NCBI RefSeq assembly: GCF_000407165.1
Contig: NZ_KE136480.1
Coordinates: 558,001 to 622,000, forward strand
Reading direction: 5' to 3'
DNA length: 64,000 nt
Origin: Enterococcus haemoperoxidus ATCC BAA-382
Lineage (GTDB): Bacteria; Bacillota; Bacilli; Lactobacillales; Enterococcaceae
Each line of letters begins with the position of its first letter. Position 1 is the stretch's first letter. The notes beneath the pieces were generated by a model. The model was not told the DNA's origin. It made no database searches and saw only the letters and a list, made by a program, of their open reading frames with translations. The position numbers and the translations under genes were made by a program. Below are positions 1 to 64,000 of this stretch, in pieces.

Positions 1-169
1 GGTTAGCTTTTCTTAGGTGATTGTCAAATTGAACATAAGCTGTCATCTTGAACTTTTCATATATATTCTTTCATGAACAGTTCCTTAGATTGCATTGAAT
101 TTATCCAAACAATCGCTTATTTCAAGACAAAGAAAACGCTTTACAAAAAAATGATCGGAGAAAATTTAT

Positions 170-1561
170 ATGACACATACATTTCCAGAAAATTTCTTAT
201 GGGGCGCGTCCATTTCCGCCCACCAAACAGAAGGAGCTTACCAAACGGACGGCAAAGGATTAAGTGTTCAAGATACACGACCAAGAGATAATCATGAAAT
301 CGCAGATTTTAAAGTGGCTGTAGATCATTATCATCATTACAAAGAAGATATCCGTTTACTGGCTGAAATGGGCATCAAAATCTTCCGCTTCTCCATTGCT
401 TGGACAAGAATTTTTCCAAATGGTCGGGGTGAAATCAATCAAAAAGGCTTGCAGCATTACAACGCAGTTATTGATGAATTACTAAAATACGGGATTCAAC
501 CTTATATCACCTTAAATCACTTTGACTTACCTCAAGCCTTAGAAGATGAAGGAGGTTGGAGCGTTCGTAGTACCGTGGACGCCTTCAAAGTATATGCTGA
601 AACCTTATTTGAAGCATACGGCGACCGCGTAAAACATTGGTTAACGATCAATGAGCCAAACATCATGCTATTAGTTGATAAAAAAATTCTAGGGAAAGAA
701 ATCCCCCTACAAGAAAAATATCAACAATTTCATCATCTAATGATTGCTGAAAAATATGCCTTCAAACGTTGCCATGAATTGATCGAAGGTGGTCAAATTG
801 GTCCTGTACCGAATATTTCTCTTGTGTATCCAGCAACGAGCAAACCAATGGACAACCAAGCCGCTCTTTATTTTAATAGTGTTCGTAATTGGGCCTACCT
901 AGATTTTTCTTGTTTTGGCCGATACAACGCTGTATTTAAAGACTATTTAAATCGCAATGATATCACGATTGAATTTGGCAACGACGACCAAGAGTTGATG
1001 GAAAATAATTTCCCGGATTTCGTTGCAATGAACTTCTACACCACAGTCACTGTAGAAAAACCAACCGAAAAAGACGGTATGGCAAACGGGATCAGTGATC
1101 AACAAAGTGAAGATATTATGGAATGGGGCTTTTATAAAGGCTTCACTAATCCTCATTTGAAGAAAAATGAATTCAATTGGACGATCGATCCAGATGGTTT
1201 AAAAACCACGTTGCAAACACTCTATGATCGCTATCACTTGCCGATCATTATTACCGAAAATGGTTTAGGAGCAAAAGATGAATTAACAGCAGATGGTAAA
1301 ATTCACGATCCTTACCGTATCAACTATTTAGAGCAACATATTGCTCAATGCTTACAAGCCATTGAAGCAGGTGTTGACTTGATTGGATACAGCCCGTGGT
1401 CAGCAATCGACTTGATCAGTGTTCATGAAGGTATCAGCAAGCGTTATGGATTTATTTATGTAGATCGCACAGAGCAAGATGAAAAAGAACTCGCTCGTTA
1501 TAAAAAAGATAGTTTTTATTGGTACCAATCCTTGATCAAAACGAATCAACTGCCCTCTTAA
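170..1561 (+). CDS. Glycoside hydrolase family 1, probable 6-phospho-beta-glucosidase
   Basis: The 463-aa protein has the GH1 barrel from WGASISAHQTEG at the N-terminus. The acid/base Glu lies in TINEP (about residue 162) and the nucleophile in ITENG (about 363). SKRYGFIYVD near the C-terminus is typical of GH1 enzymes that bind 6-phosphorylated sugars. It would cleave cellobiose-6-P or an aryl-beta-glucoside-6-P in the cytoplasm after PTS uptake, which fits the EIIC gene 15 bp downstream. The ATG follows GGAG by about 10 nt. A weak catabolite-repression-like sequence (GAAAACGCTTTAC, near 131-146) lies just upstream, with several mismatches to cre. The family call is sure; the exact sugar is inferred. 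Confidence 0.93.
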   Translation: MTHTFPENFLWGASISAHQTEGAYQTDGKGLSVQDTRPRDNHEIADFKVAVDHYHHYKEDIRLLAEMGIKIFRFSIAWTRIFPNGRGEINQKGLQHYNAVIDELLKYGIQPYITLNHFDLPQALEDEGGWSVRSTVDAFKVYAETLFEAYGDRVKHWLTINEPNIMLLVDKKILGKEIPLQEKYQQFHHLMIAEKYAFKRCHELIEGGQIGPVPNISLVYPATSKPMDNQAALYFNSVRNWAYLDFSCFGRYNAVFKDYLNRNDITIEFGNDDQELMENNFPDFVAMNFYTTVTVEKPTEKDGMANGISDQQSEDIMEWGFYKGFTNPHLKKNEFNWTIDPDGLKTTLQTLYDRYHLPIIITENGLGAKDELTADGKIHDPYRINYLEQHIAQCLQAIEAGVDLIGYSPWSAIDLISVHEGISKRYGFIYVDRTEQDEKELARYKKDSFYWYQSLIKTNQLPS

Positions 1562-1576
1562 AGAAAGGAGAAAAAA

Positions 1577-2923
1577 ATGAATAAAGTATTTACTTTTTTA
1601 GAAACAAAATTGATGCCGCCTTTGAATAAAGTTGCGAACTTGCACTTTATTCGAGCGATTATGCAAGCCGGGATCATTACGGTACCGTTTACGATCGTCG
1701 GATCGATTTTCCTGATCATCAATAATTTACCGCAGATTATTCCACCGTTAGCACCATTTTTTGAAAATACTATTTTGAAATTTGCTCCGATTTATAGTGT
1801 GGCTACCACCATGTCGATCGGCTCGATCGCCATTTTTTACTGTTTGGCGACTGCTTATTATTTAACCGATATTTATCGGAAAGAAGAAAGTGAGGGGCTG
1901 AGTAGCTTTGTTGGGGCTATTTTAGGATTGTTTGCCTTTTTGATGACGATTGTACAAACAGACATCGTTGATGGCGGTGCCCAGCTGATTCAATCAGAAA
2001 GTGAAACATCGATTGTTTATAATGGGATCGCAATTGGTGGTTGGGTCACTCGTTTTAGTGGTGTTGGGATTTTTATCGGGATTATCACAGCTGTAATTGC
2101 GACTCAAATTTATCGTTGGTGTGTGAAAAAGAAGATTACCATTCGAATGCCTGAAGGGGTTCCTGATGGTGTAAGTAAAGCTTTTGCTTCATTGATTCCT
2201 GCTATTTTTATTGCGTTTGTGATGTTATTTATCAATACAATTTTAGCGGTGTTCCATACTGATTTACATGGATTATTGTCAAAACCATTTGAGTTCGTTA
2301 AAGATCTAACGGGCTCTTGGTTAGGAATCATTGTGATTATGCTATTGATTCATCTGCTGTGGGCTGTTGGGGTCCATGGAACTGCCGTTATTAAAAATAG
2401 TTTTATCAATCCAATTTTATTAGTTGCATTGACTGAAAATGTGAATGGCGGAACCAATATTTTTGCTGGAGATTTTATTAATATGTATATCTTTATCGGT
2501 GGCGCTGGTAGTACACTTGGTTTAGTTTTACTGATGATTTTTGTGGCAAAATCAGACCAACTTAAAGTGCTTGGTAAGGCGGCTGTGCTTCCTGGCTTGT
2601 TTAATATCAATGAACCTGTGATTTTTGGGGCACCGATTGTTTACAATCCTTATTTAATCATTCCATTTATTGTAACACCTTTGATCAATGTGACGATTGC
2701 CTACTTTGCTTCTTCTGTTGGTTTCGTGAATAAAGTGACGACTGGAATTCCTTGGATTTCGCCTGTGGGAATTGGAGCATTTCTGGGAACTGGTGGCGAT
2801 TTTCGAGCGGTGTTGATTGCGTTGATTAATTTGGCGGTTTCGATTGTTTGTTATTATCCGTTTTTCAAGATGTATGATGGGAAGTTGTATGGGGAGCAAA
2901 TCGCCTCTTTGGATAAGGGATGA
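1577..2923 (+). CDS. PTS lactose/cellobiose-family EIIC permease
   Basis: This 448-aa integral membrane protein belongs to the lactose/cellobiose PTS EIIC family. It has many hydrophobic segments, a GVHG motif near residue 260, and NINEPVIFG near 340, the conserved sugar-binding and phosphorylation loop. It would import and phosphorylate a beta-glucoside and pass it to the GH1 enzyme encoded just upstream. The RBS AAAGGAG lies directly after the GH1 stop, so the two genes form an operon. No EIIA or EIIB gene is present, so those parts must come from elsewhere or from beyond the left edge. Substrate is inferred from the neighbour. Confidence 0.92.
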   Translation: MNKVFTFLETKLMPPLNKVANLHFIRAIMQAGIITVPFTIVGSIFLIINNLPQIIPPLAPFFENTILKFAPIYSVATTMSIGSIAIFYCLATAYYLTDIYRKEESEGLSSFVGAILGLFAFLMTIVQTDIVDGGAQLIQSESETSIVYNGIAIGGWVTRFSGVGIFIGIITAVIATQIYRWCVKKKITIRMPEGVPDGVSKAFASLIPAIFIAFVMLFINTILAVFHTDLHGLLSKPFEFVKDLTGSWLGIIVIMLLIHLLWAVGVHGTAVIKNSFINPILLVALTENVNGGTNIFAGDFINMYIFIGGAGSTLGLVLLMIFVAKSDQLKVLGKAAVLPGLFNINEPVIFGAPIVYNPYLIIPFIVTPLINVTIAYFASSVGFVNKVTTGIPWISPVGIGAFLGTGGDFRAVLIALINLAVSIVCYYPFFKMYDGKLYGEQIASLDKG

Positions 2924-2941
2924 TTGAAATAAAATAAAAAG

Positions 2942-2987
2942 AAAAAAGATAGCCGTTTTCTGTTACAGAACTTGCTATCTTTTTTTA
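2942..2987. terminator. Bidirectional terminator between EIIC and rnfD
   Basis: AAAAAAGATAGC pairs with GCTATCTTTTTT around a 20-nt loop. A/T runs on both sides let it serve the two convergent genes. Confidence 0.85.
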
Positions 2988-2994
2988 GAAAATA

Positions 2995-3951
2995 TCATTC
3001 CCCATAAATCCTTGATACTGTATATTTATTAATCAAAGGTGTCAATAAATTCATCACCAAGATCGCCACACCGATTCCACCAGGTAGATCAATACATATT
3101 CTAAGCATTGCTGCTAATACACCACAGCCTATCGCAAAAATATACTTTCCTTTATCCGTCAATGGTGAAGTCGTGTAATCCGTCACCATAAAGACAGCAG
3201 CAAAAATCAATGCTCCACTTAGCAAATGAGCATTAGCAAATGAGAAATCAAATCCACTATATAATAGCATTGCACTATAAAATGATCCTAGTGTCAAAAC
3301 AGGAACCAACGGATTGATGATTTTACGTGCAATCAAATAAATTCCTGATAAAAGCAAAGCAAACTTACACGTTTCTCCAATCGGACCACCTAACCCAAAA
3401 CCCATAAACAAATCAACTAAATCTGGCGTTGTCGGAGAAACCTCTCTCGCAAAATTCCCTAAATCAGCTAATGGTGTCGCAGTTGCTACAACATCCGGTT
3501 GCGGTGTGACCCAATTCGTGATCCACGGTGAAAAGAATAATTTCAATAAGACACGAGCTGCCACTGCTGGATTTAGCCAATTTCTGCCAATTCCGCCAGT
3601 CAATTGTTTCACAACAATAATTGCAATAAAATCACCAATAAGCAACGTCCACAAAGGAGCTGTAACTGGTAAGGTCAAAGCTAACAACCACCCTGTGATC
3701 ACTGCGCTGTAGTCCGTTATCGTCACTTTCTTCCAAACAATTTTCTGAAAAGCAAACTCAAGTCCCACACAGGCAACAATACTTACAATCACCATCACTA
3801 AAGACCATAATCCAAAAAAGTAAACAGCCGCAATTGTTGGAAATACTAAAGCAATCAACACTTGCTGCATGATCCACTGAGAGGTCCATTTTTCTCTAAT
3901 ATGAGGACCCATAAACGGTCCAGTACTTGTATATTCTTTATTTATCATCAT
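2995..3951 (-). CDS. rnfD: RnfD/NqrB-family membrane flavoprotein
   Basis: This 318-aa polytopic membrane protein of the RnfD/NqrB family passes electrons across the membrane through flavin in Rnf and Nqr complexes. GGIGRNWLNPA near residue 120 is the family signature. In RnfD proteins FMN is bound covalently to Thr in SGATPL; the matching site here reads ATATPL with Thr at about 159, so the acceptor Thr is kept. The start overlaps the rnfC stop (ATGA); another ATG lies one codon downstream, at 3948, and is equally plausible. Only rnfC and rnfD are found; A, B, E and G are absent. It may therefore act in a simpler flavin-based electron chain rather than a full Rnf complex, which is inference. 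Confidence 0.85.
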   Translation of the reverse strand: MMINKEYTSTGPFMGPHIREKWTSQWIMQQVLIALVFPTIAAVYFFGLWSLVMVIVSIVACVGLEFAFQKIVWKKVTITDYSAVITGWLLALTLPVTAPLWTLLIGDFIAIIVVKQLTGGIGRNWLNPAVAARVLLKLFFSPWITNWVTPQPDVVATATPLADLGNFAREVSPTTPDLVDLFMGFGLGGPIGETCKFALLLSGIYLIARKIINPLVPVLTLGSFYSAMLLYSGFDFSFANAHLLSGALIFAAVFMVTDYTTSPLTDKGKYIFAIGCGVLAAMLRICIDLPGGIGVAILVMNLLTPLINKYTVSRIYGE

Positions 3952-5237
3952 CGACTCTCCAATACTTTTTGCTTCGCCGCTCGGATATCACCTAAAATAT
4001 CGATTTTTGATGGACAAATATACGAACAGGCACCACAATCGATACAATTCAGAACCCCTAAGCGTTTTGTTTCTTCGATATTACCTGCTCGATACGCATT
4101 ACTGATAGAAATCGGTTGTAAATTGACTGGGCAAGCATTGACACACTCTGAACAGCGTATACAATTTTGTTCTTCTGGAATGTTTGCTTCCTCTCTAGTC
4201 AACGCAAGGATCAATGAGGTTGTTTTCGTTACTGGCTCATCTAAATTTTGGATTACTTTTCCCATCATCGGCCCACCATTAATCAATTTCATCGGGCTTT
4301 CAACAAAACCACCACACGCTTCAATGACATTCTCGATTGGTGTACCAATTCTCACACGTAAGTTTTGAGGATGCTTGATCGGTGTGCCTGATACAGTCAC
4401 AACACGATCGATCAATGGTCGATTTTCCTTCAACGCATGAAATGTAGCGAATACCGTTGAGACATTCATGATTCCGACATTTAAATCAATCGGTAATTTC
4501 CCAGCTGGTAGTTCTTTTCCAAGAACTGCTTTAATAACAATTTTTTCAGCTCCTTGGGGATAATGATTCGGTAAAATTTTTAGCTTGATTTGCTCATTGT
4601 CGATTTTAGCTTCCAAGTTTCTGATTGCCTCTTCTGATGAGCTTTCTATCGCAATCACACATTGCTTGATCGACATCATTTCTTGAAGCATACTGATTCC
4701 TGCAATAAAATCATTCATTTGCTCAATAATAATTCTTCTGTCGGCCGTAACAAATGGTTCACACTCGACCGCATTAATGATCAATGTTTCCATGTACTGA
4801 TGTTCTTTCAAAAGAAATTTTACATCTGTCGGAAAACCAGCGCCGCCCATCCCGACGATTCCGTTGTTTTTGATTATTTCCACTAAATTTTCACTACTTG
4901 CTTGCGGTAGTTCATATGTATCTTTAAAATCATTTTTAATGACCACAACGGATACTTCGTTTACGCCAATGATTCTCTGTTCGATTTTTTCAACCGTTCC
5001 TGAAACTGAGCTATGTATGTTGGCTGAAATCATGCCATCTTTGGCACCGATCAGTGTACCGATTTTCACCGTTTGCCCTGTGGAAACAACGATCTTTGCC
5101 GGTTTACCGATATGCATATTCATTGGTAAGATAATCCTACCTGGGGCGTTTAGATCTTTAATTGATTCTAGCTTTGTTAACCATTTATTTTTGGGGACTA
5201 GCACGCCGCCAAGTTTTCTTTTTATTCTAACAAACAT
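3948..5237 (-). CDS. rnfC: RnfC-family iron-sulfur/NADH-binding subunit
   Basis: The 429-aa protein matches the RnfC/Nqo1-like family. A glycine-rich GMGGAGFP motif near residue 130 is the nucleotide/FMN region, followed by a SLBB-like part. Two 4Fe-4S motifs lie near the C-terminus, CIRCSECVNACP (about 359) and CIDCGACSYICP (about 398). It would take electrons from NADH at the inner membrane face and hand them to RnfD. It is shorter than many proteobacterial RnfC proteins because it lacks the long C-terminal extension. The ATG follows GGAAGG by about 8 nt. It is translationally coupled to rnfD by a 4-bp overlap and preceded by a 30-codon membrane ORF in the same operon. Confidence 0.87.
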   Translation of the reverse strand: MFVRIKRKLGGVLVPKNKWLTKLESIKDLNAPGRIILPMNMHIGKPAKIVVSTGQTVKIGTLIGAKDGMISANIHSSVSGTVEKIEQRIIGVNEVSVVVIKNDFKDTYELPQASSENLVEIIKNNGIVGMGGAGFPTDVKFLLKEHQYMETLIINAVECEPFVTADRRIIIEQMNDFIAGISMLQEMMSIKQCVIAIESSSEEAIRNLEAKIDNEQIKLKILPNHYPQGAEKIVIKAVLGKELPAGKLPIDLNVGIMNVSTVFATFHALKENRPLIDRVVTVSGTPIKHPQNLRVRIGTPIENVIEACGGFVESPMKLINGGPMMGKVIQNLDEPVTKTTSLILALTREEANIPEEQNCIRCSECVNACPVNLQPISISNAYRAGNIEETKRLGVLNCIDCGACSYICPSKIDILGDIRAAKQKVLESR

Positions 5238-5268
5238 TGATTTACCTTCCTTCTAATTAAATTTTTGT

Positions 5269-5361
5269 CTATCTATAAATGAAAAAGTAATAGACTAATG
5301 CAATTGCTACAACGACTAATTGCATCGTTAAACCTAAAATTTCATATTTTTCTCTTTTCAT
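5269..5361 (-). CDS. 30-aa membrane microprotein upstream of rnfC
   Basis: The ORF reads MKREKYEILGLT, then a hydrophobic stretch with aromatic residues, ending FFIYR. That is a basic N-terminus followed by one predicted membrane helix. It has a strong AAAGGAG ribosome site 5 nt before its ATG and ends 31 bp before rnfC, which has its own RBS, so it heads the operon. I do not recognise the family. Single-helix small subunits are common in respiratory complexes, so a structural role beside RnfC/RnfD is possible but inferred. A positional or regulatory role of its translation cannot be excluded. Confidence 0.6.
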   Translation of the reverse strand: MKREKYEILGLTMQLVVVAIALVYYFFIYR

Positions 5362-5654
5362 GAATACTCCTTTACCATTTCTATTTGTCTATGTATTACA
5401 AGATTTTGCTCATTAAATTTAGCATATCATTAAATTTTGCAGCTCAGAATTATTTTTTTCCGCTCATTGTCGAAAGATGAACTTGCGATTCTTTTGAGAA
5501 GTCAATTCTTTTACTACTTCTTTCTATGTAAAAAAAATAAACCGTTTTCCTCTTACTATTGTCGAATATTAAACGATTGTTCGTTAATAAAAAAAGATAA
5601 AAACCAATATTTTCCAGTTATAAAACTAATTTTGATATTTTTTAGCAAAAAAAT
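5362..5654. other. Intergenic region, AT-rich, no gene seen
   Basis: This stretch lies between the divergent-looking 5' end of the rnf operon and the 3' end of prs. I see no convincing coding frame or RNA. It should hold the leftward rnf promoter, but no strong -35/-10 pair stands out. Confidence 0.5.
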
Positions 5655-5698
5655 AGACATCCTCTTTCTGTATTTTTACATACAGAAAAAAGATGTCT
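5655..5698 (-). terminator. Terminator of prs
   Basis: AGACATC pairs with GATGTCT, and an inner TTTCTGTAT/ATACAGAAA stem adds to it. Read leftward, the hairpin is followed by a run of seven T. Confidence 0.8.
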
Positions 5699-5719
5699 GT
5701 CATTTTTGGTCATTTGCTT

Positions 5720-6691
5720 TTAACGACGTTTTGTTTCAAACAATGGACTAACGGGTTTATTTTCATGGATACGCTTGATGGCATCACCAATTAATTCACC
5801 AACACTGATTTCATCGATTTTATCGATTTTACGATCATCAGAAAGATAGATAGAATCTGTTACAACTAACCGTTTGATGGCAGAATCTTCAATACGTTGT
5901 AAAGCTGGTCCTGATAAAACAGGGTGTGTACATGAAGCATACACTTCTTTTGCGCCAGCTTCTTGTAACGCATTAGCAGCTAATGAAATTGTCCCAGCTG
6001 TGTCGATCATGTCATCGATCAAGACACAGATTTTGCCTTCTACATGTCCAATAATATTCATTACTTCAGCAACATTCGCTTTGGGACGACGTTTGTCGAT
6101 GATTGCAATCGGTGCTTTCAAATATTCCGCAAGTTTGCGGGCACGTGTCACACCACCATGGTCAGGAGAAACAACGACAACATCGTCTCCTTGAATGCCA
6201 TGTTCCATAAAGTAATCTGCAATTAATGGAGCGCCCATTAAGTGATCCACAGGAATATCGAAGAATCCTTGAATTTGAACGGCATGTAGATCTAATGTCA
6301 ACATTCTAGTTGCTCCTGCTTTTTCAAGCATATTTGCTACAAGTTTCGCTGTGATTGGTTCACGAGCACGAGCTTTACGATCTTGACGTGCATAACCATA
6401 GTAAGGCATCACAACGTTAATTGTTTTTGCACTTGCACGTTTTAAGGCATCGATCATGATCAATAATTCCATCAAATTATCATTGACTGGACTACTTGTT
6501 GATTGGATGACATAGACGTGAGAACCACGAATACTTTCTTCAATATTTACTTGAATTTCACCATCACTGAATTGCGTGACAGAAGATTTTCCTAATTCTA
6601 CACCGACAGCAGCAGCGATTTTTTCTGCTAATGGACGATTCGAGTTAAGAGAAAAGATTTTCAATCTAGGATCAAAATAATGTTTTGACAT
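5720..6691 (-). CDS. prs: Ribose-phosphate pyrophosphokinase
   Basis: Prs makes PRPP from ribose-5-phosphate and ATP for purine, pyrimidine, NAD, His and Trp synthesis. The 323-aa product carries the class I signatures: [16 protein letters not shown], the [10 protein letters not shown] flexible loop, [18 protein letters not shown], and the PRPP loop [13 protein letters not shown]. The ATG at 6691 is chosen because GGAGG sits 5 nt upstream; a GTG four codons earlier overlaps that RBS and is unlikely. In Bacillus and E. faecalis prs follows glmU directly. Here a nucleotidase gene of opposite strand and a small ORF lie between them. Confidence 0.97.
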
Positions 6692-7026
6692 GAGGACCTC
6701 CACTTTCTTTTACTGAACAATAGTTTCCTTATAAATAGTAGTCACTTTTTCAAAATAAATCAAGTGATTTTGAGGCATTCCTCTAAATTAATACGATTTT
6801 CTAATAAAAATCAGCAAGTCTTCACGCGAAAAAAATGAAAGTAGTCAAAATATGTGGTTTTTGTTATTTTCTTTTGAAAAATCAGAGCATTTCCTAATGA
6901 CAACAGACAAGAAATATATTACTATTTAGGAAGACACAAAAATGAAAGCGCATTATTTTTTGTATTTAATTATGAACATTGCGCTGTGTATTATCTAGTT
7001 TCGCAGAAACTGTTGAACATTGTCAC

Positions 7027-7074
7027 TATCTAGCTTCGCGGGCTAGTCTCGACTGAACGAGCCCGCTACGCTTT
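7027..7074 (+). ncRNA. Structured leader upstream of nucleotidase, copy 1
   Basis: After TATCTAG come paired AGC/GCT, a TTC/TAC internal loop, a 7-bp stem GCGGGCT/AGCCCGC, a one-sided GAACG bulge, and AGTC/GACT closing a 2-nt loop. The same architecture with other stem sequences occurs at 12980-13096. A decayed unit starting TATCTAGTTTCGCAG lies just upstream at 6992. It ends 20 nt before the nucleotidase GTG. I do not recognise it as a named RNA family. Confidence 0.6.
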
Positions 7075-7093
7075 AAATTTAAGGAGGAATTTT

Positions 7094-10000
7094 GTGAAAA
7101 AGTCTGTTTTGAAAAAAGTACAACACGGGTTTCAAGTATTGATGGTTTCAACTTTATTAGCAGGTACCAGCGCCACTACTGCGTTAGCGATCGAGCAGCA
7201 AACTGGAGAATCAACGCAACCAGAAAGTACTACTGTTTCAAGTACAACATTATCGGATGAACAAGATACCACTACGCCAACTGATAAGGTTCAGACCTCG
7301 CAGAGACTTACCATTTTAGGCACTTCAGATGTTCACGGCCAGCTATGGGACTGGTCGTATGAAGATGATAAACAAACTCCTGTAGGGCTTTCTCAAGTTA
7401 GTTCTGTCGTAAATAATATTCGATTAGAAAATCCGAATGGCACTATTTTGATCGATAATGGAGATATGAACCAAGGAACGATTTTAACTGATGATTTGTA
7501 TAATAAAGCTCCTTTGATCGATAAACCAAATCCAATGATCAAAGCGATGAATTATATGAAATATGATGCAATGGTATTAGGGAACCATGAATTTAACTTT
7601 GGATTAGACTTGATCAAAAAACTTAATACTGAAGCAGCGTTTCCAATCCTATCTGCGAATACCTATGTAAAAGACTCAAATAGCCGCTTTGTCGGTGGTA
7701 CGATGAAGAAAGACATTGACCTAGATGGAGATGGAAAGAAGGATTTGACTGTCGGTATCATTGGGCTGACAACGCCACAAATTCCATTATGGGACGGTGC
7801 TAAAGTAGACAGCCTGTATTTTAATCCTTTAAGAGAAGAAGCAGAAAAAGCCGTAGCGGAGTTAAAAGATGAGACTGATATCATTGTCGCTTCGATGCAT
7901 GCTGGACGTCAAAGCTCTGATCCTGCTTCAAGTGCTGATGAGGTCATCACTAAAGTTGCTGGTATTGACGCCTATATTTTGGGACACGATCATCGCTCTT
8001 TTGCAGAACAAGTGCAAGGACCAAATGGCCCTGTTCCAGTAGCAGGACCTAAAGATACCGGAACAGAAATGGTCAAAATCGATCTTGATGTCGAAAAAAC
8101 TGCCGATAAATGGCACGTTAAAAATAGTAATCCAACAATTGTAAGTACCAAGACTGTTCCAGCTGACGAAGCATTAAAAAAAGAAACTCAAGAATACCAT
8201 AACAAAACGAGAGAATTTATCTCTGAAAAAATCGGAACAGCAACTGGAAACTTTTTACCCGCTGAAGAAGTAAAAGGAATTCCAGAAGCACAACTTCGTC
8301 CGACTGCGATGATTTCTCTGATCAATAATGTGCAACGAAAAGCAACCGGCGCACAACTTGCTGCCTCTGCTCTCTTTAAAGCGGATAGTAAATTAAACGC
8401 AGGCGATATTTCTTATTCTAATATTTTTGATATTTACAAATACCCTAACACACTGGTCAGTGTCAACATTACTGGAGAAAATCTACTAAAATACATGGAA
8501 AATCAAGCAGATTACTACAACACGCCTGGTCCAGATGATCTAACAATCAGCTTTAATGAAAAAATCCGTGTGTATAACTATGATATTTTTTCTGGAATTT
8601 CTTATAAGATCGATATTTCTAAACCGCATGGTGAACGAATTATCAATCCAACAATCGACGGAAAACCAGTTGACCTTACAGCAAACTATACGATTGCTAT
8701 GAATAATTACCGTTATGAAGGTTTACTAACGCAAGGAATCGTTACAGGGGAACCAATCAAATCCACTGATCCTGAAACATTACGCGGATTAATTGCTGAT
8801 TATATCCGTGAAAAACAAACTCTTGATCCGGCACAAGAAATCGAGCACAACTGGGAATTGATCGGTTATCATTTTAATAAAAATTGGCGTGATCTAGCTG
8901 TTAAACTAGTGAATGATGGTACCTTACAGACACAACCTGCTGCCGATGGTCGGACACCTAACGTCAAACCAATCACGAAACAAGATGTGCGCAACGCAGG
9001 TTATCAGCCTGATTCAGAATCAATCACAATCATGCATACCAATGATGTGCATGGACGTTTGGAAGGAAACGGAAAAGACGTCTTAGGTATGGCACGTTTG
9101 AAGACTTATAAAAACGCGATCAATCCAGACCTCTTGATCGATGCTGGTGATGCGTTCCAAGGCTTGCCGATTTCTAATTTCTCTAAAGGGAAAGATATGG
9201 TCAAAGTAATGAATGAAGTTGGCTACGATGCGATGGCTGTTGGGAATCATGAATTTGATTTTGGTTTAAAAACTGCATTGGAATATAAAGACGAGTTAAA
9301 CTTCCCAATCTTATCCAATAATACATTCCAAAATGGACAATTAGTTTTTGAACCCTATACAGTCTTAGAAAAAGACGACAATAAATATGCAGTTATCGGC
9401 GTAACAACACCTGAAACAGCCACAAAAACCCATCCAAACAATGTGATAGGTGTGACTTTTGCTGACCCAATCATCGAAACTAAAAAAGCAATCGAATCAA
9501 TCAAAAATTCAGGCGAAACAATCACTGCATACGTTGTGACGGGGCATCTAGGCATCGACGAAACCACTCCTCACGAATGGCGTGGCGATACTTTGGCTGA
9601 GACACTAAGCAAAGAATTCCCTGATTTAAATATCACCGTTTTGGATGGACATTCACATACAGCCGTTGATGGCGGAAAACAATTTGGAAACGTGATGTAC
9701 ACACAAACTGGAAATTATCTAAACAATGTCGGTTTAGTTAACGTTAATTTGACAGACCTTAGTAAAAAGACCGCCTCACTAACACCAGCAGACACTTTAG
9801 CAACGCTAGAAGAAAATCCTCCAGTTAAAGCATTAGTTGATCAAGCTAGAGCGAACTTTGAAGCTTGGGGATCAGAAGTCGTGATTGAAAATAATCCTTA
9901 TCAATTTAACGGAGAACGCGACAATGTGCGAACCAGAGAAACGAATTTGGGGAATCTGATTGGCGATGCGATGTTAACTTACGGACAGCAAGGCTTCAAA

Positions 10001-10864
10001 AATAAAACCGATTTCGCTGTAACAAATGGCGGCGGTATTCGAGCAAATATTGAACCAGGTAAAGTGACGTTAGGTGATGTCATTGCTGTTATGCCTTTTG
10101 GTAATAGTATTTCTCAGATAAAAGTGACAGGTAGTCAAGTTAAAGAAATGTTTGAACTTTCGCTTCGTTCAATGGTGCAAAAAGACGAAAATGGTACAGT
10201 AATTTTAGATGAATACAACCAACCGAAACTAGGGGCAAATGGTGGTTTCCTTCATGTTTCAAGTACCATTCGTGTACACTATGATTCAACGAAAAAAGGC
10301 TCTCTACTGCCAGCAGATGAAGGAAACGGAACAGACAAAACCATCATCGGTGAACGAATCTTACAAATTGAAATTCAAGACCGCAAGACTGGAAAATTTG
10401 CACCAATCGATGAAAAAGCCACTTATCATATGGCAACGAATGATTTTCTGGCAGCTGGTGGTGATGGCTACGATATGTTAGGTGGTGAGCGTGAGGAAGG
10501 ACCTTCTTTAGATACCGTTTTGATCGATCATCTAAAACAAGGAACAAACATTCGTCTATACGATGCCGCAACAAATATCGATCTCGCACAATACAAAGAA
10601 CCCTTTCCAGGTGAACGGATCATTTCTATTTCAGAAGCTGAGTTTAATAAGAAAAACAAACCTAAACCTGTACCAAACCCAGATCCAAAAGATCCAATTA
10701 TAACAAAACCAGATGAGATAAAAGCAGCAAAACCTGTTGGAAAAACAGCAGATTATCCAAAGATGGGTGAAACGATTGTTACTTATGGAAGTTTAGGGTT
10801 ACTTATCATTGGTCTTTCAAGTTATAGTTTTTATAAATATAACCGAAAGCGGAAAATAGGATAG
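7094..10864 (+). CDS. Surface two-domain 5'-nucleotidase / 2',3'-cyclic phosphodiesterase
   Basis: The 1256-aa secreted protein has a signal peptide ending near TALA and two tandem metallophosphoesterase/5'-nucleotidase units, like YfkN. The first has TSDVHGQ, IDNGDMNQG, GNHEFNFG and GHDHRS. The second has HTNDVHGR, IDAGDAFQG, GNHEFDFG and DGHSHT. The 5'-nucleotidase C-terminal domain follows with TNGGGIRAN and ATNDFLAAGGDGYDM. It would take phosphate and nucleosides from extracellular nucleotides. The end has a Pro-rich stalk, a hydrophobic helix and a basic tail, but the sorting site reads YPKMGE, not LPxTG. The start is GTG with AAGGAGGAA 6 nt upstream. It has its own structured leader and terminator. 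Confidence 0.93.
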   Translation: MKKSVLKKVQHGFQVLMVSTLLAGTSATTALAIEQQTGESTQPESTTVSSTTLSDEQDTTTPTDKVQTSQRLTILGTSDVHGQLWDWSYEDDKQTPVGLSQVSSVVNNIRLENPNGTILIDNGDMNQGTILTDDLYNKAPLIDKPNPMIKAMNYMKYDAMVLGNHEFNFGLDLIKKLNTEAAFPILSANTYVKDSNSRFVGGTMKKDIDLDGDGKKDLTVGIIGLTTPQIPLWDGAKVDSLYFNPLREEAEKAVAELKDETDIIVASMHAGRQSSDPASSADEVITKVAGIDAYILGHDHRSFAEQVQGPNGPVPVAGPKDTGTEMVKIDLDVEKTADKWHVKNSNPTIVSTKTVPADEALKKETQEYHNKTREFISEKIGTATGNFLPAEEVKGIPEAQLRPTAMISLINNVQRKATGAQLAASALFKADSKLNAGDISYSNIFDIYKYPNTLVSVNITGENLLKYMENQADYYNTPGPDDLTISFNEKIRVYNYDIFSGISYKIDISKPHGERIINPTIDGKPVDLTANYTIAMNNYRYEGLLTQGIVTGEPIKSTDPETLRGLIADYIREKQTLDPAQEIEHNWELIGYHFNKNWRDLAVKLVNDGTLQTQPAADGRTPNVKPITKQDVRNAGYQPDSESITIMHTNDVHGRLEGNGKDVLGMARLKTYKNAINPDLLIDAGDAFQGLPISNFSKGKDMVKVMNEVGYDAMAVGNHEFDFGLKTALEYKDELNFPILSNNTFQNGQLVFEPYTVLEKDDNKYAVIGVTTPETATKTHPNNVIGVTFADPIIETKKAIESIKNSGETITAYVVTGHLGIDETTPHEWRGDTLAETLSKEFPDLNITVLDGHSHTAVDGGKQFGNVMYTQTGNYLNNVGLVNVNLTDLSKKTASLTPADTLATLEENPPVKALVDQARANFEAWGSEVVIENNPYQFNGERDNVRTRETNLGNLIGDAMLTYGQQGFKNKTDFAVTNGGGIRANIEPGKVTLGDVIAVMPFGNSISQIKVTGSQVKEMFELSLRSMVQKDENGTVILDEYNQPKLGANGGFLHVSSTIRVHYDSTKKGSLLPADEGNGTDKTIIGERILQIEIQDRKTGKFAPIDEKATYHMATNDFLAAGGDGYDMLGGEREEGPSLDTVLIDHLKQGTNIRLYDAATNIDLAQYKEPFPGERIISISEAEFNKKNKPKPVPNPDPKDPIITKPDEIKAAKPVGKTADYPKMGETIVTYGSLGLLIIGLSSYSFYKYNRKRKIG

Positions 10865-10866
10865 AT

Positions 10867-10904
10867 AAAAAAGAGAGCTAGCCACCTGCTTAGCTCTCTT
10901 TTTT
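10867..10904 (+). terminator. Terminator of the nucleotidase gene
   Basis: AAGAGAGCTA pairs with TAGCTCTCTT across a 10-nt loop, then TTTT. Confidence 0.88.
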
Positions 10905-10997
10905 GTCTTCTAATATATTTGGCGAATAATGGTTTTCTTTTTTTATACATCCACGCTCTTTCTGATTGTTTCTCGTTAACACTTTTCTTTATAAATG

Positions 10998-11219
10998 TTA
11001 GTTTATTTGATCTATAATTCTTTGTTTGAGCTCATAAATATAACTCATCACGTCTATATCATTGCGTTCAATATATCTCCACAGAATAGCGCCCCAAAAA
11101 AACAAATTCCCTAACACCAAAAAAGAAATAATCTTTTTGTTTCTTGCAGAAATATACGCCTCTCGCCATTTAGGATCATTTCGTCGCTTTTTTAAGAATT
11201 CATAGGTATGGTATGCCAT
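10998..11219 (-). CDS. Small membrane protein, unknown function
   Basis: This 73-aa ORF starts with a charged N-terminus (about 30 residues rich in Lys, Arg and aromatic residues) followed by one membrane helix, SFLVLGNLFFWGAILW, and a charged tail. AAAGGAG lies 8 nt before the ATG, which supports translation. No family is recognised. It lies between the convergent nucleotidase terminator and the glmU terminator, so it is probably transcribed alone. Confidence 0.6.
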   Translation of the reverse strand: MAYHTYEFLKKRRNDPKWREAYISARNKKIISFLVLGNLFFWGAILWRYIERNDIDVMSYIYELKQRIIDQIN

Positions 11220-11376
11220 AAGTTCACTCCTTTAACATGCTACAAACCAACATATTATTTTCTTCATGTTACACTTATAATTAATTATGACATAAAAAGA
11301 AAACAATAACTATAAAAATATGTATGATTTTTAATATTAAGTAAGAATAATGTTTTGCAGACATGATAAAACAAAT

Positions 11377-11421
11377 AAAAAAGAAGATGAATGCCAAAAT
11401 ATCAGCATTTATCTTCTTTTT
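11377..11421 (-). terminator. Terminator of glmU
   Basis: AAAAAGAAGAT/ATCTTCTTTTT with an inner AATGC/GCATT stem, immediately past the glmU stop. It separates glmU from prs transcriptionally. Confidence 0.85.
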
Positions 11422-11426
11422 ATTCT

Positions 11427-12809
11427 TTACTTCTCGTTATTCATATAAGGCATATTCTTCCCATAGCCTTCTTTATTCACTTGTCTTGCTCGAGCAATTG
11501 CCAAGTCAAATTCTGCCACATCATCCGTAATCGTTGAACCTGCTGCGATAACTGAATTCGCTGCAACATTCACAGGAGCAATCAAGTTTGTCGCTGACCC
11601 AATAAATGCATGATCGCCAATGCTAGTCCGATGTTTGTCTTTGCCATCATAGTTCACAAAAACTACACCGCAGCCAACGTTAATATTTTTACCTAAGTCA
11701 GCGTCCCCAACATAAGTAAGATGACCGACTTTAGTATCTTCTGCCACCGTTGCATTTTTGATTTCCACAAAATTACCAACGTGAACACGTTCGCCGATTT
11801 CAGCTTTTGGACGGATATGCGCAAATGGCCCTACATCCGCATCTTTGCGAATAATACTTTCTTCGACAACTGATTGGGTGATTTTCACATTATCTTCAAT
11901 TACACTATCAACGATTTCAGAATGGGAACCAATAAAACAATCATCACCGATCACTGTTTTCCCTTTTAAATGCACACCAGCTTCAATCACTGTATCTGAA
12001 CCGATCACGACACCTTCGTCAATATACGTTGAGTCAGAATCGACAAATGATACACCATTTCTCATATGCATCGTATTCAAACGACGGTGCATGATTTTAT
12101 TCGCCTCAGCTAAGGCCACACGATCATTGATTCCCATCGCTTCTTCAAAATCAGCCATTTGATAGGCCGCGACAGTTTTACCTTCTTTTTTAAGGATCTC
12201 AATAATATCTGTTAAATAGTATTCCCCTTGGGCATTGTTGGTATTGATTTTAGATAAAGCATTAAACAAGGCTTCATTATCAAAACAGAATGTTCCAGTA
12301 TTGATTTCTTGAACACGAGCTTCTTGTTCTGACGCATCTTTTTGCTCCACGATTTTTTCAACGATCCCTACATGATCGCGAATGATACGACCGTATCCAG
12401 TTGGATCTTCCGCATGCGCTGTTAAAATCGTCGCACTTGCGTTTTTACCTTGATGGTAATCAAAAAGGTTCGCTAATGTTTCGGAAGTCAAAAGCGGTGT
12501 ATCTCCTGTAATAACAAGAGTCGTTCCTTTTTTTCCTGCTAAATGCGATTCTGCTTGCAACACAGCATGTCCTGTTCCTAATTGTTCTGCTTGTAAAGCA
12601 TATTGGCTACGCTCACCTAAATGGCTTTTGATTGCCTCTGCCCCATGCCCTACGATTGTGACAACTTCACTTGGATTCGTTTTTTCGACTTGGTCCATGA
12701 TGTGCTCTACCATTGGTTTTCCAGCGACAGGATGCAACACTTTATAAAGTTTTGATTTCATACGTGTTCCTTTACCAGCAGCGAGGATAATGACATATCT
12801 GTTTTCCAA
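11427..12809 (-). CDS. glmU: Bifunctional GlcNAc-1-P uridyltransferase / GlcN-1-P acetyltransferase
   Basis: GlmU makes UDP-GlcNAc for peptidoglycan and teichoic acids. The N-terminal pyrophosphorylase domain has [11 protein letters not shown] (about residues 9-19) and VITGDTPLL. The C-terminal half is a left-handed beta-helix with hexapeptide repeats and the acetyltransferase end. Length from the chosen start is 460 aa, the family norm. I chose TTG at 12809 because TAGGAG lies 8 nt upstream and [13 protein letters not shown] is where homologues begin; the ATG at 12842 would add 11 unlikely residues. Conserved synteny puts purR upstream; here the 42-kb island lies between them. Confidence 0.97.
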
Positions 12810-12979
12810 TTGCTTCACTCCTAAAATTTGTTTTATTTTCAATAGTTTAGTTCGATTTAAAATAGCGCCATGTTTTAGTTTAGCTTACTCTTTATGGTTT
12901 TTCAACTGAACCAATTGCTTTTTTGCTATACCAATTTATAATTTTACGTGTTTGCGTTATAATATATCTACTTATACGT

Positions 12980-13096
12980 TATCTAGCTACACGAGCTAAC
13001 CTTTCGAAAGAAAGATAAAAATGGATTGTGACAAAAAACGTCACATTCAATTTTTCCTATTTTTCTGTCAAGGTTGAACGAGCTCGTTTCGCTTTT
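12980..13096 (+). ncRNA. Structured leader upstream of fusB-like gene, copy 2
   Basis: It has the same plan as 7027-7074: TATCTAG, AGC/GCT, TAC/TTC internal loop, ACGAGCT/AGCTCGT, GAACG bulge, then AACC/GGTT. The stems differ in sequence but stay paired. The apical part is longer (about 70 nt) and has its own TGTGAC/GTCACA hairpin followed by a T-rich run, which could be a terminator. A TATAAT lies 17 nt upstream (12958-12963). Confidence 0.6.
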
Positions 13097-13114
13097 ATTT
13101 AGGGGGGTGATAAT

Positions 13115-13171
13115 ATGATACTTAAACAAACACACGTATCTCATTCAAAAGCCCATTCAGGTTTGACATAA
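13115..13171 (+). CDS. 18-codon leader peptide of the fusB-like gene
   Basis: The ORF MILKQTHVSHSKAHSGLT starts 5 nt after an AGGGGGGTG ribosome site and ends at the base of a 13-bp hairpin, 76 nt before the EF-G-binding protein gene. The position and the paired arms around it resemble translational attenuators of antibiotic-inducible genes, in which a stalled ribosome on the leader frees the downstream RBS. The peptide has no known homologue that I recognise. Translation is supported by the RBS only. Confidence 0.5.
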   Translation: MILKQTHVSHSKAHSGLT

Positions 13172-13240
13172 TAAAGTGCTTTGGTTGTTGAAGGATTGCC
13201 TTTACGCAAAGTACTTTATCACTTGAATGATAGAGAGGAA
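13141..13240 (+). promoter_or_regulatory. Putative translational attenuator of the fusB-like gene
   Basis: ATAAAGTGCTTTG (13171-13183) pairs with CAAAGTACTTTAT (13207-13219) with one G-U pair. TCATTCAA inside the leader ORF (13141-13148) can pair with TTGAATGA (13223-13230), right beside the GAGAGGAA ribosome site. A second CATTCA in the leader offers an alternative partner. Ribosome movement on the leader could therefore change access to the RBS. Confidence 0.5.
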
Positions 13241-13247
13241 ATCCATT

Positions 13248-13895
13248 ATGACAAAACAAATACAACCATATCAATTTAATTTTATTAGAAAACAAGCCAA
13301 TATTTTGCTACAAGCTCATTTATCTGTAAATGATAAAAATACAATCAAAACACTACAAGCGATCGTTCTTGAGAAAATCAATGAACAGTTTGGTGCAGAT
13401 AAAGATCCGTTACAGCCATTGCTAGAAGGATTTTTAGAAGCTGCGACTTCTAAGCCTAGACTGGAACAGTATTTGGAAGGGTTAAAAGAAGCGGTTATTC
13501 CGTTTGATCCGCCTTCAAAACAACAACTGACAAAGCTCTTTAAAAAGACGAAGAAATTGAAAATTCCAGACTGGGAAACAATGGATTTGAGAGATTATAC
13601 TTTTTATAGTTGGAATGATAGTGGAAAACAGCAGAAATTTATTATCGCTTCAATCGATGGACAGCTAGTCGGCGTTTCAGGAACGATTGCTCCTACGACT
13701 CAAAAAGGCATCTGCCCGATTTGTCATGAAACATCAGAAGTTTCGATGTTTCTGTCTAAGGTGAAAGAATCTGGTGATGGTATGTACACAAAGCGTGGGA
13801 ATTATATTTGCTATGACAGTGAGAAATGTAATCATAATATTGAACGTAGAGAAGAGTTAGAAGCGTTCGTTCAGAATGTGAAGTTTATGAAGTAA
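13248..13895 (+). CDS. FusB/FusC-family EF-G-binding protein
   Basis: The 215-aa protein has the length and two-domain form of FusB/FusC: a helical N-terminal domain and a C-terminal treble-clef zinc finger. Likely metal ligands are C156 and C159 in CPICHE and C188 and C194 in CYDSEKC. FusB proteins bind EF-G and release it from fusidic acid-stalled ribosomes, giving resistance. Chromosomal homologues in Listeria and enterococci are less well studied. The ATG at 13248 is preferred over 13227 because GAGAGGAA lies 7 nt upstream. The leader ORF and hairpins suggest induction by ribosome stalling. Whether this copy gives clinical resistance cannot be told. Confidence 0.85.
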   Translation: MTKQIQPYQFNFIRKQANILLQAHLSVNDKNTIKTLQAIVLEKINEQFGADKDPLQPLLEGFLEAATSKPRLEQYLEGLKEAVIPFDPPSKQQLTKLFKKTKKLKIPDWETMDLRDYTFYSWNDSGKQQKFIIASIDGQLVGVSGTIAPTTQKGICPICHETSEVSMFLSKVKESGDGMYTKRGNYICYDSEKCNHNIERREELEAFVQNVKFMK

Positions 13896-13902
13896 AACAT
13901 TA

Positions 13903-13931
13903 CCTAGAGGAAATCGCCTCTAGGTTTTTAT
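13903..13931 (+). terminator. Terminator of the fusB-like gene
   Basis: CCTAGAGG pairs with CCTCTAGG around AAATCG, then a T-rich run. Confidence 0.9.
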
Positions 13932-14070
13932 TTTTTTGACTTTCTCAATTTTGCTATTGGCAAGGAAAAATTGGGGGAACTTGATGTTTTTATCAAATTT
14001 AGCCTGATTTTTAGAATCATTTGACTATTTGGCATTATTAGATTAACTAGCTATTTCTCTTTAAACTAAA

Positions 14071-14457
14071 ATGAGTAGTCTAGTTGTATACCCAGCAATT
14101 TTTAATCAAGAAGGAAATAACTATAACGTTACATTTCCTGATGTTCCAGAAGTAATGACATTCGGCAATGGTATCGATCATGCTGTAGACATGGCTCAAG
14201 AAACTTTGGGTTTGGCAATTTATAATAAAACAGAATTGCCTACCACATCTGATCCAAGAAAAATAAAATTAGACAATGAAACGAATTTCGTCTTAATGAT
14301 CACGTTAGATCTAAATGAATATAGAAGAAAATTTCATTCAAAATCTGTAAGAAAAAATACAGCGATTCTAGAATGGATCAACGACTTAGCCGAAAAAGAG
14401 AATATAAATTTTTCACAGACTTTGACAGAGGACCTTAAAAATAAGTTAAATGTTTGA
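14071..14457 (+). CDS. HicB-like antitoxin family protein, orphan
   Basis: The 128-aa product begins with a HicB fold: YPAIFNQEGNNYNVTFPDVP, then a gap and an AQETLGLAIY helix. The C-terminal part (IDDLAEKENINFSQTL-like) resembles the ribbon-helix-helix or helical DNA-binding end of HicB antitoxins. HicB neutralises HicA, an RNA-cleaving toxin normally encoded next to it, but no HicA-like ORF is found on either side. An in-frame stop lies 9 nt before the ATG and no clear Shine-Dalgarno site is present, so expression is doubtful. It may be the remnant of a toxin-antitoxin pair or a solitary regulator. Confidence 0.6.
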   Translation: MSSLVVYPAIFNQEGNNYNVTFPDVPEVMTFGNGIDHAVDMAQETLGLAIYNKTELPTTSDPRKIKLDNETNFVLMITLDLNEYRRKFHSKSVRKNTAILEWINDLAEKENINFSQTLTEDLKNKLNV

Positions 14458-15053
14458 AAATTTATGCATGCTGTTTAAAGTTATTGTACGAACTAGCTCT
14501 TGTTAATAAAGCATTTCCACCGAAAACAAATATGGTCAAAGTCCACTTGGTTTTCACACTAAAAATGATATCCTTTTTTAATCAACTTAGTCTTCTCTCA
14601 CGGGAAAAGTAACTAAATTAAAATTCTGCTGGATGGGGATTAATCTAATTGTTTTTAGTTTCCTCAGATTGATAGTATGATCTTTGATTTTTCAAACTTG
14701 ATGAAAGAATAAGAAATTTGGTTATCTAGAAAATTTATGATGGATTGTGAAATTAGACTGTTTAGCTGTTCTTATGGATGCCAACCGTTGATTTTTAAAA
14801 ACCACAGCGATATTCCCAGCAATCTGTGATAATGTCACTTTCAGACTGTATATTCCCTAGTAATGATTATTATAGAAAAAATTTATAGAGACAACCTGTC
14901 AACATTCTTATAACTCTCTATCGATATACTTTCATTTTCTTCTAAATAAAACATTCCTGGATCAATTTTGATACATTTTTTTATCTCTACAATTCAAATA
15001 AAAAGAATCTCACAGTATGGATCACTCCTTTAAAAAAAGCTTGATCCTAAAAT
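14458..15053. other. Gene-poor stretch at the island border
   Basis: No intact gene is seen. On the minus strand near 14895-14995 a stop-free stretch reads like a coding remnant (contains KIDPGMFYLEENESIS) without a start. The rest is AT-rich with no clear repeat. It probably holds decayed accessory DNA. Confidence 0.4.
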
Positions 15054-15083
15054 CTAAACAGAAGGTTGACTCTACTCTAGAGT
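15054..15083 (+). repeat. Left arm of inverted repeat around a secreted-protein gene
   Basis: Matches the reverse complement of 15612-15641 at 28 of 30 positions; core GAAGGTTGACTCTACTC. Confidence 0.8.
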
Positions 15084-15100
15084 CTGATGCTACTTAATAA

Positions 15101-15574
15101 TTAAACAAATGAAGTCCGGTGCTCAAGAACCCAGCTTCTCAACTCAGCTTTCTCCATTGAACTAACTACTATCACTTGATCCCAAAACTCACTTTCAGAA
15201 ACAAAGCCATAATGACGCATCTTAGTTAAAAGAGTAGCTGCTTCTTTTTTTAGATAGTCCATGTTATTCAAACGTTCATCCTCATATTTATCAATGATAG
15301 GTTGTGAAACGTTTATAAATTGAATTAATTGTGCTTTATTCATATGAAGCCCAATTTTTATAAGATTAGAATTGAATTGATTAATACTAATTGCTCGAAC
15401 GTTGTATAATTGAAGATTTACATCTCCCGCTTTTGTTACTAATAGATTGAATTCAACATCTCTATTTTGACTTGTTGTTACAACTGTTTTTGCTGAAGCT
15501 TCTGTATTAGAAGACAACAGCCCCCCGAAAATTGTTAAAGATAATACTGCCGAAAACAAAATCATTTTTTTCAT
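15101..15574 (-). CDS. Secreted protein of unknown function
   Basis: The 157-aa product has a clear signal peptide (MKKMILFSAVLSLTIFGG ... ASA) and a mature part of about 120 residues rich in Asn, Leu and charged residues with predicted helices. No family is recognised. The ATG at 15574 has GGAG 8 nt upstream; an upstream in-frame ATG lacks a site and would bury the signal peptide. The gene fills the space between two 30-bp inverted repeats, and a TTGACT in the right repeat lies where a -35 box would be. No sorting motif or WxL signature is present, so it is probably released. Confidence 0.6.
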   Translation of the reverse strand: MKKMILFSAVLSLTIFGGLLSSNTEASAKTVVTTSQNRDVEFNLLVTKAGDVNLQLYNVRAISINQFNSNLIKIGLHMNKAQLIQFINVSQPIIDKYEDERLNNMDYLKKEAATLLTKMRHYGFVSESEFWDQVIVVSSMEKAELRSWVLEHRTSFV

Positions 15575-15611
15575 AACATACTCTCCTTTTTCTAGTGAAA
15601 TAAAAATCATC

Positions 15612-15641
15612 ACTCTTGAGTAGAGTCAACCTTCTATTTAG
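15612..15641 (-). repeat. Right arm of inverted repeat around a secreted-protein gene
   Basis: Partner of 15054-15083. It lies just upstream of the secreted gene; its TTGACT, read leftward, is a possible -35 box. No target-site duplication is evident outside the arms. Confidence 0.8.
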
Positions 15642-15644
15642 TTT

Positions 15645-15899
15645 TTATTCACTATTATTCTGTATAGTCGACAACCACACCATAAATTTATCGCATTTCC
15701 CGATTTTCATTAAAGTAAATGCGCATTGATTGTGAGACTTGTTTCTTTCCTTACATTTCCTCATCATTACTAAATAAAATAATTTTTCTGCTGTTGCCCA
15801 TTGGTCTACTTCAACGTCATTCTGCCATAAGAGACTCCGCACAATACTGCACCAAATAAACTGACGCTTCACTTTCCCTTTTGATAGACCTAACTCCAT
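15645..15899 (-). CDS. Doubtful 84-aa ORF
   Basis: The predicted product is rich in Cys, Trp and Lys and has no recognised domain, signal or membrane helix. A convincing ribosome site is not seen. It sits in a region of decayed genes and may be a chance frame or the end of a broken gene. Confidence 0.2.
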   Translation of the reverse strand: MELGLSKGKVKRQFIWCSIVRSLLWQNDVEVDQWATAEKLFYLVMMRKCKERNKSHNQCAFTLMKIGKCDKFMVWLSTIQNNSE

Positions 15900-16019
15900 A
15901 TCATAGAAGTAACAATAGCAAAGTCACCCCTGATGACCAATGATCTAGATACTCATAACGACGCCGATTGGACAATAAAACACTCGCAGCATAAACAAAA
16001 ACCTATACAGTATATGAAG

Positions 16020-16232
16020 TCAGTGCTAAAAAATAAAAGAGGAAAAAAACAAACCAGTCAGTCCAAAGTAAAAGAATGAGATACTACCATATCAACTCGT
16101 ATCATTGACATCAACCATCGTTTTGACAGGTAGATTCCAAATTCCGATCTCTTTACTCATAGAAGCGCCACCTGCTAAGAAAGAAGGAATGAAGTAAGAA
16201 AACCAGATTTTTTTATAGCGCTTTGGATCCAT
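16020..16232 (-). pseudogene. Relic of a membrane protein gene
   Basis: A 46-codon frame starting MDPKRYKKIWFSYFIPSF (ATG at 16232, stop at 16092) is followed after the stop by more hydrophobic in-frame sequence and further stops. It looks like the truncated start of a membrane protein. A good cre-like site and a TATAAT-like box lie upstream. The family cannot be named. Confidence 0.35.
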
Positions 16233-16304
16233 CAGAAAACGGCAAAGGGGTAAAATCTTTTAATAACATTAACTTACCATTTAAGTACTTTTTAAGGAAC
16301 ACAC

Positions 16305-16320
16305 TTGCAAGCGCTTACCA
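16305..16320. promoter_or_regulatory. cre-like catabolite repression site
   Basis: TTGCAAGCGCTTACCA fits the CcpA cre consensus at all but one position. It lies between a decayed leftward membrane gene and a decayed rightward kinase, so it may be a remnant control site. Confidence 0.5.
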
Positions 16321-16429
16321 TCATACTTTTATGATATAATCACTTTTCACCATAATAATATTTGTATTTTATTGAAAAATAGTTTTACAAAAAGGATATT
16401 AGAACTTAAAGCTGGGGTGAATAATCAAA

Positions 16430-17005
16430 ACCAATTTCTACATTTTAGAAGCTGACAAAGCAATTGATTTAGTGAAAGTTATTACCGATTTTTCTACAGA
16501 GATTCTTAGCCCAAGTCTGTTTCACGCCATGCCCTTAATCGAAACCCCATCCGTTCAAGGGCTATTAAATAATTTTGTCAGTCATTGTCTTGAAAAAAAT
16601 ATTGCGCTTGACCTATAAGTCTGGAATCAAATCGTGGATATAGAAATCAGCACTGTATACCTGATACGCATTTTATCATTCTTACTAGACAATGCGCTTG
16701 AGGCCGTTGAACAAAGAGAAACGCCGCAAGTTCAAATCCATTTTTCTAAAGATAATACTAGCACAACGATTACTGTGGCTAATTCTTATCTACCTCTGGA
16801 TGATAAAATCTATCTATCGATTTTTAAAAAGAATCATAAAGACATAGGTCTTGCTATTCTTTCAAGAAGTCTTAAACAGTACAAAAACGTTCGCTACACG
16901 ATTAATAAAGATCCTACGACGTTTACCACTACTTTAACTATTACCGCTCCGGATTGCTTTTCATTTTTTTGCAATCAGACAAAAAAACAATCAATATGTA
17001 CGTAA
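16430..17005 (+). pseudogene. Decayed AgrC-like GHKL histidine kinase
   Basis: One frame reads FYILEADKAIDLVKVITDF, then PSVQGLLNNFVSHCLEKNI, then a TAA at 16616, and continues in the same frame through the N-box LSFLLDNALEAVEQ to a G-box-like DIGLAILSRSLKQY. This aligns with the intact kinases at 29809-31104 and 50183-51475 (VQGLLINFFEQCKKNNI, LDNAVEAS). The sensor half is missing, the G-box GKG is lost and the gene is interrupted, so it is a dead paralogue. Its orientation matches the intact kinases. Confidence 0.75.
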
Positions 17006-17296
17006 TCCGTTTTCACTTTAAGCCTTTTTATCACAATGAAAAGAGAGATATGCGTTAACATACCTCTCTAATGTAGATTATGCCAGTAAAAAACTGGCAG
17101 GCTGTTTTCAGGTGTTTAAACCATCTTACTTGCCAAAGTAACACACAGCTCATTTTTAAATGCTATAAATAGTGGGGATTATTCCTCGCTATTTTAATGC
17201 GTCAAATATAAAAACTGGATATACTTTGTTTTTATATTCGTTCACCAACGCAAGTAAATCCAAAAAAATTCTCCCTCATTTATCAAACTTGTCCTG

Positions 17297-17472
17297 TTTT
17301 TTGGACAGTTTTGACTATTTGAATTCTTTCACGATATTCTATTGACTATTCCAACCTCTTTAAGTTAGAATAAATTTACAACATAAAATAAAAAAAGGCG
17401 CCCTGTCAGAAGACGGACATCTTCTAAACAGAGCCCTGTATTATCAGCGTAAACTAATAATACAAGTTGCCT
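17297..17472 (+). repeat. Hairpin repeat, copy 1 (inverted partner of 51481-51660)
   Basis: It has a TTGACT-N18-TAGAAT promoter-like pair (17342-17371), then a hairpin GGCGCCCTGT ... ACAGAGCC with apical GAAGA/TCTTC around CGGACA, then an ATTATCAG/CTAATAAT hairpin. Read leftward the first hairpin is followed by TTTTTTATTTTAT and works as a terminator. About 85% of the sequence matches 51481-51660 in reverse orientation. Confidence 0.7.
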
Positions 17473-17653
17473 CGCCAATAATTTCTTATTGACTAATCTT
17501 ATTGTACTAAAAGTAAGAACAGATTTCCATTCTTTTTTACTTATTCAATAATGATAGTGAATGGTTATTTAACGAACGCTTCATGGTATTAGTAGCTGAC
17601 TAATATCATTTTTTTGTGTTTAAAATCAGGTAATTAGAGCGAAAAACAAAATA

Positions 17654-17742
17654 AAAAGGCACTCTGTAAAAGGACGGACATCCTCGTACAGAGCCTCATA
17701 TTATCAGCGTAAACTAATAATATAAGTTGCCCTAGTCAATAT
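17654..17742 (+). repeat. Hairpin repeat, copy 2
   Basis: It has the same plan as copy 1: CTCTGTA/TACAGAG outer stem, AGGA/TCCT with loop CGGACA, and the conserved TATTATCAGCGTAAACTAAT part. Stem bases differ but remain paired. Both copies are followed about 110 nt later by a rightward terminator (GGTATTAG/CTAATRCC, then T-run). No small toxin ORF was found between. Confidence 0.65.
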
Positions 17743-18170
17743 TTGCATATCGACTCTTTCATTTTACTCAATTTTTGTAAGAAATACTAGTACTTTTTAC
17801 AGATTTTAGTGTATTGAAGTAGTTGGTGGTTATTTGTTGCACTTTTGCACGGTATTAGTTGGTAGCTAATGCCGTATTTTTTCGCTCTTTTTATAAATAG
17901 CAAGCACCGCTCTCTCCTTTTTCAATACGATATTTTCGTATTGGTATTCTACCAATTGGTGCTTGCGAGCGGATTTACTAGGATCGATCACTACCATATG
18001 TTGCCCCTTCAATCAAAAAAGGCAGCCAAGTCAATGCGTATAAATGGGTTAGAACAGATAAATAAAAAATTTCTTAAGTTTACATGATTGAATGGTGCAT
18101 CGTAACGATTGTTTTTTAGTCTATCCGTATTCTTAGCAATCCGTCTGGCGGAAGATGGGTCGTTAAATAA
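17743..18170. other. Intergenic, no gene seen
   Basis: It holds the rightward terminator-like hairpin CGGTATTAG/CTAATGCCG with a T-run near 17850-17882. The open frame beyond it has no ribosome site or recognisable domain. Confidence 0.4.
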
Positions 18171-18202
18171 AAAGTTCGCAGGCCTGCAGAACCTGCGAAT
18201 TT

Positions 18203-18272
18203 CAAACAGCTGTTTATCACTTTAGAAACAACCCAACCATTTTTTTACTATTACTAGATAAACAGCTGTTTG
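18203..18272. repeat. 16-bp perfect inverted repeat beside a HTH gene
   Basis: CAAACAGCTGTTTATC (18203-18218) is repeated in reverse complement at 18257-18272 and followed by TTTTTC. Each arm contains the palindrome AAACAGCTGTTT. It may be a terminator or a two-site operator. Confidence 0.6.
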
Positions 18273-18297
18273 TTTTTCTTGTTTAAAACCATTGTTC

Positions 18298-18471
18298 TTA
18301 TTTTTTATAGCTTAACTGAATATTGTTTAACTGTTTCAAAATATCACTATTCGGATGACTCTTTCCATTTTCCCAATTTGAAATACTTTGTCTCGTTACA
18401 TACAACATATCTGCTAACTCTTGTTGCGTTAAATTCAATTGTTCTCGCTTCTTTTTTACTTCTGTAACCAT
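18298..18471 (-). CDS. Short XRE-family helix-turn-helix regulator
   Basis: The 57-aa product is almost only a Cro/CI-type HTH: EQLNLTQQELADMLYVTRQSISNWENGKSHP, close to the YozG-like family. The usual C-terminal tail after the HTH is very short, so it may be truncated or act as a small dimeric repressor. The ATG at 18471 follows AGGGAGA by 6 nt; the longer frame from 18501 lacks a site. A TATACT-like box lies upstream. The palindromic repeat past its 3' end could be its terminator or an operator. Confidence 0.75.
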   Translation of the reverse strand: MVTEVKKKREQLNLTQQELADMLYVTRQSISNWENGKSHPNSDILKQLNNIQLSYKK

Positions 18472-18690
18472 TGTCTTCTCCCTACTTGTTATACTATACA
18501 CTTATTATAGGGCTTTTATTTTAGAAAAAACAATAGTGATTTTGAATAGTTACAATTCGTTTTTCTGATATTTAAAATACCAACAATTTAATACATAGTT
18601 TGGAACACACACACAATTCCACACTTATTGAAAGTACACAGATCAACCATTCTTTACTCTGAAACTAAACAATAGAAAACAGGTAAAACA

Positions 18691-18743
18691 ACTGAAAAAG
18701 AATGGCTAAGGATATATGATCATCCTAGCCACTCTTTTTCAGT
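18691..18743 (-). terminator. Terminator after the Ig-like secreted protein gene
   Basis: ACTGAAAAAGA pairs with TCTTTTTCAGT, with an inner TGGCTA/TAGCCA stem. Confidence 0.8.
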
Positions 18744-18787
18744 TCCTAACATCTTTCTTGATATCAGCAACTTTACAATCTTCTAGC

Positions 18788-19378
18788 TTACATCACATAA
18801 ACATTAATTGTTTTACTATCAGAATTCCCAGCTGAATCTGTGATACTGTAATTTACTGAGTACATACCAGAAACGGACATATTCACATGACTACTGACTT
18901 TGATATTTTTACTGATATCGCCGTCTTCTGCATCCCAAGCAGTTGCATAACTTAATGGGTTGAATGACGTTCCTCTAAAAACAACTTGACCCGTCGCTTT
19001 TAATTCTGGTTTGTTGTCAGTCAGAGCTGTTACGGTCACTTTTCTATTTTTAAAAATATAATCTCCTTGACCATCAAAAGCAACATACGTTAAGTCGTAC
19101 GTGCCAGCTTTATTAAGATTCAGGCTATTGTTTGAAACGAAAATTTGCGCATTTGGACTAACTGTTCCCTTACTTGATACCAATGTAACACCTGCTCTAG
19201 GATTGAATTTCTCCCCCATAGCGACCGTTATATCGTCGGCCCCTTTAAATTTAAGGCCCACTGTTGCTTTACTTTGTACATTACTTTCTGCTGATGCAGC
19301 TTTTGGAGCAACTGCTGCGCTGAATCCTACGCCCATTAAAACGGTTGATGCAATAACATACTGACTAATTTTTTTCAT
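18788..19378 (-). CDS. Secreted protein with two bacterial Ig-like domains
   Basis: The 196-aa product has a signal peptide (to about residue 30, AASAES) and two Ig-like/DUF5011-type domains. The first (about 40-115) has VGLKFKGADDITVAMGEKFNP; the second (about 120-195) has the typical AWDAEDGDISKNIKV and ITDSAGNSDSKTINVYV ends. Such domains are spacers or adhesive modules in Gram-positive surface proteins. There is no WxL or LPXTG signal, so it should be released or held by another protein. It lies at the end of the leftward WxL operon A, 93 bp after the signal-peptidase homologue, with its own RBS (GAGGGAG) and terminator. Confidence 0.8.
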   Translation of the reverse strand: MKKISQYVIASTVLMGVGFSAAVAPKAASAESNVQSKATVGLKFKGADDITVAMGEKFNPRAGVTLVSSKGTVSPNAQIFVSNNSLNLNKAGTYDLTYVAFDGQGDYIFKNRKVTVTALTDNKPELKATGQVVFRGTSFNPLSYATAWDAEDGDISKNIKVSSHVNMSVSGMYSVNYSITDSAGNSDSKTINVYVM

Positions 19379-19471
19379 AAAAAATCTCCCTCTTGTTACT
19401 ATTTTTTTATGTCAATCGCTTATTACAACGATTAAACCAACCCTGTGTATCTTTTTCTATTATGATGATTA

Positions 19472-20077
19472 TCATTTTCTCAACAGTTGAAATAGCGATA
19501 AGCGTAATTCTACTTTCCCGATCACTGCTTGTTCGTCAACCAATCCATAGTAACGACTATCTGTCGCATAATTGCGATTGTCACCAAGCACAAGGTATTT
19601 TCCTTTTGGAATCATACCGTTATTTGTTTCCATAATGTCGATTGAATCAAAATCTTCCGTAATCACTTGATCAGCCAATTTAGCTTGCACTAACTTTTTC
19701 TGTAAAAAACGCTCTACGACTAATCGATCATCAATATAAAGTTCATCATTGTGATACCTTACCCGCTCACCTGGCAACCCAATGACTCGGCGAATCGAGG
19801 TGCCATTTCCATCTGGTTGCTTAAAATAAATCAATGAAAAACGCTTTGGCTTCCCCAATCGATCCACATAAACGCGGTCTCCATCATTTAACGCTTCCCG
19901 CATGCCATAGCCTTCATTTTTAGGCAACGCAAAAACGACGTTTGAAAGAATAAACAATAATAAGAACACAATCAAAAACGTGATGCCTAGTTCTTTGCTG
20001 ATTTCTTGAAGAAATCGCTTTTTGCTATTTTTCTTCCTTTGTTTTTTCCTATTATTGGATTTTTTTTTGCTACTCAT
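19472..20077 (-). CDS. Signal peptidase I homologue lacking catalytic Ser and Lys
   Basis: The 201-aa protein has a very basic N-terminus, one membrane helix (about 31-50) and the S26 fold: box D RRVIGLPGE and box E GDNR..ATDSR..G. In active enzymes box B reads GxSMxPTLxxGD; here it is GYGMREALNDGD, with Gly58 in place of Ser. The Lys general base of KRVIG is Arg96. The codons (GGC, CGC) are clear in the DNA. It should be inactive as a peptidase. Streptococcus pyogenes SipA, in pilus islands, likewise lost these residues and works as an assembly factor; a similar chaperone role in WxL assembly is inferred. It overlaps no neighbour and lies at the end of operon A. Confidence 0.85.
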   Translation of the reverse strand: MSSKKKSNNRKKQRKKNSKKRFLQEISKELGITFLIVFLLLFILSNVVFALPKNEGYGMREALNDGDRVYVDRLGKPKRFSLIYFKQPDGNGTSIRRVIGLPGERVRYHNDELYIDDRLVVERFLQKKLVQAKLADQVITEDFDSIDIMETNNGMIPKGKYLVLGDNRNYATDSRYYGLVDEQAVIGKVELRLSLFQLLRK

Positions 20078-20105
20078 TTAGTCTCACAGTCATTTCTTAA
20101 ATCCT

Positions 20106-20771
20106 TTATTTCTTTTGTTTCAACGCCGTTTCGTTCACGTTGAAATACGTAAAGACTTTTTTCTGGATCGTTTGAACTTTTTTGATATCTGCTAAGTAAT
20201 TTTCATAAGTTGTTTTTTCTTGCAAACTTTCGACTGATTGGTTATTCAAGTTTAGACCGAGCTCTTTCATTTGTGAATAATAGCGATTGAGCAATTGTTG
20301 ACCTTCCACTGTCAGTCTCGGATCCGCATAGCGAATTCCAAAACCAGATAGCTTTGCAGCTAATTCACGTAAGTTTTTTTTCGTTTTCTCAACATTTGAT
20401 GTTTCTTGCGTCAATGCTAATTGTTCTGATGTTTTATTTAATAAATAATATCCTTCTACAATACCGTCCGAATCACGATCCCCTAAATTTGTTGCTTGGT
20501 GGTAGCGGGAAAATGCGGCTCCGCTTGCTAAGACTGTCCCTAAGAGGAAGAATGTCAGCCCTAATTGAATTTCTCTTTTCCCTTTTTTCAGTAACATACG
20601 CGCTTTCTTTTTAAGAATTCTACGCTTTTTTTTATTTTTTGGCCGAAGTTGTTTTAATTTAAGGCGTGCTTTTTTTGTTAAAAAATACGAAATCAAACAA
20701 ACAATTGAAAAAATCATACAGAGGATAGCTGTTGAAAGTATCCCGATGAATAGCCAATCTAGTATCGACAT
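20106..20771 (-). CDS. Two-helix membrane protein of WxL locus, unknown function
   Basis: The 221-aa protein has an N-terminal membrane helix (about 8-32), a very basic loop rich in Lys and Arg (about 33-65), a second helix (about 70-88), then an outside domain of about 130 residues, mostly helical. The basic loop suggests contact with membrane phospholipid or cytosolic partners. No known domain is recognised. It lies 28 bp upstream of the dead signal peptidase and downstream of a DUF916 protein, so it is probably a part of WxL export or assembly. A GGGGGA site precedes the ATG. Confidence 0.65.
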   Translation of the reverse strand: MSILDWLFIGILSTAILCMIFSIVCLISYFLTKKARLKLKQLRPKNKKKRRILKKKARMLLKKGKREIQLGLTFFLLGTVLASGAAFSRYHQATNLGDRDSDGIVEGYYLLNKTSEQLALTQETSNVEKTKKNLRELAAKLSGFGIRYADPRLTVEGQQLLNRYYSQMKELGLNLNNQSVESLQEKTTYENYLADIKKVQTIQKKVFTYFNVNETALKQKK

Positions 20772-20854
20772 TTTTCTATCCCCCAGTGATTGGCAGTTTT
20801 AGCAATGGTCTGCTTTGGTGCTGCCACTTTTTTGATTATTAAAAAAATTTAAAT

Positions 20855-21937
20855 TTAGCGCTTTTTAGTTCCTTTATTCTTTTTACTAACTGATTTCTTC
20901 TTTTTCGCTTTTTTCTTATTCTTTTTCCTAAAGAAGCGAACCACAAAGAATAGGATCACAGTAAGTCCTAATACTCCTGACACAATCAACATGATCGTCG
21001 TCCAATTTACTCGACTCTCTTGTAATAAACTGACATCTTCTTGGTTGAATTTATCGGCTTCTTCATCGGTGATCTTAAATTCTTGTTCCCATTCCCACTT
21101 GCCGTTATTTTCAGTGGTGACTAAAATATGAGCACGATAGTCACCTGCAACCATTTTTTCGCCATTCATCAAAACGGGGAAATTAATTTGTGAGTTAGGT
21201 GCCATTCTCATTTTATTTTGCTTGGTATCGTATAACACTTCGTCTGAACCTTTTTTCATAATTTGAACATCTACTGTCATATCATCCACATAGACAGGTT
21301 TTGTATTTGAATAATTGATAAAAACCGCATTACGATAATTTTGTTGCTCAGCAAATACTGTATTGAGTTTAAGTTCTGGTTTTAGTGCCGTATCTGTTTC
21401 CGTTAAGATCATGCCGACTAAATAACCATATTCATTTTTGATCATCGCTTCTTGGCTTTCTGTTTGCCCTTTTTGAATCATATAGATTCCGCCTGAAATC
21501 ACTCCGTCATATTGAGAATCTGGCATTTTTATGTTTAATTGGTAATCAATACTTTGGTTAGCCGGAATTTTAACGGTTTTTTCACCCTTTACTAGATCAG
21601 CAAAATCATATTTTAGTGACTTATCTTTTTCTAGTTTTGAAGGACCATATTCGATAACGCCATTTGTGTTCGTTTTAGCGCTATTTAGTGCGACTTCTAC
21701 GGTGATTTCTTCTGAGGAACTGTTATTCATTTTGATCGTGATCGTTTGTTCCTGACCTGGTGTCATCCGCAAATCGTAATAGCCGACTGCTTTATTATGT
21801 TGATTTTCAGGTTGAATGATTTTGTACGTAAACCCACTGCCCTCATCTTCAGTAGCTAATCCTGTTGTAGGGAAGAAATAAAGATTTGTTCCTATGTATA
21901 AAATAATCATCAAGTAAATTAAAAAACTTTTTTTCAT
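20855..21937 (-). CDS. DUF916/DUF3324 WxL-interacting protein
   Basis: The 360-aa protein has a signal peptide, a DUF916 domain (GYYDLRMTPGQEQTITIKMNN, about 50-165), and a DUF3324 domain (about 170-295) ending in the family's MAPNSQINFPV and YRAHILVTTE motifs. A membrane helix (about 313-335) and a Lys-rich cytosolic tail of about 25 residues follow. This is the usual architecture of WxL-interacting proteins, which are membrane-anchored and bind WxL-domain proteins and peptidoglycan. It lies directly after two WxL genes in operon A and is probably their partner. Confidence 0.93.
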   Translation of the reverse strand: MKKSFLIYLMIILYIGTNLYFFPTTGLATEDEGSGFTYKIIQPENQHNKAVGYYDLRMTPGQEQTITIKMNNSSSEEITVEVALNSAKTNTNGVIEYGPSKLEKDKSLKYDFADLVKGEKTVKIPANQSIDYQLNIKMPDSQYDGVISGGIYMIQKGQTESQEAMIKNEYGYLVGMILTETDTALKPELKLNTVFAEQQNYRNAVFINYSNTKPVYVDDMTVDVQIMKKGSDEVLYDTKQNKMRMAPNSQINFPVLMNGEKMVAGDYRAHILVTTENNGKWEWEQEFKITDEEADKFNQEDVSLLQESRVNWTTIMLIVSGVLGLTVILFFVVRFFRKKNKKKAKKKKSVSKKNKGTKKR

Positions 21938-22011
21938 TCTATTTTGTCCCTTCTTTTATAAAATGAACAAGTTCACCAACTATGGTGGACTTGTTCACAC
22001 TCTTCACTTTA

Positions 22012-22785
22012 TTATCTTGCGTCAGCGATTGTCCAAGTGATTATTGAAGAGTAGCCGCTGCTTGTTGATAATTTGTTTCCTGTTGAAGGAACCCATAATT
22101 TAACAGAATCTGCTTCAGTGCCGTCCGCAATATCACCAAATTGGAGAACAAATTGACCAAATCCTTTATCTGCTGTATCTTGTGTAACAAAGGTTGTTGG
22201 CGTTGTACCATCTGTTTCAACGACTTGCGTTGCAGGTACACCGGCTATATTTACTTGATTTTGATCCGCAGTACTGACTAGCTTCACATTACCAAATTTT
22301 AATTGCGCTGATTTTAGTTCTTGTTTTTCTGTATTGGTAAATTTTGTCGCTTTTGCTGTTAATGTATGTTTATTTGGTTGGTTATCTGCACGTGTATCTT
22401 TAAATTGAACAAAGTTTGGACTTACTACTTTTGTTCCATCTTTATAGACAACTTCGGCAGCTTTGGCAGTATATTCCCATCCATTACCTGAAGCTGGTGT
22501 TACTTTATTATTTCCAAAATTCAAATCAGTTAAAGAAATCACTTTCAAAGGTCCTTTAGCTGGGTTAACTGGTGGTTCTGTGATTGGATTTTCAGGATCG
22601 ATCGGTTTTGTTGGGTCTGTTGGATCAACTGTTTGGTCTTCTCCATCATCTTCACTAAAGTTGATTGTTCCTTTTCCGAACCAATTAAATGGATCATCTG
22701 CTGCTTGTGCAGCATTTGGTAATGCCACTGCTGCTCCTAGTACTGCTAATAGTGTGGCTGCGCATAATTTGTGTGTTAATTTCAT
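22012..22785 (-). CDS. WxL-domain surface protein with altered first motif
   Basis: The 257-aa protein has a signal peptide ending AAQAADD, a short Pro/Asp/Glu-rich linker and a C-terminal WxL domain, which binds peptidoglycan and DUF916 partners. The second signature is intact, ITWTIADAR at the end. The first signature normally reads Wx[VL]; here the matching position is KHTLTAKA, with His in place of Trp. An AGGAGG site precedes the ATG. It is the third gene of the WxL run in operon A and is followed by the DUF916 gene. Confidence 0.88.
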   Translation of the reverse strand: MKLTHKLCAATLLAVLGAAVALPNAAQAADDPFNWFGKGTINFSEDDGEDQTVDPTDPTKPIDPENPITEPPVNPAKGPLKVISLTDLNFGNNKVTPASGNGWEYTAKAAEVVYKDGTKVVSPNFVQFKDTRADNQPNKHTLTAKATKFTNTEKQELKSAQLKFGNVKLVSTADQNQVNIAGVPATQVVETDGTTPTTFVTQDTADKGFGQFVLQFGDIADGTEADSVKLWVPSTGNKLSTSSGYSSIITWTIADAR

Positions 22786-22813
22786 GTGTGTTTCCTCCTA
22801 GAATTTGGTTGAT

Positions 22814-23605
22814 TTATGGTAGCTCGGATAATATCCAAGTTAACACCGTTTGGTAGTTCCCTGGCTCTTTTGCTGCCTTGCCAGGTACAAATAAAGAAAT
22901 CGCTTTATTTTCGTAGATTGGTTGATTATTGAACGTTGGATCCGTCATCGGATTGTTTTGTTCATCCAATTTTGGCTTCAGGGTATCTGCTCGTTTTTTA
23001 TCATTATTCACAGATGCACCGAAGATGATTGCCCAGGTTCCATCACCCGTAGTTGGTTTTGCTTCAGCTAAGTTATAGACTTCACCAATGTTTAAAAGCC
23101 GAATAACTTCTTTAGAAACGGTGGGTGCCGTTGCTGGATCATTCATTGAATTTGCCCATGATTGGTCAAATGACAGAACCGCGCCCTTTAACTCTTTAGT
23201 TTTCGCCGAGTGATTCTGAAACTGAGTCTCTTGCTTTAGTTGTAATGTCCAACCTGAGCTGTCGTTTCTAAAATCCGATACTTGGACGAAATTTCCTCTT
23301 GCTCCAGTCTCATCTTTGAACAATTGAGCATTTCCATAATAGGTTTGATCTTGATCAGAAATCGTTGCTTTCCAAAAATTGATTTGAGGAACAAAATCAA
23401 AGCGTAATAGATTATCTGTTTTAGGGCTTTCCCCTGGATCAGCAGGTATTTCTGGACGTTCTGGGTCCATCACTTGTAATGGGTGTTTTCCATTAAATTC
23501 GATTGTTCCTTCGCCAGAATAATTCGTTGCATCCGCCTTGACAGATACTGGATTTACAAATAAAGCGAGCAACACCAGGAAACTGCTGAATCGTTTTTTT
23601 TTCAT
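22814..23605 (-). CDS. WxL-domain surface protein
   Basis: The 263-aa product (from ATG 23605) has a signal peptide, a short linker with PERPEIPADPGES, and a WxL domain with both motifs: SSGWTLQLKQETQF and LTWILSELP at the C-terminus. It would stick non-covalently to the cell wall. The start is one base past the stop of the upstream LPXTG gene, so translation is coupled; a GTG four codons earlier is the other possible start and lies nearer the AAAGGAG site. It forms a pair with the next WxL gene. Confidence 0.88.
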   Translation of the reverse strand: MKKKRFSSFLVLLALFVNPVSVKADATNYSGEGTIEFNGKHPLQVMDPERPEIPADPGESPKTDNLLRFDFVPQINFWKATISDQDQTYYGNAQLFKDETGARGNFVQVSDFRNDSSGWTLQLKQETQFQNHSAKTKELKGAVLSFDQSWANSMNDPATAPTVSKEVIRLLNIGEVYNLAEAKPTTGDGTWAIIFGASVNNDKKRADTLKPKLDEQNNPMTDPTFNNQPIYENKAISLFVPGKAAKEPGNYQTVLTWILSELP

Positions 23606-23606
23606 C

Positions 23607-23945
23607 TCAATCACGTTCTCCTTTAAGCGCTCTTCTCTTTTTCCAAAAGAAAAGAAGCAATGCAAGCAGACTTAACGCAAAACCGCAGAAAAGCAAACTG
23701 ATTTTTATTAAATCCCCTGTACTTGGCAAGCGACCTGTCGATTTTTTCTCCTTTTTTGATGGTTCATCATGCATAGCATCACTTGTCTGCTTTGTTGAAG
23801 GATCGGCTTCCCCAAAGACAATCCCTGCATTTGTCTGTACTTGTCCGCCTTCCTCAGCTGCCCAGCCTACGTTGTCCGGACTGAAAGACACGGCTAGAAA
23901 AATCAACAGAGTGAGAATAAAACGAATAATTCGATACTTTTTCAT
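23607..23945 (-). CDS. Small LPXTG surface protein of WxL locus
   Basis: The 112-aa protein has a signal peptide (about 1-30), a short extracellular part of about 50 residues, and a sorting signal RLPSTGD, a hydrophobic helix and KKRRALKGERD. It would be linked to the wall by a sortase. Such short LPXTG proteins are a regular member of enterococcal WxL loci beside DUF916 and WxL genes. Its stop is directly followed by the next WxL gene. Function is unknown; it may anchor WxL complexes to the wall. Confidence 0.88.
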   Translation of the reverse strand: MKKYRIIRFILTLLIFLAVSFSPDNVGWAAEEGGQVQTNAGIVFGEADPSTKQTSDAMHDEPSKKEKKSTGRLPSTGDLIKISLLFCGFALSLLALLLFFWKKRRALKGERD

Positions 23946-23961
23946 GATAGTCTTCCCTCCA

Positions 23962-26415
23962 TTAATAGGCTTCTTCTATTTGCCAAGTTAGTGTCGTTTC
24001 ATATTTTCCTACTTGCTTAACAGAGCCAACGGGAACATTCAGACGTAACCCTTGTTTTTCTGGTCCCCACGTTTCTGCACTAATATCATACTTACCAGAG
24101 GCTTGATGTTTTGAGTGGAAGACTTCCTGAGCATCTGTAGAAATTTCTTTCTCGCCAGTAGTTGTCTGGTAACTTAGGGCATTTGGCAATCGGTGTGACG
24201 GATCTCCTGGAATACTAAAATCTTGTGATTGTTTCAACGTGATTTTCCATGTGCCTAATGTTGAGCGGTTGTCCCAAATAACCAAATGTTGGTCATAATT
24301 TGGGTCGTTGAATTTTTTGTTTTTTCCACTCACTTTTTGGTCACCGAAATCAATAGTATTAGGAGCTGATTCAATAAATAGCGTGCCTTTAAAGGTATAT
24401 TTCCGCGTAACACCTTCTGGTCCAATCAAGAGATTTTTCTCATCTAATGGTGGTGTGTCCAACACATAATTCAGTGCTTTAACTGCTTTAAGCTTTTCAA
24501 GAACCTGCTCATTTTGGCTTAAATCAATACGATCAGAAATCGCCGCTTCAAATGATGAATCATCAACAATTGGCTGATCATTTTCATCCAAAAAGGCTAT
24601 TGTTACCGTAGCAAAGCTTTGAATGACGGTAACCTTAATTTTTTTATCTACTTTAATACTTCCACTACCATAAGAAGCAGTCACTTCATAAATGCCAATA
24701 TCCGCAATTTCAGGTGGCTTCGGCAACTGATCTATCGACAAATCCAATTGTTTTTTGTCGATTGGATTGACAGACAATTCGTCATACTGCCATAGCTTTA
24801 GATCTGCTTTTTCTAGAATCAATCCAAGCAGTGCTGCTTCTGTTTTTGGATAATCTTTTATAGAAACTCCAAAGTCCTTCCCATAGATGATATATTGACT
24901 ACTCTTGACAACATCTTTATTTTGAACAAAAATCGGAATTGTCACGTCCCCTGCATTGCCTTTTTCGTCAGTCAACGTAACTTGGAAACTACTAGGCCCT
25001 ATAGTTTTAACGATACTTTCGATATCTTGTCCTTCTTTTAAGGTAATGCTGATTTTATCTTTAGGTGAAAAGTTATCTTCATAGTGCGTTAAAAAACTAC
25101 TATAGTCGGAAGTGTTTGATATAGCTTGGCTGTCTCCTGCATCAATAAACGTTAGTTTTCCGCTCCCAAGCGGAGCCTCACCGTCATAGGTGATGTCGTA
25201 CGAGGCATCTATCCCTGAAATAAAGTTTTTAGCGACCGCTTGTGATTTCAGTGTCAACTTTGTATCACCTGTCACGTTAATATCTTTCACTTTAAATTGA
25301 ATATCGACAAGTGGATTCATTTTTGATAAATCGTTTGGCAGCGGATAAACTAGTTCGTTATTGTTATACGTTGGTGTTACAGGGACACCATTTAAAAGAA
25401 ATGTGCCTGGCTGGTATTCTTGATTTGGGGACAAATCAAACTTAAAGATTGGTTGAATCATGTTCTGTTTACCGCCCATATACTGCCCTGAATAATGAAC
25501 TGTCACCTCAGAATCTTGCGTGATGCTTTGGATTTTTTGTCCTTTAGCATCTGTAACTTCAACATTTCCAGTGTAATTTACTAATCCAGGAACTGATTTG
25601 AATGCAACAACCGCTTTTTCAGAAAATTTTCCCGTTGAACCAGTAAATCCCCAATAAACACTATCTGTTCCAAATGTATCTCTAGAAATACGAACCGAAA
25701 TTGGTGCTAAGTCATCAAATGTATACGTTAAATACCCAAGTTTATCCTCGTTCCAAGCAGTCCATTTTATTTTCAATAGACGCCACTGCCCATCCCCAAG
25801 TTTAAACGTTGGATACTGCAATCCTGAATGGATGTTACCAGTTATCGCCAAATTTGAAGAATTGTATTGATAAGAAGAAAGTTTATCGGGAAATGCATAA
25901 GCAATATGTCCTTTATCTGCATTTCTATCTACGCTAGAGTCAAAATTATCGCCGTTATAATACGTATCAAATTCAATGGCAAAACTTCTCTTCAATTGCC
26001 TTTCACCGACTTTGTTAGGAAATCCAGAAATAACTTTCTCCCCATAAATCGATAAACGAGCCCCAGGTAACCCAGAAAAATTAGCCACTTTATCTGGGTC
26101 ATTATGCATGACAAAAGCGATTCCGTCCGCCTCTCCATCAAGGTACATATACATTTCAGAGTAAAAATCCTTTGATAGATCCATTTTATTTTGCTCTGTA
26201 GAAAAAATACTCCCGATTTGACTTTCTTTTTTATCCGTAATCACAACATTATTTCCTTCAACATAACTATTGGCTCCGCTGGGTGTTACAAAAATCTGAT
26301 CTACTGGAATACTTTGCGGTGCATCGGTATAATCTGAAGCTTCTGCTTTTAATGGAATCCAACCTATACTAAAAATCGTCACAGTCAGTATGGAGCGTTT
26401 TACTTTAGCTAACAT
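23962..26415 (-). CDS. WxL protein with L-type lectin-like domain
   Basis: The 817-aa protein has a signal peptide, then a bacterial L-type lectin-like domain (about 35-265) with MYMYLDGEADGIAFVMHND and AIEFDTYYN, the Asp-rich site typical of legume-lectin-like folds. Beta-rich stalk domains follow. A MucBP-like segment (about 600-690, VTIAFLDENDQPI) leads to the WxL domain with GTWKITLKQS and the end LTWQIEEAY. It would act as an adhesin binding carbohydrate, held non-covalently at the wall. It is the first structural gene after the regulator at 26531, with AAGGAGGTGA 11 nt before the ATG. Confidence 0.9.
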   Translation of the reverse strand: MLAKVKRSILTVTIFSIGWIPLKAEASDYTDAPQSIPVDQIFVTPSGANSYVEGNNVVITDKKESQIGSIFSTEQNKMDLSKDFYSEMYMYLDGEADGIAFVMHNDPDKVANFSGLPGARLSIYGEKVISGFPNKVGERQLKRSFAIEFDTYYNGDNFDSSVDRNADKGHIAYAFPDKLSSYQYNSSNLAITGNIHSGLQYPTFKLGDGQWRLLKIKWTAWNEDKLGYLTYTFDDLAPISVRISRDTFGTDSVYWGFTGSTGKFSEKAVVAFKSVPGLVNYTGNVEVTDAKGQKIQSITQDSEVTVHYSGQYMGGKQNMIQPIFKFDLSPNQEYQPGTFLLNGVPVTPTYNNNELVYPLPNDLSKMNPLVDIQFKVKDINVTGDTKLTLKSQAVAKNFISGIDASYDITYDGEAPLGSGKLTFIDAGDSQAISNTSDYSSFLTHYEDNFSPKDKISITLKEGQDIESIVKTIGPSSFQVTLTDEKGNAGDVTIPIFVQNKDVVKSSQYIIYGKDFGVSIKDYPKTEAALLGLILEKADLKLWQYDELSVNPIDKKQLDLSIDQLPKPPEIADIGIYEVTASYGSGSIKVDKKIKVTVIQSFATVTIAFLDENDQPIVDDSSFEAAISDRIDLSQNEQVLEKLKAVKALNYVLDTPPLDEKNLLIGPEGVTRKYTFKGTLFIESAPNTIDFGDQKVSGKNKKFNDPNYDQHLVIWDNRSTLGTWKITLKQSQDFSIPGDPSHRLPNALSYQTTTGEKEISTDAQEVFHSKHQASGKYDISAETWGPEKQGLRLNVPVGSVKQVGKYETTLTWQIEEAY

Positions 26416-26530
26416 CTTCTATTTTCACCTCCTTCCGATTGAGATTTTCCCCTTTTTAATCATGTCAAATACATCTACCTTAATCAGAATAATGAACTTT
26501 ATTGAGCGCCTCTGATTTATCGCTTGGTAT

Positions 26531-27247
26531 TTATTCGACAGTTACCGTGGGGACAAACATATATCCTCTTGTCCGCACGGTACGAATATAATTGTTCCCT
26601 TGGCTATCTGTGCCTAATTTTATACGTAGCTTAAACACAACATTTGTTACCAGATATTGGTAGTTCTTACCTATTCTCTTACTTGTATCCCAAACTTTTT
26701 TATATAGTTCTTGATATGTTAGCGTTTCTCCTGCATTCTGCATCAATAACGTTAACATTTGGTATTCTGTATTTGTCAGCTCGATTTCTTCACGACCATT
26801 TTTGACTACACTTATATTCTGCGAATTAAGTCGTAATGAATCTACTGCCTTTTTATCTACTTGTTTTCCCTTATTAGGTGCAACGCTTTTTTTGACCAAG
26901 CTCAGCATACGTTTCAATTGAATAAATATAACTTCACTGTCTATATCATTTCTAGCAATGCCGTCAATTCCTAATTGTAAATACACCAAATCTGTCGTTT
27001 TCACTTTATTTTTTGTGATTAATAAAAGATAGCCTTTAAATAATTCTCTGACTTTTAAAATCAATTCATAACAATTTAAAGAAGTCCTATTTTCTGTTTC
27101 ATCTATAAGTAGGACATCCAAGCCTTCACTATTATGCTCAAAATCATCCCAGTGAATAATTTGAACTTGAAATTCAAGTTTTTTTAATACATCTAAATAC
27201 GGTCTGTCCGTATTTTTTGATGTAGAAAGAATACCGATAGAATACAT
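26531..27247 (-). CDS. Atypical response regulator with winged-helix domain (operon A)
   Basis: The 238-aa product has an N-terminal receiver-like domain (about 1-115) and an OmpR/PhoB-type winged helix (about 140-235) with IELTNTEYQMLTLLMQNAGETLTYQELY and IRTVRTRGYMF. The receiver lacks the acidic pair after beta-1 (ILSTSKN), so phosphorylation is doubtful; an Asp in LLIDE is kept. ATG at 27247 follows GGAGG by 8 nt. It has a paralogue at 48135-48884 in the same position before operon B. It probably controls the WxL operon that starts 116 bp downstream. A GTTCTA/TAGAAC repeat (27291-27308) lies just upstream, and the invertible segment 124 bp upstream. Confidence 0.88.
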   Translation of the reverse strand: MYSIGILSTSKNTDRPYLDVLKKLEFQVQIIHWDDFEHNSEGLDVLLIDETENRTSLNCYELILKVRELFKGYLLLITKNKVKTTDLVYLQLGIDGIARNDIDSEVIFIQLKRMLSLVKKSVAPNKGKQVDKKAVDSLRLNSQNISVVKNGREEIELTNTEYQMLTLLMQNAGETLTYQELYKKVWDTSKRIGKNYQYLVTNVVFKLRIKLGTDSQGNNYIRTVRTRGYMFVPTVTVE

Positions 27248-27290
27248 ACCTGTTCCTCCATTTTTCAATTAATTGTTTTTTTTTAAGATT

Positions 27291-27308
27291 GTTCTATTTT
27301 TTTAGAAC
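27291..27308. promoter_or_regulatory. Inverted repeat upstream of operon A regulator
   Basis: GTTCTA-N6-TAGAAC between the recombinase repeat and the regulator start. It is a candidate operator. Confidence 0.35.
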
Positions 27309-27370
27309 TCCAGTTGTTTTCTTTATTCTTCAACTCTTTTTTCGTGTATACTATCTTTATCTAAAGATCG

Positions 27371-27400
27371 TTTTTCCTAGAAGTATTCCTTCTAAGAAAA
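27371..27400 (+). repeat. Recombinase inverted repeat, left (IRL)
   Basis: The 30-bp sequence is the exact reverse complement of 28807-28836. Inside, CCTAGAAG and CTTCTAAG form arms around the spacer TATTC, the layout of a tyrosine-recombinase core site. Confidence 0.9.
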
Positions 27401-27437
27401 TGTATCTTTTTTCTTTATCTTTTCTATAGTTTATTAA

Positions 27438-27461
27438 TCGATTGACGATTTTTTGACGACT
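27438..27461 (+). other. Candidate arm-type binding sites, left
   Basis: Two direct TTGACGA copies. Similar TTGACGG and CTGACGG copies lie at the other end (28616-28635). They could bind the recombinase N-terminal domain. Confidence 0.35.
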
Positions 27462-27473
27462 AATACTTACAAC

Positions 27474-28595
27474 TTAGTGCCTTAGCTGAAGTTGTGTATC
27501 GATCAAAGAAATTGCTTTTTCCCTTGTTTCCCACAAAGAACCTGCGTAGGTATCTAAGGTCATTTTTGTGGATTTATGGCCTAGCAATTTACTCAAAGTA
27601 GCAATGTCGATACCTTGTTCGATACAGCGTGTGGCAAAGGTATGTCTGAGTACATGAAAGTGAATATTTTCCAGTTTGGCCTCTTTTGTCATCTTTTTAA
27701 AATGATGATTGATCAATCTTGGTTCCATATACTTATTTTTATGACTAATGACAAACTCACTTGTTGATCGTTCTTTCTTTTCCATAAGATAATCAGCTAA
27801 ATTCGCAGCAATTGGGATCTTTCTGATTGAGCTTTCAGTTTTTGGTGAACCAAAAATGATTTTAGTTTTTGTCTTTGAATTAGCGATCGATATTCGCTGA
27901 AGGGTTCTTTTAATACTGATCACTCGATTTTCTAAATCAACATCAGACCAAGTCAATCCACTAATTTCACCAATTCTAAGCCCTGTATACAAAGAAATGA
28001 TAACAGATGAACACGCTGTTTCTTGTAACGCAATTTTTTCCAATCTCTGCTGTTGTTCTATAGTTAAAACAAAGATTTCTTTCTTTTTTATTTTTGGTGA
28101 TACTATCGTGCTACACGGATTTTCAACGATTACTTTTTCTGAATACGCTTTGGATAAAGCACTTTTCAAAATCACATAGATATTATTGATCGTTGTGTTA
28201 CTAAGCCCTTTTCCTGATAAAGCTTTTAAAAACCATTCAATATCCCTGTCACTGAGTAATGTTAATTTTTTCCTACCCAATAAAGGAAAGATATGCTGTT
28301 TCATTTTTGAGTGGTACGACGAATGTGTTGATATCTTTATTTGCTCTCTAATCAATATGTTTAACCAGTAATTCATCCATTCCTCAACCGTGCCTTGAAA
28401 CAGCGATATTCGTCCTGATGTAGCACTATATTGCCCTTTTAGTAATTCCAATTGTTGTTTGACTTCAACGTATTTACTACCGTATACATAGCCATAAATT
28501 ATTTTTCCATGTTCACTGCGTGCTTTGCGGTAACGGCCTTCCCAGCGGCCATCTTTACGCTTATAAATATTTTCACCTTTTTTAGAAATAGTGAT
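27474..28595 (-). CDS. Tyrosine recombinase with arm-binding domain, non-AUG start
   Basis: The 373-codon frame encodes a Tn916/phage-type integrase. An AP2-like arm-binding domain is at the N-terminus (ENIYKRKDGRWEGRY), then the core-binding SAM-like domain, then the catalytic domain with Arg (TGLRIGEI), Lys (GSPKT), HxxR (HVLRHTFATR), His (LGHKS) and Tyr (TLDTYAG). All catalytic residues are intact. No ATG, GTG or TTG starts the full frame: where homologues begin, the codon is ATC (28595), after an in-frame TGA. The first usual start is TTG at 28451, which would drop the arm-binding domain. It is enclosed by 30-bp inverted repeats and is the likely invertase for them. Confidence 0.88.
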   Translation of the reverse strand: MTISKKGENIYKRKDGRWEGRYRKARSEHGKIIYGYVYGSKYVEVKQQLELLKGQYSATSGRISLFQGTVEEWMNYWLNILIREQIKISTHSSYHSKMKQHIFPLLGRKKLTLLSDRDIEWFLKALSGKGLSNTTINNIYVILKSALSKAYSEKVIVENPCSTIVSPKIKKKEIFVLTIEQQQRLEKIALQETACSSVIISLYTGLRIGEISGLTWSDVDLENRVISIKRTLQRISIANSKTKTKIIFGSPKTESSIRKIPIAANLADYLMEKKERSTSEFVISHKNKYMEPRLINHHFKKMTKEAKLENIHFHVLRHTFATRCIEQGIDIATLSKLLGHKSTKMTLDTYAGSLWETREKAISLIDTQLQLRH

Positions 28596-28615
28596 TCACT
28601 TCTTTCTGAAATTTT

Positions 28616-28637
28616 TTGACGGTACATCTGACGGCTA
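28616..28637 (+). other. Candidate arm-type binding sites, right
   Basis: TTGACGG and CTGACGG copies, in the same orientation as the left pair at 27438-27461. Confidence 0.35.
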
Positions 28638-28806
28638 AAAAGGAAATTCGAATTTTTTTAACGTTTTTCTAAATCAAAACACCATTATTTTTAAATTTAA
28701 ATTAAAAGAAATTCATAAAACACTCTAGACTTTCTTTCTTTTTTGTATTATCATCCTTAATATGAGGTGTTTTTGAAGAAAAATGACAAAAAAACAAATT
28801 TCTTGT

Positions 28807-28836
28807 TTTTCTTAGAAGGAATACTTCTAGGAAAAA
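28807..28836 (-). repeat. Recombinase inverted repeat, right (IRR)
   Basis: Exact reverse complement of 27371-27400; identity ends at both sides of the 30 bp. Confidence 0.9.
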
Positions 28837-28929
28837 TTATTCTCTATTTTATGATCATTACTCACTGAAATTTCTTTTTTTAGTTTTCGATAACAAAATC
28901 ATTTTATTATAAAAAAAAGATAAATTCTC

Positions 28930-28967
28930 AGCACTAAAGCGTTTTAATTCCGCCTTAGTGCTTTTTT
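28930..28967 (+). terminator. Terminator between invertible segment and LytTR gene
   Basis: AGCACTAAAGCG pairs with CGCCTTAGTGCT, then TTTTTT. It would stop rightward transcripts leaving the segment before they reach the LytTR gene. TATACT just after it (28972-28977) may be the -10 of the LytTR operon. Confidence 0.85.
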
Positions 28968-29016
28968 AGTTTATACTGTGGGTACTACTGAAAGAATAAA
29001 TACGGGGGACCGCATC

Positions 29017-29766
29017 ATGCTAAACACTATTTCTGTTTATGTCATCGAAGACCAGATTGCTTATCGTTCTGAATTACAAAAATATATTAGTTCCTTAAAC
29101 AGCCCTAACGATGACAATAATTATAAAATTATTCCAATTGAAAATTTTGTTGATTTTCATACCGATGTAAAAAATTTAAACATAAAAGACAATGATATTT
29201 TTTTGATTGATATCGATTTAAACTTATCATTTACTGGAATCGACCTTGCTAAACTGATTCGAACAAAAAATGATCTTTGTTTTATTGTATTTTTAACTAA
29301 TTTAAGTGATAAAGGTATCGATGTTATCAATCAAAATATCAATGCTACTTCCTATCTTTTAAAAGGAACCACTTTAGATACAGTTCGCGTAAAAAAACTA
29401 TTTGCTTCTATTCAATCTGATATAAACGCACGCATACATAATGAAGAAGGGTACTTAACCTTGAAAAAAGCTGGTGAAACAATTTATTTAAAATATGCAG
29501 ATATTCTTTATATTCAAACCATCACCGGGGTTCGAAATATGTTGATGGTTAAGACAATCAATTCAGAAGAGATAGTAGATGGCACCCTCAATAAACTGAA
29601 GAAAAAGATACAGTCACCCTATTTTTATATTGGATTGCGGTCGTTTATTATTAATCTCTCACATATTTCTTCACTAAATTATTTACTTGGGCTTGTGATA
29701 TTTGATGAGGGAACTGAATTGGATGTAGGGGAAAAAATCGTTTATAAACTGAAAAAAAGTTTATAA
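29017..29766 (+). CDS. AgrA-like LytTR response regulator (module A)
   Basis: The 249-aa protein has a canonical receiver: acidic pair in VIEDQ, phospho-acceptor in LIDIDLN, Thr in VFLTN and Lys in YLLKGT. A C-terminal LytTR DNA-binding domain (about 140-245) has YADILYIQT and RSFIINLSHI. AgrA-family proteins bind direct repeats and activate surface or peptide genes. The ATG at 29017 has GGGGGA 8 nt upstream; an earlier GTG is unlikely. It forms an operon with the kinase 42 bp downstream. Its paralogue is at 49406-50179. No agrB or agrD-like gene is nearby, so its signal is unknown. Confidence 0.92.
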   Translation: MLNTISVYVIEDQIAYRSELQKYISSLNSPNDDNNYKIIPIENFVDFHTDVKNLNIKDNDIFLIDIDLNLSFTGIDLAKLIRTKNDLCFIVFLTNLSDKGIDVINQNINATSYLLKGTTLDTVRVKKLFASIQSDINARIHNEEGYLTLKKAGETIYLKYADILYIQTITGVRNMLMVKTINSEEIVDGTLNKLKKKIQSPYFYIGLRSFIINLSHISSLNYLLGLVIFDEGTELDVGEKIVYKLKKSL

Positions 29767-29808
29767 ATCAAAATAGGCAGGAATATTCCTATAGAGAAAG
29801 GAGCATCT

Positions 29809-31104
29809 ATGGAAGCATACTTATGGAGTTTTTTACTTTCTATCAATTTTCTACAAGTTTGTTGGCTTATAGGATATAAAAATTTTTATTTTTTAAATAA
29901 ATCTATTTTTCTTACGTGTTACCTTATTATTTTTATTGTGGTAACGTTATCCTATCGACATATTAATTTATTTGGTTTTTTAATTTTATTTATTTTTATT
30001 GAAAATTGCTTCATTTATCAACGTTTTAGAAAATGGAGTATGGTTGCCTTTTTTTATCTTTTAAAAAATGCTTTGATGATTCTCTCTTGGTTATTTACTT
30101 GGCATCTATTCCACTTTTTTTGGCGGAACAACTATCTAGACTCACATCTACACGATACGTTCAAGCCTGTTGTATTGCTTCTTCAACAACTATTGCTTTT
30201 TACCTTGATTCAGCTTTGTCTTTGGTTGAATAATAAATATTCGATCTTGACTTCAATCTCCCAACTTCAAAAAAAATATACATTGCTTTCTATATTTTCT
30301 CAGATTATACTTTTGCTTCTCAACATTCTCAAACGAGAGAATCGTATAGAAATGGACTATGAATCCTACTTTTATCTTACGTTCATTCTATTAGCACTAT
30401 CTGCAGTATTTAGCTTTACAGTCTATCTTATTAGCCACTATTATCAGCAGCAGCAACAGATTTACTATCTTTCTAAAAAATCCTTAGAAGAATCAAATAA
30501 AGTCTCTTTAGCACATGAATTTCAACATGATTATCGCAACATCTTATTAAGTTTGAACACTTATCTTAGTCAAAACAATATTGAACAAGCTCGTGCTTAT
30601 CTTACTTCTATTACTAATTATTCAAGTTCTTTAACGAGTGAAAATTTTGTCTCACAAATTTCTATCGTGAACATTCTGCCTGTTCAAGGTCTGCTTATAA
30701 ATTTTTTTGAACAATGTAAAAAAAATAATATTGCGGTTTATTTTTCAGCAAATCAGCAACTCTCAGAACTAGATATCTCAATCGATCTCATAGATTTCAT
30801 TCGTTGTCTATCCATTCTTTTAGATAACGCAGTTGAAGCTTCACTAGGTAAAAACTCAGCTTCTATCCATGTAACTTTTGAGAAAAAAAAACAACGCCTT
30901 GTAGTTGAAGTAAGTAATCCTTATGAAGGCGAGCTCATTCTTAGTAACGTTCTTAAAAAAAATTTCACAACCAAAAAGAACCATCAAGGAAAAGGTCTTT
31001 ATATTTTTACTAAACTGCTCAAACAATACGAAGATGCCCATTACTCTTTTAAGCAAGATAATGATGCTTTCATCGCAATGTTTTCGTTACCGAAAAATAG
31101 TTGA
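29809..31104 (+). CDS. AgrC-like GHKL sensor histidine kinase (module A)
   Basis: The 431-aa protein has about six membrane helices (to about residue 215), a dimerisation part with HDYRNILLSL holding the phospho-His, and a GHKL ATPase domain with LLDNAVEAS (N-box) and GKGLYIFTKLL (G-box). It would phosphorylate the LytTR regulator encoded just upstream. AgrC-type kinases sense peptides through the membrane domain, but no peptide or processing gene is seen here. The RBS AAAGGAG lies 7 nt before the ATG. It is a close paralogue of 50183-51475. Confidence 0.92.
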   Translation: MEAYLWSFLLSINFLQVCWLIGYKNFYFLNKSIFLTCYLIIFIVVTLSYRHINLFGFLILFIFIENCFIYQRFRKWSMVAFFYLLKNALMILSWLFTWHLFHFFWRNNYLDSHLHDTFKPVVLLLQQLLLFTLIQLCLWLNNKYSILTSISQLQKKYTLLSIFSQIILLLLNILKRENRIEMDYESYFYLTFILLALSAVFSFTVYLISHYYQQQQQIYYLSKKSLEESNKVSLAHEFQHDYRNILLSLNTYLSQNNIEQARAYLTSITNYSSSLTSENFVSQISIVNILPVQGLLINFFEQCKKNNIAVYFSANQQLSELDISIDLIDFIRCLSILLDNAVEASLGKNSASIHVTFEKKKQRLVVEVSNPYEGELILSNVLKKNFTTKKNHQGKGLYIFTKLLKQYEDAHYSFKQDNDAFIAMFSLPKNS

Positions 31105-31113
31105 TTTTTCCAT

Positions 31114-31159
31114 AAAAAAAGTGCCTACTCTGTAATACACAGAATAAGGCACTTTTTTT
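31114..31159. terminator. Terminator between module A kinase and M20 peptidase
   Basis: AAAAAAAGTGCCT pairs with AGGCACTTTTTTT with an inner CTCTG/CAGA stem; it serves both converging genes. Confidence 0.88.
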
Positions 31160-31180
31160 GTTCTATTTTTGATTTAATGC

Positions 31181-32326
31181 TTAATTTAAATATGTCGTTG
31201 CCATTTCTTTATAAATATCCACCATTTCCAAATAATTATCCACATCCACATACTCATCTACTTGGTGAGGCGTTTCATTACCGGGACCAAAGATAATTAC
31301 CGGGAAAGCTTGTTTGCCTTTGGTAAATTCAGCAGCATCCGTCGTTCCAGACACGCCAACCATTGGAATATCGACATTGACTTGTTTTTTTGCTACTTGT
31401 TGGGCGATTTTTGCGATATCAGAATCTTTTTCGCTTTTAACTGAAATTTTATTTGCTTCGATACTTAACGTTAAATGATACGTATCTTTTTTGTTTAGTT
31501 CATCGATCAGTTCATTCATTTTTTTGATCACAAGATCATTATCATAACCTGGGATCGTTCTGATATTTCCTTGAAGACTGGCTTCACTTGGAATACTGTT
31601 GATTTGTTCCCCACCAGAAATCATCGTTACATTATAGATAAAATCGCCTAAGACATCATCTGTGTGGATTTCACTGCGAAATAATTGGTTTGCTCTTGTG
31701 TAAAAGTCATTCAAATGATCGATTGCATTTACACCTAGTTGAGGCATTGAGCTGTGGGCATTTTTACCAAGTGATGCTACTTTAAAGTTAATCGATCCTT
31801 TGTGAGCATAGACGATACCCGCATAGCCTGATGGTTCACCGATCACCATTGAAGTCACATCATCCACGTAGCCTTCTTTGGTTAATTGTTCGGCTCCTAA
31901 TTCGCCGACTTCTTCACCCACTGTGGCGATTAAACGTAAACGTCCGTTAAAATCTGCTTTTTCTTCTTTTAATTCAATCATTGCAATTGCCATAGCGGCT
32001 AACCCACTCTTCATATCACAAGTGCCGCGACCATACATCTTGCCATCACGAATTTCAGGTTTGAACGGATCAGAGGTCCAGTCAGAAACATTTCCTGCTG
32101 AAACGACATCCATATGTCCTGAAAATGCTAAGACTTTTTCACTATTTTTATTACCGATTTCAACAATTAGGTTATCACGGTCTTTGTCATATTCTAAAAA
32201 GCTTGAGTCGATCCCGTGTTTTTTGAATAGTTTGCTTAAATACTCAGCAACTTCTTTTTCATTGCCATTGACTGATTTGATTGCAACAATGTCTTTTAGG
32301 ATTTGGATTTTTTCTTGTTTTTCCAT
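31181..32326 (-). CDS. ArgE/DapE-family M20 deacylase
   Basis: The 381-aa M20 metalloenzyme has SGHMDVV (first metal His and Asp), GRGTCDMKSG (bridging Asp), GEEVGELGAE (catalytic and metal Glu), and a C-terminal HQVDEYV metal His. It belongs to the ArgE/DapE family; succinyl-diaminopimelate or N-acyl amino acid deacylation is likely, the exact substrate is not certain. The ATG follows AAGAAGG. It is bounded by terminators on both sides and has no WxL link, so it is either an old backbone gene between the two modules or a passenger. Confidence 0.88.
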   Translation of the reverse strand: MEKQEKIQILKDIVAIKSVNGNEKEVAEYLSKLFKKHGIDSSFLEYDKDRDNLIVEIGNKNSEKVLAFSGHMDVVSAGNVSDWTSDPFKPEIRDGKMYGRGTCDMKSGLAAMAIAMIELKEEKADFNGRLRLIATVGEEVGELGAEQLTKEGYVDDVTSMVIGEPSGYAGIVYAHKGSINFKVASLGKNAHSSMPQLGVNAIDHLNDFYTRANQLFRSEIHTDDVLGDFIYNVTMISGGEQINSIPSEASLQGNIRTIPGYDNDLVIKKMNELIDELNKKDTYHLTLSIEANKISVKSEKDSDIAKIAQQVAKKQVNVDIPMVGVSGTTDAAEFTKGKQAFPVIIFGPGNETPHQVDEYVDVDNYLEMVDIYKEMATTYLN

Positions 32327-32460
32327 TATGTTGGCCTTCTTTCATTTGATTCATTCAGTTTCTCATCGTGTGTGAAAAAAACTGGATAAATTTGCTTACA
32401 GGTTAACTATACACCTAAATGGAAAATTCGTTAAATAAAAGATGTGCTTTATTATAAGGA

Positions 32461-32516
32461 AAAACCTCTACAGCCATTTTTCGATATTTTAACCGAACCT
32501 TTACTGTAGAGGTTTA
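32461..32516. terminator. Terminator between M20 gene and WxL operon B
   Basis: AAAACCTCTACAG pairs with CTGTAGAGGTTTA across a 30-nt loop; it ends the long leftward operon B. Confidence 0.75.
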
Positions 32517-32555
32517 TTTTATCCTATCGAGAAACAAAGCTTCAAGTTTTCAGCA

Positions 32556-35500
32556 TTAAGGTGTTTGCTCTACTTGCCATAAAATCGTGGCACGGTAACT
32601 ACCTGCTTGTAACACTTCTCCAGATGGGACTTCTAGAAATAAGCCTGATTCATTCTTATCCCACTCATTACTTACGTTGTACTGTCCGTTCACTTCATGA
32701 GTTCTTTCTGCTACCGATTGCGGCTCATTTTCTGATAAAACAACTGTTTTTTCGTCACTTACCTTATAATGAATGGCAGAAGGTAACGTTTTGCTGGAAT
32801 CTTCTTGGCTGGTCAATGGTTTCTTCAACGTTGCTGTTAAATTCCATGCACCGCCGTTTTTGCGGTTATCCCAAACGATCAATGGTTTGTCATACTTCGC
32901 TTTCTCCACTTTGATAAATGGGATTCCTAGTGATTTACGTCCAAAATTCAAGAAGTTTGGGGAAGACTGTACGAATAGCATTCCTTTAAATTCATATTCA
33001 ATGGTTCTATCCTCATGGAGTAATTGAATTGCCTCTTCATTCTCTGGTGCTTTGACTAATTGATAATGTTGCGCTTCTATATCTTTAATCACCTTTTTTA
33101 GTTGCTTATCTTCTTTTAGATTTAAGAATGAACCCACTTCACCTTCAAAGACAAGTGGCTCACTTATCTGTTCCTGCCCCTCAATTACAAAGTTGACTAC
33201 TAGTTTGGAGATCATTTTTTTTATTGTAAGCTGAAAAGAGTTATTGTCATTTTGTTCTGCCCCATCCATGACAACCTTTAACTTATCATTTACATTCACA
33301 GATAGTACAACATCTTTTGTAGCATATCCTGTATAAAGAACCTCATCGGTCATTACATTTTTTATTTCAAACGTATGTTGCGCATATAAGTCGATGGGTG
33401 TCTCTTTATTTTTTTGCTCGGCATGAAGATTAAAATACCCGCTACTAGTTGGATCAAAGGGCCTTATTTCTGTTTTATCTTGATCAATTCGGACAATAGA
33501 ATTACCAACTAATCTTAAATTATTTTGCTGCTTCTGCCCTATAAATGTCATTTCATAATTTCCCGTTAAGAATTCAGGTGCTTCTTTTGCATTGTACGTC
33601 ACTTGGTTATCATGAATTACTAATTCACTTATTCCATGTTTAAATTCTGGGATTCGTCCGACAAACTGGTTTTCGTTAAGTAATAATTTGTTCAATTTGG
33701 TTAGTCTACTTAGACCGGCAGGAATGGCCCCCCTAAAATAATTTTTAGAGATATCTACTTCCTTCAATTTTAATAAATTTCCAATTGTTACTGGCAGCTC
33801 TCCTTCCAGCTTTTTTTCTTTTACTTGTAGCGTTTGTAAATTAGCCAACCAGTCAATATTTTTGGGAATAAATTGATTTGGAAACGATGTAGACTCTGAA
33901 TTTAAATTAATAGCAGTGATCGCCAGTAAATCAGATTGAAAAACAGTCTTTTTATCAATTGCTTTTGGTGCTAATTGTCGATCAATCTCGTCAATCAGCC
34001 AGTTTTGATTGTCAAAATCTGAACGACTCACCGTTTTATTTAGCACATTTACTTTGACTTTCATTCTCTTTTTCCGATTTGGATCCAACATACTGGTCAA
34101 AGTGACAGCCACTTCTTTTTCTCCTGGTTCGTTAAATTCCATATATTGATCAAAAGATGCAGACACTTGGTCACCTTCTAACAAGCTCTTTGCATTAGTT
34201 ACAAATTCATTGGCATCTAACGTCTCCGTTGTACTTCCTAAATGGATACCAATCCCAGATTTTACCTCCCCAAAAGGACCTCCGCCTTGAATAGCGTTAT
34301 TCATACTAGTTTCTTCATAATATTGATTCCCAGACTTCCATCTAGCACTTACCTTTAAAGGGAGCTCATATCTATTACTTGCACTATCATAGCGTTCTTC
34401 TAGTTTGTTTTTATCATAATCTGTCCCTTTAAATTCTATTCTAATGGTATTGTTTGCTAAGCTTTTTAAGGGCTCTTTTGATATAGAGATAAGAGCCATC
34501 GACTTATTGGGTATAAACACGTTAAATTTATTGGTTATATTATAGTTGTTCTTATCATAAATTTTGAAATCACTGGAAGCTAACTCTTTGTATACGCTTT
34601 TCTCATCTTCTATCACAAACAGGAGCCCTTCCTCTGGATAAGCATTTGGGTAAGCAGAGTACACGGCCTCGTTGATTGTGTAAGATACCCCAATGTCATT
34701 GATATTATCATGTCCTTCAATCTCAGGAGCACTGTAATATGGTGTAAAAGGGAACCGTACATCGGGCTGCAAAAATGTAGAGACTCCACCTGCTGTACCA
34801 TACCTTCTTATTTTAAATTTTGCATTTTGTTCATTTCTTACCACAGAGAAGAAAAAAGCCTTTGTCCATCTAGCAGGTTCAAGTGAATTATCCCGATAAT
34901 AAGGTGGGATAACGCCCAGTAACTTCTCCCCATCAATAATAAATTCTCTAGTAGACGGGGCGTAGGAAAATGGTCTGTCATATTCACCAGTGGATGCATT
35001 GGTTGTTATAGAATTTTTTAGATAAAATTGTTTTTCTAAAGCAACTGGATCGACTCCAACAAAACCATATTTTTCAGCAGGTGTATTGTCTGGATCAGTC
35101 CAGTCCCAAAACGCTCCCGTTACCTCTATGGGTAGCCCAAGATAAATATTGTTGACGCTTTCTCTATTATCCATGTAAACTAACTGAGTCCTAAAATGAT
35201 ACTTATCTTTATTCGCAAAAGTGTGATCACCTATTGCTATAGAGCCATTTTCATTTAATGTAATAGTAAAGAAGCCAGCACCCGATCCTGAAGCCTCTGG
35301 TCCTATCAACATCTCAAATTTTAGGGCTAACAGTCTGCCTTTATAACTCGCAACTCTATTATAAAAAAAGATATCTCCTTTTTTATATCTAACCCGGTTA
35401 ATATCGTTACTTGGAAATAATGGAGCCCCATTAGCCCATCTTATATCCTTTCGTGGATCATTACCAAAATACTGTGGTCGAATGACTGGTCGGTCTGGTG

Positions 35501-35663
35501 GAAAATTGGCGTCCCCCGTTGCAGGCGTTCCATTCTCATTAATAACATTAATAATCGCACCATCTACTGTTTTCGAAAAAAAGGCTACTTCAAACAGACC
35601 GAGTAGTATAATACTTGCAAGTATTAGAAGTAATTGTTTTTTTGCTTCTCTACTTATTATCAT
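32556..35663 (-). CDS. Giant WxL protein with leucine-rich repeats
   Basis: The 1035-aa protein has a membrane-type signal sequence, a long beta-rich N-terminal region, and a short plant-like LRR set (about 610-710) with LKEVDISKNYFRGAIP and LNKLLLNENQFVGRIP. A MucBP-like segment (KLVVNFVIEGQEQI) and a WxL domain follow: GGAWNLTATLKK and end ILWQVEQTP. The last ~130 residues are nearly the same as those of the two upstream giants. It is the last gene of operon B. A strong GAAGGAG site precedes the ATG. Probably an adhesin; ligand unknown. Confidence 0.9.
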   Translation of the reverse strand: MIISREAKKQLLLILASIILLGLFEVAFFSKTVDGAIINVINENGTPATGDANFPPDRPVIRPQYFGNDPRKDIRWANGAPLFPSNDINRVRYKKGDIFFYNRVASYKGRLLALKFEMLIGPEASGSGAGFFTITLNENGSIAIGDHTFANKDKYHFRTQLVYMDNRESVNNIYLGLPIEVTGAFWDWTDPDNTPAEKYGFVGVDPVALEKQFYLKNSITTNASTGEYDRPFSYAPSTREFIIDGEKLLGVIPPYYRDNSLEPARWTKAFFFSVVRNEQNAKFKIRRYGTAGGVSTFLQPDVRFPFTPYYSAPEIEGHDNINDIGVSYTINEAVYSAYPNAYPEEGLLFVIEDEKSVYKELASSDFKIYDKNNYNITNKFNVFIPNKSMALISISKEPLKSLANNTIRIEFKGTDYDKNKLEERYDSASNRYELPLKVSARWKSGNQYYEETSMNNAIQGGGPFGEVKSGIGIHLGSTTETLDANEFVTNAKSLLEGDQVSASFDQYMEFNEPGEKEVAVTLTSMLDPNRKKRMKVKVNVLNKTVSRSDFDNQNWLIDEIDRQLAPKAIDKKTVFQSDLLAITAINLNSESTSFPNQFIPKNIDWLANLQTLQVKEKKLEGELPVTIGNLLKLKEVDISKNYFRGAIPAGLSRLTKLNKLLLNENQFVGRIPEFKHGISELVIHDNQVTYNAKEAPEFLTGNYEMTFIGQKQQNNLRLVGNSIVRIDQDKTEIRPFDPTSSGYFNLHAEQKNKETPIDLYAQHTFEIKNVMTDEVLYTGYATKDVVLSVNVNDKLKVVMDGAEQNDNNSFQLTIKKMISKLVVNFVIEGQEQISEPLVFEGEVGSFLNLKEDKQLKKVIKDIEAQHYQLVKAPENEEAIQLLHEDRTIEYEFKGMLFVQSSPNFLNFGRKSLGIPFIKVEKAKYDKPLIVWDNRKNGGAWNLTATLKKPLTSQEDSSKTLPSAIHYKVSDEKTVVLSENEPQSVAERTHEVNGQYNVSNEWDKNESGLFLEVPSGEVLQAGSYRATILWQVEQTP

Positions 35664-35896
35664 TTTTATCTCTCCTTCATTTTTTAACGTTTATTACGTT
35701 TTCACACTCTTTATTTAGACTAACTATGCTATTTCCCTCATTGATTTAGGGTTAGCAAACGAGACATGTATAAGAATCGAAACCCTATTGTTTATTTCAA
35801 TGCCATCCTTCTTCACAAATTTATCAGTCCTTACAAAAAAAATACTTAAGTAGAAAGAACGCTACAAGCCACAATATCAGAGATCTTACTAAAAAA
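35664..35896. other. Intergenic between two giant WxL genes
   Basis: It has no coding content. It may hold a promoter for the LRR-WxL gene because a terminator hairpin follows the upstream gene. Confidence 0.4.
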
Positions 35897-35898
35897 GG

Positions 35899-35926
35899 CC
35901 ACCCAACATAAAATGTTTTTGGGTGG
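35899..35926 (-). terminator. Terminator after the 1429-aa WxL gene
   Basis: CCACCCA pairs with TGGGTGG with inner ACAT/ATGT. A similar hairpin follows the next giant gene at 40266-40296. Confidence 0.65.
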
Positions 35927-35944
35927 AACTTTTTCATTTAGTTA

Positions 35945-38900
35945 TTAAGGTGTTTGTTCCACTTGCCATAAAATCGTGGCACGATAATTACCTGCTTGCA
36001 ACACTTCTCCAGAAGGAACTTCTAACAACAAGCCAGATTCGTTTTTATCCCACTCATTGCTTACATTATATTGCCCTTTCGTATAATGGATTCTTTCCGC
36101 TATTGGTTGTGTGATATTTTCCGATAAAATCACCGTCTCTGTCTCACTTACCTTATAGCGAATCGCAGAAGGTAGCACCTTACTGGAATCTTCTTGGCTG
36201 GTCAATGGTTTCTTCAAGGTTGCTGTTAAATTCCACGCCCCGCCATTTTTTCGATTATCCCAAACGATCAATGGTTTGTCATACTTTGCTTTTTCTACTT
36301 TTATAAATGGCATTCCTAAGCTTTTGCGTCCGAAATTCATAAAATTCGGGGAAGACTGGACGTATAACATACCTTTAAATTGATATTGAACCGTGCTCTC
36401 TTCACTCATAACTGGAATGGCCGTTTCATTGTCTGGCTTTTTCACTAATTGGTAGTTTTTAGGCTGAATGGATTCCAGTGCTTTTTGCACTTCTGTTTCT
36501 TCCGTTAAATCAATCGTTGTGCCGATCACTTTATCGAACGTAATTTTGTCGTGTAAGGCTTCTCCTGTTTCATCGACAAATTCCACGTTTACTTTTTGAT
36601 TACTTTGAATATCGATCGTAATCGTTTTTTTGACTGTTTCGGTTCCTCTGACAGCCTTTAAAGTTGCCTCGTAGCTGCCTTGCTCAGGATTCAGTGGTAA
36701 GGTCGTTGACTCTACTGATAGCGTAATATCTTTACTTGAACCCGTCGCAACATCCCAAGCAATTGCTTCAGATTTTTTAATAATCAATTGATTGACTTCA
36801 TTTTCAGTTAGATCTTGCAATGACTCCGGGCTGCTGCTAAAATCATTTGCAGCAATGTAAAGCCCTTCAGATGGCGGTATTTCATCAACAACTTGAACTG
36901 GCACTTTGATCAACGTCGTCTTATCTGGTTGATTTTCATCCGTCATTCGCACCATTACACTAGTTACACCCGTCACCGAAGTATCCGGCATATCGCCCTC
37001 ATATTCGTATGCAGCCATATGTCCAGGTAAGATAACTGCATCCTGAATCACTTCAGAAGCTTCTTTATTGAAATCAGCTCCTTTTTGAAGGATTTGTGGA
37101 ATTGGTTTTGCCCCAAGATTATACACATTGATTTTCACGGCATAGTCTTGTGAAGGCAGTCCATTATGCGGCCCTTCTGACTCATTAATAGCTAGTAAAG
37201 ACGTATCATAATGTTCAATCGTACCTGGTTTTTCATTTAGCTTCTCAGGCAATCCTGTCCTTGGGATCGTCAAAGGACTATCGAATTCTTTTTGACTATT
37301 TGCGACAAAAGGCATCGTGACTTCAACACCTGTTGGATACGTGACATACACCGTCCCATGGTCCGTTGTTGTAGGAATTTCACTTAATTTGTAACTTGTA
37401 TTAAAATCATCGACATAATCAGGATAAATATTAAAAACTTCTGGATCAGCTTTGATTTGCATATACGGAAGTTCATCACCAGCAAAAACTTCGTAGCCTG
37501 TATTTAGCGCACTATCTGGTGCAATGTCTTTCCACGGAGCACCTAGTTGATAGGCTGAATCGAGACCTGATACAATAGTTTCTCCTGCATCGTAATTTGC
37601 GCTTTCAGAGCCTTCGCCCATAAAATCGTCTCCGAAGTAATTAACTGAATTAGCAACACCAATGCTAGTATATCCACCTACTATATATTTTGTATAGTCA
37701 GACAGCCAATTTCCTCTAGAATCTTTTAATCGAATGGTAAATCTCTTTCCAGATGAAGGCTGCATGTAAAAGCCACTACCATTCCCTAATGCATGAATCG
37801 GAACTATGTCTGTATAATAATCCGTATCCACACTTTCTAACATAGAAAAATTCTTTGTTTTATTAGACAGATTGTACATATCTAACTGAACAGTGAAATT
37901 TAAATTTCGATTCAAAGAAAGATTATATACATACAGAATCTGATTGCTTTCATCATGTAGAATTTGTTTCAACTCATTGCCTTTTCGTAAAAAATATTTA
38001 GAAGTGATTTGAGGAACACTTCCGTCAAGGCCAATTCCATGTTCTCTACCCCAAAAAGGTCCATACAAAGGACTCTTATTCACTCCTGGTATATCGGTTA
38101 CTTTACCTTCTCCAGTAGTGAAAACATAGCCTCTACCGGCACTGTCTTTGATAATGAAACCTAATTCATTTTTCTGCAACGTTACGGAAATACCTCTTTC
38201 TGGAAAACCTAGTTTTGAACCATTCAATGGATTCGTTATCACACCCTCTACAGAATTTAGAGGGACATTACTCCATTCTTCAATCTTACTATTTCCAAAT
38301 ACTTGATCCGGAACAACAAGTAAATTAAACGTATGGGTCAACAGTTGCTCACCTAAAGTTATCGTAACAGTTGCTTCTTTAGATCCTCTACTAGTATTGG
38401 TGATCGTAGATTTAGTAATTCGTACATCGAGTTCTTGCCCTGTCTTCAGATCCCAAGCTTTTGGATCAAATTTTTTAGTGAGCAATTGAATAATTTGCGG
38501 GTCCGTTTTCCCTTGAATGTCACTTGCATTCAAAAATGTTAGAGAATTAAAACTCAATCCTGCTTTTGACTCTACAAGAACTGTTTGATTATCCAGTGTT
38601 ACTGTAATTGGGATAGGGATTATAGTTGAGACTGTTGTATCCTGCGTATCTGTCATTTTTATATAGCCCCAGTGAAACCCTGTTTTGCTAGTATCAAACG
38701 TATTAACTGGCTCTGTCGGATCTCCTTCTAGATTTTTGACCCACTCATAGGTGGCATAATAATTTGAACTATTCGTTAAAGTTTGAAATTTCGAGAAAAG
38801 ATCAGATGCATTCATCCCCATAGACATTTCCTTGTTTTGATCCACGGAAAAGTAATAAGGAGCACTTATATCCGCACCGAATACGGTAACCTGTGTAGTT

Positions 38901-40234
38901 ACACTACTACTATCGCCGTCTAAGGCAACCCTAATTGATCCTGTGTATGCCCCCACAGAGTCATTGCGTGTTGTGGTCTCGGTAAATTCTACAGGTACCG
39001 CTTCCCCTGTCTTCGTATTCCAAGCACTTAAATGTCCCTTTAAATTAAGTAAGTCAAGTAACTCTTTATTACTCTTTCCTTTTGTTTCATAAGGATAAAG
39101 CAGCACATTACTGTCTACTTTTACCATAATTTTGTTTCCTAATACAGCGGTAGTCTCTTCGTTTGTCACATTGATTGGTACTTTAATAATTGTCGATATA
39201 TCGGAATAGAAACTGTCTGTCATTCTTACATAACCCCAATGAAATCCAACTGTGGAAGTATCAAAATTATCTAGTGTATCACCGTTTTCATCTACCCATT
39301 CATAAATGGCTCCTGTACCCGTTGCGCTACCATATTTTACTGTTTGAAATTCTGAAAATAATTTAGATGGTTTCATTGCTAAATCAAATGATTCATTTTC
39401 TTTTATATCGATATATGATCGTGGATTCGCACCAAAAATAACTACATTTTTTCGAACAGAATCTGTCTTCTCCTCTGTGCCCGTTCCTAAGGTGATTTCA
39501 AAATTTGCCTGGTATGTACCTACAGAATTTGGTAAATTAGTAGCTTTAGTCACGTGAACTGGAACAGGCGCTCCATCTTCTACATTCCAAGCACGAGCAT
39601 TTGATCTTATTCGTACTAACTCTTGAATTTCTTTTTCTGTTTTATTTACTACTTCATTTTGATACAAAATGATTTTGCCGTAGTCCACAGTATCTGTTTG
39701 AAGAGCAACTTGATTATTTAACAAAAAAGACGTATCTAAATCTGTCACCGTTACTGGAATAGGAACTTGAATACTAGTTTGACTGTAATTTTCAGTGATT
39801 TTTACATAAACTGTTTGAAATCCTACTTTCTCACTACTGGGAGTAGTTGGTGAACCATCAGCGTTTACATATTCATATTGAGCTCCGTTTTCTGGATGAG
39901 GAATAACCCAATCTGAAAAAAGTTTCATTAGCTCATATTCGCTAGTAAAGTTCGGAAAAAAAGCATTTTGTTCTATTTTCAAGACTTTAGGGATAGCCTT
40001 CAAACCTGCTTCATTTTCCACTGGATCTAATGCTTTTGGTAATTTAGAATCCCTTACAGTAGACTTTTTATTTGTCATTTCTTTTGTATCTTTTTTTACA
40101 CCTGTTTCAGGATTCGCTAATAATGGATTTGTTGTAGCAACTAGAACAGAGACAGAAAAAAAGCCTCCTATCATTAACCCAACAAGCATTCTTAATACTT
40201 TAGCTTTAGAATAATTCTTTTTTTTGTTTCCCAT
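35945..40234 (-). CDS. Giant WxL protein with repeated beta modules
   Basis: From ATG 40234 (GGAG 5 nt upstream) the protein is 1429 aa; the longer frame has no site. After the signal come at least three copies of a ~190-aa module, each with a YEWV..G..P segment, VGFxWGYV[RK]MTD, IPI[PN][IV]TV and AWN..TGE.VPV parts. A large middle domain (about 650-1000) has no name I know. A MucBP-like segment (VNVEFVDETGEA) precedes the WxL domain with GGAWNLTATLKK and ILWQVEQTP. It would project from the wall, held by WxL. The repeated module suggests variable length between strains. Confidence 0.88.
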   Translation of the reverse strand: MGNKKKNYSKAKVLRMLVGLMIGGFFSVSVLVATTNPLLANPETGVKKDTKEMTNKKSTVRDSKLPKALDPVENEAGLKAIPKVLKIEQNAFFPNFTSEYELMKLFSDWVIPHPENGAQYEYVNADGSPTTPSSEKVGFQTVYVKITENYSQTSIQVPIPVTVTDLDTSFLLNNQVALQTDTVDYGKIILYQNEVVNKTEKEIQELVRIRSNARAWNVEDGAPVPVHVTKATNLPNSVGTYQANFEITLGTGTEEKTDSVRKNVVIFGANPRSYIDIKENESFDLAMKPSKLFSEFQTVKYGSATGTGAIYEWVDENGDTLDNFDTSTVGFHWGYVRMTDSFYSDISTIIKVPINVTNEETTAVLGNKIMVKVDSNVLLYPYETKGKSNKELLDLLNLKGHLSAWNTKTGEAVPVEFTETTTRNDSVGAYTGSIRVALDGDSSSVTTQVTVFGADISAPYYFSVDQNKEMSMGMNASDLFSKFQTLTNSSNYYATYEWVKNLEGDPTEPVNTFDTSKTGFHWGYIKMTDTQDTTVSTIIPIPITVTLDNQTVLVESKAGLSFNSLTFLNASDIQGKTDPQIIQLLTKKFDPKAWDLKTGQELDVRITKSTITNTSRGSKEATVTITLGEQLLTHTFNLLVVPDQVFGNSKIEEWSNVPLNSVEGVITNPLNGSKLGFPERGISVTLQKNELGFIIKDSAGRGYVFTTGEGKVTDIPGVNKSPLYGPFWGREHGIGLDGSVPQITSKYFLRKGNELKQILHDESNQILYVYNLSLNRNLNFTVQLDMYNLSNKTKNFSMLESVDTDYYTDIVPIHALGNGSGFYMQPSSGKRFTIRLKDSRGNWLSDYTKYIVGGYTSIGVANSVNYFGDDFMGEGSESANYDAGETIVSGLDSAYQLGAPWKDIAPDSALNTGYEVFAGDELPYMQIKADPEVFNIYPDYVDDFNTSYKLSEIPTTTDHGTVYVTYPTGVEVTMPFVANSQKEFDSPLTIPRTGLPEKLNEKPGTIEHYDTSLLAINESEGPHNGLPSQDYAVKINVYNLGAKPIPQILQKGADFNKEASEVIQDAVILPGHMAAYEYEGDMPDTSVTGVTSVMVRMTDENQPDKTTLIKVPVQVVDEIPPSEGLYIAANDFSSSPESLQDLTENEVNQLIIKKSEAIAWDVATGSSKDITLSVESTTLPLNPEQGSYEATLKAVRGTETVKKTITIDIQSNQKVNVEFVDETGEALHDKITFDKVIGTTIDLTEETEVQKALESIQPKNYQLVKKPDNETAIPVMSEESTVQYQFKGMLYVQSSPNFMNFGRKSLGMPFIKVEKAKYDKPLIVWDNRKNGGAWNLTATLKKPLTSQEDSSKVLPSAIRYKVSETETVILSENITQPIAERIHYTKGQYNVSNEWDKNESGLLLEVPSGEVLQAGNYRATILWQVEQTP

Positions 40235-40265
40235 TATTCTCCAACTTTCTGGATTATTTTTAAAA

Positions 40266-40296
40266 GTCCGCCCAGCATAAATGCTTTTGGGCGGAA
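40266..40296 (-). terminator. Terminator after the 1105-aa WxL gene
   Basis: TCCGCCCA pairs with GGGCGGA with an inner GCAT/ATGC stem; the T-run is short on the minus strand, so it may be leaky and allow read-through. Confidence 0.55.
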
Positions 40297-40313
40297 CCTT
40301 TTTCATTTAGTTA

Positions 40314-43300
40314 TTACGGTGTTTGTTCTACCTGCCATAAAATCGTGGCACGATAACCACCAGCTTGTAACACGTCTCCTGATGGGACTTCTAAGAATAA
40401 GCCGGATTCATTATTATCCCACTCATTACTTACGTTGTATTGTCCTTTTGTTTCATGGGTTCTTTCTGCTACCGATTGTGGTTCATTTTCTGATAAGACA
40501 ACTGTTTTTTTGTCACTCACCTTATAATGAATAGCAGAAGGTAACGTTTTACTAGGATCTTCTTGGCTGGTTAGTGGTTTTTTCAATGTTGCCGTTAGAT
40601 CCCACGGTCCACCATTTTTACGATTGTCCCAAACGATCAATGGTTTGTCGTATTTTGCTTTTTCGACTTTTATAAAGGGAATGCCTAAACTTTTACGTCC
40701 AAAATTCATGAAATTTGGGGAAGATTGGACGAATAATTTGCCTTTAAATTGGTATTGTACAGTCTGTTCTTCCTCCTCTATTAGAATCTCAGTTTCTTTT
40801 TCTGGTCTTTTATAAAGTTCGTAGTTTCCTTTTTTTATTTCCTGAATAGCTTCCGTTACTTCCTGTTCTTTCGTTAAATCAATGATTGATCCAATAAGAT
40901 AGTCACTCTTAATAGGTAAATGCAAAGAAACTCCTTCCTCATCCAAAAATTCAATGTTTAGCGTTGAATAATATAATTCAAATTTAGCTTTAAATACCAT
41001 ATCTTTGTTTATCACAAATTTATCTTTCGGAAGCTCTGGTTCCCAACCTACAAATCGGTATCCTTTATCAGGGATTGTTTTTGGAATAATAATCTTGCTT
41101 TCACCCCAAGTTGTACCGTCTTCTATTTGCCATGTTACATTGGTACCCTCTATATTAAGAGAGCCGTGATCACTAGCTAAAAATGAAATGGAATGTAGCT
41201 TGTTTTCCCATACTGCATATAAATCAATGTGCTCTTCTCCAACAGCGATCCCTTCTTGCTCCAATTCAAAATCTTTTTTCCCATTTAGTTCTTTACTCCA
41301 ACCGATTAAATTCTTGCCTTCCCTTTCAAATAGTTCGCCCGCAGTTGTAAAGAGCGAATTCTTAATTACCGATAAACTGATATCTTCAGGAGAATTAACA
41401 TAATCGCCAGCATGGTAAATTACTTGTGTAAGCTCATTTGGATAGACAAAAACTGGAATTAATTTCATATTACCGCTAACCAACAAAAAATTTCCTGGGT
41501 AGTGTATTTTTTCAGTTTTCTGATCTTTCCAGCCAGCAAATACTTTCCCTTCCGGCGGGGAAAGTGTTGCGCCATCTTTTAAAATAGCTTTTTGATTTAA
41601 TTCATAATACTCTGTATCAATCGGAGCTGTTCCCGAACCCTCTCCTAAATCATACGTCACTCGGAACTCGTCTCTAATCCATCGTGCATATAAATCGATA
41701 TCCTTAGTAACAGGAATCGTCTCCGCAAATTCAAACCCTGTTCCATTGATATCCCAGAACCACCCATTAAAAATCCCTTTGTTTTCTAATAATGTCTCTC
41801 CTTTAACGTAATCAGCAGGAAACGTCACGTATTCGTTATCTCCATAGGTTTGTTTCAGCAACTCTTTTCCATTTAATCCATCTAAGTACCGAACAGTATT
41901 CTTTGTGGATTCCCATTTAGCAAATAACGTTAATTCGTTACTTGGCATTTTTAAATTTGTAAAATTGACTTTATCAATATATGAACTATCATAATACCAT
42001 CCAATAAACTTGTACCCTAAACGTTGAGGGGCTTTGGGTTCTGTAATTTCTTGTTCAAACTTCTTATTACTACTCATTTCTGAGCTGTCCATCGTCCCAC
42101 CTAAAGGATCATACTTTAAAAGATAACTATTTCGTTTGTAATAAAAATTTTGAACAAGTAAATCTTTATTGTCTGATACTGTAGTTGAATGAGAATAAGT
42201 TAAGCCAGAAATCGCACTAGCTACTAAATTAGTACCTACTCCTTCCTTATCATAATCTCTTTTTGCTTCATACCCTGTTCCAGACACAGACTCAAAATAT
42301 ACAAATACTCTAGTTCTTTTTGCACCTAAATTTGTTGTCCATTTTGCTACTGAAGTATAAGTACTACCAGAAGACGGAATCAGGTTGTAAAACAACTCTA
42401 CCGGATCTGTAACTTGATTCGTTACAGGCATAGTCCAAGACTCAAAGAGATTATATGGTGCACTTATCGTTTTATTTGAAGGCCAAAGACCTTTAATATT
42501 TTGGTCAAATTTAGCCTTCATGACATATTTCTCACCATTACCATAGTAATTTTTACCATTTCCTACTAAAGTAGCGTTGACTTTATCTAAATCAAATGTA
42601 TAAGTATAGATAGAACGTTTATAGTACACATTAACTACACTGGTACCGTCACCTCTTACAATTGTTGAACTACTAAAATTAAATTCAGCATACTTTAATG
42701 GATTATCTTCGGCTAGAGAAGGTAGGTTACTATCAGCTTCAGATTTATCTACCTGTTTTTCTGAACCTGCTAATGCTTGAATTTTCTTTGAAGAGCTATA
42801 TTTATAATTATTTAAGTTTCTTCCGGGATCCCCTACTAAATTTTTCACTTCAGTCCAATAAACAAGTGTGACATTAACGTTTTCAGGGGTAAATACAGCA
42901 TATAATGTTAGATTTCCTGTTATAGGAGAATTAAAATCATAGATTTCTCCTCCTTTTTTAGTCGACCAATGTGAAAAACTATAGCCTTCTTTTTCAGGAT
43001 TTGTTGGTTTAGTTGCCTGATCTCCCAATAAAACATATTGGGGATCAACTTGTGTTCCTTCAGAACTAAATAAGACGAGTTTATATTTTGAAAAATTAGG
43101 AATAAGTACTAAATTCCTAGATGCTTTTTCATCGTCAAAATTAAACGGTTTTCTTTCTTCGTCACCTTCTTCAGACCAATGAGTAAAAAACTCGCCTGCC
43201 GGCGGTGTGATTTCCTTTTCACTTTTAGGAATTCTCTTACCAGGTGCAACTTCTTTTGAGTCTATAATCTGACCTTCATTATTTTTGTATTGAACTAGAA

Positions 43301-43631
43301 AAATTTCTGAAAATTGAGCAAATACGGTAGTTGAGTAAGTTAGTTTTTTATTAAAATCAAATTTTTCTCCGCCTGTAGGTTCAGTAAACCATCCATTAAA
43401 CATTGCTTGATTATTCCCTGGCTCAGGATTTTCAGGAACTAAGGGTATGGTACCTTTATCAAGAACCTGCCTGTAAAACTCTTTATTATCATTTATAAAT
43501 GTAATCGTTATTTTTTCTGTCTGGTTATTTTTCTGTTGTGCTTTGACGTTTGGCAATGGTGATTCCCATAACACTAACCCTATAAGTAAGATAACTATTA
43601 CTCCTACCATTAATTTTAATTTAGTACTCAT
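40314..43631 (-). CDS. Giant WxL protein with InlB-type (Flg_new) repeats
   Basis: The 1105-aa secreted protein has many Listeria-Bacteroides (InlB B) repeats, each with an FxGWYxD or FxGWFxE core followed by LYAxW, for example HWSTKKGGEIYDFNSPI, FIGWYYDSSY and FNGWFWDINGTGFEF. A MucBP-like segment and a WxL domain follow (GGPWDLTATLKK, end ILWQVEQTP). InlB B-repeats are small beta-grasp spacers in adhesins. The ribosome site is weak (GGATGG). It is the first giant in operon B after a DUF916 gene. Confidence 0.9.
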   Translation of the reverse strand: MSTKLKLMVGVIVILLIGLVLWESPLPNVKAQQKNNQTEKITITFINDNKEFYRQVLDKGTIPLVPENPEPGNNQAMFNGWFTEPTGGEKFDFNKKLTYSTTVFAQFSEIFLVQYKNNEGQIIDSKEVAPGKRIPKSEKEITPPAGEFFTHWSEEGDEERKPFNFDDEKASRNLVLIPNFSKYKLVLFSSEGTQVDPQYVLLGDQATKPTNPEKEGYSFSHWSTKKGGEIYDFNSPITGNLTLYAVFTPENVNVTLVYWTEVKNLVGDPGRNLNNYKYSSSKKIQALAGSEKQVDKSEADSNLPSLAEDNPLKYAEFNFSSSTIVRGDGTSVVNVYYKRSIYTYTFDLDKVNATLVGNGKNYYGNGEKYVMKAKFDQNIKGLWPSNKTISAPYNLFESWTMPVTNQVTDPVELFYNLIPSSGSTYTSVAKWTTNLGAKRTRVFVYFESVSGTGYEAKRDYDKEGVGTNLVASAISGLTYSHSTTVSDNKDLLVQNFYYKRNSYLLKYDPLGGTMDSSEMSSNKKFEQEITEPKAPQRLGYKFIGWYYDSSYIDKVNFTNLKMPSNELTLFAKWESTKNTVRYLDGLNGKELLKQTYGDNEYVTFPADYVKGETLLENKGIFNGWFWDINGTGFEFAETIPVTKDIDLYARWIRDEFRVTYDLGEGSGTAPIDTEYYELNQKAILKDGATLSPPEGKVFAGWKDQKTEKIHYPGNFLLVSGNMKLIPVFVYPNELTQVIYHAGDYVNSPEDISLSVIKNSLFTTAGELFEREGKNLIGWSKELNGKKDFELEQEGIAVGEEHIDLYAVWENKLHSISFLASDHGSLNIEGTNVTWQIEDGTTWGESKIIIPKTIPDKGYRFVGWEPELPKDKFVINKDMVFKAKFELYYSTLNIEFLDEEGVSLHLPIKSDYLIGSIIDLTKEQEVTEAIQEIKKGNYELYKRPEKETEILIEEEEQTVQYQFKGKLFVQSSPNFMNFGRKSLGIPFIKVEKAKYDKPLIVWDNRKNGGPWDLTATLKKPLTSQEDPSKTLPSAIHYKVSDKKTVVLSENEPQSVAERTHETKGQYNVSNEWDNNESGLFLEVPSGDVLQAGGYRATILWQVEQTP

Positions 43632-43708
43632 TTTTTACCATCCACTCTTTTCTAAACTTATACATTAACTCTAGTATTTATCAAAAAATGATTATGATGG
43701 ATCTTAGC

Positions 43709-44761
43709 TTAACGCTTCTTTTTGTTTTTCACTTTTTTATGTTTGATTACTTTATAACTTAAAGTAATGATAAGCGTACCCATAAATAGTAGTAGAAAAG
43801 ACCCTAAAAATAACTGTTCTCTAGTTAGTTTATTTTCTTTGAGTTGCATATTAAGACTTTTAGCCTCTAACGTATTAATCGTAAAATCTTCTGTCCATGA
43901 CCGATTACCGCCAGTTTTTGAGGAAACCTTGATCTGAGCAGAATATGTTCCTGCGCTCAGTCCTTTATCAGCTAAATCAACAGGAAAATCAATCATCGAA
44001 TTCGGGGCCATTCGCATTTCTTTTTTTTTGTACTCCACTAACACTTGTTGCTTGTTGGCTTTCCTTACTCGAACAGCGATACTCATCCCTTCGACATACA
44101 CAGGACGGCTGTTGGACAGGTTGATAAATAAATGACTTTTTTTATTCTTAAATGCTATGTATGTTTTATTTAGGTTTAACTCAGGCTTGATACTACTCGT
44201 ATCGCCAACTCTTAGCAACATACCTACTAAAAACGCAAATTCATTGACAACAACATCTTTTTTCGCTAGATCATTTGCTTCTATGTTTGTCACAGGTTGT
44301 AATTGAATGCCGCCTGCTACCATTCCGTTATTCATTTCTTTAGGCAGCGTAATAGTCAAGTCTACCTGTCTACTACCGTTAGCAGGAATAGTCACTTTTG
44401 TTGGTCCTTTGACAATCGTGGTGAATTCATTTACTAAAGAGGAATCTTTGGGTAAATCATTAGGGCCATATTCCACTTTTCCAACGTTATTGGTTTTTGC
44501 CGTATTTAAGCGTGTTTGAACGGTTAGTTCTTTTGCTAATGTGTTATAAAGCTTGAGTGAAACTTTTTGTTCTTGTCCTGGCTTCATTTGGAGATCAAAG
44601 TAACCTAGACTCTTGTTCTTTTGATTCTCAGGGTATAACACCTCATAAGATAAGCCGCTAATCAAATTCGATGCGTCTTGTTTCGCAAAACTTTTAATGG
44701 GATCCATGAATGATATCAAACAAAGGAGTAGTACTATTAAATAGATTCGATGTTTTTTCAC
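43709..44761 (-). CDS. DUF916/DUF3324 WxL-interacting protein
   Basis: The 350-aa protein has a signal peptide, a DUF916 domain (GYFDLQMKPGQEQKVSLKLYN), a DUF3324 domain with the MAPNSMIDFPV motif, a membrane helix (about 314-336) and a Lys-rich tail. Start is GTG with AGGAGG 9 nt upstream. It lies between a small WxL gene and the InlB-type giant and would anchor those WxL proteins at the membrane. It resembles the module A homologue more than the second one in this operon. Confidence 0.92.
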   Translation of the reverse strand: MKKHRIYLIVLLLCLISFMDPIKSFAKQDASNLISGLSYEVLYPENQKNKSLGYFDLQMKPGQEQKVSLKLYNTLAKELTVQTRLNTAKTNNVGKVEYGPNDLPKDSSLVNEFTTIVKGPTKVTIPANGSRQVDLTITLPKEMNNGMVAGGIQLQPVTNIEANDLAKKDVVVNEFAFLVGMLLRVGDTSSIKPELNLNKTYIAFKNKKSHLFINLSNSRPVYVEGMSIAVRVRKANKQQVLVEYKKKEMRMAPNSMIDFPVDLADKGLSAGTYSAQIKVSSKTGGNRSWTEDFTINTLEAKSLNMQLKENKLTREQLFLGSFLLLFMGTLIITLSYKVIKHKKVKNKKKR

Positions 44762-44898
44762 CTGCTGATCCCTCCTTCTTTTTTATAAAAACAAATCCTT
44801 AATTCTATGTCATATAAACAATTCTGTGAACAACTTATAACAATAACTGTCAACCAACCTATTTACTTATTTATAGAAACACATGACCAAGCTATTTC

Positions 44899-45621
44899 TT
44901 AGTATGTGTTGTCAAGACTCCAGTTCACGCTACCTTTAAATGCTTTACCAGCAGCGCCAGTACCTGTAGTAACTGTTAATTTAGTATCAGTTAGTTTTGT
45001 AGCAAATCCGCCTTTAACAGCATCTGCTTGTGTTTTAGCAATGATGTTTGTTGCAGTTGTATTGCCAGCTTCCAATGTTACGTTTTTACCTACAACGATA
45101 TTGTTAGGATCAGCAAGAGTACCTAAGTTTCCTTCAACTGGATTTGGTAAGAAGTCATTTGTATCTGGATCAACTTCACCAATATCGTAAGATTGTGGAT
45201 CGCCTAAAGTAAATGTTAATTTTGATGGCAATTCTGTAGCTGAGCTATCTTTAGAGACTAATTTAGACAATGTCGCACTAACTTTCCAAGCAGAAGTTGT
45301 TTCAGCTCTTGTTTCTCCACCGCCAGTTTCAGTACCTTGTCTGTCATCATTTACGACAACATATTGATCTCCGGCTACAGTATTGCTATATGTAGCAATA
45401 TTCGCTGTTGCTGCTTGACGACCAAAGTCAAAGTTAGATGGTGTCCATACCAATGCTAAGTTATCTTTAAATGGTCCAGGTCCAGGTTTTACTGGTCCGT
45501 CAGTATCAAAACGAATCCCCAAATCTGTTTGCTCACTGCCAATTTCTTCTGCATTCGCAGGTTTTGCAAAAATCAGCAATGCTGATGAAGCAAGTAATGT
45601 TGTAAATAGTATTTTTTTCAA
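44899..45621 (-). CDS. WxL-domain surface protein
   Basis: The 240-aa protein has a signal peptide ending ANAEE, a short Gly/Pro linker, and a WxL domain with SAWKVSATLSKL and the C-terminal VNWSLDNTY. Start codon is TTG, with AAGGGTGA 8 nt upstream; no ATG is available in frame. It is the compact WxL subunit of operon B and is followed by its DUF916 partner. Confidence 0.9.
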   Translation of the reverse strand: MKKILFTTLLASSALLIFAKPANAEEIGSEQTDLGIRFDTDGPVKPGPGPFKDNLALVWTPSNFDFGRQAATANIATYSNTVAGDQYVVVNDDRQGTETGGGETRAETTSAWKVSATLSKLVSKDSSATELPSKLTFTLGDPQSYDIGEVDPDTNDFLPNPVEGNLGTLADPNNIVVGKNVTLEAGNTTATNIIAKTQADAVKGGFATKLTDTKLTVTTGTGAAGKAFKGSVNWSLDNTY

Positions 45622-45711
45622 AATTTAATCACCCTTCTTATTTAGCGTAAATAAAATTGGTGACAGTTACTGTTGTAAATTGTTCACAGAATAATGCTTG
45701 TTCTTTCTGAT

Positions 45712-45936
45712 CTAGCCAATCAAGTTGATTTGGTCTTTTAATAAAATAAACAAGTAAATAATTAATCCTAAGCTTGTGATCGACACAGCTAATAGACTGC
45801 AGTTAAAGACCAGATCCAGCTTTTTTTTCCTTAGTTTTTTGACTAAAAATACGTCTCTTGAAAGTGTTACCAGAAAAAACAATAACGCTGCCGAGGCTAT
45901 TCCTCCTAATATATAAATCCATAAATAATCTTTCAT
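45712..45936 (-). CDS. Small two-helix membrane protein
   Basis: The 74-aa product has two membrane helices (about 5-25 and 45-67) separated by a basic loop (KKLRKKKLD). No family is recognised. It is tightly spaced after the LPHLG protein gene (9 bp), so it belongs to operon B. Together with the basic-loop membrane protein at 20106 it suggests WxL loci carry small accessory membrane parts. Confidence 0.7.
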   Translation of the reverse strand: MKDYLWIYILGGIASAALLFFLVTLSRDVFLVKKLRKKKLDLVFNCSLLAVSITSLGLIIYLFILLKDQINLIG

Positions 45937-45945
45937 CTTACACTC

Positions 45946-46263
45946 CTATCCATGTATGCTGTACACCTTACGTAAGCTGATAACACCTAAAAATACAATC
46001 AAACAAGTGACACCCAACAATAATAAAATGAACGATGTCATCATTTGTCCTAAATGAGGTAAAGCACCATCACTTGTCGGATAGACAGGTGGTTTCGTCT
46101 CATAAATAGGTGGTTTCGGTTTCTCTTGTTCAACAGACTGATTGAAGGATATCCCTGTTTCTGTTTTCTCTTGCTCGGCTAAAGCTTGAGGTGTTTGACT
46201 AAACAAGAGCCCAAACACACACACCACAAGAAACAACGGCCAAATAAAGTAAGGCTTTTTCAT
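45946..46263 (-). CDS. Small surface protein with LPHLG in place of LPXTG
   Basis: The 105-aa protein has a signal peptide, a Pro-rich extracellular stretch (KPKPPIYETKPPVYP), then ALPHLGQ, a hydrophobic helix and a short basic end. It is the equivalent of the LPXTG protein of operon A, but the Thr that sortase cuts after is Leu. It may stay membrane-bound or be used by a different sortase. Its ATG is 2 bp past the stop of the DUF916 gene. Confidence 0.82.
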   Translation of the reverse strand: MKKPYFIWPLFLVVCVFGLLFSQTPQALAEQEKTETGISFNQSVEQEKPKPPIYETKPPVYPTSDGALPHLGQMMTSFILLLLGVTCLIVFLGVISLRKVYSIHG

Positions 46264-46265
46264 AC

Positions 46266-47384
46266 TTATTCACCAGCTTTTCTATTGGTTTTTTTTTGAT
46301 TTACTTGTTTCTTTTGCTTTTTTTGATTCCCTTGTTTTTTACGTTTCGCGATTCTGATTTTTTTCCATTGTTTCTCCCATTTTTTTCTTCTAAAAAGAGT
46401 TAACGACATAATCAAAACGGTAAGCACTAATAAGCAAATCGCGCTACCTTTGATCCATGTTGGCGTAATAATCTTAAACGCACTTTCTTCATTCATTTTT
46501 TTGGCTTGTTGGTTGGTGATCGTGAATTCTTTACTAAGTTGCCATTCTTGATAGTCATTTGATGCATCAAGCGTTAAGGTATAGGTTCCAGAAGGAAGGT
46601 CAGCGATTCCCCAATCTATTTCAAAATCAAATGAACTGTTTGGTGCCATACTGTAATTTTCTACAGATTTTCGTTTAACAACTTCAGTGCTACCTTTTTT
46701 AGTCATTGTGCCAACGATACTTAAATTTTCTAATACTTTGGGTTCTGGGTTTTGTAAGTTCGCTAAAACCATTTTTTTCCCACGCTTAATCGAAGCCTTC
46801 GCTGAGTTTAAATTCAGTGTTTGAGCGTTGTTGAATTCATCGCCAGAACCTGACGTAATCAATCCGACACGATAGGAAAATTCTGTTGAAACACCACTTT
46901 TAGCCTTTTCTCCTTGATCCAATGCAAAAACAATTGCCCCCATTTTGACACCCGTGTACATTTCTTTGGGCGGTGTCAATTGGATTTTTACTGTTTTCTC
47001 TTCGTAATTACCAACTGTAATATCCGGATTCGCTATTTTGACCATCGAAGTCACGGGTTCTTTTAACGTTGAATCGAAATATGTTTTATCATCGCTATAT
47101 TCGATCGTTCCGCCATCACCTGTGATCGCATTGGTTCCATAAATCTTTATACGCACATTTTCTTTTTTTGTACTTTTAATTCTTACTTCTAAGGTTTGAG
47201 CTTCTCCTGGCGTCGTTTTCACATAAAAATAACGTTTACTCGGATCAATTTGTGTATTGGACTGAACTAGGGTCACTGTATACCCTAGATTATTATCATC
47301 CTCTGCCGCCTTCACTTGATCGCCAAAAAAAAATAAGGAAAAGACGCAGATAAGGCTTATATAAATTGCATTAATTCTTCTCAT
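46266..47384 (-). CDS. DUF916/DUF3324 WxL-interacting protein
   Basis: The 372-aa protein has a signal peptide, a DUF916 domain (about 30-165), a DUF3324 domain with YSMAPNSSFDFEI, a membrane helix (about 310-332) and a long basic tail rich in Lys and Gln. It is the second DUF916 protein of operon B. Two paralogues in one operon, each next to different WxL genes, suggest separate partners. The nearby LPHLG gene is translationally coupled. Confidence 0.92.
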   Translation of the reverse strand: MRRINAIYISLICVFSLFFFGDQVKAAEDDNNLGYTVTLVQSNTQIDPSKRYFYVKTTPGEAQTLEVRIKSTKKENVRIKIYGTNAITGDGGTIEYSDDKTYFDSTLKEPVTSMVKIANPDITVGNYEEKTVKIQLTPPKEMYTGVKMGAIVFALDQGEKAKSGVSTEFSYRVGLITSGSGDEFNNAQTLNLNSAKASIKRGKKMVLANLQNPEPKVLENLSIVGTMTKKGSTEVVKRKSVENYSMAPNSSFDFEIDWGIADLPSGTYTLTLDASNDYQEWQLSKEFTITNQQAKKMNEESAFKIITPTWIKGSAICLLVLTVLIMSLTLFRRKKWEKQWKKIRIAKRKKQGNQKKQKKQVNQKKTNRKAGE

Positions 47385-47418
47385 GAAAAAGGGTTCTCCT
47401 AACTACTAGTATTTATTC

Positions 47419-48084
47419 TTATTGAATTGATTGAACAACGATTTCTACATACCACTCATCTTTTTCATCACACTTAATAAATGCGACTAAGCTAAGACCT
47501 TTTTTCGTAAAGTGGTTCGTCCAATGCTCCGTAAATTCTTTAGTATATTCCTCAGCTGCTTCTTTTGTTTGAAAAGGGCCCTCTACTTTGACCACTTCGT
47601 TCTCTTCATATGATTCATCTTTTTCTTCATATAAAGATTTTGTAATGACATATATGACATAGACGATCGTCAGAGAAACAATAAATAGTAGGAGGAATAG
47701 CGGCCAAATAATCGTCATCAAGAGTGTTATAGCACTGATTCCGATAATCGCTAGAAACACGATCATAGAATAGGTACTCTCTGTTTGCTTGATTCCTTCG
47801 CGCTTATTCTTGGTATAAAACATCAACAATAGGAAAAGATTGAACGTCATCAGTAAAAAAGCGATAAATAAATACGTTAGTACATCGCTCAAGTAATAAT
47901 TCATTAGGAACAATAACTGAACAATAAACTTGGCATTCTTATCTACATAAAACACGGCTCCTTCATAGAACCTTGAAAAAAGAATAAAATTAGTGATCCA
48001 TCCTATTAAAAGAATGATTTGCCCGAGATAGAAGTTTCGATATTTTTGATAATAGTTCTGTTTGTCTTTCACACCTTTTGCCAT
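47419..48084 (-). CDS. Four-helix membrane protein with soluble C-terminal domain
   Basis: The 221-aa protein has four predicted membrane helices (about 20-155) and a charged C-terminal domain of about 60 residues with a pattern like small SPOR or phosphate-type folds (GPFQTKEAAEEYTKEF). Family unknown. It is the first structural gene of operon B, next to the winged-helix regulator. The ribosome site is weak. The role may be in sensing or assembly; nothing in the sequence decides. Confidence 0.65.
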   Translation of the reverse strand: MAKGVKDKQNYYQKYRNFYLGQIILLIGWITNFILFSRFYEGAVFYVDKNAKFIVQLLFLMNYYLSDVLTYLFIAFLLMTFNLFLLLMFYTKNKREGIKQTESTYSMIVFLAIIGISAITLLMTIIWPLFLLLFIVSLTIVYVIYVITKSLYEEKDESYEENEVVKVEGPFQTKEAAEEYTKEFTEHWTNHFTKKGLSLVAFIKCDEKDEWYVEIVVQSIQ

Positions 48085-48134
48085 CCATTTCTTTAAGTTT
48101 CTAAAAGTCTAGCTAGTTATCCTCATATTCATGA

Positions 48135-48884
48135 TTACTGTAAGACTTTGTCGCTTCGGCCTTTTAAAAGAAATCGCCCATTTTTTGCAGATGTAAGTAG
48201 ATACCCTCTTGTTCGAATGATTTCAATTTCAAAATAGCTTTGTTTTTTTAATTTGCTTCTAATATGAAAAATGAAGTTTGCGACGCGATATTTTTCAAGC
48301 GCTTCTCCTGTCGAAGTACCATAGATTGCATCATTGATTTGATCATATGTCACAACGTTGTCCAAGTTTTCATATAGCAACTCAATAATTTTGAATTCTT
48401 TTCGGGTTAATGCTATTATTTTGTCATGAACTACTAGGCTTAGCTTGGCAGGATCTAAGAAATGATGATCAGATATTTTTTTTGGTTCTTCCCTATTTAA
48501 TAAGTGATTTTTATAGTTGAGCGCATTTTTTATTTTGATTCCAAGCGCCTCAATCCCTTGATCTGACTCAATAATTTCGATTACTGAATTTTTACTTAAA
48601 AGGGGATACAATTTCGGTAATTCCGATCCTTTCTCTCCACACAGAATCCAAATAAATAAGGAATGATCCTCTTGTATATCGATCAGCCACTGAAATGCTT
48701 TAACATAGCCAGATGCTTTCTCTAAATGAATCACCAAACCATCTAACGTTCCTATCTGTTCTTTTTCTGTAATCTTAATTAGTGAATACTGTTGTTCATT
48801 GAGGTCTCTTTTTATCAATAACTCTATGTGATTGCTCTGTTCAGAATCGTCTCTGATATGTAATAGGCCAATTGTATTATTCAT
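48135..48884 (-). CDS. Atypical response regulator with winged-helix domain (operon B)
   Basis: The 249-aa protein is a paralogue of the 26531 regulator. The winged helix (about 140-235) has IALTRKEFKIIELLYENLDNVVTYDQI and IEIIRTRGYLLT. The receiver-like half lacks a convincing phospho-acceptor: the place of the Asp reads LVIHLEK. It probably acts without phosphorylation, perhaps by another signal. It is divergent from the LytTR-kinase pair across 521 bp and precedes operon B. GGAGGGA lies 6 nt before the ATG. Confidence 0.87.
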   Translation of the reverse strand: MNNTIGLLHIRDDSEQSNHIELLIKRDLNEQQYSLIKITEKEQIGTLDGLVIHLEKASGYVKAFQWLIDIQEDHSLFIWILCGEKGSELPKLYPLLSKNSVIEIIESDQGIEALGIKIKNALNYKNHLLNREEPKKISDHHFLDPAKLSLVVHDKIIALTRKEFKIIELLYENLDNVVTYDQINDAIYGTSTGEALEKYRVANFIFHIRSKLKKQSYFEIEIIRTRGYLLTSAKNGRFLLKGRSDKVLQ

Positions 48885-49405
48885 ATGGCTCCCTCCACTT
48901 CAAATTTTAATTTTACATTAGGTCTATTCCTCTCATCCCTAATTCTCTTATACTGCTCTATTCTTATAAAAAACATATCGATACCCAATGGATCAAATCA
49001 TCTTTATAAGATACTTCCCATAATTCCCTATCTTTGCTTGAACATGATGCATTGAATTAGCGATTGATACACTTGTACAGTCAATTGAATTTACTCTTTT
49101 TCCTCAAAATAATTTTCATAATAAACGTAAACACATTAATTTATTATGGACTTTTCTACTTTTGTTATACTATACTGTTTATGTTCATTTGTTTTCACAA
49201 AATTTAAATAAAAAACAAAAATGTTAATACATAGAAAAGCCATTTCTAAGGAAAAAGAAAGATTCTTTTGCTTAAGTACAAATGTATTATATCTAAAAAA
49301 AAGTATCTTCGACTCGTTTTGAAGCGCTTCCAATTATGTTTCGCGTTTTTTTTACTTTTTTAGATAAAAAAAGATATAATAAAAAAATAGGAGTGTGATT
49401 ATACT
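48885..49405. promoter_or_regulatory. Divergent control region of module B
   Basis: The 521-bp AT-rich gap between the regulators. TTTACT-N18-TATAAT (49351-49380) with GGAG downstream suits the LytTR promoter. A second TATACTATA lies near 49167. No recombinase repeat like 27371-27400 is present. Confidence 0.55.
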
Positions 49406-50179
49406 ATGTACGGAACACTACAGGTCTATATTTTTGAAGATAATTTTGCTTTTCGGAAACAAATTCATGAAATAATTAAATTATTATCTTCATCATATAA
49501 CTATTTTTCTATAGAAGTAATTGAGATGGAAGAATCTGATTTTTCTATTTCTGCTCTGGATTCTTTAGTGATTAATGACAATGATATTTTTCTTGTGGAT
49601 ATTGATTTAAATACCTATTATTCGGGTATCGATCTTGCTAAAGCGATTCGTCATAAAAATGCAGAATGCTTTATTCTCTTTCTGACAAATCTAGAGAATA
49701 AAGCATTAGAGGTTATTAATCAGGGGATTTACGCTAAATCTTATATGATCAAAAATACTTCTTTGGATTTCGATACTTTTGAAGGTGTCTTTCGTTCTAT
49801 TGAAGAAGATATACTTAAGCGTATGCAAAACCCAAATCACTATATCTCTTTAAAAAAATTCGGTGAGTTGCTCTTCTTGAACTATGAAGATATTCTCTAC
49901 TTTACTTCAATGTCGGGAATACGGAATACTTTAGTTGTTCGCACAACACTCTCAGAACATATAGTACAAGGTTCTATTAATAAATTGAAAAAAGAGATTG
50001 AGGTTCCCTATTTCTCAACAGAATTAAAATCATACCTAATAAATTTAAATCGAATAAAATTATTAAATCGTTCAGCCAGTTTGATTTTATTTGACAATGA
50101 TTCCGAATTGGAAGTCGGGTTCGCTATTATTGATAAACTAAACAAAACACTGAAAAATAGAATTTCTGGAGGAAAGTAA
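49406..50179 (+). CDS. AgrA-like LytTR response regulator (module B)
   Basis: The 257-aa protein has a canonical receiver (acidic IFED, LVDIDLN acceptor, LFLTN, YMIKNT) and a LytTR domain with YEDILYFTS and LKSYLINLNRI. It is a clear paralogue of 29017-29766 and forms an operon with the kinase 3 bp downstream. It probably controls module B surface genes. No peptide signal gene is nearby. Promoter TATAAT lies about 25 bp upstream. Confidence 0.92.
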   Translation: MYGTLQVYIFEDNFAFRKQIHEIIKLLSSSYNYFSIEVIEMEESDFSISALDSLVINDNDIFLVDIDLNTYYSGIDLAKAIRHKNAECFILFLTNLENKALEVINQGIYAKSYMIKNTSLDFDTFEGVFRSIEEDILKRMQNPNHYISLKKFGELLFLNYEDILYFTSMSGIRNTLVVRTTLSEHIVQGSINKLKKEIEVPYFSTELKSYLINLNRIKLLNRSASLILFDNDSELEVGFAIIDKLNKTLKNRISGGK

Positions 50180-50182
50180 CCC

Positions 50183-51475
50183 ATGACGATCTCTTTTGTA
50201 ATCGCTCTTTATGCGATTAACTTTTTACAAACTATTTGGTTGATTGGCTACAAAAAATACCTTAACTATCGACAATCAATTATCTTGACGGGGGTCATTG
50301 GGTTAATCTTATTTACCAGTTATTTTACTAGTTACTCCTTTGTTTTACTCCTACTATTCCTTTTAATTGAAGCTGCATTTATTTTCTTTTTCACAAAAAG
50401 TTGGCCATTGGTTGCACTTTATTCCTTATTACAAAATGCACTAGTACTTATTTCCTGGGCAGCGACTGTAGATATTTTGATTATTTTGTGGGCCAAGAAT
50501 ACGATTTCCTATGAACAATATTTTGCTTTAAGAGCTCCTATTATTATTTTGCAGCAGGTCGTCTTTTTCATATTACTATCACTATCAAAAAAAGTTGGTC
50601 ATCAACAACTTTTTTTCATTTCTTTTGCTAAAATAAAAAAAAAGTATGTTGTTTCATCTATTTTATTCTTTGTCGTATCCTATTCTTTAAATATTCTTAG
50701 AGCTGTGATTATTTTACAATTAAAGCTTATTCCTTTTATTCAACTAACGGTCTTATTGCTAGCTCTTACAATTGTTTTTGTCTACACAATGTATAATTTG
50801 AGTCTTCTTTATGCACAACACGCTCAAATCAATATGCTTTCAAAAAAAGCATATCAAGAAGCGGAAACCTTAGCAGCAGCCAATGAATTCAAGCACGATT
50901 ATCGTAATATTCTTTTAAGTCTAAAGACCTATATTGATCAACAGCAATATGAGAAGGCTAGTACCTATTTAGCTTCCATCATTGACTATTCAGATGACTT
51001 TACTAAAACAGATTATCACCCGCAGCTTTCCCAAATTGATATACTAGCAGTACAAGGCGTCATAATCAATTTCTTTGAAAAGTGCTCCACTTTAAATATT
51101 CCTTTTAAATTTATGATCACTCAACATATATCTGAACATGATCTCTCAATTAATTTAATTGATTTTATTCGTTGCTTTTCTATTATTTTAGATAATGCAT
51201 TGGAGGAATCTATAGGTATTGATGATCCTCAAATTCAGCTAACAATAGCCAAAACACAACATAGCATCTTTATCGAAGTAAAAAATACTCATCATTCCAC
51301 TGTTGCGATCGAGCACATATTAAAAAATAACTTTACAACGAAAAAGGGACATCAAGGAAAAGGGCTTTCTATATTTATCAAGCTATTAAAACAATATCCA
51401 AAAACAAACTATTCTTTTTCTAAGGAGAAAAATTTGTTTGTTGTGCGTCTTACGCTTCCAATCATTAAACAATAG
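50183..51475 (+). CDS. AgrC-like GHKL sensor histidine kinase (module B)
   Basis: The 430-aa protein has six or so membrane helices in the first half, phospho-His in KHDYRNILLSLKTY, N-box IILDNALEES and G-box GKGLSIFIKLL. It would act on the LytTR regulator just upstream; the two stops and starts are 3 bp apart with GGAGG before the ATG. Close paralogue of the module A kinase and of the relic at 16430. A terminator hairpin follows directly, part of the copy 3 repeat. Confidence 0.92.
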   Translation: MTISFVIALYAINFLQTIWLIGYKKYLNYRQSIILTGVIGLILFTSYFTSYSFVLLLLFLLIEAAFIFFFTKSWPLVALYSLLQNALVLISWAATVDILIILWAKNTISYEQYFALRAPIIILQQVVFFILLSLSKKVGHQQLFFISFAKIKKKYVVSSILFFVVSYSLNILRAVIILQLKLIPFIQLTVLLLALTIVFVYTMYNLSLLYAQHAQINMLSKKAYQEAETLAAANEFKHDYRNILLSLKTYIDQQQYEKASTYLASIIDYSDDFTKTDYHPQLSQIDILAVQGVIINFFEKCSTLNIPFKFMITQHISEHDLSINLIDFIRCFSIILDNALEESIGIDDPQIQLTIAKTQHSIFIEVKNTHHSTVAIEHILKNNFTTKKGHQGKGLSIFIKLLKQYPKTNYSFSKEKNLFVVRLTLPIIKQ

Positions 51476-51480
51476 CATCT

Positions 51481-51660
51481 CTAACTTATATTATTAGTTT
51501 TAGCTGATAATAAAGGGCTCTGTTTTGAAGATTACCGTCTTCTGACAGGGCGCCTTTTTTATTTTATGTTGTAAATTCATTTCAACTTAAAGGAGTTAGA
51601 AGAGTCAATAAAATATTGTGAAACAATTCAAATTGTCAAAATTGGGTAAAAAAAGGACGA
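51481..51660 (-). repeat. Hairpin repeat, copy 3 (inverted partner of 17297-17472)
   Basis: GGGCTCTGT ... ACAGGGCGCC with apical GAAGA/TCTTC, then a T-run: on the plus strand it is the terminator of the kinase. The match to copy 1 extends over about 170 bp, including the AAAATAAAAAAGGCGCC part and the TTGACT promoter-like box. Confidence 0.7.
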
Positions 51661-51850
51661 GTTCAACACAAGCAAGTTAGCAGTGAAAGAAGGTCAAGAA
51701 TTTTACTACTATAAAAATGAAGAAGGAATCATTTCATTAATTCCTAAAGCTACAGACTTTTTTTTAATGCGACTAAAGGTGTACGCTTGTAGATAGTGAA
51801 GATAAATTAGCAATGAATTTTTCACCAGAAGGTACTAAACCGGATGATTA
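51661..51850 (+). pseudogene. mazE-like antitoxin relic
   Basis: One frame reads KLAVKEGQEFYYYKNEEGI ... LIPKATDFF, then a frame change, then a later frame DSEDKLAMNFSPEGTKPDD that overlaps the mazF-like ATG. This is the C-terminal half of a MazE/AbrB-type antitoxin. The N-terminal DNA-binding part is missing or scrambled. Order and overlap with the next relic match a mazEF operon. Confidence 0.6.
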
Positions 51851-52142
51851 GACAAGGTGATATTGTCACTATAAATTTTGCTCCTTCTAGAAGTAGTGAC
51901 ATACAAAAAAGATGACTAGCATTAGTAAGAAGTCGTAATGAATACACACTTTCTGCTGTCTGTCCGATCACTTCTACGACAAAAAACGCCCTTGCTTTCT
52001 ACTAATAAGCAGTGGGGCTTTAAAAAGGGATCGTAAGGTGAATACCAAACAAGTATTTTCGTTAAGCTATATATTTGAAGTAAATCGGACTGTTAACGTT
52101 ACTGTAACAGTTGATATGAAGACATTTTTAACTATTGTGTAG
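51844..52142 (+). pseudogene. mazF/pemK-like toxin relic
   Basis: From ATG 51844: MIRQGDIVTINFAPSRSSD, then TGA, then LALVRSRNEY and AVCPITSTTKN, then further stops and a frame change, then VNTKQVFSLSYIFEVNR to the TAG at 52140. These are the MazF landmarks (QGDIV, SRNEYN, CPITST). Several stops make it inactive. Confidence 0.75.
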
Positions 52143-52172
52143 CAGTTCAATTTTCCATTTTTCTCTATAAAA

Positions 52173-52286
52173 AGAGCGTGAGACAAAACTAAGAATCAGT
52201 TTTGTTTCGCGCTCTAAATACGAATAAACGGCGAGAAAAAAACAGTATAAACGGGACAAAGGTATAACTCACTTTTGTTTCACACC
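52173..52286. repeat. Two enterococcal hairpin repeats
   Basis: AGAGCGTGAGACAAAACT pairs with 52198-52215 (G-U pairs at two sites). A second hairpin follows at 52253-52286 (GGGACAAA ... TTTTGTTTC). The same GTGAAACAAAAGT motif forms the hairpin at 59757-59797. Confidence 0.6.
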
Positions 52287-52341
52287 TTAAATCCAAATAG
52301 TCTAATGGACTTTTTTCACAAAGCTATACTACATAAGTCTT

Positions 52342-53010
52342 TTATTTTTGTAAAAATTTGTTCATAATCTCATTAACTTCTGAAACAGATGTTGCTATAT
52401 TGATTTGTGTAATCACATTAGCTATTTGCTTGAATTCTTTACTATTTGTATCTAATAAAGTTAAGTTAGTTAACTCAGCAATTTTTCGTGCAGTTTTCTG
52501 TTTTACTTCTTTTAGTTCTTGTTGTTCTTTAACCGTTGCTACAGTTGCATTGATTTCATCGATATTTTTTTGAGAGCTCACTTTATTTAATATAGCCATT
52601 ACTCTACGGAATTCTTCACTATTGCTTGATAGAGTTGTAAAATTAGTAAGTGAGACAATTTCTTGTTTCGCATTTTCTCTCGCATCAAACAATACTTTAT
52701 GAGCAGCAGTTCCTTCTACATCAGCTAAAATATTATTGATCTCTTTGATAGTTTTAGCTGCGTTAATTTGATTAAGAGCCTCTACTCCTTTTGTAAATTC
52801 ATCGCTACTAGTTGATATAGAAACCAGGTTAGTCACATCAATAATTTCTTGTAGTGCGTTTTGTTTTGCAGATTCAAAATCAGAATCAGAATGTTTTGCT
52901 TCAACACTAATATTTTTACTTGCTGCTTGAACCTCTGAACCTGGTTGAGTTAGCATCACTGCCGCCATAGTTGAACCTATAATTAATGATAATACTGTCA
53001 TTTTTTTCAT
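52342..53010 (-). CDS. Secreted protein with three helical repeats
   Basis: From ATG 53010 (GAGGAA 6 nt upstream) the 222-aa product has a signal peptide ending VQAAS and three ~57-residue repeats, each with an [IV]xx[LV]TN core, SxEF, an alpha-helical pattern and an ending IxEIN. They look like three-helix bundles of the GA or DUF1542 kind, which bind host serum proteins in some cocci; similarity is of pattern only. No anchor is seen, so it is secreted. It is isolated in a region of decayed genes. Confidence 0.7.
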   Translation of the reverse strand: MKKMTVLSLIIGSTMAAVMLTQPGSEVQAASKNISVEAKHSDSDFESAKQNALQEIIDVTNLVSISTSSDEFTKGVEALNQINAAKTIKEINNILADVEGTAAHKVLFDARENAKQEIVSLTNFTTLSSNSEEFRRVMAILNKVSSQKNIDEINATVATVKEQQELKEVKQKTARKIAELTNLTLLDTNSKEFKQIANVITQINIATSVSEVNEIMNKFLQK

Positions 53011-54275
53011 GATAATTCCTCTTTTTCTACTTTTTAATTTAGAAGTAGCCTTTTTAGACTCTTCCACTCGTTACCTACGTTACAATAAAGAGACTTGAGT
53101 AACTAAGGGTTTCTATCATGGACCTTCCCTGTTCATAATAGAAACTGTTACGTTTCTTTTTTATTGTAGTGTTCGTTTTGACGTTTCAAAAGGAACATAT
53201 ACGATTACTGTTATATACCCTTTTGGAGAACGTTTTGTGGAACTATTCGCAATTCATCCTACTTCCAGCGAACTAAATAACTTGGCAAATTATCTTAAAA
53301 ATCTGGAAATGAATGATATTATTAAAATGCTAGCTTCACAATTTATTGCGAGTTATTTGTCTATAGTTAACCACCTCCTTGATAATCTGATAAAGTCGAG
53401 TTAAAAAGTTAACGGAATTAAAGCCTTTTAACTATTTCATCGAGATTTTTATTCAGAATAATTTCGTCAATTGTTTCATTTTTATCTAATTGGCTAATGA
53501 TTTTGGATTTAATACCAGAATGATTAGTAGCTTCTAAAAAATCAGATTCAAAAATACCCAAGTTGATACATAGAAATGAGTAATTTTGCCAACTTTAAAA
53601 ATGGGTCTTCTACGTTAATGCTTCTTTAAAAATTCGATAATTAAGTCTATCAAAAGATAATCGTAAAATAAACCAACAAATTAATTAGATAAAAATCACT
53701 TTGTATTAGAAATACCATTAAAATAGTTAATTTATTTTAGTTTAATTCGGTTATATTTATTTAACTAATTATATTTTCGAAAAAATTTTTTTAGTATGAA
53801 AATAATTAGAATTATTTCATTAGGTATTTATTTCTAATTAAGCGTCTGAAATGGAGGTCATTTTATACTAGCAGATTCTAAAGAACCAGATTCATACTAT
53901 CTAAATTGATAATAAAAATGGATGTTTTCACAGATTTTAGAAATGGAAGTCCCATGTAAATGCTCCTTTAGGATTTGATGATTACTAACATCAAGAGATA
54001 GGTGAAAAACAAGCTGAAAAATAAATTAGATTGAGTATGTATAATATTAGAAACGTTATAAAATCGTTATTTCATTTTTTTAAATTTATTTTCAAGTATT
54101 TTTCCATATAATCATTTTTGAGCATGAAAAGATTCTCCCACTGTCGGCACAGTTTATTAAGTATGACGTAAATCCCTCCAATCAACTAATGAAAATCAGG
54201 ACATAAAAACACTCGATATAATTCTTCTGAATGAGATATAGATTTTTAGTTACTATGATTTTTATGGGTAACATA
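53011..54275. other. Gene graveyard
   Basis: Stop-free stretches without starts include a plus-strand frame ending at 53404 (contains YPFGERFVELFAIHP) and a minus-strand frame from about 53590 to 53418 (contains IISQLDKNETIDEIILNKN). Two diverged plus-strand copies of a short module follow (near 53590-53670 and 53935-54030): the second encodes DFRNGSP then, after a frame change, HVNAPLGFDD, and the first FKNG then YVNAS. None is intact; families unknown. Confidence 0.45.
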
Positions 54276-54345
54276 GAGGGCGGGGCAGAAGTATTTATTT
54301 CCGAAGGAGTTACTTCTGCTGCTCCCATTTATTCGCACCCTCGTT
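54276..54345 (+). repeat. Enterococcal intergenic repeat, copy 1
   Basis: It has GGGGCAGAAGTATTTATTTCCGAAGG and CTTCTGCTGCTCCC parts shared with 59628-59756 and 60944-61015 (each fragment here is under 27 bases of shared text). Confidence 0.5.
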
Positions 54346-54454
54346 TTTTATATTTCGCTGGAGTGTTATCGTTGCAACTCTTATCTTTTAATCAGCTTGT
54401 TTGAGTCATACATTCAGTCTAAAACCGACGAATTAGAGCCTAAATAATAGTTAA

Positions 54455-54505
54455 TTAACCTCCATCCCTCTTTGCTGGTACATCGCAAAGAGGGATGGAG
54501 GTTAA
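54455..54505. terminator. 21-bp perfect hairpin after WxL relic
   Basis: TTAACCTCCATCCCTCTTTGC is exactly repeated in reverse complement at 54485-54505. It is very stable and probably terminates the leftward relic operon. Confidence 0.7.
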
Positions 54506-54540
54506 TTTCTTCTATCAATATTATTTATATCTCACCGAAT

Positions 54541-54651
54541 TTATTCATTATCAGGAACGGCACTTAGCTCCCATGTAAGTGTAGTTTGATAATTCGTTTG
54601 CTTCGGACGTGCTGTAGCTGGCACATCCAAATGAATACTTTTTTCATAACT
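54541..54651 (-). pseudogene. WxL-domain C-terminal relic
   Basis: The frame reads IHLDVPATARPKQTNYQTT then LTWELSAVPDNE and a stop. YxTTLTWxL is the second WxL motif at the end of such proteins. The rest of the gene is missing; it abuts the DUF3324 fragment. Confidence 0.7.
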
Positions 54652-55235
54652 TTATGACCTGCCTTTTCTTTTAATTAAATAAATAAGTGAACCAAGAATT
54701 ATAAGAACAATCCCTACTAATAATTTATAGATAGTTGCATGATCAGTATCTTCAAAATCTACAGCTTTTTCATTCATTTTTTTCGCTTCCTGAGTCGTTA
54801 CATAAAATTTTTTAGTAAATGTCCAGTTCTCTTGATCTAACCTTATTTTCATATTTAAAGTATACGTACCTGCTTTTATTTTCTCCTCATCCCAAGAAAT
54901 CGGAAAATTAAAATTTGTATTAGGTACAATACTCATATGATCTTTTTTTTGTTTAAGAATCCTATCACTTTGACCTTTTTTTGTATTTTTATCTCAATAG
55001 AAACATTCCTAATTATTGTTCCTTGGCTATTTTGTATGTTCGCAAAAATAACAGGATGATAGTTCATTAAATCAGCCTTTAAATCTCGCAACACTAATTC
55101 TGGACTTACAGGTTCAATCTTCTCTCTTATTTGTAGACCAATGACATAGGAAAAAGAATTTTGTATAAATACATCTCTATTTTTTTCTGATCCGCAACCT
55201 CATCTGCATAAATTCTGATCCCTCCTAAAAATCAA
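54652..55235 (-). pseudogene. DUF916/DUF3324 relic
   Basis: The last 94 codons are open and hold the DUF3324 end (MSIVPNTNFNFPI, TFTKKFYVTTQEAKK), a membrane helix and a basic tail. Upstream frames, broken by at least two frameshifts, contain GGIRIYADE, SFSYVIGLQIREKIEP and ANIQNSQGTIIRNVSIE, matching the WxL-interacting proteins at 20855, 43709 and 46266. The N-terminal half is gone. Confidence 0.75.
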
Positions 55236-55436
55236 ATTATGTATTTGGACACCTTGATTTTTTTCATAAAAGTTTCAACTTTTCCTTTTTTTTGCATTTT
55301 TATCATAACAAATATAAAATTCCGGAAACTCGATTTAAAGCGGTTTCATTTTTATTTTGTGTTTTTTTGTAAAAAAATCATATATAGTGAATAGAATTAC
55401 TAACTTAGAGGATTTGTAATAATAATCAATATTTAT

Positions 55437-55740
55437 CACAGTAAAGATGATTTTATTTTTAAATATATGAATATCCTTTATATTAAATCTGTTTCTGACA
55501 AGTGAAATAAATTATTGGTTAAAACATCTCAATAATAACAAGTAGTAAAAAGAACCATTCGTTATTTAGAAATATAGTAAGCCCCTACTCTTTACATATG
55601 AGCCTAAAATCATTTCATATTAACTTAATTCACATTGCTAAATTAAACGCTACTGTTGAATTATTTATTTTAGATGATGGAAGAGAATTACAAGTTGACA
55701 TTAAATTTATAAAAATAAAACTTGTTAAATTAAAGCTAAT
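55437..55740 (+). pseudogene. LytTR response regulator relic
   Basis: One frame gives KYMNILYIKSVSDK, a stop, then NKLLVKTS; another gives KSFHINLIHIAKLNATVEL and DDGRELQV. These align with the LytTR domain of 49406-50179 (YEDILYFTSMS, LKSYLINLNRIKLLN, DNDSELEV). Divergent from the DUF916-WxL relic, it repeats the module layout. The receiver half is gone. Confidence 0.7.
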
Positions 55741-55763
55741 TCCGCTTTAATTTAACAAGTTTT
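55717..55763. terminator. Terminator at the right end of the island
   Basis: 20-bp stem AAAACTTGTTAAATTAAAGC with its complement at 55744-55763, followed by a T-run; it also faces the end of purR. Confidence 0.85.
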
Positions 55764-55810
55764 ATCATTTTTTCTTTATTTTTAATACTAAGAAACACAT
55801 TTTTATAATT

Positions 55811-56638
55811 CTATTCACCAAAATAATTCCCAGGAACTACATTGATCGTTTTCGTCCGTGTATCCACATCTTCTACATAAAGCAATGACGTATAATCTTC
55901 AATCGCTCGTTGTCCTTTAAATTTAGATTCCGCAAAAACAGTGATCCCAACAAGCTCTGCCTCAAATTCTTCAATCAGGCTCTTCATTCCGTTAACCGTG
56001 CCGCCACCTTTCATGAAGTCATCCACGACTAACACTCTTGAACCACGTTTTAAGCTACGTTTTGATAATTCCATTTTTTCGATCCGTTCAGACGATCCAG
56101 AAACGTAATTCACGCTAACTGTTGAACCTTCCGTGATTTTTGAATCACGACGCACGATTACAAACGGCACATTCAAGTAATACGAAACCGCTTGGGCGAT
56201 CGGTACCCCTTTTGTCGCCACTGTCATAACAGCATCGATTTTCTCACCTAAATATTTAGAAGCAATGATTCTCCCAACTTGGCGCAACAATTCTGGCTGT
56301 CCCAATAAATCAGAAAGATACACATATCCTCCTGGCAACAGACGATCTTGTTCTGATAAACGTTCACACAAAGCCATCACTAATTCTTTTGATTCCTCAT
56401 ATGGCATTTCCGGGATAAAACGAACGCCACCAGCTGCTCCTGGAATTGTTTCAAGAATGCCTGTCCCTCTTTGTTTGAATGTCTTTTTGATGATTGCTAA
56501 ATCCTCACTGATCGATGATTTAGCCGATTTATAGCGCTGTGCAAAATGGGTCAAAGAAACCAATGTATGGGGATGATCCAACAAGTACTGTGTCATATCA
56601 ATCAATCGTTCGCTTCTCCGAATTTTAGAATCTGTCAC
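55811..56638 (-). CDS. purR: Purine operon repressor PurR
   Basis: The 275-aa protein has the N-terminal winged-helix (SERLIDMTQYLLDHPH) and a C-terminal phosphoribosyltransferase-like domain with the PRPP loop VLVVDDFMKGGGTVNG. It senses PRPP and controls purine genes at PurBoxes. Start is GTG with GAGGAG 7 nt upstream. Two sequences with a CGAA core in the 100 bp upstream resemble PurBoxes and could mean autoregulation. In related genomes glmU and prs come next; here the island starts after its terminator. Confidence 0.96.
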   Translation of the reverse strand: MTDSKIRRSERLIDMTQYLLDHPHTLVSLTHFAQRYKSAKSSISEDLAIIKKTFKQRGTGILETIPGAAGGVRFIPEMPYEESKELVMALCERLSEQDRLLPGGYVYLSDLLGQPELLRQVGRIIASKYLGEKIDAVMTVATKGVPIAQAVSYYLNVPFVIVRRDSKITEGSTVSVNYVSGSSERIEKMELSKRSLKRGSRVLVVDDFMKGGGTVNGMKSLIEEFEAELVGITVFAESKFKGQRAIEDYTSLLYVEDVDTRTKTINVVPGNYFGE

Positions 56639-56841
56639 TTCTTCTCCTCTTTCCTTTAAGGTTTATTATTCGTTTGAATAATGACTATCCCTTATTTTTT
56701 ATAGGTTCGTTATTCATTATTTTTCAACAAGTAAAATAAATGATACTTCCTCATAATCTATCGTTCCTATTATAGGGTGTTTTGCAAAAAAAATCGAGCA
56801 TTTTTTGTAAAAATCGAAAAATAGTTCGCAATTTGAGAAAC

Positions 56842-56891
56842 AAAAAAGAAGATAAAAGAGAGAACTTTCGTTTTTCTCCTTATCTTCTTTT
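56842..56891 (-). terminator. Terminator of the zinc transporter operon
   Basis: AAAAAAGAAGATAA pairs with TTATCTTCTTTT with a 20-nt loop region that pairs further (GAGAA/TTCTC). Confidence 0.8.
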
Positions 56892-56904
56892 CATTTAAAT
56901 TGAT

Positions 56905-57741
56905 TTATCTTTGACTCATCTTCTTATTTCGTTGCATTGTTACAACTACTTTACGGACGATGCTGACAAGGATAAATAGCGCGATAAAAATCAATGTAAT
57001 GCTGGCACTTGGCGGTGTTTCTAAATAATAAGACCCTGTTAATCCTGTTAGCATGCCAATCAATCCCATGATGACACTAATAATAATGACTGTGTTAAAT
57101 CCTTTACCGATGCGCATCCCGATTGCAGCTGGTAAAACCATGATTGCTGATATCAATAACGCACCCGCAATTGGGATCATTACCGCGATTGCCACACCTG
57201 TGATCACGTTGAACAGCATCGACATCCAGTGAATGGGTAATCCGTCCACATGTGCTGTATCTTCATCAAAGGTCAACACATACATTGGACGTTTAAATAA
57301 AACAAACAAAATCACTAACACCACAAACAGAACCGCTAAAATAACGACCTGTTGCCACGTGATCGTCACGATCGAACCGAATAGATATGACTGAATACTT
57401 GCTGCTGAATTTCCTCCGCTGAGGTTCATCAGCACCAGCGCTAGTGCTAAACCACCAGACATTAAAATCGCAATCGAAATTTCCGAGTACGTACTATAAA
57501 TCATTCGCAAGTATTCTAAAATAATTGCTGCAATAATCACGACAACCAGCGTCATGATATCTGGATTCCAATTTAAGAAAAATCCTAAAGCAACTCCGGC
57601 GAGTGATACATGAGAAAGAGTATCCGCCATTAAAGATTGTCTTCTAATCACAAGAAACACACCTAACATCGGTGCAATCACCGAAATAAAAGTTGCAGCT
57701 AAGAAGGCTTTTCTCATGAACTCATATGAAAGCATCTCCAT
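56905..57741 (-). CDS. adcB: Zinc ABC transporter permease (AdcB/ZnuB)
   Basis: The 278-aa protein of the ABC-3 family has eight or so membrane helices with the family motifs [25 protein letters not shown] near the start and PAAIGMRIG later. It forms the membrane channel of the zinc importer with AdcC and the AdcA lipoprotein. The ATG lies 28 bp inside the adcC end with AGGAGG upstream, so the two are coupled. It is the last gene of the operon. Confidence 0.94.
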
Positions 57742-58394
57742 TGTGAATCCTCCTTCCGAACTAAACGAATTTGCCGATCAGCATATGATTTGATATCCTC
57801 ATGGTCGTGAGTAATCATCAAAATCGCTTTACCATGATCATGGGCATTATGCCGTAAAAGGCGATAAAATTCATTTCTAGACGTTTCGTCCATCCCTGTT
57901 GTTGGTTCATCTAAAATAAATAAATCAGGGTCTGTCGCGAAAATACGAGCCAAACTGATGCGTTGTTTCTGCCCACCAGACAGTTCACCGATCCGTTTAT
58001 GGCGCATGTCCCACATACCAACTGCTTTGAGTGCTTTTTCCACATGTTGATGATCTCTTTTTGTTAGTGGTTTAAACCAGCGATTACGTGGAAAACGGCC
58101 TGAGCGAACCAATTCGATCACTGTACTTGGGAATCCCGCATTAAATGACGCTACTTGTTGGGGAATATACCCGATGCTCAATTTTTCACCTGTCGTATTT
58201 TCTTTGGCGATCGTGATTTCCCCTTTAGTTGGTTTTAATAACCCTAAAGTACTCTTGATCAAGGTCGATTTTGCTGCACCATTTTCTCCTGTTAGAATCA
58301 CAAATTCGCCAGGATCAACATGATATGAAACATCTTCTAAGACTGGCTCATCATCATAATAAAATGTGAGGTCTTTGACTTCTAGATAATGCAT
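57714..58394 (-). CDS. adcC: Zinc ABC transporter ATPase (AdcC/ZnuC)
   Basis: The 226-aa protein has Walker [13 protein letters not shown] signature ELSGGQKQR, Walker B LFILDEP and the H-loop MITHDHEDI. In Walker A the usual GxGKST reads GAAKST, with Ala before Lys in place of Gly, as in several metal-importer ATPases. It powers zinc import with AdcB. It follows adcA by 75 bp and overlaps adcB. Confidence 0.94.
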
Positions 58395-58469
58395 GACTCT
58401 ACTCCTTCTTTAACCTTATAAACTGCTTAAATCGGGAAAAAAATGGTTCGTCTTTTATCCCGATTCTAT

Positions 58470-59438
58470 TTACTTGATACTTTTCTTCAACGCTTCAAGA
58501 TTGGCTTTCATCACTGAAATGTAATCTTCACCTTTATCTTGTTCTTTTTGGGTAATGCTTTCTAGCGGATTAAGGACTGCTAATTCTACATTTGTTTCAC
58601 GCGCTAATGTTTCTGCAACTTTTGATGAAGCTGATGTTTCAAAATAAATCACTGATACATTATGTTCTTTGATGTATTTTTTCAACTCTGCCAAACGGCT
58701 AGGTGATGGTTCTTGATCAGGCGATATTCCCGCAATTGATTCTTGTGTCAAACCGTATTGTTTTGCTAAATAACCAAACGCTGCGTGCTGTGTCACAAAT
58801 GTTTTGTTTTTAGCACTCGCAAATGCTTCTTTATATTCTGTATCTAACTCTTTTAATTTTTCAATATACGCTGTAGCATTTTTCTCAAATGTCTCTTTTT
58901 TATCTGGGTATTTTTCAACTAAGGCATCACGAATTGCTTCGACTTCTTTTTGTGCTAAGACTGGATCTAACCAGACATGAGGATCTAATTCGTGATCATG
59001 GTCATGTTCGTCATGATCAGCTTCTTCGCCATCATGATCATGCTCGTGAGCGGCACCTGCCATTAAATCGATTGAACCAGCTGCTTCTACAACCGCAACT
59101 TTTTTCTCGTCAACATTTTCTAGAACATCCTTGACCCATGTCTCTAATTCATGACTGTTGTACACAAACACATCTGCATCTGTGATTTTGGCAATATCTT
59201 TGGCACTTGGCTCATAGTCATGGGGCTCTGTTCCAGCCGGAATCAATAATTGAACGTCTCCAGCGTCACCTACCACATTTTTAGCGAAATCGTACATTGG
59301 ATAAAAAGTTGTCACGACTTTTATTTTATCACTTTTCCCAGAATTGTCTTGCTCTTTTGTTTGTCCGCAGGCAGTTAGTGTAACCATTACAGCCATTAAA
59401 AGGATTCCTACAATATATTTCCAGCTATTTTTTCTCAT
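58470..59438 (-). CDS. adcA: Zinc-binding lipoprotein (AdcA/ZnuA)
   Basis: The 322-aa protein has a lipobox LTACG, a cluster A-I solute-binding fold with zinc ligands (AGTEPHDYEP, LDPHVWLDP, THQHAAFGYLA-like QHAAFGY), and a His/Asp-rich loop (about 132-152). It has no ZinT domain at the C-terminus, so it is the short ZnuA-like type. It delivers zinc to AdcBC. A Zur-like box lies 33 bp upstream, so it should be expressed when zinc is low. Confidence 0.94.
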   Translation of the reverse strand: MRKNSWKYIVGILLMAVMVTLTACGQTKEQDNSGKSDKIKVVTTFYPMYDFAKNVVGDAGDVQLLIPAGTEPHDYEPSAKDIAKITDADVFVYNSHELETWVKDVLENVDEKKVAVVEAAGSIDLMAGAAHEHDHDGEEADHDEHDHDHELDPHVWLDPVLAQKEVEAIRDALVEKYPDKKETFEKNATAYIEKLKELDTEYKEAFASAKNKTFVTQHAAFGYLAKQYGLTQESIAGISPDQEPSPSRLAELKKYIKEHNVSVIYFETSASSKVAETLARETNVELAVLNPLESITQKEQDKGEDYISVMKANLEALKKSIK

Positions 59439-59470
59439 CTATTTTATCTCCATTTCGATTTGTCTCAATC

Positions 59471-59491
59471 AAATCGTAATATTTACGATTT
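59471..59491. promoter_or_regulatory. Zur-like box upstream of adcA
   Basis: TCGTAAT-A-TTTACGA flanked by AAA and TTT matches the Bacillus 7-1-7 Zur box with one mismatch. Streptococcal AdcR boxes (TTAACNRGTTAA) do not fit here. Confidence 0.75.
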
Positions 59492-59627
59492 ACTAGCAAG
59501 AACTAATTTAACAGAAGGAAAAGAGAACGTCAAGAGAAAATAGAAAAAAGATTTTATTAAGATTAAACTAATGAAACTATTTCCTGAAATGCATGAAGCA
59601 ATAGCCAAAATTTACAATTTCGATGAA

Positions 59628-59797
59628 GAGGTTGGGACAGGAGTGTTTAACCCCGAGAAATAAGAAGAAATTCACGAAAATCGCTCTTCAAATTTTTGTG
59701 AATTTCAGCTTACTTCCGAAGGGGTTGCTTCTGCTCCCACCGTTCATTCATATTTAGGGTGTGAAACAAAAGTGCTTTTTACTTTTGTCCCACACCC
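59628..59797. repeat. Enterococcal intergenic repeat, copy 2, with hairpin
   Basis: GAGGTTGGGACAGGAGTGTT ... CTTCCGAAGGGGTT ... CTTCTGCTCCCACC, interrupted by about 65 bp, then a hairpin GGGTGTGAAACAAAAGT with its complement at 59781-59797. It matches copies at 54276 and 60944. Confidence 0.65.
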
Positions 59798-59905
59798 AAG
59801 ATTACGCACTATTCTACCGTATCAATGAGTTAGGAAGAAAAATTAAGTTTGGGAATATGTCCCCTCAAAAATAGATGCATCTCTCCTTTTAACACTCTCA
59901 TGACT

Positions 59906-59939
59906 AACAAAAAACCACTCAATTGAGTGGTTTTTTGTT
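59906..59939. terminator. Bidirectional terminator after ispE
   Basis: AACAAAAAACCACTCAA is a perfect 17-bp palindrome half with TTGAGTGGTTTTTTGTT. Confidence 0.9.
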
Positions 59940-59970
59940 AGGTTCAATGTTCTAATATTTTCTTTTTCGT

Positions 59971-60822
59971 TTATTTTAAAGTCCGTACAATATACACTTC
60001 ATCGCAAAAGCCTTTTAAGCCATTATAGATCCGTTGTGCACGTGTTTTCTTCTCGCATAAAGCAAAAACGGTTGGACCGCTACCGCTCATTAACGCTGCA
60101 TCTGCTCCATATTTCATCATACGATCTTTGATTTGTTGAATCACTGGATGACGCTTGATCGTCACACCTTCTAACGCATTACCGATTTTTTCCGTCATTA
60201 ACTGATAGTCATCTGTCTCAATCGCTTGTTTCAACCTATGAATATCGGGATGCTGAATACTATTGAAGGACAAACTGCCAAAAATCGAACTCGTTGAAAC
60301 ACTCATTCTAGGTTTTACTAAAACGACCCAACATTGCGGCATCGATGGTAAAAACTCGATCTTCTCTCCACGCCCAGTAACAAAGGCTGTACCACCATGG
60401 ATACAATAAGGGACATCTGAACCGATCTTGCTACCTAGTTCAGCTAGTTCTTCTAAAGACAATCCTAAGTCCCACAAACGGTTCAAGCCACGTAATGCAG
60501 CAGCACAATCACTACTACCGCCAGCCAATCCAGCTGCTACGGGTATTCTTTTTTCTATATAAATTTTAACTCCTTGAGTAAGATTAAACGTGTTCTTCAG
60601 CAATTCCGCTGCCTGATACACATGATTTCTTCGATCCACTGGTAAAAAGGAGCTATCTGTTTCGATCACTATTTCGTTTTTCGGCAATACCTCAAAAGTC
60701 AGCCGATCCGCTAAATCTACACTAGCCATGATCATTTCTAACTCATGATAACCATCGTTTCTTTTATAGAGAGCATCCAACCCCAAGTTGATTTTTGCGG
60801 GCGCTTTTTCTATGATTTCCAT
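59971..60822 (-). CDS. ispE: 4-diphosphocytidyl-2-C-methyl-D-erythritol kinase
   Basis: The 283-aa GHMP kinase has APAKINLGL at the start, the ATP loop PVAAGLAGGSSDCAA, and GSGPTVFALC near the C-terminus. In the MEP pathway it phosphorylates CDP-methylerythritol. Enterococci make isoprenoids by mevalonate and IspE is retained by a few Firmicutes of this group; its partner enzymes are not in the window. The ATG at 60822 follows AGGTGA by 7 nt; the frame starting 9 nt upstream is a GTG inside that site. Confidence 0.92.
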   Translation of the reverse strand: MEIIEKAPAKINLGLDALYKRNDGYHELEMIMASVDLADRLTFEVLPKNEIVIETDSSFLPVDRRNHVYQAAELLKNTFNLTQGVKIYIEKRIPVAAGLAGGSSDCAAALRGLNRLWDLGLSLEELAELGSKIGSDVPYCIHGGTAFVTGRGEKIEFLPSMPQCWVVLVKPRMSVSTSSIFGSLSFNSIQHPDIHRLKQAIETDDYQLMTEKIGNALEGVTIKRHPVIQQIKDRMMKYGADAALMSGSGPTVFALCEKKTRAQRIYNGLKGFCDEVYIVRTLK

Positions 60823-60943
60823 TATTTTCACCTATCTAATCCCATACCTAACCATCTTCACAATCTTTTAAATTCTAACATATGTTGTTGGAGAAGTATA
60901 TATTTGTTGAAAATTTGATATAATTTCCAAACGTTGCATGAGC

Positions 60944-61015
60944 GAGGTTGGGACAGAAGTGTTTATTTCCGAAGGTGTTACCGTTTATTCACCCTCCCAT
61001 CGTTACACCCCCTCA
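60944..61015 (+). repeat. Enterococcal intergenic repeat, copy 3
   Basis: GAGGTTGGGACAGAAGTGTT then TTTCCGAAGGTGTTACC then CACCCTCC; shorter than copies at 54276 and 59628. Confidence 0.55.
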
Positions 61016-61297
61016 TATATCAATGATTTTTCAATACTTAAACATTAAATATAGCAGAAGCATTTTTTACGTTCAGTTTAGGGAATTTTTTTGAATAAAA
61101 ATGAGCTTTTTCTTTATTTTCGCCAATAAAAGAACGATGGTTATTTAACTATCATTCTATCAAACAAGTTTTTTATCTTAAAATACTGAAAAATAATGAC
61201 AAAATTGAACAAACAAATTAAATAAATAGCGCTATACTCTTTTTGTTCTCATGACGATGAGGATTAAAAAATTAGTTTTTAAATAGGAGGAATAAGT
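61016..61297. other. Upstream region of the AA10 gene
   Basis: No gene is seen. TATACT near 61234 in an AT-rich track and GGAGG just before the ATG are the only visible signals. Confidence 0.4.
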
Positions 61298-62818
61298 ATG
61301 AAAAAAAATCTTTTACGTGTAACCTTAGCTGCATCGATTATTCTAGGTGGATCAGGAATTTTTACTGCTCAAGATGCATCTGCTCATGGTTATATTTCAA
61401 GTCCACCATCAAGAGCTTACTATGGGGCACTTGAAAAAAATACGATTGGGTATCAAGCCGCACAACAAAAGTACGGCGCAGTTATAAACGAACCACAAAG
61501 TTTAGAAACTGGAAAAGGGTTCTCAAAAAATTTTGGAATCAATTTATTTCCATGGGAAACGGGTGCTTCTGGAAATGGACCTGCTGACGGAAAGATCGTC
61601 TCTGCAAATGATGCATTAGGCAGTCAAATCAGTATTCAAAAAGAGAATTATTGGAAAATGAACGACATAAATACAGGTAAACTGGATATTACTTGGCATT
61701 ATACAGCCACTCATGCGACAAGCCGTTGGACCTATTACATCACAAAAAATGGCTGGAATCCAAATAGCCCAATTAAACGCAGTGACCTTCAATTAATCAA
61801 AGATGTTCCATTTACTGGAGCGCAAGCTAATACTAGCTTAACACATACGGTGGATATTCCAGCAGATCACAAAGGTTACCATGTTATTTTAGGGGTTTGG
61901 GATGTAAGCAATACAGGAGCTGCTTTCTATCAAGCTGTGGATGTAAATATCAAAAATGGTACCGAAACAACTCCTCCAAAACCTGAAAAAGCGCCTGCCA
62001 CTCCAACGAATGTAAACGCAACGGAGATAACAACTACTTCTGCAAAATTAACATGGGCAAAAGTAGACAATGTACAAGAATATAACATTTATAGAAATAA
62101 TAATAAAATTGCAACAACGTCAGCTAACACGCTCACTGACGAAAACTTAACAGAGAATACAACCTATAATTACCAAATCGAAGCAGTTGGTACAAATGGA
62201 CAACTATCTGAAAAATCTAATACAGTGACGGTCCTAACAAAATCTGCTGAACAAAAAGACAACCAAAAGCCAACGGTTCCCGCCGGCCTACACACAATGG
62301 AAATAACTGAAACTTCTGTTACCTTAATGTGGACAAAATCAGAACACTTTTTAGGAGTCAAAAATTATGAAGTGTATCGTGACGGGAAAAAAGTTACGAC
62401 AACTGCAAATACAAATTTTAAAGATACAGGATTACAAGCCAACACGACTTACGCGTATACAATAAAAGCCTTCAGCTTAGGCGGAAACCCATCACAACTT
62501 AGTGAAAAATTTTCTGTCACAACTAAAAAGGCAGCAGTAACTTCTGGAAAATCAACTTGGGATAAAACAAAAGTGTATAATTCTGGGGACGAAGTTTTCT
62601 ATAATGGCTTAAAATATCAAGCAAAATGGTGGACTCAGAATGAGAAGCCTGACGAATCAGATGCTTGGAAATCCCTCTCTAATACTGCTGTAGAATGGAG
62701 TGCAAAAAAAGCTTACAATGCAGGTGAACGTGTGATTTTCCAAGGAAAAACATACAAAGCAAAATGGTGGATCAAAGGTGCTCAGCCCTCAACCTCAAAT
62801 GTTTGGGAATTAGTTTAA
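61298..62818 (+). CDS. AA10 lytic polysaccharide monooxygenase with FnIII and CBM5/12 domains
   Basis: The 506-aa secreted protein has a signal peptide cut before His30 (ASA|HGYISSPPSRA). This His and about His139 (THATSRWTYY) form the copper brace of AA10 enzymes, which oxidise chitin or cellulose chains. After the catalytic domain (30-215) come two FnIII domains (about 225-310 and 325-415) and two CBM5/12 chitin-binding modules (about 420-460 and 465-505), each with an AKWW core. Chitin is the likely substrate. E. faecalis has a single-domain AA10; this one is multimodular. RBS AGGAGG lies 6 nt upstream. Confidence 0.94.
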   Translation: MKKNLLRVTLAASIILGGSGIFTAQDASAHGYISSPPSRAYYGALEKNTIGYQAAQQKYGAVINEPQSLETGKGFSKNFGINLFPWETGASGNGPADGKIVSANDALGSQISIQKENYWKMNDINTGKLDITWHYTATHATSRWTYYITKNGWNPNSPIKRSDLQLIKDVPFTGAQANTSLTHTVDIPADHKGYHVILGVWDVSNTGAAFYQAVDVNIKNGTETTPPKPEKAPATPTNVNATEITTTSAKLTWAKVDNVQEYNIYRNNNKIATTSANTLTDENLTENTTYNYQIEAVGTNGQLSEKSNTVTVLTKSAEQKDNQKPTVPAGLHTMEITETSVTLMWTKSEHFLGVKNYEVYRDGKKVTTTANTNFKDTGLQANTTYAYTIKAFSLGGNPSQLSEKFSVTTKKAAVTSGKSTWDKTKVYNSGDEVFYNGLKYQAKWWTQNEKPDESDAWKSLSNTAVEWSAKKAYNAGERVIFQGKTYKAKWWIKGAQPSTSNVWELV

Positions 62819-62852
62819 CGACCTATCGTATCCTTTTATAAATTTAATCAAC

Positions 62853-62899
62853 AAAAAATCCTAGCCAAAAGCAGTTTCGCTTTAGCTAGGATTTTTTTT
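62853..62899. terminator. Terminator of the AA10 gene
   Basis: AATCCTAGC pairs with GCTAGGATT, inner AAAGC/GCTTT stem, then TTTTTTT. Confidence 0.9.
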
Positions 62900-63019
62900 C
62901 TGTATTTATAAGCAATCAAAGAATTTTTCTTCTATTTTTAATGTAAAAAAAATACAACTGGAAACATAGATTTCACGCCTTATCAACCTATATACACTCG
63001 TTTAGTAATATATCACCTG

Positions 63020-63052
63020 AAATGATGATCGTACGGGTAGCCATCATTTTTT
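63020..63052. terminator. Possible terminator hairpin
   Basis: AAATGATG pairs with CATCATTT and TTT follows. No gene ends next to it; the region 62900-63200 has no ORF that I can support. Confidence 0.35.
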
Positions 63053-63200
63053 CAGCTAATACATCTGGTTGTTTTTGTTCTTCTTTAACCTTTTCTTATT
63101 CACTCATCTCTTATCCTTCTTTGTGTATCTAGCGAAAGTCTGGCATAATTTTAATTTGTACACAAATTATGACATGAGCGATTTAGCTACCATTCATCAA

Positions 63201-63240
63201 AAAAGTAGAGCTAAAGCGAAAACGCTTTAGCTCTACTTTT
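63201..63240 (-). terminator. Terminator of veg
   Basis: AAAAGTAGAGCTAAAGCG and its complement at 63223-63240 around AAAA: an 18-bp perfect stem. Confidence 0.92.
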
Positions 63241-63259
63241 AAAAAATCAACTAAATTCT

Positions 63260-63505
63260 TTAGACTGCTTCACTGACAAATTCAATCTCTACTGTGCGTG
63301 TTAACACATCAGAATAACTATAAGAAACTCGTTCAAATGAGTTTTCATCTGGATCTAAATCTACAACGAAGACAGATGGATATGTTTCTGTCAAAATACC
63401 GTTACGTTCTGTTTGACGCTTTCTGCCGGTCTGAGCAACTAATGTGATTTTGCTGCCGATACGACATTCTAGATCTTTTTTAATGGAAGCTAAAGTTGTT
63501 GGCAT
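63260..63505 (-). CDS. veg: Veg family protein
   Basis: The 81-aa protein (from MPTTLASIKKDLE) matches Veg: LASIKKDLECRIGSKITLVAQTGRKRQTERNG and VVDLDPDENSFERVSYSYSDVLT. Veg influences biofilm regulation in B. subtilis. The ATG at 63505 follows GAGGTG by 7 nt; the longer frame has no site. The order sigma-H, veg, ispE, purR in this window matches Bacillales and E. faecalis. Confidence 0.92.
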   Translation of the reverse strand: MPTTLASIKKDLECRIGSKITLVAQTGRKRQTERNGILTETYPSVFVVDLDPDENSFERVSYSYSDVLTRTVEIEFVSEAV

Positions 63506-63638
63506 TGCATTCACCTCAATTTCCATCATACCACATATTAATAAAAATAACAAGTTTACCATAGCAGAAAATGAAATGCAACTAATTATAATTTATAAAT
63601 GGATAATTATTTAATGTGAAAAATAATAAAATTCTCAT

Positions 63639-64000
63639 TTAATCATAAATAATGGCTTTCAATTTCTTTTTTGCTCGATCATAAGCACTTCTAACTGTGA
63701 CTTCGCGGCTATCTGTGGCTTTAGCGATCTCTTCTAATTCTTTGCCACTCATATATTCTTCGAATGTCGTTCGTTCAAATGGTGACAGCACAATCGGTAG
63801 TTGTTCTAATTTTTCCCGTATGATCATTTGCTCTAATGCATCTCCATCTTCGGTTCCTATATAATCAAAAAAAGCTTCTCCCTGATTTTCTATTTTTTGA
63901 TCTAACGAAATGGACTGTGTATCGATTGTCCGTTTGAGCGCACATTGTTTTCTGATCAAACTACGAATATGATTTTCAAAATTTGACCTAAAGAATTTCC
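63639..64000 (-). CDS. Sigma-H-like RNA polymerase sigma factor, 5' end missing
   Basis: The C-terminal about 120 residues are in the window; the frame is open to the edge (FFRSNFENHIRSLIRKQCALKR), so the start is outside. The end has a sigma-70 region 4 HTH: LSPFERTTFEEYMSGKELEEIAKATDSREVTVRSAYDRAKKKL. It fits the SigH/ComX type sigma factor that E. faecalis and Bacillus encode near veg. The TTG at 63959 is only an internal codon. Confidence 0.88.
   Translation of the reverse strand, partial: KFFRSNFENHIRSLIRKQCALKRTIDTQSISLDQKIENQGEAFFDYIGTEDGDALEQMIIREKLEQLPIVLSPFERTTFEEYMSGKELEEIAKATDSREVTVRSAYDRAKKKLKAIIYD

Follow-up and report, generated by a model that had tools for sequence, protein, structure and literature searches.

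In the Salmonella Hin switch, the invertible segment carries an outward promoter for the adjacent operon, which includes a regulator. Escherichia coli fimS is, like the cassette described here, an invertible promoter before an adhesin operon; its segment measures 314 bp, and its enzymes, FimB and FimE, are encoded outside it. Hin is a serine recombinase that operates with a Fis enhancer (PMC3798978), and PMC9993118 deals with fimS and FimB/FimE. Among the promoter invertons of gut bacteria, an association has been described between inverton group 139 of the Clostridia and group 35 of the tyrosine recombinases (PMC11892184). For the Firmicutes, the reported samples positive for an invertible-switch signature comprised 14 of 15 from Clostridia and 1 of 15 from Bacilli (PMC5903667), and a median of 0 invertons is given for Bacillus-like genomes (PMC11892184). 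In a survey of tyrosine recombinases, the arm-binding domain was mostly tied to mobile elements (PMC8138268).

Here we describe a locus of Enterococcus haemoperoxidus ATCC BAA-382 in which a tyrosine recombinase gene lies between inverted repeats next to the regulator of a WxL operon. The window, that is, the whole stretch of DNA analysed, is 64,000 nucleotides long. In our judgement, the 1.47-kb segment is very probably a self-contained invertible promoter cassette with its recombinase inside, OFF at present and ON after a flip. A title and abstract search of mostly open-access literature, bioRxiv preprints excluded, found no published description of these cassettes.

Results

Perfect inverted repeats enclose a single gene

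The features of the locus are collected in Table 1. The two repeats were exact reverse complements at every position, as claimed in the preliminary description of this DNA, and they formed the longest inverted pair within positions 26000-30500. The core site proposed there, CCTAGAAG and CTTCTAAG on either side of a TATTC spacer, was likewise confirmed, and a genome-wide search that allowed up to 3 mismatches found no third copy of it. A chance repeat was considered and rejected: shuffled loci (one shuffle each, n = 151) reached a maximum score of 15, compared with 30 in the window.

Table 1. Positions of the features in and around the cassette, numbered from the first letter of the window
Feature	Position	Strand	Remark
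WxL operon A	18788..26415	-	single operon assumed from spacing and strand
OmpR-type winged-helix regulator, heads WxL operon	26531..27247	-	Trans_reg_C only, no detectable receiver domain
Inverted repeat, recombinase 3' side, facing WxL regulator (crossover site)	27371..27400	+	30/30
CGTCA pair (27443-27447, 27454-27458), putative arm-type sites	27443..27458	-	CGTCA on this side in 114/116 cassettes
Tyrosine recombinase, predicted N-terminal arm-binding domain	27474..28589	-	start ATT at 28589-28587, unproven
CGTCA pair (28617-28621, 28629-28633), putative arm-type sites	28617..28633	-	CGTCA on this side in 116/116 cassettes
Promoter-like pair TAGACT-N17-TATCAT	28726..28754	+	conserved pattern and promoter scan; outward from recombinase
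Inverted repeat, recombinase 5' side (crossover site)	28807..28836	+	30/30 complementary to 27371-27400
Terminator outside segment ("parking terminator")	28930..28968	+	-12.9 kcal/mol, z -4.2, then TTTTTT
LytTR/AgrA-like response regulator (29017-29766) and AgrC-like kinase	29017..31104	+	preceded by parking terminator

The sole gene enclosed by the repeats is the minus-strand tyrosine recombinase that had been recognised before, and the 1.47-kb segment has no second gene. The terminator said to lie beyond the far repeat is present, and two scans of the minus strand agreed with the original reading that the interval between recombinase and regulator contains no terminator; the repeat in this interval can itself form a hairpin on the minus strand. 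The window locus has exactly two CGTCA pairs, spaced 12 and 11 bp, and a promoter-like pair that would face the WxL regulator once the segment was inverted.

The recombinase keeps its catalytic residues and has no canonical start

The residues R206, H313, R316, H339 and Y349, which we take to be the catalytic residues of tyrosine recombinases, showed no variation across 20 aligned sequences, among them that of the window enzyme. The earlier claim of an intact R-K-H-R-H-Y recombinase was therefore correct as regards the conserved R-H-R-H-Y residues and the open frame, and has to be amended as regards the start, which is not a standard codon. There is no ATG, GTG or TTG at the conserved N-terminus of the window recombinase, and ATT stands where the relatives start. 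Six of the 116 cassette recombinases had none of these three codons near the conserved N-terminus (window, L060, L061, L062, L232 and L266), the start position reading ATT in the window and ATA in L060-L062. TTG was found at the conserved start in 28/116 and GTG in 10/116. Perhaps such nonstandard or weak start codons hold recombinase levels low. The median dN/dS of four recombinase clusters was 0.06-0.09, indicating purifying selection, where dN/dS was obtained by a simple count, dS was high in some clusters and the window copy lies outside the four.

Pfam assigned the catalytic (Phage_integrase) and core-binding domains only to the window recombinase, and gave no match to an arm-binding domain at E <= 0.001. 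The arm-binding domain fold consists of three strands plus a helix. In the predicted structure (mean pLDDT 85.4), the N-terminal domain has strands at residues 9-11, 17-25 and 31-38 and a helix at 41-57, and the recombinase N-terminus is predicted to be an arm-binding domain. The closest solved structures were those of the Tn1549 integrase (residues 82-397 in crystals) and lambda integrase.

The motif CGTCA, in the direction of the recombinase, was found before the gene in all 116 cassettes and between the gene and the repeat, in the cassette interior, in 114. Before the gene it occurred at least twice in 95/116 cassettes, the copies usually being 12 bp apart. In the 200 bp outside the segment, the motif was present in only 4 and 6 of 116 on the two sides, and the corresponding counts at the 28 loci without repeats and without regulator were 3 and 1. 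We infer that the CGTCA repeats are arm sites, to which the N-terminal domain of the recombinase would bind.

The cassette belongs to a family spread across the genus

A protein search of the same genome returned 17 matches, of which 13 were family recombinases (43-100% identity over nearly the whole length) and four were distant. Inverted repeats on either side, scoring 18-30, together with a co-oriented regulator of the same family downstream, were found for 12 of the 13; the thirteenth, L068, had neither. The genome has 12 such cassettes, the insert in the window among them, and the suggestion that it is a control added to one module does not hold. The repeats match within each of the 12 loci and mostly differ among them, the exception being the near-identical L060-L062. 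Two of the cores in this trio are identical, and a single base of the central region sets the third apart, a difference that could decide cross-reaction among the three.

All of the 22 genus genomes searched contained matches at E <= 1e-60 (6-13 each, 194 in total), and the named relatives at 42-62% identity were nearly all Enterococcus. We examined 151 of the 194 loci, comprising the 13 of the own genome and 138 others taken from the best-scoring part of the remainder; the threshold for repeats was a score of 16, with one shuffle per locus as the control. Repeats scoring at least 16 were found at 116/151 loci, and a widened search added 3 (119/151). When the upstream flank of one locus was paired with the downstream flank of another, a score of at least 16 was obtained in 3/151, with a maximum of 20. 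Among the 116 cassettes, the repeats were perfect in 59, and the segment measured 1429-1895 bp (median 1553). The initial table of the 151 loci contained 102 with repeats and regulator, 28 with neither, 7 with a regulator only and 14 with repeats only. Three of the 7 regulator-only loci (L190, L203 and L258) have repeats farther downstream and 4 stay below the threshold; the 14 repeats-only loci had no regulator inside a span of about 1.2 kb, and in 4 of them one lies at a distance of about 2.3 kb.

The L068 cluster comprises 17 recombinases that were scored without flanking repeats and are kept across species (e.g. L268, L270 and L283). No regulator of the cassette family was found near the L068-type loci checked, the neighbour in the own genome being a Mga-type gene, and a widened repeat search at 12 L068-type loci gave one isolated pair at one locus only.

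For the wider family, a match at E <= 1e-80 was obtained in 37/105 genomes and 4/17 genera. Flanking repeats of at least 16 were present at 44 of 54 loci outside named Enterococcus, a set of 53 from mostly Clostridia assemblies (32-41% identity) and one from a Lactobacillales assembly (46%), in which some contigs end close to the cassette. Outside the genus, 8 same-family loci were scored as well, and 5 of them had repeats of at least 16. The cassette plan appears to be older than the genus. Relatives also turned up among plasmid records (10) and faecal phage-labelled records (11). The repeat scores at seven plasmid loci were 15 for L336 and 12 for L337, both under 16, and 18-25 for the other five. 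On an E. raffinosus megaplasmid, a cassette precedes a helix-turn-helix gene and an accessory Sec system; on an E. gilvus megaplasmid, the recombinase lies directly before WxL genes and the repeat is sub-threshold. On the E. faecalis plasmid LR962555.1, cassette L338 lies upstream of an exact 264-bp repeat tract, which possibly represents a repeat-rich surface protein.

Relatives of the cassette occur in both orientations

A 3.84-Mb contig of genome G021 has matching ends of ~40.1 kb each, and the match begins at base 1 and stops within one base of the contig's end. The only differences between the outer stretches of these terminal copies are 27 small gaps in 31 kb. The sole difference in arrangement is the cassette, which is inverted (99.87% identity over 1560 bp) between collinear flanks (99.95% identity), and these two are the only full-length copies of this cassette in the genome. 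The simplest reading is that the terminal repeat is an untrimmed circular chromosome, with one locus read twice in two states; with the repeat taken in this way, both orientations were probably present in the sequenced DNA. The two repeats of the G021 cassette show a few mismatches to each other. In the inverted copy, the difference on the outer side has remained with the outer flank, whereas those on the inner side have moved with the segment and account for the mismatches at the flank edges. This pattern therefore places the crossovers within the 14-bp stretch common to both repeats.

Two other cassettes, L254 (genome G006) and L316 (genome G007), are inverted relative to their orthologues in other species, again between collinear flanks. 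A check of related genomes for both orientations, which the preliminary description had recommended, has thus uncovered differences at three loci (G021, L254 and L316). Its proposal that the segment inverts gains from these homologous cassettes; in the window genome itself, no second orientation was seen. That the enclosed recombinase inverts the segment is strongly supported by this evidence from relatives, and the window copy would be expected to behave likewise.

The same rearrangements bear on the alternative that the locus is an integrase-borne mobile element or its relic, in which the repeats would be the ends of an element that moves instead of inverting. Such an origin would suit an enzyme closest to the Tn1549 and lambda integrases, the frequent link of arm-binding recombinases with mobile elements in the surveyed set (PMC8138268), and the relatives in plasmid and phage-labelled records. 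The rearrangements observed were, however, in-place inversions with collinear flanks, and the lone gene of the window segment, the mostly locus-specific repeats of the 12 own-genome cassettes and the layout of promoter, terminators and target genes around a switch also argue against mobility, so that we consider this alternative highly improbable.

Recombinase and regulator were co-oriented in 106/109 regulator loci, and the three flipped loci include L240, a second copy of L239. All 12 cassettes of the own genome were in one orientation, and a locus from four E. raffinosus strains (L332-L335) was oriented alike in all four. The predominance of one orientation among the 109 loci and the agreement among the four strains therefore indicate that inversion is infrequent, biased or opposed by selection; the bias may come from inversion that is slow, biased or regulated, or else from selection. 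One version of this is a regulated directional switch instead of random phase variation, with arm sites that bias the segment to OFF and an accessory factor or signal needed for ON. The strong orientation bias, the same-direction CGTCA repeats at both ends of the gene and the predicted arm-binding domain are all compatible with directionality, but the bias could also stem from selection or slow inversion, and we regard a directional switch as possible though rather doubtful. The uniform orientation of the 12 own-genome cassettes would also be expected if the repeats were decayed or static and the window copy no longer inverted, a condition to which the nonstandard start codon could be added. 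Set against this are the perfect repeat and the retained catalytic residues of the window copy, along with the strong purifying selection seen among relatives (four clusters), and it is unlikely that the window copy is such a remnant.

A promoter-like pattern points away from the recombinase

Alignment of 13 cassettes revealed two conserved hexamers, 17 bp apart and separated by a spacer of variable sequence, which lie on the inner side of the upstream repeat and point outward. The corresponding pattern, T[ATG]GA[CT][ATG]-N17-TANNNT, was picked after the alignment had been seen; it occurred outward from the recombinase in 99/116 cassettes and inward in 1/116, compared with outward counts of 2-30 of 116 for ten other spacers (12 to 22). 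When one cassette per 75% cluster was taken, the outward pattern was present in 37/48. The 17 cassettes of the 116 without the pattern include the flipped L316. It was found in 7/35 loci initially scored without repeats, three of which do have repeats, and in 1/28 loci without repeats and without regulator. Consensus promoter matches within 26400-29200 of the window numbered 11 against a shuffle mean of 11.8, showing no excess. At loci with repeats outside the genus, the pattern was outward in 17/44 and inward in 2 of the distant set, and outward in 2/5 and inward in 1 of the same-family set; promoter support outside the genus is weaker.

Terminators were found on the parking side in 57/116 cassettes (10/116 in shuffled sequence), between recombinase and repeat in 67/116 (5/116 shuffled), and between repeat and regulator in 6/116 (4/116 shuffled). 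The present orientation of the window segment is most likely OFF, because the predicted outward promoter would be parked against a terminator. After inversion, this promoter would point at the regulator, with no evident obstacle in between.

The preliminary description had assigned the opposite polarity, with the present orientation ON through read-through from the recombinase into the regulator and the flip turning it off. The co-orientation of recombinase and regulator in nearly all regulator loci favours this assignment, as does the finding of no terminator in the window interval, nor between recombinase and repeat in 49/116 cassettes. Against it, a terminator occupies that position in the other 67 cassettes, far above the shuffled count, and the conserved promoter-like pattern points the opposite way, that is, away from the regulator. 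Given these terminators and the promoter direction, read-through is therefore unlikely as a general mechanism, though it may occur in the window, where no terminator was found; the polarity was probably reversed in the earlier account, and we think it quite unlikely that the segment inverts with its present orientation as the ON state.

In the L063 group, the left outer flank contains an extended -10-like element (TGTTATAAT), which is kept in most of the 13 cassettes aligned and points into the segment. Lying outside the segment, this element might serve to express the recombinase when the segment is in one of its two orientations and not in the other.

Cassettes are found before surface-protein loci

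The regulator that heads operon A is predicted to be the target of the switch, and it would act as an activator of the operon. Operon A encodes an L-type lectin/WxL protein, a small LPXTG protein, two WxL proteins, a WxL-interacting protein, a signal peptidase and an Ig-like surface protein. The cassette had been placed between two divergent WxL regulators. This is right for the regulator of operon A; the one on the other side is a LytTR/AgrA-like regulator with an AgrC-like kinase. The statement that module B lacks the insert proved accurate, because there is no other recombinase homologue in the window. Module B (48135-51475) repeats the order of regulator, LytTR regulator and GHKL kinase, with the cassette absent.

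In this genome, the regulators are followed by genes for L-type lectin/WxL, MucBP and pectate-lyase-like adhesins, among others. WxL-type ORFs lay downstream within ~4 kb in only 44/109 regulator loci, and the targets therefore look like surface adhesins generally, not WxL proteins alone. The 28 loci without repeats and regulator are an unclean control for gene context, 23 of them having a WxL-like ORF nearby on either strand. A surface-protein gene adjoins some of the cassettes without a near regulator, namely one for a GA/ChW protein (L288) and one for a lectin/WxL protein (L297). It seems that the switch acts on surface-adhesin loci whether the regulator is present or absent.

Two further observations concern the surroundings of the cassettes. 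In the 13-cassette alignment (L063 group), many members share a hairpin-like inverted repeat in the right outer flank, upstream of the regulator and close to a TATAAT-like element; this repeat resembles an operator, and the regulator may control itself too. A transposase-like gene, judged by eye from its translation, lies just upstream of cassette L005 (near G000 C1:402 kb).

Discussion

The analysis established the anatomy of the cassette and the conservation of that anatomy, and it identified, within a single assembly, a homologous cassette in its two orientations. In the mechanism that we propose from these sequences, the arm-binding tyrosine recombinase would recombine the two flanking repeats and flip the whole segment, its own gene included. 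The promoter near the 5' end of the recombinase gene, presumably active, would fire outward into the terminator in the present orientation, leaving the switch OFF; in the inverted orientation, it would face the regulator and the surface-protein operon, turning it ON.

A more far-reaching possibility, which we put forward tentatively and hold to be somewhat short of an even chance, is that integrases of the mobile-element type have been domesticated into private cassettes of one enzyme and one switch, in which the arm sites impose direction and the adhesins stay OFF until a cue arrives. This reading would cover the 12 cassettes of the present Enterococcus genome, which would be largely orthogonal, and has relatives in Clostridia. 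If it is true, many regulated switches, each independent of the others, would set the cell surface in combination.

Bacilli have been described as poor in invertible switches, known cases such as msa of Lactiplantibacillus plantarum notwithstanding (PMC8493755), yet every one of the 22 genus genomes carries family recombinases. Segments of ~1.5 kb may escape searches tuned to short intergenic invertons. Of the loci examined, 119/151 lie between their own repeats, before lectin, WxL, MucBP, pectate-lyase-like or accessory Sec loci, and they may explain why enterococcal surface proteins are expressed unevenly. The family also supplies many naturally occurring pairs of recombinase and site, and it would allow a direct examination of the passage from arm-binding integrase to invertase.

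Among the described systems, the Salmonella Hin (H) switch has its recombinase gene within the inverted segment, as here (PMC5903667). The window enzyme differs in being an arm-binding tyrosine recombinase with a Phage_integrase domain, not a serine invertase, and this genome contains 12 cassettes with mostly private sites. The cassette would work like Hin but is not a member of that system, the enzyme being unrelated. The gut invertons described in PMC11892184 share with the cassette inverted repeats, embedded promoters, a nearby tyrosine recombinase and surface functions; two examples of group 139 there measure ~255 bp, too short for the enzyme, whereas here the enzyme lies inside. In Lactiplantibacillus plantarum, of the same bacterial order, an inversion at msa likewise precedes an adhesin/regulator operon (PMC8493755); the passages on that locus name no dedicated recombinase, and the flip described there removes a stem-loop (PMC8493755). 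The Clostridioides difficile enzyme RecV is a tyrosine recombinase that inverts regulatory DNA near surface and regulator genes, as proposed here, but it is reported to serve several distant switches, whereas each switch of the present family encloses its own enzyme (PMC5903667). The Tn916/Tn1549 and lambda integrases have domain order, catalytic residues and the predicted arm-binding fold in common with the window enzyme. They are described as integrating and excising elements (PMC8138268), whereas the cassette of the window enzyme would invert in place.
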